Below are positions 1 to 10,311 of a stretch of 10,311 bases of DNA, piece after piece (the stretch's first letter is position 1; each line of letters starts with the position of its first letter). Where the stretch lies: the NCBI GenBank assembly GCA_030669465.1, contig DAOVDN010000020.1:1-10311 (forward strand). Direction: 5' to 3'. A program made the translations under genes and the position numbers. The notes below the pieces were generated by a model. It saw nothing but the letters and a program-made list of their open reading frames with translations. It ran no database searches and was not told where the DNA came from. This stretch comes from Desulfobacterales bacterium. GTDB lineage: Bacteria > Desulfobacterota > Desulfobacteria > Desulfobacterales > ETH-SRB1.

Positions 1-145
1 CGGGCATGCCTCGATCGAGTCGGGTATGGAGGCCATGAAATTAGGTGCTTATAATTATGTGATGAAACCTTGTGATATCGACGAACTGCTTATCAAAACC
101 GGCGATGCTTACCAACACAAGCTGCTCAGGGAAAAGAAAAAGTAA
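1..145 (+). CDS. Response regulator receiver domain, C-terminal fragment (5' end outside window)
   Basis: The open frame starting with the GGG codon at 2-4 reads GHASIESGMEAMKLGAYNYV then MKPCDIDELL and ends at TAA 143-145, giving 47 residues. This matches the beta4-alpha4-beta5-alpha5 end of a CheY-like receiver domain: GHAS follows beta4, GAYNYVMKP is beta5 with the conserved Lys-Pro, and DIDELL starts alpha5. The phosphoacceptor Asp lies upstream of the window. The protein ends about 20 residues after the KP motif, so this is either a stand-alone receiver or the last domain of a hybrid sensor kinase; no DNA-binding output domain follows. It converges on the acyl-CoA synthetase gene. The family call is firm; partner kinase and role cannot be read from here. 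Confidence 0.85.
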   Translation, partial: GHASIESGMEAMKLGAYNYVMKPCDIDELLIKTGDAYQHKLLREKKK

Positions 146-193
146 ATATCGGCATCTTTCATTACAGATAAAAAGTAGTTGACACTCTTCATC

Positions 194-269
194 GTCATTT
201 CGAGGAGTGAAACGACGAGAAATCTTATAAACCAAACGCTTAAAGATTTCTCGCTTCGCTCGAAATGAC
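194..269. repeat. REP-like inverted repeat (GTCATTTCGAG family)
   Basis: The left arm (194-226) begins GTCATTTCGAG and ends GAGAAATCTT. The right arm (243-269) begins AAGATTTCTCG and ends CGAAATGAC, its reverse complement apart from a small insertion in the left arm, with a 16-base AT-rich loop. Weak outer complementarity (ACACT 182-186, AGTGT 275-279) may extend the stem. Dispersed palindromes of this kind are common between convergent bacterial genes. It sits between the receiver gene and the acyl-CoA synthetase gene, which run toward each other, so it could act as a bidirectional terminator or RNA-stabilising stem. This intergenic stretch holds no convincing gene. Confidence 0.75.
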
Positions 270-308
270 AAAAAAGTGTAAACTGGCAAATGAAGGATGC
301 CTAAATAT

Positions 309-327
309 CCACGCCCAGAGGACGTGG
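309..327 (-). terminator. Weak hairpin after the acyl-CoA synthetase gene
   Basis: CCACG (309-313) and CGTGG (323-327) form a 5-bp stem with a 9-base loop, three bases past the stop codon of the minus-strand gene. On that strand it is followed by ATATTT rather than a real U-tract, so it is at best a weak terminator. Confidence 0.3.
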
Positions 328-329
328 CT

Positions 330-3026
330 TTATATGACATTGTAAAAAGGCAGTGTTGTTTTAAGATCTATGCTCAACTCATAATCACTTGAATCAGGAA
401 CTCTTTTAATATTAAATTTTAATTTTCGCCCCAATGCAAGCATCTGGGTGTTTTCAGACAAAACAAGTCCCCATACTTTTTCAATCTTGCGTTTTGCGGC
501 AATTGACAAACAACGCTTGAGCAATTCCGCTCCAATACCTTTCCCCTGCCACGGATCTCCGACAAGGATGGAAAATTCCGCATGTTTTCGATTAACTTCG
601 ATAATTACACGGGCAACTCCGAGCATTCTTTCGCCGGATTCCGATTCTAAAAGAGCTACAAGCGCAATTTCCCGATCATAGTCAATTTGAGTAAACCTGG
701 CAAGCATACTATGAGGAAGATGCTTCAGAGGACTAAAAAATCGATTATACACACTACGAGGAGAAAGAGATTCAAAGAGCTCCACCAAAAGAGGAGCGTC
801 CTCAGGTCTTATGGGTCTGATGAACAACTTGCCGACCCCTTTACATGCTATTTGCATTTCATACTGGTTGGGGTAGGAACTTATAACCAGATGAAGAGGC
901 GACGGAATCTGAGAAGGCTTCAAAAGTATTCTGGCATCAACAGCACAAACATCGTTTCCGGTGACAATCAGCGGGTTGATATCGAGCTGCTCGATCTCCG
1001 GAAAATCCGCTACAAGCTGGGCTAAGCGAACCAAAATTTCTTCAAGCAACATCAAATTTGCCGGTGGCCGGTTCCTGTACCCTTTAAGCAGATGATAAAC
1101 CTTTGTTTCTTCCATAAGTCTTCTGGCCAGCAAGCGGTTCAATGGTGGAAGAGCAATTGATCGATCTTTAATGACCTCGGTCATGATCCCTCCCATTCCA
1201 AAGAGAATCACAGGGCCAAAATCCCGATCCTTTTTTGATCCCATAATGAGTTCATAATCAGAATCTTTGAGCATGGGCTGAATCGTTACCCCCTCAATGC
1301 CGGCCTCTGGATTGTATGCCCGTGCGTTTGTCATGACCCTGTTAAACGCATCAAGCACCTCAGGCCCATTCTTCAGATCGAGCTGAACCCCGTTAGCCTC
1401 GGTTTTGTGTGTGATATCTCTGGAACAGATTTTCATGACAACAGGAAAGCCGGTTTCTTGAGCTTTTTGCAGCGCTTCTTCAGCCGAAGCCGCGACTTCT
1501 GTTCGATTGACAGGAATCCCGTAAGCAAAAAGCAAGGCCTTAGCCTCCACTTCCGTGAGAACGAAATTTTTCGTTTCAAGCGCTCCCTGGATTATTGTTT
1601 GAGCTTTTTTGCGATCAAATTCTACCTTGTGCGGAAGTTTGGATGGAATCTCCTGGAGCATTTCAATGTTTTTGGAATAACGATAAAGATCCATAAACGC
1701 CCGGACAGCGCGCTCTGGTGTATCAAACGTTGGAATGCCCGCTTGATTAAAAATTTCCCGTCCTCTTTCCACACCAGGCCCGCCAATCCATGAAGTAAGG
1801 ACAGGGCAGGATTTTTTCTGAAGTAGACCGGCGAGCAACTCCGCTACAGAGGTTGGATCTGCCAGAGATGCAGGTGAGAGCATTATCAAAAGCCCGCTTA
1901 CTTCATGAGCATTCAGGCAGACTTCCACCACCCTCTTATAGCGCTCCGGAGAAGCATCTCCCAGAATGTCAACAGGATTTGCCCGGCTCCAGTAAGGGGG
2001 AAGGATTTCGTTTAATTTATTGATTGTGTCTGAGCTTAAGCGTACAGGCATTACACCATAATCGGAAAGGGCATCGGCAGCCATCACTCCTGGACCACCG
2101 GCATTGGTAATAATAGCCAGCCCGGGACGCAAGGGCCGAGGCTGTTTGGCGAGAAGTTCCGCACAATCAAAGAGCTCTTCAAAGGTTTTGACACGAAGAA
2201 TTCCTGCCCGCTTAAATGCTGCATCATAAACAGCATCTTCTCCGACAAGAGCCCCTGTATGAGAAGCAGCGGCCAGGGCCCCTGCCTGCGTACGTCCTGC
2301 TTTAAGAGCAATAATCGGTTTTACCCGTGATACTGCCCGGGCCGCGCTCATAAAATTTCTGAGATTGCTTAAGTTCTCAATGTACATTACGATACTGCTG
2401 ACTTCAGGATCTCCGCCAAGATAATCAATCATGTCTCCGAAATCGACATCCAGCATCGAACCGAGACTCACAAAGTAGCTGAACCCAATCCGCTCTCCGA
2501 TCGACAGGTCAAGAATAGAGACACAAATTGCGCCGCTTTGAGAGATAAAAGCCATCTTTCCCGGAAGAGGCATGCAACTTGCGAAACTGGCATTGAGTTT
2601 AGGCCGGCTGTGAATAATTCCAAGACAATTAGGGCCGATGATGCGAAGACCTGATCGCTCTGCCTCTTTTTTGATGGCATCCTCCAGCTCTCTGCCCTTT
2701 GCTCCGGTTTCCTTTCCGCCCGCAGAAATGATAACTATTCCCCCAACTTTGGCCTCTGCGCATTCTTTGACGATTTGCGGCGCCAGAGCGATCGGCACGG
2801 CAAGAATCACAAGATCAATCCGGGACTTAAGATCCAGGACCGAAGGGTGGGTTGGAAGCCCCCAAATGGTTTTATGATGCGGGTTTATTGGATAAACTTC
2901 TCCCGGATATTCCACATGAATCAAGTTGCGCATGATGGCGGAACCAATGCTCCTCTCTCTTTCACTGGCCCCAATAACCGCAATAGATTCCGGCTGAAAT
3001 ATTTTGTCTAAATTATCAACACCCAT
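330..3026 (-). CDS. Acyl-CoA synthetase (NDP-forming) fused to a GNAT acetyltransferase (Pat/AcdA-like)
   Basis: This 898-residue fusion has the order CoA-binding Rossmann domain (about 7-130, starting LDKIFQPESIAVIGAS), succinyl-CoA ligase-like domains (about 150-450), ATP-grasp domain (about 480-705, ending DINPLIV) and GNAT domain (about 735-885, acetyl-CoA loop QGKGIG at 827-832). ADP-forming acyl-CoA synthetases interconvert acyl-CoA plus ADP and phosphate with free acid plus ATP; Pat/PatZ proteins of similar size and order are protein lysine acetyltransferases. The phosphorylatable His of the alpha part is present (SHTG, His256), as is the beta-type His in HKTEANG (His540). Salmonella Pat is reported to lack the catalytic His, so this protein may keep ligase activity. 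The start is set by the family's usual N-terminus; no good ribosome binding site precedes it, and repeats abut the start. Substrate is not predictable; acetyl-CoA is the default guess. Confidence 0.9.
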   Translation of the reverse strand: MGVDNLDKIFQPESIAVIGASERERSIGSAIMRNLIHVEYPGEVYPINPHHKTIWGLPTHPSVLDLKSRIDLVILAVPIALAPQIVKECAEAKVGGIVIISAGGKETGAKGRELEDAIKKEAERSGLRIIGPNCLGIIHSRPKLNASFASCMPLPGKMAFISQSGAICVSILDLSIGERIGFSYFVSLGSMLDVDFGDMIDYLGGDPEVSSIVMYIENLSNLRNFMSAARAVSRVKPIIALKAGRTQAGALAAASHTGALVGEDAVYDAAFKRAGILRVKTFEELFDCAELLAKQPRPLRPGLAIITNAGGPGVMAADALSDYGVMPVRLSSDTINKLNEILPPYWSRANPVDILGDASPERYKRVVEVCLNAHEVSGLLIMLSPASLADPTSVAELLAGLLQKKSCPVLTSWIGGPGVERGREIFNQAGIPTFDTPERAVRAFMDLYRYSKNIEMLQEIPSKLPHKVEFDRKKAQTIIQGALETKNFVLTEVEAKALLFAYGIPVNRTEVAASAEEALQKAQETGFPVVMKICSRDITHKTEANGVQLDLKNGPEVLDAFNRVMTNARAYNPEAGIEGVTIQPMLKDSDYELIMGSKKDRDFGPVILFGMGGIMTEVIKDRSIALPPLNRLLARRLMEETKVYHLLKGYRNRPPANLMLLEEILVRLAQLVADFPEIEQLDINPLIVTGNDVCAVDARILLKPSQIPSPLHLVISSYPNQYEMQIACKGVGKLFIRPIRPEDAPLLVELFESLSPRSVYNRFFSPLKHLPHSMLARFTQIDYDREIALVALLESESGERMLGVARVIIEVNRKHAEFSILVGDPWQGKGIGAELLKRCLSIAAKRKIEKVWGLVLSENTQMLALGRKLKFNIKRVPDSSDYELSIDLKTTLPFYNVI

Positions 3027-3030
3027 AATT

Positions 3031-3078
3031 GGTTGAGTGGTCGAGTAGAAAATTAGTCGAGTAGTCGAGTGGTTGAGG
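3031..3078. repeat. Octamer tandem array (GTCGAGTA type)
   Basis: From 3032 the sequence falls in steps of eight: GTTGAGTG, GTCGAGTA, GAAAATTA, GTCGAGTA, GTCGAGTG, GTTGAGG. All but the third are variants of one unit, and the degenerate third keeps the period. The array begins five bases upstream of the acyl-CoA synthetase start codon, where its leader and ribosome binding site should be. Confidence 0.75.
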
Positions 3079-3121
3079 CCAGCGTTGGGTTTCGCTTTAT
3101 ATGAATCGAATCATTCAAATC

Positions 3122-3182
3122 GTAGGTTGGGTTGAGTGTAACGAAACCCAACATGATATGGACAATGCTCAACCCAACCTAC
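3122..3182. repeat. REP-like 15-bp inverted repeat (GTAGGTTGGGTTGAG family)
   Basis: GTAGGTTGGGTTGAG (3122-3136) and CTCAACCCAACCTAC (3168-3182) are perfect reverse complements separated by 31 bases. Inside lies CGAAACCCAAC (3142-3152), whose reverse complement GTTGGGTTTCG occurs at 3084-3094, so a partial second copy of the same family lies to the left in the opposite orientation. From general knowledge, GTAGGTTGGGTT/CGAAACCCAAC is a widespread dispersed repeat in bacteria. It lies between usp and the acyl-CoA synthetase gene. Confidence 0.8.
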
Positions 3183-3227
3183 ACACTGATAGTGAAGAAA
3201 AGCAATGCAATATGTGGCATCGAATCC

Positions 3228-3254
3228 TCCACTACTCCACTACTCCACTACTCC
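3228..3254. repeat. Octamer tandem array (TCCACTAC x3)
   Basis: There are three perfect copies of TCCACTAC (3228-3251) plus TCC (3252-3254). In reverse complement and rotated, the unit reads GTGGAGTA, one base from the GTCGAGTA unit of the array at 3031-3078. The two arrays therefore point toward each other around the REP-like palindrome. Confidence 0.8.
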
Positions 3255-3272
3255 GTGAACGGATACAGTTTA

Positions 3273-3722
3273 TTAAACTTTGTAAGGATTTACAAGAAGA
3301 ACCGGAACAGGAGATGCCTTTGCTACACGTTCAGCAACAGAACCGAAAACGACCTTTTCCAGACCCTTCCTGCCGTGAGTTCCCATGACGAGCAAATCAA
3401 TTCCTTTAGATTGAATATATTTCAAAATTTCTTCTGAAATATCCCCGGACACAACTGTTGCTTTAGTGTTTGGAAGATCTTTAAAATTTTCCTCCGTGAA
3501 TTCATTCAATCGTTTTTCCGCTCCTTCCACTATCTCAGATTCAAATTTATTAATAGAAGGATGGGGAACGTAAATCCCTGAAAAATAATCAAAAACACGA
3601 GCCACAAACAAAAGATGAATTTCCGATTCAAACTTCTGTGCCATTGTTGTCACAACGGGAACAATTTTTGGTGATGACTCCGAAAGATCAACCGGAAACA
3701 AGATTTTTTTAAACTCTTTCAT
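3273..3722 (-). CDS. Universal stress protein (UspA family, ATP-binding type)
   Basis: This 149-residue single-domain Usp starts MKEFKKILFPVDLSESS (strand beta1 and the conserved Asp) and ends PVPVLLV. Near the C-terminus, GTHGRKGLEKVVFGS fits the G-2x-G-9x-G-(S/T) nucleotide-binding signature of ATP-binding Usps, as opposed to the non-binding UspA type. A longer frame opens at 3770, but the start at 3722 is chosen because AAGGAGG lies seven bases upstream and the family begins here; the extra 16 residues look like translated leader. Usps are cytoplasmic dimers linked to stress survival, and the target here is unknown. The gene is followed on the same strand, after a repeat-filled gap, by the acyl-CoA synthetase fusion. 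A promoter-like pair lies upstream at 3781-3809. Confidence 0.92.
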   Translation of the reverse strand: MKEFKKILFPVDLSESSPKIVPVVTTMAQKFESEIHLLFVARVFDYFSGIYVPHPSINKFESEIVEGAEKRLNEFTEENFKDLPNTKATVVSGDISEEILKYIQSKGIDLLVMGTHGRKGLEKVVFGSVAERVAKASPVPVLLVNPYKV

Positions 3723-3780
3723 CTCAAACCTCCTTTTTGTTTTGTTGTGCATTTTAACGGGAAACTTCATATCTATTTCT

Positions 3781-3809
3781 ATCTAAAGGATATATGGCAA
3801 AAAAGTCAA
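3781..3809 (-). promoter_or_regulatory. Putative sigma-70 promoter for usp
   Basis: Read on the minus strand, TTGACT (3809-3804) is followed after 17 bases by TTAGAT (3786-3781). The -35 box is near consensus and the -10 box is weak. It lies about 60 bases before the usp start codon and outside the neighbouring long inverted repeat. Confidence 0.4.
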
Positions 3810-3827
3810 CTATTTGCTTACTTTACA

Positions 3828-4111
3828 TCAGAAATTTACAAACTCAAAAAAGCAACTTGTCAGCAACTTGAGGCAGTGGGCACTTAGATTTAAAACGGCT
3901 GACTGTTTGAGCGTATTAGTGAGCGTTAAGAAAGAACGACGACTGAATAAAATTTTCTATGAGTCAGATAATGTCGGCTTTAGCAAGCTTTTTATGAAAG
4001 GATTGCTCTGAGTTCTTTCTTTACGCTCACTTATGCGCGAGTTTCAGCCGTTCTTAAATTTAATTGTCCGCTGCCTCAAGTTAACCTCATAATGAGTTTG
4101 TAAATTTCTGA
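3828..4111. repeat. 284-bp long inverted repeat, MITE-like
   Basis: The two halves are reverse complements over most of their length. The ends TCAGAAATTTACAAACTCA (3828-3846) and 4093-4111 match perfectly over 19 bases. Inside, AACTTGAGGCAG (3865-3876) pairs with 4071-4082; ATTTAAAACGGCTGA (3888-3902) pairs with the region around 4043-4058 with one base indel; and AGTGAGCGTTAAGAAAGAAC (3918-3937) pairs with 4012-4031 with one mismatch. The unpaired centre is about 74 bases. The left arm carries a direct duplication of AGCAACTTG (3851 and 3862). No transposase and no clear target-site duplication are visible. It fills the space between the divergent usp gene and the gene at 4135. Known families with this shape include non-autonomous transposons (MITEs); membership is inferred. 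Confidence 0.8.
4064..4093 (+). promoter_or_regulatory. Possible promoter in the right arm of the long inverted repeat
   Basis: TTGTCC (4064-4069) and CATAAT (4088-4093), spaced 18 bases apart, resemble -35 and -10 boxes. Start of transcription would fall near 4100, giving a leader of about 35 bases to the gene at 4135. The -10 box lies in a part of the arm with no match in the left arm. Evidence is limited to these two boxes. Confidence 0.3.
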
Positions 4112-4134
4112 CTATGATTTAAGGAGAAAAAGCC

Positions 4135-4620
4135 ATGAAACAAAAATATTTAATTTCTAAAGACAATGGAAAAGACAAGCTGGTAATCAGAGAATTTGCC
4201 GAATTAGATAAAGAAATGTTCTCACTTCTCTGCGAAGAAGTATATGATGATGAGGCTATAGAATCCTCAATTGCAAAGGGCAAGGCGTCTCTTATTTCTA
4301 CATTGAGGACTCAAAACATGTATCCGTCCGGTTCATATGCAGATAAAATAGCTGAATCGGTCATAACTATCTATGGTTCAGAAAAAAATCAATCCACGGA
4401 GCTTTTTTTTGATGACATTGATCTATTAACAAAGGATCAGAAAAAGCCGGAGGTTGTAAAAGTTATTGAAAAGGAGCCGGTTGAGATTGATGAATTGCTT
4501 GAAGATGAATCTGAAGTACATTTTGATGAAGACGATTTTGCTAAGAATGCAATAAAAAAGAATAATCTTCTTATTAAAGTAGCAGAGGATGAACCGGCTG
4601 ATATTGAAGAAGAGAGCTAA
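4135..4620 (+). CDS. Acidic protein of unknown function, 161 residues
   Basis: I do not recognise a family. The gene looks real: AAGGAG at 4121-4126 lies eight bases before ATG, and the frame is open for 161 codons between a structured intergenic repeat and a regulated leader. The N-terminal half (about 1-95) is of mixed composition and could fold, with predicted helix-like stretches such as LDKEMFSLLCEEVYDD. The C-terminal third is very acidic (DELLEDESEVHFDEDDFA and a tail ending EDEPADIEEES), interrupted by a lysine-rich KNAIKKNNLLIKVA segment. There is no signal peptide, membrane segment or cysteine cluster (a single Cys near residue 33), so a cytoplasmic location is likely. Acidic tails often serve protein-protein contact or nucleic acid mimicry, but nothing here shows which. 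It is separated from moaA by its own gap and riboswitch, so no shared function is implied. Confidence 0.75.
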   Translation: MKQKYLISKDNGKDKLVIREFAELDKEMFSLLCEEVYDDEAIESSIAKGKASLISTLRTQNMYPSGSYADKIAESVITIYGSEKNQSTELFFDDIDLLTKDQKKPEVVKVIEKEPVEIDELLEDESEVHFDEDDFAKNAIKKNNLLIKVAEDEPADIEEES

Positions 4621-4651
4621 TTTACCAAGCCTGATTTGTTTAAATTTCTCC

Positions 4652-4680
4652 TTGACAGGAGGGTAAATCCAATTTATGTA
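4652..4680 (+). promoter_or_regulatory. Putative promoter of the riboswitch-moaA transcript
   Basis: A consensus -35 box TTGACA (4652-4657) is followed after 17 bases by TATGTA (4675-4680), a modest -10 box. Transcription would start near 4687, about 30 bases before the aptamer. The -35 box lies within a small palindrome, CTCCT-TGAC-AGGAG (4648-4661), which could also be an operator or a remnant terminator for the upstream gene. Confidence 0.45.
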
Positions 4681-4716
4681 TTTTGCTAAATAAGTAATCT
4701 ATTAAAATTTGTTAAA

Positions 4717-4810
4717 CGTACAGAGAAAAGGGCAAACCTGCCGAAAGGCAGTGACGCAAAACCACGGGTCTACAGCTGAAGGGTCATGATTGCCGGGTTG
4801 CCGAGCGTAC
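4717..4810 (+). ncRNA. GEMM-I riboswitch aptamer (cyclic di-GMP-I type)
   Basis: The leader carries the GEMM-I conserved pieces in order: GGGCAAACC (4730-4738); hairpin CTGCC-GAAA-GGCAG (4738-4751) with its GNRA tetraloop; GACGCAAA (4753-4760); GGGTCT (4766-4771); and GCCGGGTTGCC (4792-4802), whose TTGCC pairs with GGCAA of the first block. Aligned by eye to the Vibrio Vc2 aptamer, the ligand-contacting G20 and C92 correspond to G4731 and C4802. G at position 20 is the state tied to cyclic di-GMP, whereas the cGAMP-sensing Geobacter variants carry A there. It is therefore predicted to sense cyclic di-GMP, acting in cis on moaA through the terminator at 4825. The structural class is clear from the motifs; ligand choice is inferred. 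Confidence 0.9.
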
Positions 4811-4824
4811 AAGGTGCTTTGAAT

Positions 4825-4861
4825 AACGCCTTTGGTGAGGATATGCCGGAGGCGTTTTTTG
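4825..4861 (+). terminator. Intrinsic terminator, expression platform of the riboswitch
   Basis: AACGCCT (4825-4831) pairs with AGGCGTT (4850-4856). The stem continues inward through two G-U pairs and GG/CC to about 11-12 bp around a loop near 4837-4844, and a run of T follows through 4860. It lies 14 bases after the aptamer and just before the moaA ribosome binding site. This is the layout of a transcription-attenuating riboswitch. Whether ligand turns the gene on or off cannot be decided by eye. Confidence 0.85.
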
Positions 4862-4879
4862 TTTTAGGAGGTTGCGGTG

Positions 4880-5917
4880 ATGGCGGATCTCGATAAAAGG
4901 ATAATAAGATTGCCAAATACAAAATTACCAAATGCAAAATTAATAGACAGGTACAACCGCTACCTTAATTATCTTCGCATATCTATTACCGACCGTTGCA
5001 ACCTGCACTGCATATACTGTACCTCCAATGATTTTGTTCCAAGCCTCCCACATAAAGAGATTTTAAGATATGAAGAAATCCTGCGTCTTGTCAGGATAGG
5101 TGTAAACCTTGGAATCTCCAAGGTCAGGATAACCGGTGGAGAACCCCTTGTCAGAAAGGGTGTTTATGACTTTTTAGATGAATTGACCAAAATTGACGGG
5201 CTTTCAGATGTATCTCTCACCACAAATGGCGTCCTTCTTAAAGATAACATCGAAAAAATTAAATCTGCCGGCATAAAGCGAATAAACATCAGCATGGATA
5301 CGTTAGACAGGCAAAAGTTTGAGAAAATAACAGGATACGATTTATTTCATCAGACCTGGGAGGGGATAGAGCTGGCGCAAAAGATGGGTTTTGATCCAAT
5401 TAAGCTCAATATAGTAGCTCTTAGAGGTATAAATGATGATGAACTGGTAGACATTGCCCGCTTATCATTTTCCTATCCCTTTTATGTGCGATTTATCGAA
5501 TACATGCCGATCGGAACCCCATGTGTGAATATCAGCGGAAATTTGCTCATCCCTGAAATAAAAAAACGGTTGAGCGTATTGGGCAAGCTGATTCCTGTTG
5601 AAAAAGGAATCAATGACGGCCCGGCCACGCGTTATAAATTTGAAGGTGCTAAAGGAGAAATAGGCTTTATAAGTCCTTTGAGTCATCACTTTTGTAATAA
5701 GTGCAACCGGCTGAGATTAACGGCAAACGGCCAGTTAAGGCCATGCCTTTTATCCGATTATCAAGAAGATCTTAAGGGTGCGCTTAGAAAAGGATGTTTG
5801 GACAATGATCTGGCTGATATTTTCCTTAGCACTGTATCTCACAAACCATTTGAACATAACCTGGTCAGCGATAAACCCGCCATGATTTCAGGCCGGATGT
5901 CCGCAATTGGCGGGTAA
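4880..5917 (+). CDS. moaA: GTP 3',8-cyclase MoaA (molybdenum cofactor biosynthesis)
   Basis: MoaA is a radical SAM enzyme that converts GTP to (8S)-3',8-cyclo-7,8-dihydro-GTP, the first step of molybdopterin synthesis in the cytoplasm. This 345-residue protein has the expected length and all key motifs: radical SAM CNLHCIYC (Cys40, 44, 47), the GGEP motif ITGGEPLVRKG, the C-terminal cluster CNKC with a further Cys 13 residues on (Cys272, 275, 289), and the C-terminal Gly-Gly after MSAI. ATG at 4880 is preferred, eight bases after AGGAGG; an in-frame GTG at 4877 would add one residue. It sits behind a cyclic-dinucleotide riboswitch and 200 bases before fdhA, whose pterin cofactor it helps make. 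The N-terminus carries a 5-residue duplication (LPNTK/LPNAK) from a 15-bp DNA repeat. Confidence 0.96.
   Translation: MADLDKRIIRLPNTKLPNAKLIDRYNRYLNYLRISITDRCNLHCIYCTSNDFVPSLPHKEILRYEEILRLVRIGVNLGISKVRITGGEPLVRKGVYDFLDELTKIDGLSDVSLTTNGVLLKDNIEKIKSAGIKRINISMDTLDRQKFEKITGYDLFHQTWEGIELAQKMGFDPIKLNIVALRGINDDELVDIARLSFSYPFYVRFIEYMPIGTPCVNISGNLLIPEIKKRLSVLGKLIPVEKGINDGPATRYKFEGAKGEIGFISPLSHHFCNKCNRLRLTANGQLRPCLLSDYQEDLKGALRKGCLDNDLADIFLSTVSHKPFEHNLVSDKPAMISGRMSAIGG
4913..4942 (+). repeat. 15-bp tandem duplication inside moaA
   Basis: CCAAATACAAAATTA (4913-4927) and CCAAATGCAAAATTA (4928-4942) differ at one base. The repeat is in frame, adds five residues before the radical SAM core, and should be tolerated. 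Confidence 0.8.
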
Positions 5918-5987
5918 TTTGATAGTATAGGACATCTCATTTTTCGGCGATTTTATCAAGAGATTGCTAAATAATAACCGTTCATAA

Positions 5988-6069
5988 GAGCGAAGAGCGA
6001 AGAGCGAAGAGCTAAGAGCTAAGAGCTAAGAGCTAAGAGCTAAGAGCTAAGAGCTAAGAGCTAAGAGCT
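5988..6069. repeat. Heptamer tandem array between moaA and fdhA
   Basis: Eleven complete 7-bp units are joined head to tail: three GAGCGAA (5988-6008), then eight GAGCTAA (6009-6064), ending in a partial GAGCT. The units are perfect within each block. The period of seven is not a codon multiple, so it is not coding. Slipped-strand changes in copy number would alter the moaA-fdhA spacing. The gap 5918-6117 holds no other gene and I see no clear promoter or U-tract terminator in it. Confidence 0.9.
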
Positions 6070-6083
6070 CGCCCGATAGGGCG
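6070..6083 (+). other. Small hairpin at the end of the heptamer array
   Basis: CGCCC (6070-6074) and GGGCG (6079-6083) form a 5-bp GC stem with a GATA loop, directly abutting the array and 17 bases before the fdhA ribosome binding site. No T-run follows, so it is not a normal terminator. It could be part of the repeat unit or stabilise a processed fdhA message. Confidence 0.55.
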
Positions 6084-6117
6084 TTAACTGGAATCCCAAC
6101 AAAAGGAGGTAGGCTTT

Positions 6118-9100
6118 ATGAATGTAACACGAAGGGAGTTTATCCAGGTCACTGGTGCAACGGCTGCCGGTCTTGCAGTAAGCGGTCTGGGGTTTGACCT
6201 TTCGCCGGTCAAATCCCATGCGCAGATGCTAAAGACCAAGTATGCCAAAGAGACCACCACGATCTGCTGCTACTGTGCGGTAGGCTGCGGAGCCATTGTG
6301 CATACAAGCAAGAAAGGTGATGGGCGTGTCATCAGCATCGAAGGTGACCCGGACCACGTTATTAACCGGGGTTCGCTTTGTTCAAAGGGCGCTGCGATTT
6401 CTCAACTGACCGAGAATGAAAACAGGCTTGTTGAACCGATGTACAGAGCCCCTTACTCTAAAAAATGGAAAAAGGTTTCATGGGACTGGGCGCTTACAAA
6501 AATCGCCGAAAGAGTAAAAGAGACAAGAGATGCCACATTTAAACACAAAAATGTTATAGGACAGGTGGTTAACCGGACCGTCGGCATTGCATCTGTTGGA
6601 AGCGCAGCCATGGACAATGAGGAGTGCTGGATCTACCAGGCGCTGATGCGTGCTCTCGGGCTTGTCTATATTGAACATCAGGCCCGTATCTGACATAGCG
6701 CACCTGTTGCGGCTCTGGTAGTGTCGTTCGGCGGTGGCGCAATTACAAATCAGTGGTTCTATAGCAAAAACCGCGACTGTATATTGATTATGGGGAGTAA
6801 TGCTGCAGAAAATCATCCCATATCGTTTAAGTATGTCACGATGGCACAACAAAATGGCGCCAAGATGATTAATGTTGACCCCAGATTTACAAGGACATCC
6901 TCAAAGGCAGATATGTACACATCACTGCGTTCAGGTACGGATATCGCATTTCTGGGAGGTATGATCAAGTACATACTCGACAACAAGCTCTACAATGAAG
7001 AGTATGTTACAAACTACACAAATGCTGGGTTTTTAGTTGGAAAGGCTTTTAAATTTAAAGACGGTCTATTTTCCGGCTATGATGCCAAAAACAAGAAATA
7101 TAACAAGAGCAAGTGGGCTTTTGATATGGACGCAAAGGGTGTCCCGAAAATGGATCGTTCTTTGAAGGACAGCCGCTCTGTACTTCAGCTTTTAAAGAAA
7201 CATTACGACAGATATAATACCAAATTGGTTTCCAAAATTACCGGCACCCCGGAAGCTGATCTTCTGGAGGTTTATAAAACTTATGCCGCTACCGGCGCCA
7301 GGGGTAAGGCGGGTACAATTATGTATGCCATGGGCTGGACCCAGCATACTGTAGGAGTCCAGAATATCCGGACAATGGCAATGATACAGCTTCTTCTGGG
7401 CAACATGGGCGTTGCAGGCGGTGGTGTCAATGCATTGCGCGGCGAGTCAAATGTGCAGGGTTCTACTGACCAGTGCCTCCTCTGGCACATCTGGCCCGGT
7501 TATCTCAAGACCCCGAGGGCATCAAATGTAGCGCTTGCTGCCTACAACAAAAGGTGGACTCCAAAGAGCAACGATCCTCTTAGCGCCAACTGGTGGCAGA
7601 ATTATCCCAAGTATACCGCCAGCCTTCTTAAATCCTATTTTGGTGAAAACGCCACTAAAGCAAACGATTTCGGGTATGACTGGCTGCCGAAGGTAGACGA
7701 TGGGACCGATTATTCCTGGTTGACCATCTTTGATGAGATGTACAAGGATAGAATAAAGGGTTTCTTTGCATGGGGTATGAATCCTGCCTGCAGTGGCGCC
7801 AATTCCAATAAAACACGCGAGGCCATGACAAACCTTGACTGGATGGTCAATGTCAATATTTTTGACAATGAGACCGGTTCATTCTGGAAGGGGCCCGGCA
7901 TGAATCCTTCTACAATAAAGACCGAGGTCTTTATGCTTCCTGCTTGCGTATCGGTTGAAAAAGAAGGGAGTATTACCAACAGCGGCCGCTGGATGCAGTG
8001 GCGTTATCAGGGTCCTAAACCTCTCGGGAACAGTAAATCTGACGGCGATATCATCATGGAGCTTGGAGACAAGATAAAAGAGGTTTACAAGGAAGGTGGC
8101 GCATTCCCGGAACCTGTACTCAACCTCAAGTGGGATTATATGACAAATGCTGAATACGACCCGCACAAGGTAGCCAAAGAGATAAACGGCTACTTTCAGA
8201 AAGATATTACTGTTAAGGGCAAATTCTTCAAAAAGGGAACCCTTGTTCCAAGCTTTGCTTATCTGCAGGCTGACGGCTCAACCTCGTCGGCAAACTGGCT
8301 CTACTGCCAGAGCTATACGGAAAAAGGGAACATGGCCGCCAGGCGGAGCAAGAAAGATGCACCGAACAATATCGGTCTATATCCGGAGTTCGCATGGTGC
8401 TGGCCTGTAAACCGGAGGATCATTTACAACCGTGCTTCCGTTGATCTCAAAGGACAGCCATGGGATAAAAAAGACTGGGTAGTCAGGTTTGCAGGAAATG
8501 TCAAGGACGGCAAGTATGTGTCAAAGAAATGGATCGGTGATGTGCCGGACGGTGGCTGGTATCCGTTACAGAATCCTGACGGGTCAATGAGAAAGGATGC
8601 CAAATATCCATTTATCATGAGAAAGCACGGATATGGGCAGATATTCGGTCCCGGCCGCGCGGATGGTCCGTTCCCTGAACATTACGAGCCTCTTGAATCA
8701 CCAGTTGAAAAGAACTTGATGAATAAACAGCGTATGAATCCCACAGCGCCTGTTTACACGACAGATGCTGATCCATACGCAACAAATGATCCGAAATTTC
8801 CGATTGTAGGAACAACATACCGTGTGTCAGAACACTGGCAGTCAGGTCTTATGACACGGCCTCAGCCGTGGCTCCTTGAACTTCAACCTCAGGTTTTTGT
8901 AGAAATGAGCGAAGAGCTAGCCAAAGAGAAAGGCATAAAGAACGGGGAACGTGTGATGGTTTCATCTATCAGGGGATCTGTTGAGTGCACGGCCATTGTT
9001 ACCAAGCGGTTCAAACCGTTCAAGATAGCAGGAAAGGTTGTGCACGAGGTCGGTATTCCGTGGCATTTTGGATGGCGATGGCCTGAAAGCGGTACAGAGG

Positions 9101-9192
9101 AGAGCGCAAATCTGCTCACTCCACCTACCGGTGATCCAAACACCAGGATCCCTGAATCCAAGGCCTTTATGGTCAATGTAACCAAGAAATAG
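6118..9192 (+). CDS. fdhA: Selenocysteine formate dehydrogenase, catalytic alpha subunit (periplasmic, Tat-exported)
   Basis: The enzyme oxidises formate to CO2 at a Mo/W bis-pterin site. The gene reads as one 1024-residue protein if UGA at 6691-6693 is selenocysteine (Sec192); the context ARI-Sec-HSAPVAAL matches the Sec-His active site of FdnG/FdoG, and the frame is unbroken on both sides. The N-terminus is a Tat signal (TRREFIQ, then a hydrophobic stretch, probable cleavage after SHA at 35), so the enzyme acts in the periplasm. A 4Fe-4S site follows: Cys50, Cys53, Cys57 and Cys88 (LCSKG). Strong landmarks shared with E. coli FdnG include NVDPRFTRTSSKAD, GWTQHTVGVQNIRTMAMIQL and GPFPEHYEP. 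ATG at 6118 follows AAGGAGG. fdhB starts 16 bases downstream. By homology to the Desulfovibrio enzyme the metal may be tungsten or molybdenum; sequence does not decide. Confidence 0.95.
6691..6727 (+). promoter_or_regulatory. UGA selenocysteine codon with probable bacterial SECIS region
   Basis: Bacterial Sec insertion needs a SelB-binding hairpin just 3' of the UGA. After TGA 6691-6693 the stretch GTTGC-G-GCT-CTG (6706-6717) resembles from memory the E. coli fdhF element (GTTGC-A-GGT-CTG), with ACC (6702-6704) able to pair with GGT (6717-6719). The stem is weak by eye, so exact boundaries are uncertain even though Sec decoding itself is well supported. Confidence 0.45.
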
Positions 9193-9208
9193 AAGGAGGT
9201 GACCTTAA

Positions 9209-9928
9209 ATGAGTAAGTCATTTTTTATAGATACAACTCTTTGCACGGCCTGCAGAGGATGTCAGGTGGCCTGTAAACAGTGGCATAACCTTCCCGCAGA
9301 GAAAACCGTAAACCGTGGAACTTACGAGAATCCAGCGGATCTTTCCTTCGATACATATAAACTCGTGAGAATGCGTGAGCAGGTTATAGACGGCAAACTG
9401 AACTGGCTTTTCTTTCCTGAACAGTGCCGGCACTGCATTGAGGCCCCATGCCTTGAAACAGCACAAGATCCGGAGGCCATATTCAGGGATGATAAAACAG
9501 GAGCGATTATCTTCACGGCAAACACCAGAAATCTGAATGCCGCTGAGATCATTGAGGCGTGTCCGTATAATATTCCCCGCAAAGGTCCTGATGGCACACT
9601 TTCCAAGTGTGATATGTGCCTTGACCGGGTTGAAAACGGACTGCTTCCGGCATGCGTTAAGACATGTCCGACAGGCGCTATGAATTTTGGTGAACGTGAT
9701 GACATGCTTTCTCTTGCCAAAAATCGTCTTGCCGTGGTTAAAAAGACAAAACCGAAAACCATGCTTCTGGATGCGGATGATGTAAGCGTTGTTTATCTTG
9801 TAGCTTATGAACCTGATTTATATCATGAGTTTGCAGTGGCTTCGAATTCTGTCTTTGATATTACAAGGCAGGTGGCATTAAAACGGATGTTCCGTCCGCT
9901 GACAGATATTGCTTCACATCTGCTTTAG
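9209..9928 (+). CDS. fdhB: Formate dehydrogenase beta subunit, three [4Fe-4S] clusters, soluble Desulfovibrio type
   Basis: This 239-residue ferredoxin-like subunit carries electrons from FdhA to an external acceptor. It has exactly twelve cysteines: Cys12, 15, 18, 22 (CTACRGCQVAC), Cys73, 76, 81 (CRHCIEAPC), Cys118 (ACPYNIP), Cys134, 137 (CDMC) and Cys149, 153 (PACVKTCP), enough for three 4Fe-4S clusters. The four-cluster FdnH type has sixteen; here the extra ligands are replaced (CLETA, NLNAAEIIEACP), as in the Desulfovibrio gigas beta subunit. The C-terminal membrane helix of FdnH is also missing, so the alpha-beta dimer is predicted to be soluble in the periplasm, with c-type cytochromes as likely acceptor. 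There is no signal peptide; export would ride on the Tat signal of FdhA. A strong AAGGAGGTGA ribosome site (9193-9202) precedes ATG, and a terminator follows at 9958. Confidence 0.94.
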   Translation: MSKSFFIDTTLCTACRGCQVACKQWHNLPAEKTVNRGTYENPADLSFDTYKLVRMREQVIDGKLNWLFFPEQCRHCIEAPCLETAQDPEAIFRDDKTGAIIFTANTRNLNAAEIIEACPYNIPRKGPDGTLSKCDMCLDRVENGLLPACVKTCPTGAMNFGERDDMLSLAKNRLAVVKKTKPKTMLLDADDVSVVYLVAYEPDLYHEFAVASNSVFDITRQVALKRMFRPLTDIASHLL

Positions 9929-9957
9929 GAAAAACAAAGGTAAAGCATTAAACAAAA

Positions 9958-9990
9958 GGGGAGAAGGTTTTATTATCTTCTCCCCATTTT
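9958..9990 (+). terminator. Intrinsic terminator after fdhB
   Basis: GGGGAGAAG (9958-9966) and CTTCTCCCC (9977-9985) form a perfect 9-bp stem with a 10-base loop, followed by ATTTTTT. It should end the fdhAB transcript, with some read-through to the next gene possible. Confidence 0.9.
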
Positions 9991-10016
9991 TTACCGCAAC
10001 TGTTAAAGGAGATTGC

Positions 10017-10311
10017 ATGACAGAAAATATGGCCATTACTTCTGATCAGATCAAAAAAGCTGTAGCGGCATTAAAGAAGTTAAGGCCTGTTTACGCAAAT
10101 ATTTTAGACTTTTATGAACAAATTTTTATCGCCCAGGAAGATTCCAAAAGCAAGATACATATTGACCCAATAAAGATTTCCGAAGAGATGCTTGCAATTA
10201 AGGCAAATGAAAGTTTTCCCCTCATAAACATGTCGGAATTTGCAATAGATCAAAAAGCATTCAGAGCGCTTTTAATAGGAATTTGCAATATAGCAAAAGG
10301 ATCGGGCGTAG
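10017..10311 (+). CDS. fdhE: FdhE-like formate dehydrogenase maturation protein, N-terminal part (cut by window edge)
   Basis: ATG at 10017 follows AAGGAG (10006-10011), and the frame stays open for 98 codons to the window edge. The visible part starts MTENMAITSDQIKKAVAALK, continues RPVYANILDFYEQIFIAQED and then IKISEEMLAIKANESFPLIN, which fits the helical N-terminus of Desulfobacterota FdhE proteins. FdhE is a cytoplasmic rubredoxin-like iron protein that acts in maturation or export proofreading of Tat-dependent formate dehydrogenases. Its diagnostic CxxC pairs lie in the C-terminal part beyond this window, so the call rests on the N-terminal pattern plus position right after fdhAB. It lies beyond the fdhB terminator, so it may be expressed at a lower level or from its own promoter. 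Confidence 0.72.
   Translation, partial: MTENMAITSDQIKKAVAALKKLRPVYANILDFYEQIFIAQEDSKSKIHIDPIKISEEMLAIKANESFPLINMSEFAIDQKAFRALLIGICNIAKGSGV

Follow-up and report, generated by a model that had tools for sequence, protein, structure and literature searches.

The 10,311-nucleotide stretch of DNA that we analysed, called the window throughout, carries a riboswitch aptamer and an intrinsic terminator between a conserved gene of unknown function and moaA, and moaA is followed on the same strand by genes for a formate dehydrogenase. The features concerned are these:

4135..4620, + strand: hyp161, a conserved hypothetical gene that precedes the riboswitch
4652..4680, + strand: probable sigma-70 type promoter (TTGACA 4652-4657, 17-nt spacer, TATGTA 4675-4680), by direct reading
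4717..4721, + strand: 5' strand of P1, CGUAC (GUAC 4718-4721 pairs with GUAC 4807-4810)
4721..4805, + strand: GEMM-I aptamer (RF01051 76.6 bits; our own model R1 90.8 bits)
4743-4746, + strand: GAAA tetraloop on P2 (GNRA type), from the RF01051 alignment
4798..4807, + strand: proposed antiterminator strand UUGCCGAGCG, which includes C4801 and can pair with 4829-4838
4825..4860, + strand: intrinsic terminator (stem 4825-4856, U-tract 4855-4860)
4866..4871, + strand: ribosome binding site AGGAGG, by direct reading
4877..5917, + strand: moaA, GTP 3',8-cyclase, start GTG 4877 or ATG 4880 (TIGR02666 343.4 bits, cut-off 284)
6118..9192, + strand: fdhA, formate dehydrogenase alpha subunit (TIGR01553 1440.5 bits with TGA read as U)
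9209..9928, + strand: fdhB, iron-sulfur subunit (PF13247 above cut-off; TIGR01582 146 bits, below cut-off)
10017..10310, + strand: start of a third gene, which runs off the window

The fdhA frame contains a TGA at 6691-6693, which is probably a selenocysteine codon, and its product begins with a twin-arginine-like leader, read by eye as TRREFIQ. The 98-amino-acid piece of the third gene gave no Pfam or NCBIfam match; we call the gene fdhE from its position, and most of the relatives' fdh loci have a homologue of it after fdhB. The hyp161 protein also had no match in Pfam or NCBIfam, and its gene is found upstream of moaA in seven of the eight close relatives described below (not in G028) and in three further genomes (G072, G183 and G144), with or without a riboswitch. 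The terminator scan gave no terminator-like site on the + strand in the moaA-fdhA interval of the window, and in the eight close relatives no more than 46-60 nt separate the two matches; a moaA-fdh transcript is therefore most likely what the switch governs. We infer co-transcription from this layout, and the regulated unit is most likely a formate dehydrogenase operon, moaA-fdhA(Sec)-fdhB with a further gene. The first-pass annotation had named moaA as the target; the element does sit before moaA, but that description was too narrow, as moaA appears to head a moaA-fdhA-fdhB operon. The gap between moaA and fdhA is 200 nt in the window, and a large part of it is a 7-nt tandem array at 5985-6069, with about 12 copies of TAAGAGC followed by GCCCGATAGGGC; the array may affect moaA-fdhA coupling.

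Some features farther upstream were recorded in passing. Positions 330-3026 encode a protein that resembles NDP-forming acyl-CoA synthetases and ends in a GNAT acetyltransferase domain, and its gene adjoins a universal stress protein gene. Between the latter and hyp161 lies a nested long inverted repeat, 3828-4111, that resembles a small palindromic mobile element; its arms match at 100% (3828-3846/4093-4111), 86% (3865-3893/4054-4082) and 89% (3911-3937/4012-4038). Another inverted repeat (184-204/259-279, 81%), spanning 184-279 of the window, is possibly a dispersed repeat.

When the whole window was run by cmscan against 4227 Rfam families, RF01051 (c-di-GMP-I/GEMM-I) matched at 4721-4805 on the + strand with 76.6 bits (E 4.5e-14), against a gathering score of 35, and the match covered the full model (1-87). 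A GEMM-I riboswitch at 4717..4876 had been proposed from the letters alone and is borne out by this Infernal search, with position 4717 being the first base of the short P1. The sole other entry listed at E<=1 was a snoRNA match, whose 22.9 bits lie below its gathering score of 40. Model R1 counts the window aptamer, to which it gave 90.8 bits, among its own 27 training rows. Vc2 of Vibrio cholerae is the reference c-di-GMP-I aptamer. In Vc2 numbering, we take model column 11 to be Vc2 position 20, and G4731, A4758 and C4801 to be the equivalents of Vc2 G20, A47 and C92; these bases, the aptamer core and the GAAA tetraloop are what the window has in common with Vc2/RF01051. The three bases and the loop are invariant in all five moaA leaders that carry the aptamer (the window, G028, G091, G329 and G237), across which mean column identity is 86%. 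P1, read by eye as CGUAC/GUACG, is perfect in G329, G237 and G091 and has one mismatch in G028 and the window; in the G329 leader (L238) its 5' strand is duplicated (TTAAACGTACATTAAACGTACAAAG), which gives two candidate P1 strands. By minimum folding energy the leader did not stand out from shuffled sequences, 74 of 200 reaching its value (z -0.40), so the evidence for the element is the covariance model and conservation, not folding energy. Judged by the sequence model, the window leader is a genuine member of the known c-di-GMP-I riboswitch class.

The terminator scan found a stem of 13 pairs with a loop of 6 at 4825-4856, followed by TTTTTT, with a hairpin folding energy of -17.6 kcal/mol. 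The U-tract ends at 4860, and the AGGAGG at 4866-4871 stands 8 nt before ATG 4880, with GTG 4877 as an alternative start; the order originally described, a terminator and then the moaA ribosome site, is therefore correct. The hairpin is kept in the five leaders, in which 98.3% of 59 cells were paired as compared with 37-58% when the arms were slid; covariation among the five amounted to one two-sided change, no more than in shuffles. A consensus promoter scan did not find the box at 4652..4680 that we read directly. Four of the five leaders (the window, G329, G237 and G091) have TTGACAGGAG ahead of the aptamer, with a -10-like element at a spacing of 17 nt, and the G028 leader has no TTGACA. 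The TTGACA box also occurs, nearer moaA, in four close relatives that are GEMM-less (G127, G030, G233 and G244). With the box between hyp161 and the aptamer, the window transcript would start a few tens of bases before the aptamer.

For its distribution, positions of moaA, fdhA and RF01051 were joined over 194 genomes of the order of G001, and the closest moaA relatives were sought among 389 genomes of the class and 58 relatives of G091, sets that overlap. The nearest named moaA loci came from MAGs titled Desulfobacteraceae, Deltaproteobacteria or Desulfobacterales. We found 12 moaA-fdhA gene pairs, including that of the window. Eight close relatives have moaA directly before fdhA (G028, G091, G329, G237, G127, G030, G233 and G244), with MoaA 74-77% identical to that of the window over aligned stretches. 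RF01051 precedes moaA in G028 (71.9 bits), G091 (70.2), G329 (76.7) and G237 (77.6), with the terminator at the same place and FdhA 84-87% identical to that of the window over aligned stretches, and no aptamer was found before the operonic moaA of the other four. GEMM-I with the same platform is thus present in five of the nine operons of one MoaA group, window included. G072, G183 and G144 carry hyp161-moaA-fdhA with a MoaA 59-62% identical to that of the window; their leaders have no GEMM-I, as a filter-free model search returned only 7.6-9.8-bit matches located downstream of the moaA start. This leaves seven of the 12 operons found without the riboswitch. Weak RF01051 matches in G072, G144 and G127 were rejected as moaA-fdhA switches, being on contigs other than those of moaA-fdhA.

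None of 101 other moaA loci scanned carried GEMM-I (41 loci and 60 leaders, the latter including G072, G183 and G144). The 41 are 46 sources less the window and L077-L080, and two have little upstream DNA (L098 102 nt, L138 360 nt). There were moaA matches in 171 of the 194 genomes; the best 30 were scanned as loci and the next 60 as 600-nt leaders (361 nt for G079), leaving out two at contig ends (G044 and G187), and where moaA is not the first gene of its operon, leaders this short miss a switch at the operon's start. Neither did GEMM-I reach a meaningful score before fdhA lacking an upstream moaA in any of 30 fdhA loci, which gave one 12.8-bit chance match; 26 of the 30 are informative, because L107 and L109-L111 are operon loci that end short of the leader, and in three of the 26 (G191, G175 and G159) moaA follows fdhA instead. 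An Rfam scan of 20 of the 30 found no GEMM-I, and a plasmid search with window positions 4600-5920 gave no match. The survey of moaA leaders that had been proposed for Desulfobacterota, covering part of one order and class, therefore revealed the same arrangement in one MoaA group, but with five of nine operons there, none of the three further moaA-fdhA operons and none of the other loci scanned it is not a general Desulfobacterota habit.

GEMM-I itself is common in the order, where at least 135 of the 194 genomes have an RF01051 match. Elsewhere its targets look different from moaA and formate dehydrogenase: fibronectin-III domains were the ones that Pfam found most often, in 13 of 42 ORFs downstream of other GEMM-I sites, and PKD, TSP3 and peptidase M23 in others, in a tally from 25 of the 29 families listed and with ORFs picked by a simple rule, so that some may be wrong. 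These ORFs came from 43 of the 44 loci L033-L076, mostly of one order (L044, below the Rfam cut-off, was left out, and L064 gave no ORF). By tblastn at E<=1e-8, the 44 loci held no homologue of the window's proteins.

The window and its eight relatives formed one clade in a 53-row MoaA tree (support 96/87). When three rows (G072, G183 and G144) were added and four distant ones (L006-L009) removed, the resulting 52-row tree kept the same nine together at 93/85, just under the mark for firm support, with the three as a separate clade (100/99). Inside the nine-member clade the window, with GEMM-I, is basal; G091, which has the element, is sister to G030, which does not, and G127, G233 and G244, all without it, group together. 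The simplest reading would be that the ancestor of the nine acquired GEMM-I once and that the element was lost, or the leader replaced, twice; other histories are possible. The GEMM-less leaders of G127, G030 and G244 look alike by eye, so leaders may have been exchanged. G028 appears, from set membership, to lie outside the family set of the other relatives; because of this, the missing hyp161 and a second moaA, its operon may have been horizontally acquired or may reflect a binning error.

We suggest that the element is a GEMM-I transcription attenuator of moaA-fdhA-fdhB for which c-di-GMP is the OFF signal, a reading to which we give a probability of about two in three. At low c-di-GMP, the terminator's 5' arm (4829-4838) would be taken up by pairing with the aptamer 3' strand (4798-4807, with C4801), which would allow read-through. 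At high c-di-GMP, the ligand would keep 4798-4807 in the aptamer and the terminator (4825-4860) would form, shutting off moaA and an exported selenocysteine formate dehydrogenase; a sessile or biofilm state would then mean less formate oxidation and less pterin-cofactor synthesis. It is mainly the non-overlap of terminator and aptamer that argues for a probable OFF direction. The terminator starts 14 nt after P1 (aptamer end 4805, P1 end 4810) and is self-contained, using no aptamer strand, so that the two can coexist, as they do in the Cd1 OFF switch of Clostridioides difficile, where an antiterminator captures the ligand-binding C (PMC9262584, in the sections available). In those sections, terminator-aptamer overlap is what separates the pilM ON switch from Cd1, and a review, in the part accessible, describes the class-I c-di-GMP riboswitches of C. 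difficile as uniformly off switches (PMC9495176). The window resembles Cd1 in its self-contained terminator downstream of the aptamer and in a candidate competing pairing that would capture the ligand-pairing C. It differs in its genes, in a candidate antiterminator rich in G-U, and in P1, which is absent in Cd1 by the same sections of PMC9262584 but can form, if short, in the window.

The antiterminator is plausible, with weak to modest statistical support. All five leaders can form the pairing (94% of 50 cells paired, as against 38-64% when slid), and they show no two-sided changes and a covariation score of 0.290, below the shuffle mean of 0.348. For the window, 11.5% of shuffled strands paired as well; the share was 4.6% for G028, and for G091 none of 2000 did. 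When strands of other GEMM-I loci were swapped in (34 of the 43 were used), 11 of 34 paired as well with the arm of the window, 18 with that of G028, three with G329, one with G091 and 21 with G237, a mixed to negative outcome for the pairing. In a permutation test the cognate strands paired better than permuted ones: over 17 GEMM-I leaders with a terminator, the five moaA leaders among them, 144 of 10000 permutations gave a pairing as good. Eighteen leaders had entered this test, of which L036 gave no hairpin and L069 a weak one; a terminator-like site was present in 15 of the 34 loci, and these supplied the 13 non-moaA leaders once L047 and L057 had been dropped for distance. The terminator 5' arm could pair more strongly farther upstream, with the P2 region in the window and with the P3 region in G028. 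With the antiterminator at about -10 and the terminator at -17.6 kcal/mol, the latter is more stable, and a kinetic switch would therefore be needed.

An ON switch, in which c-di-GMP binding prevents termination, seems unlikely to us. GEMM-I ON switches with a terminator do exist, pilM among them (PMC9262584, sections available), and the antiterminator of the OFF model is weakly supported; however, the pilM terminator uses an aptamer strand, whereas that of the window lies wholly downstream of the aptamer and is not blocked by ligand binding as such. We think it quite improbable that the element no longer switches at all, its hairpin serving as a constitutive attenuator or as a transcription barrier after hyp161 and its aptamer being a relic. 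Such decay would fit a terminator much more stable than the antiterminator and the seven of 12 moaA-fdhA operons that do without the element, but it sits poorly with pocket bases, tetraloop and terminator kept across five leaders as divergent as these, and with a promoter-like box upstream of the aptamer in four of them. That seven rather than four operons are switch-less did slightly lower our confidence in the full mechanism of c-di-GMP-dependent attenuation.

GEMM-Ib cGAMP riboswitches have an A at position 20, where all five moaA leaders and all 27 aptamers of alignment A1 have G. The first-pass annotation had read G4731 as pointing to c-di-GMP rather than cGAMP, and the G in five of five leaders favours this; however, the Vc2 G20 position is a selectivity factor and not a hard filter (PMC9262584, sections available), so c-di-GMP is a likely rather than a proven ligand, and in our judgement a very probable one. 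The part of PMC11352751 at hand lists, in a table, a G20A sensor for cyclic AMP-GMP. RF01051 covers both ligand types, and this, with the softness of position 20, leaves a slim chance that the aptamer senses 3',3'-cGAMP (GEMM-Ib) and that the operon is thereby linked to a Hypr-GGDEF pathway like that of Geobacter. The available text on the Geobacter GEMM-Ib elements describes the same fold in anaerobic respiring bacteria and genes likewise tied to respiration, but those elements are cGAMP-activated and serve extracellular electron transfer genes (PMC6456294, PMC8835794); the window has G at position 20. We also looked at GGDEF hits, 19 in G028, G091, G127 and G030, by the Asp/Ser distinction in the signature that is made in the accessible part of PMC6456294. 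The canonical Asp is present in 12 (GHxxGD with GGDEF, GGEEF or once AGDEF), which speaks against cGAMP, and six have no clear motif, three of them in G028. In one G091 protein (L225) the Hypr signature position holds Ser (GHSTGS...GGDEY), a point in favour of cGAMP, but Pro replaces the neighbouring Asn of the ND motif; the protein is possibly an odd Hypr relative or an inactive enzyme. The hits from G028, G127 and G030 showed no Hypr-type Ser, three of those from G028 being the ones just mentioned without a clear motif. The chance that a Moco-RNA type element controls moaA here, as it does upstream of E. coli moaA, is negligible. As had been pointed out at the outset, the riboswitch candidate known to precede moaA and other Moco genes is the Moco RNA motif (PMC2408646, portion available). 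It has no match in the window at E<=1, against 76.6 bits for RF01051, which refutes it at the level of Rfam models; the two RNAs have moaA as a common target but are unrelated, one giving cofactor feedback and the other second-messenger control.

Riboswitches of the c-di-GMP type are mostly tied to motility, surface proteins and pili and, in Geobacter, to metal respiration. G. sulfurreducens has 17 GEMM-I riboswitches, and 'formate' and 'molybd' are absent from the main text that reports them (PMC6456294). By the excerpts available, the single c-di-GMP-I riboswitch of Oleidesulfovibrio alaskensis precedes norR (PMC11124144), and Eubacterium limosum has Moco RNAs and two c-di-GMP-I riboswitches, the latter not linked to formate dehydrogenase (PMC5651825). 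The accessible parts of PMC5317091, PMC12530212 and PMC11509735 likewise do not link c-di-GMP-I riboswitches to formate dehydrogenase. We found no description of GEMM-I before moaA or fdh in the open-licence literature searched; a gene list or supplement elsewhere may mention it. The RNA class is an ordinary one; what would be new is the regulon, moaA-fdh, and possible c-di-GMP control of a sole moaA.

In seven of the eight close relatives the operonic moaA is the only one over the TIGR02666 cut-off (G028 has two), in draft genomes whose missing contigs could hide more, and the switch could therefore set all molybdopterin supply. Among the RF01051 matches listed, G237 has only the one in the moaA leader, and G091, G028 and G329 have at least two each. 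We tentatively propose, at somewhat less than even odds, that a single c-di-GMP riboswitch gates the genome's only moaA, and with it molybdopterin for all Mo/W enzymes as well as the adjoining exported selenocysteine formate dehydrogenase. If so, a lifestyle signal would directly control cofactor capacity and formate-linked, perhaps syntrophic, electron flow, and sister species without the element would be lineages that uncoupled the signal from the operon. As several species share the arrangement, formate metabolism may be gated by a lifestyle signal; c-di-GMP would govern both formate oxidation and cofactor biosynthesis in Desulfobacterales-like anaerobes, and interspecies formate exchange there may depend on attached versus free living. 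Because sister species hold the same operon with and without the switch, its regulatory effect can be tested by direct comparison.

Two other GEMM-I sites in the relatives deserve a brief mention, their neighbours having been named by eye. In G091 the other GEMM-I (L231 1501-1590) is followed by an ORF resembling a flagellar cap or hook-associated protein, a classical c-di-GMP target. The second GEMM-I of G028 (L237 1501-1581, 59.4 bits) lies just after a 299-amino-acid reverse transcriptase-like ORF (1652-2551, - strand, of L237, motif FVDD), with a small HicB-like ORF coming next; it would be unusual to find a c-di-GMP aptamer next to a retroelement-like gene.
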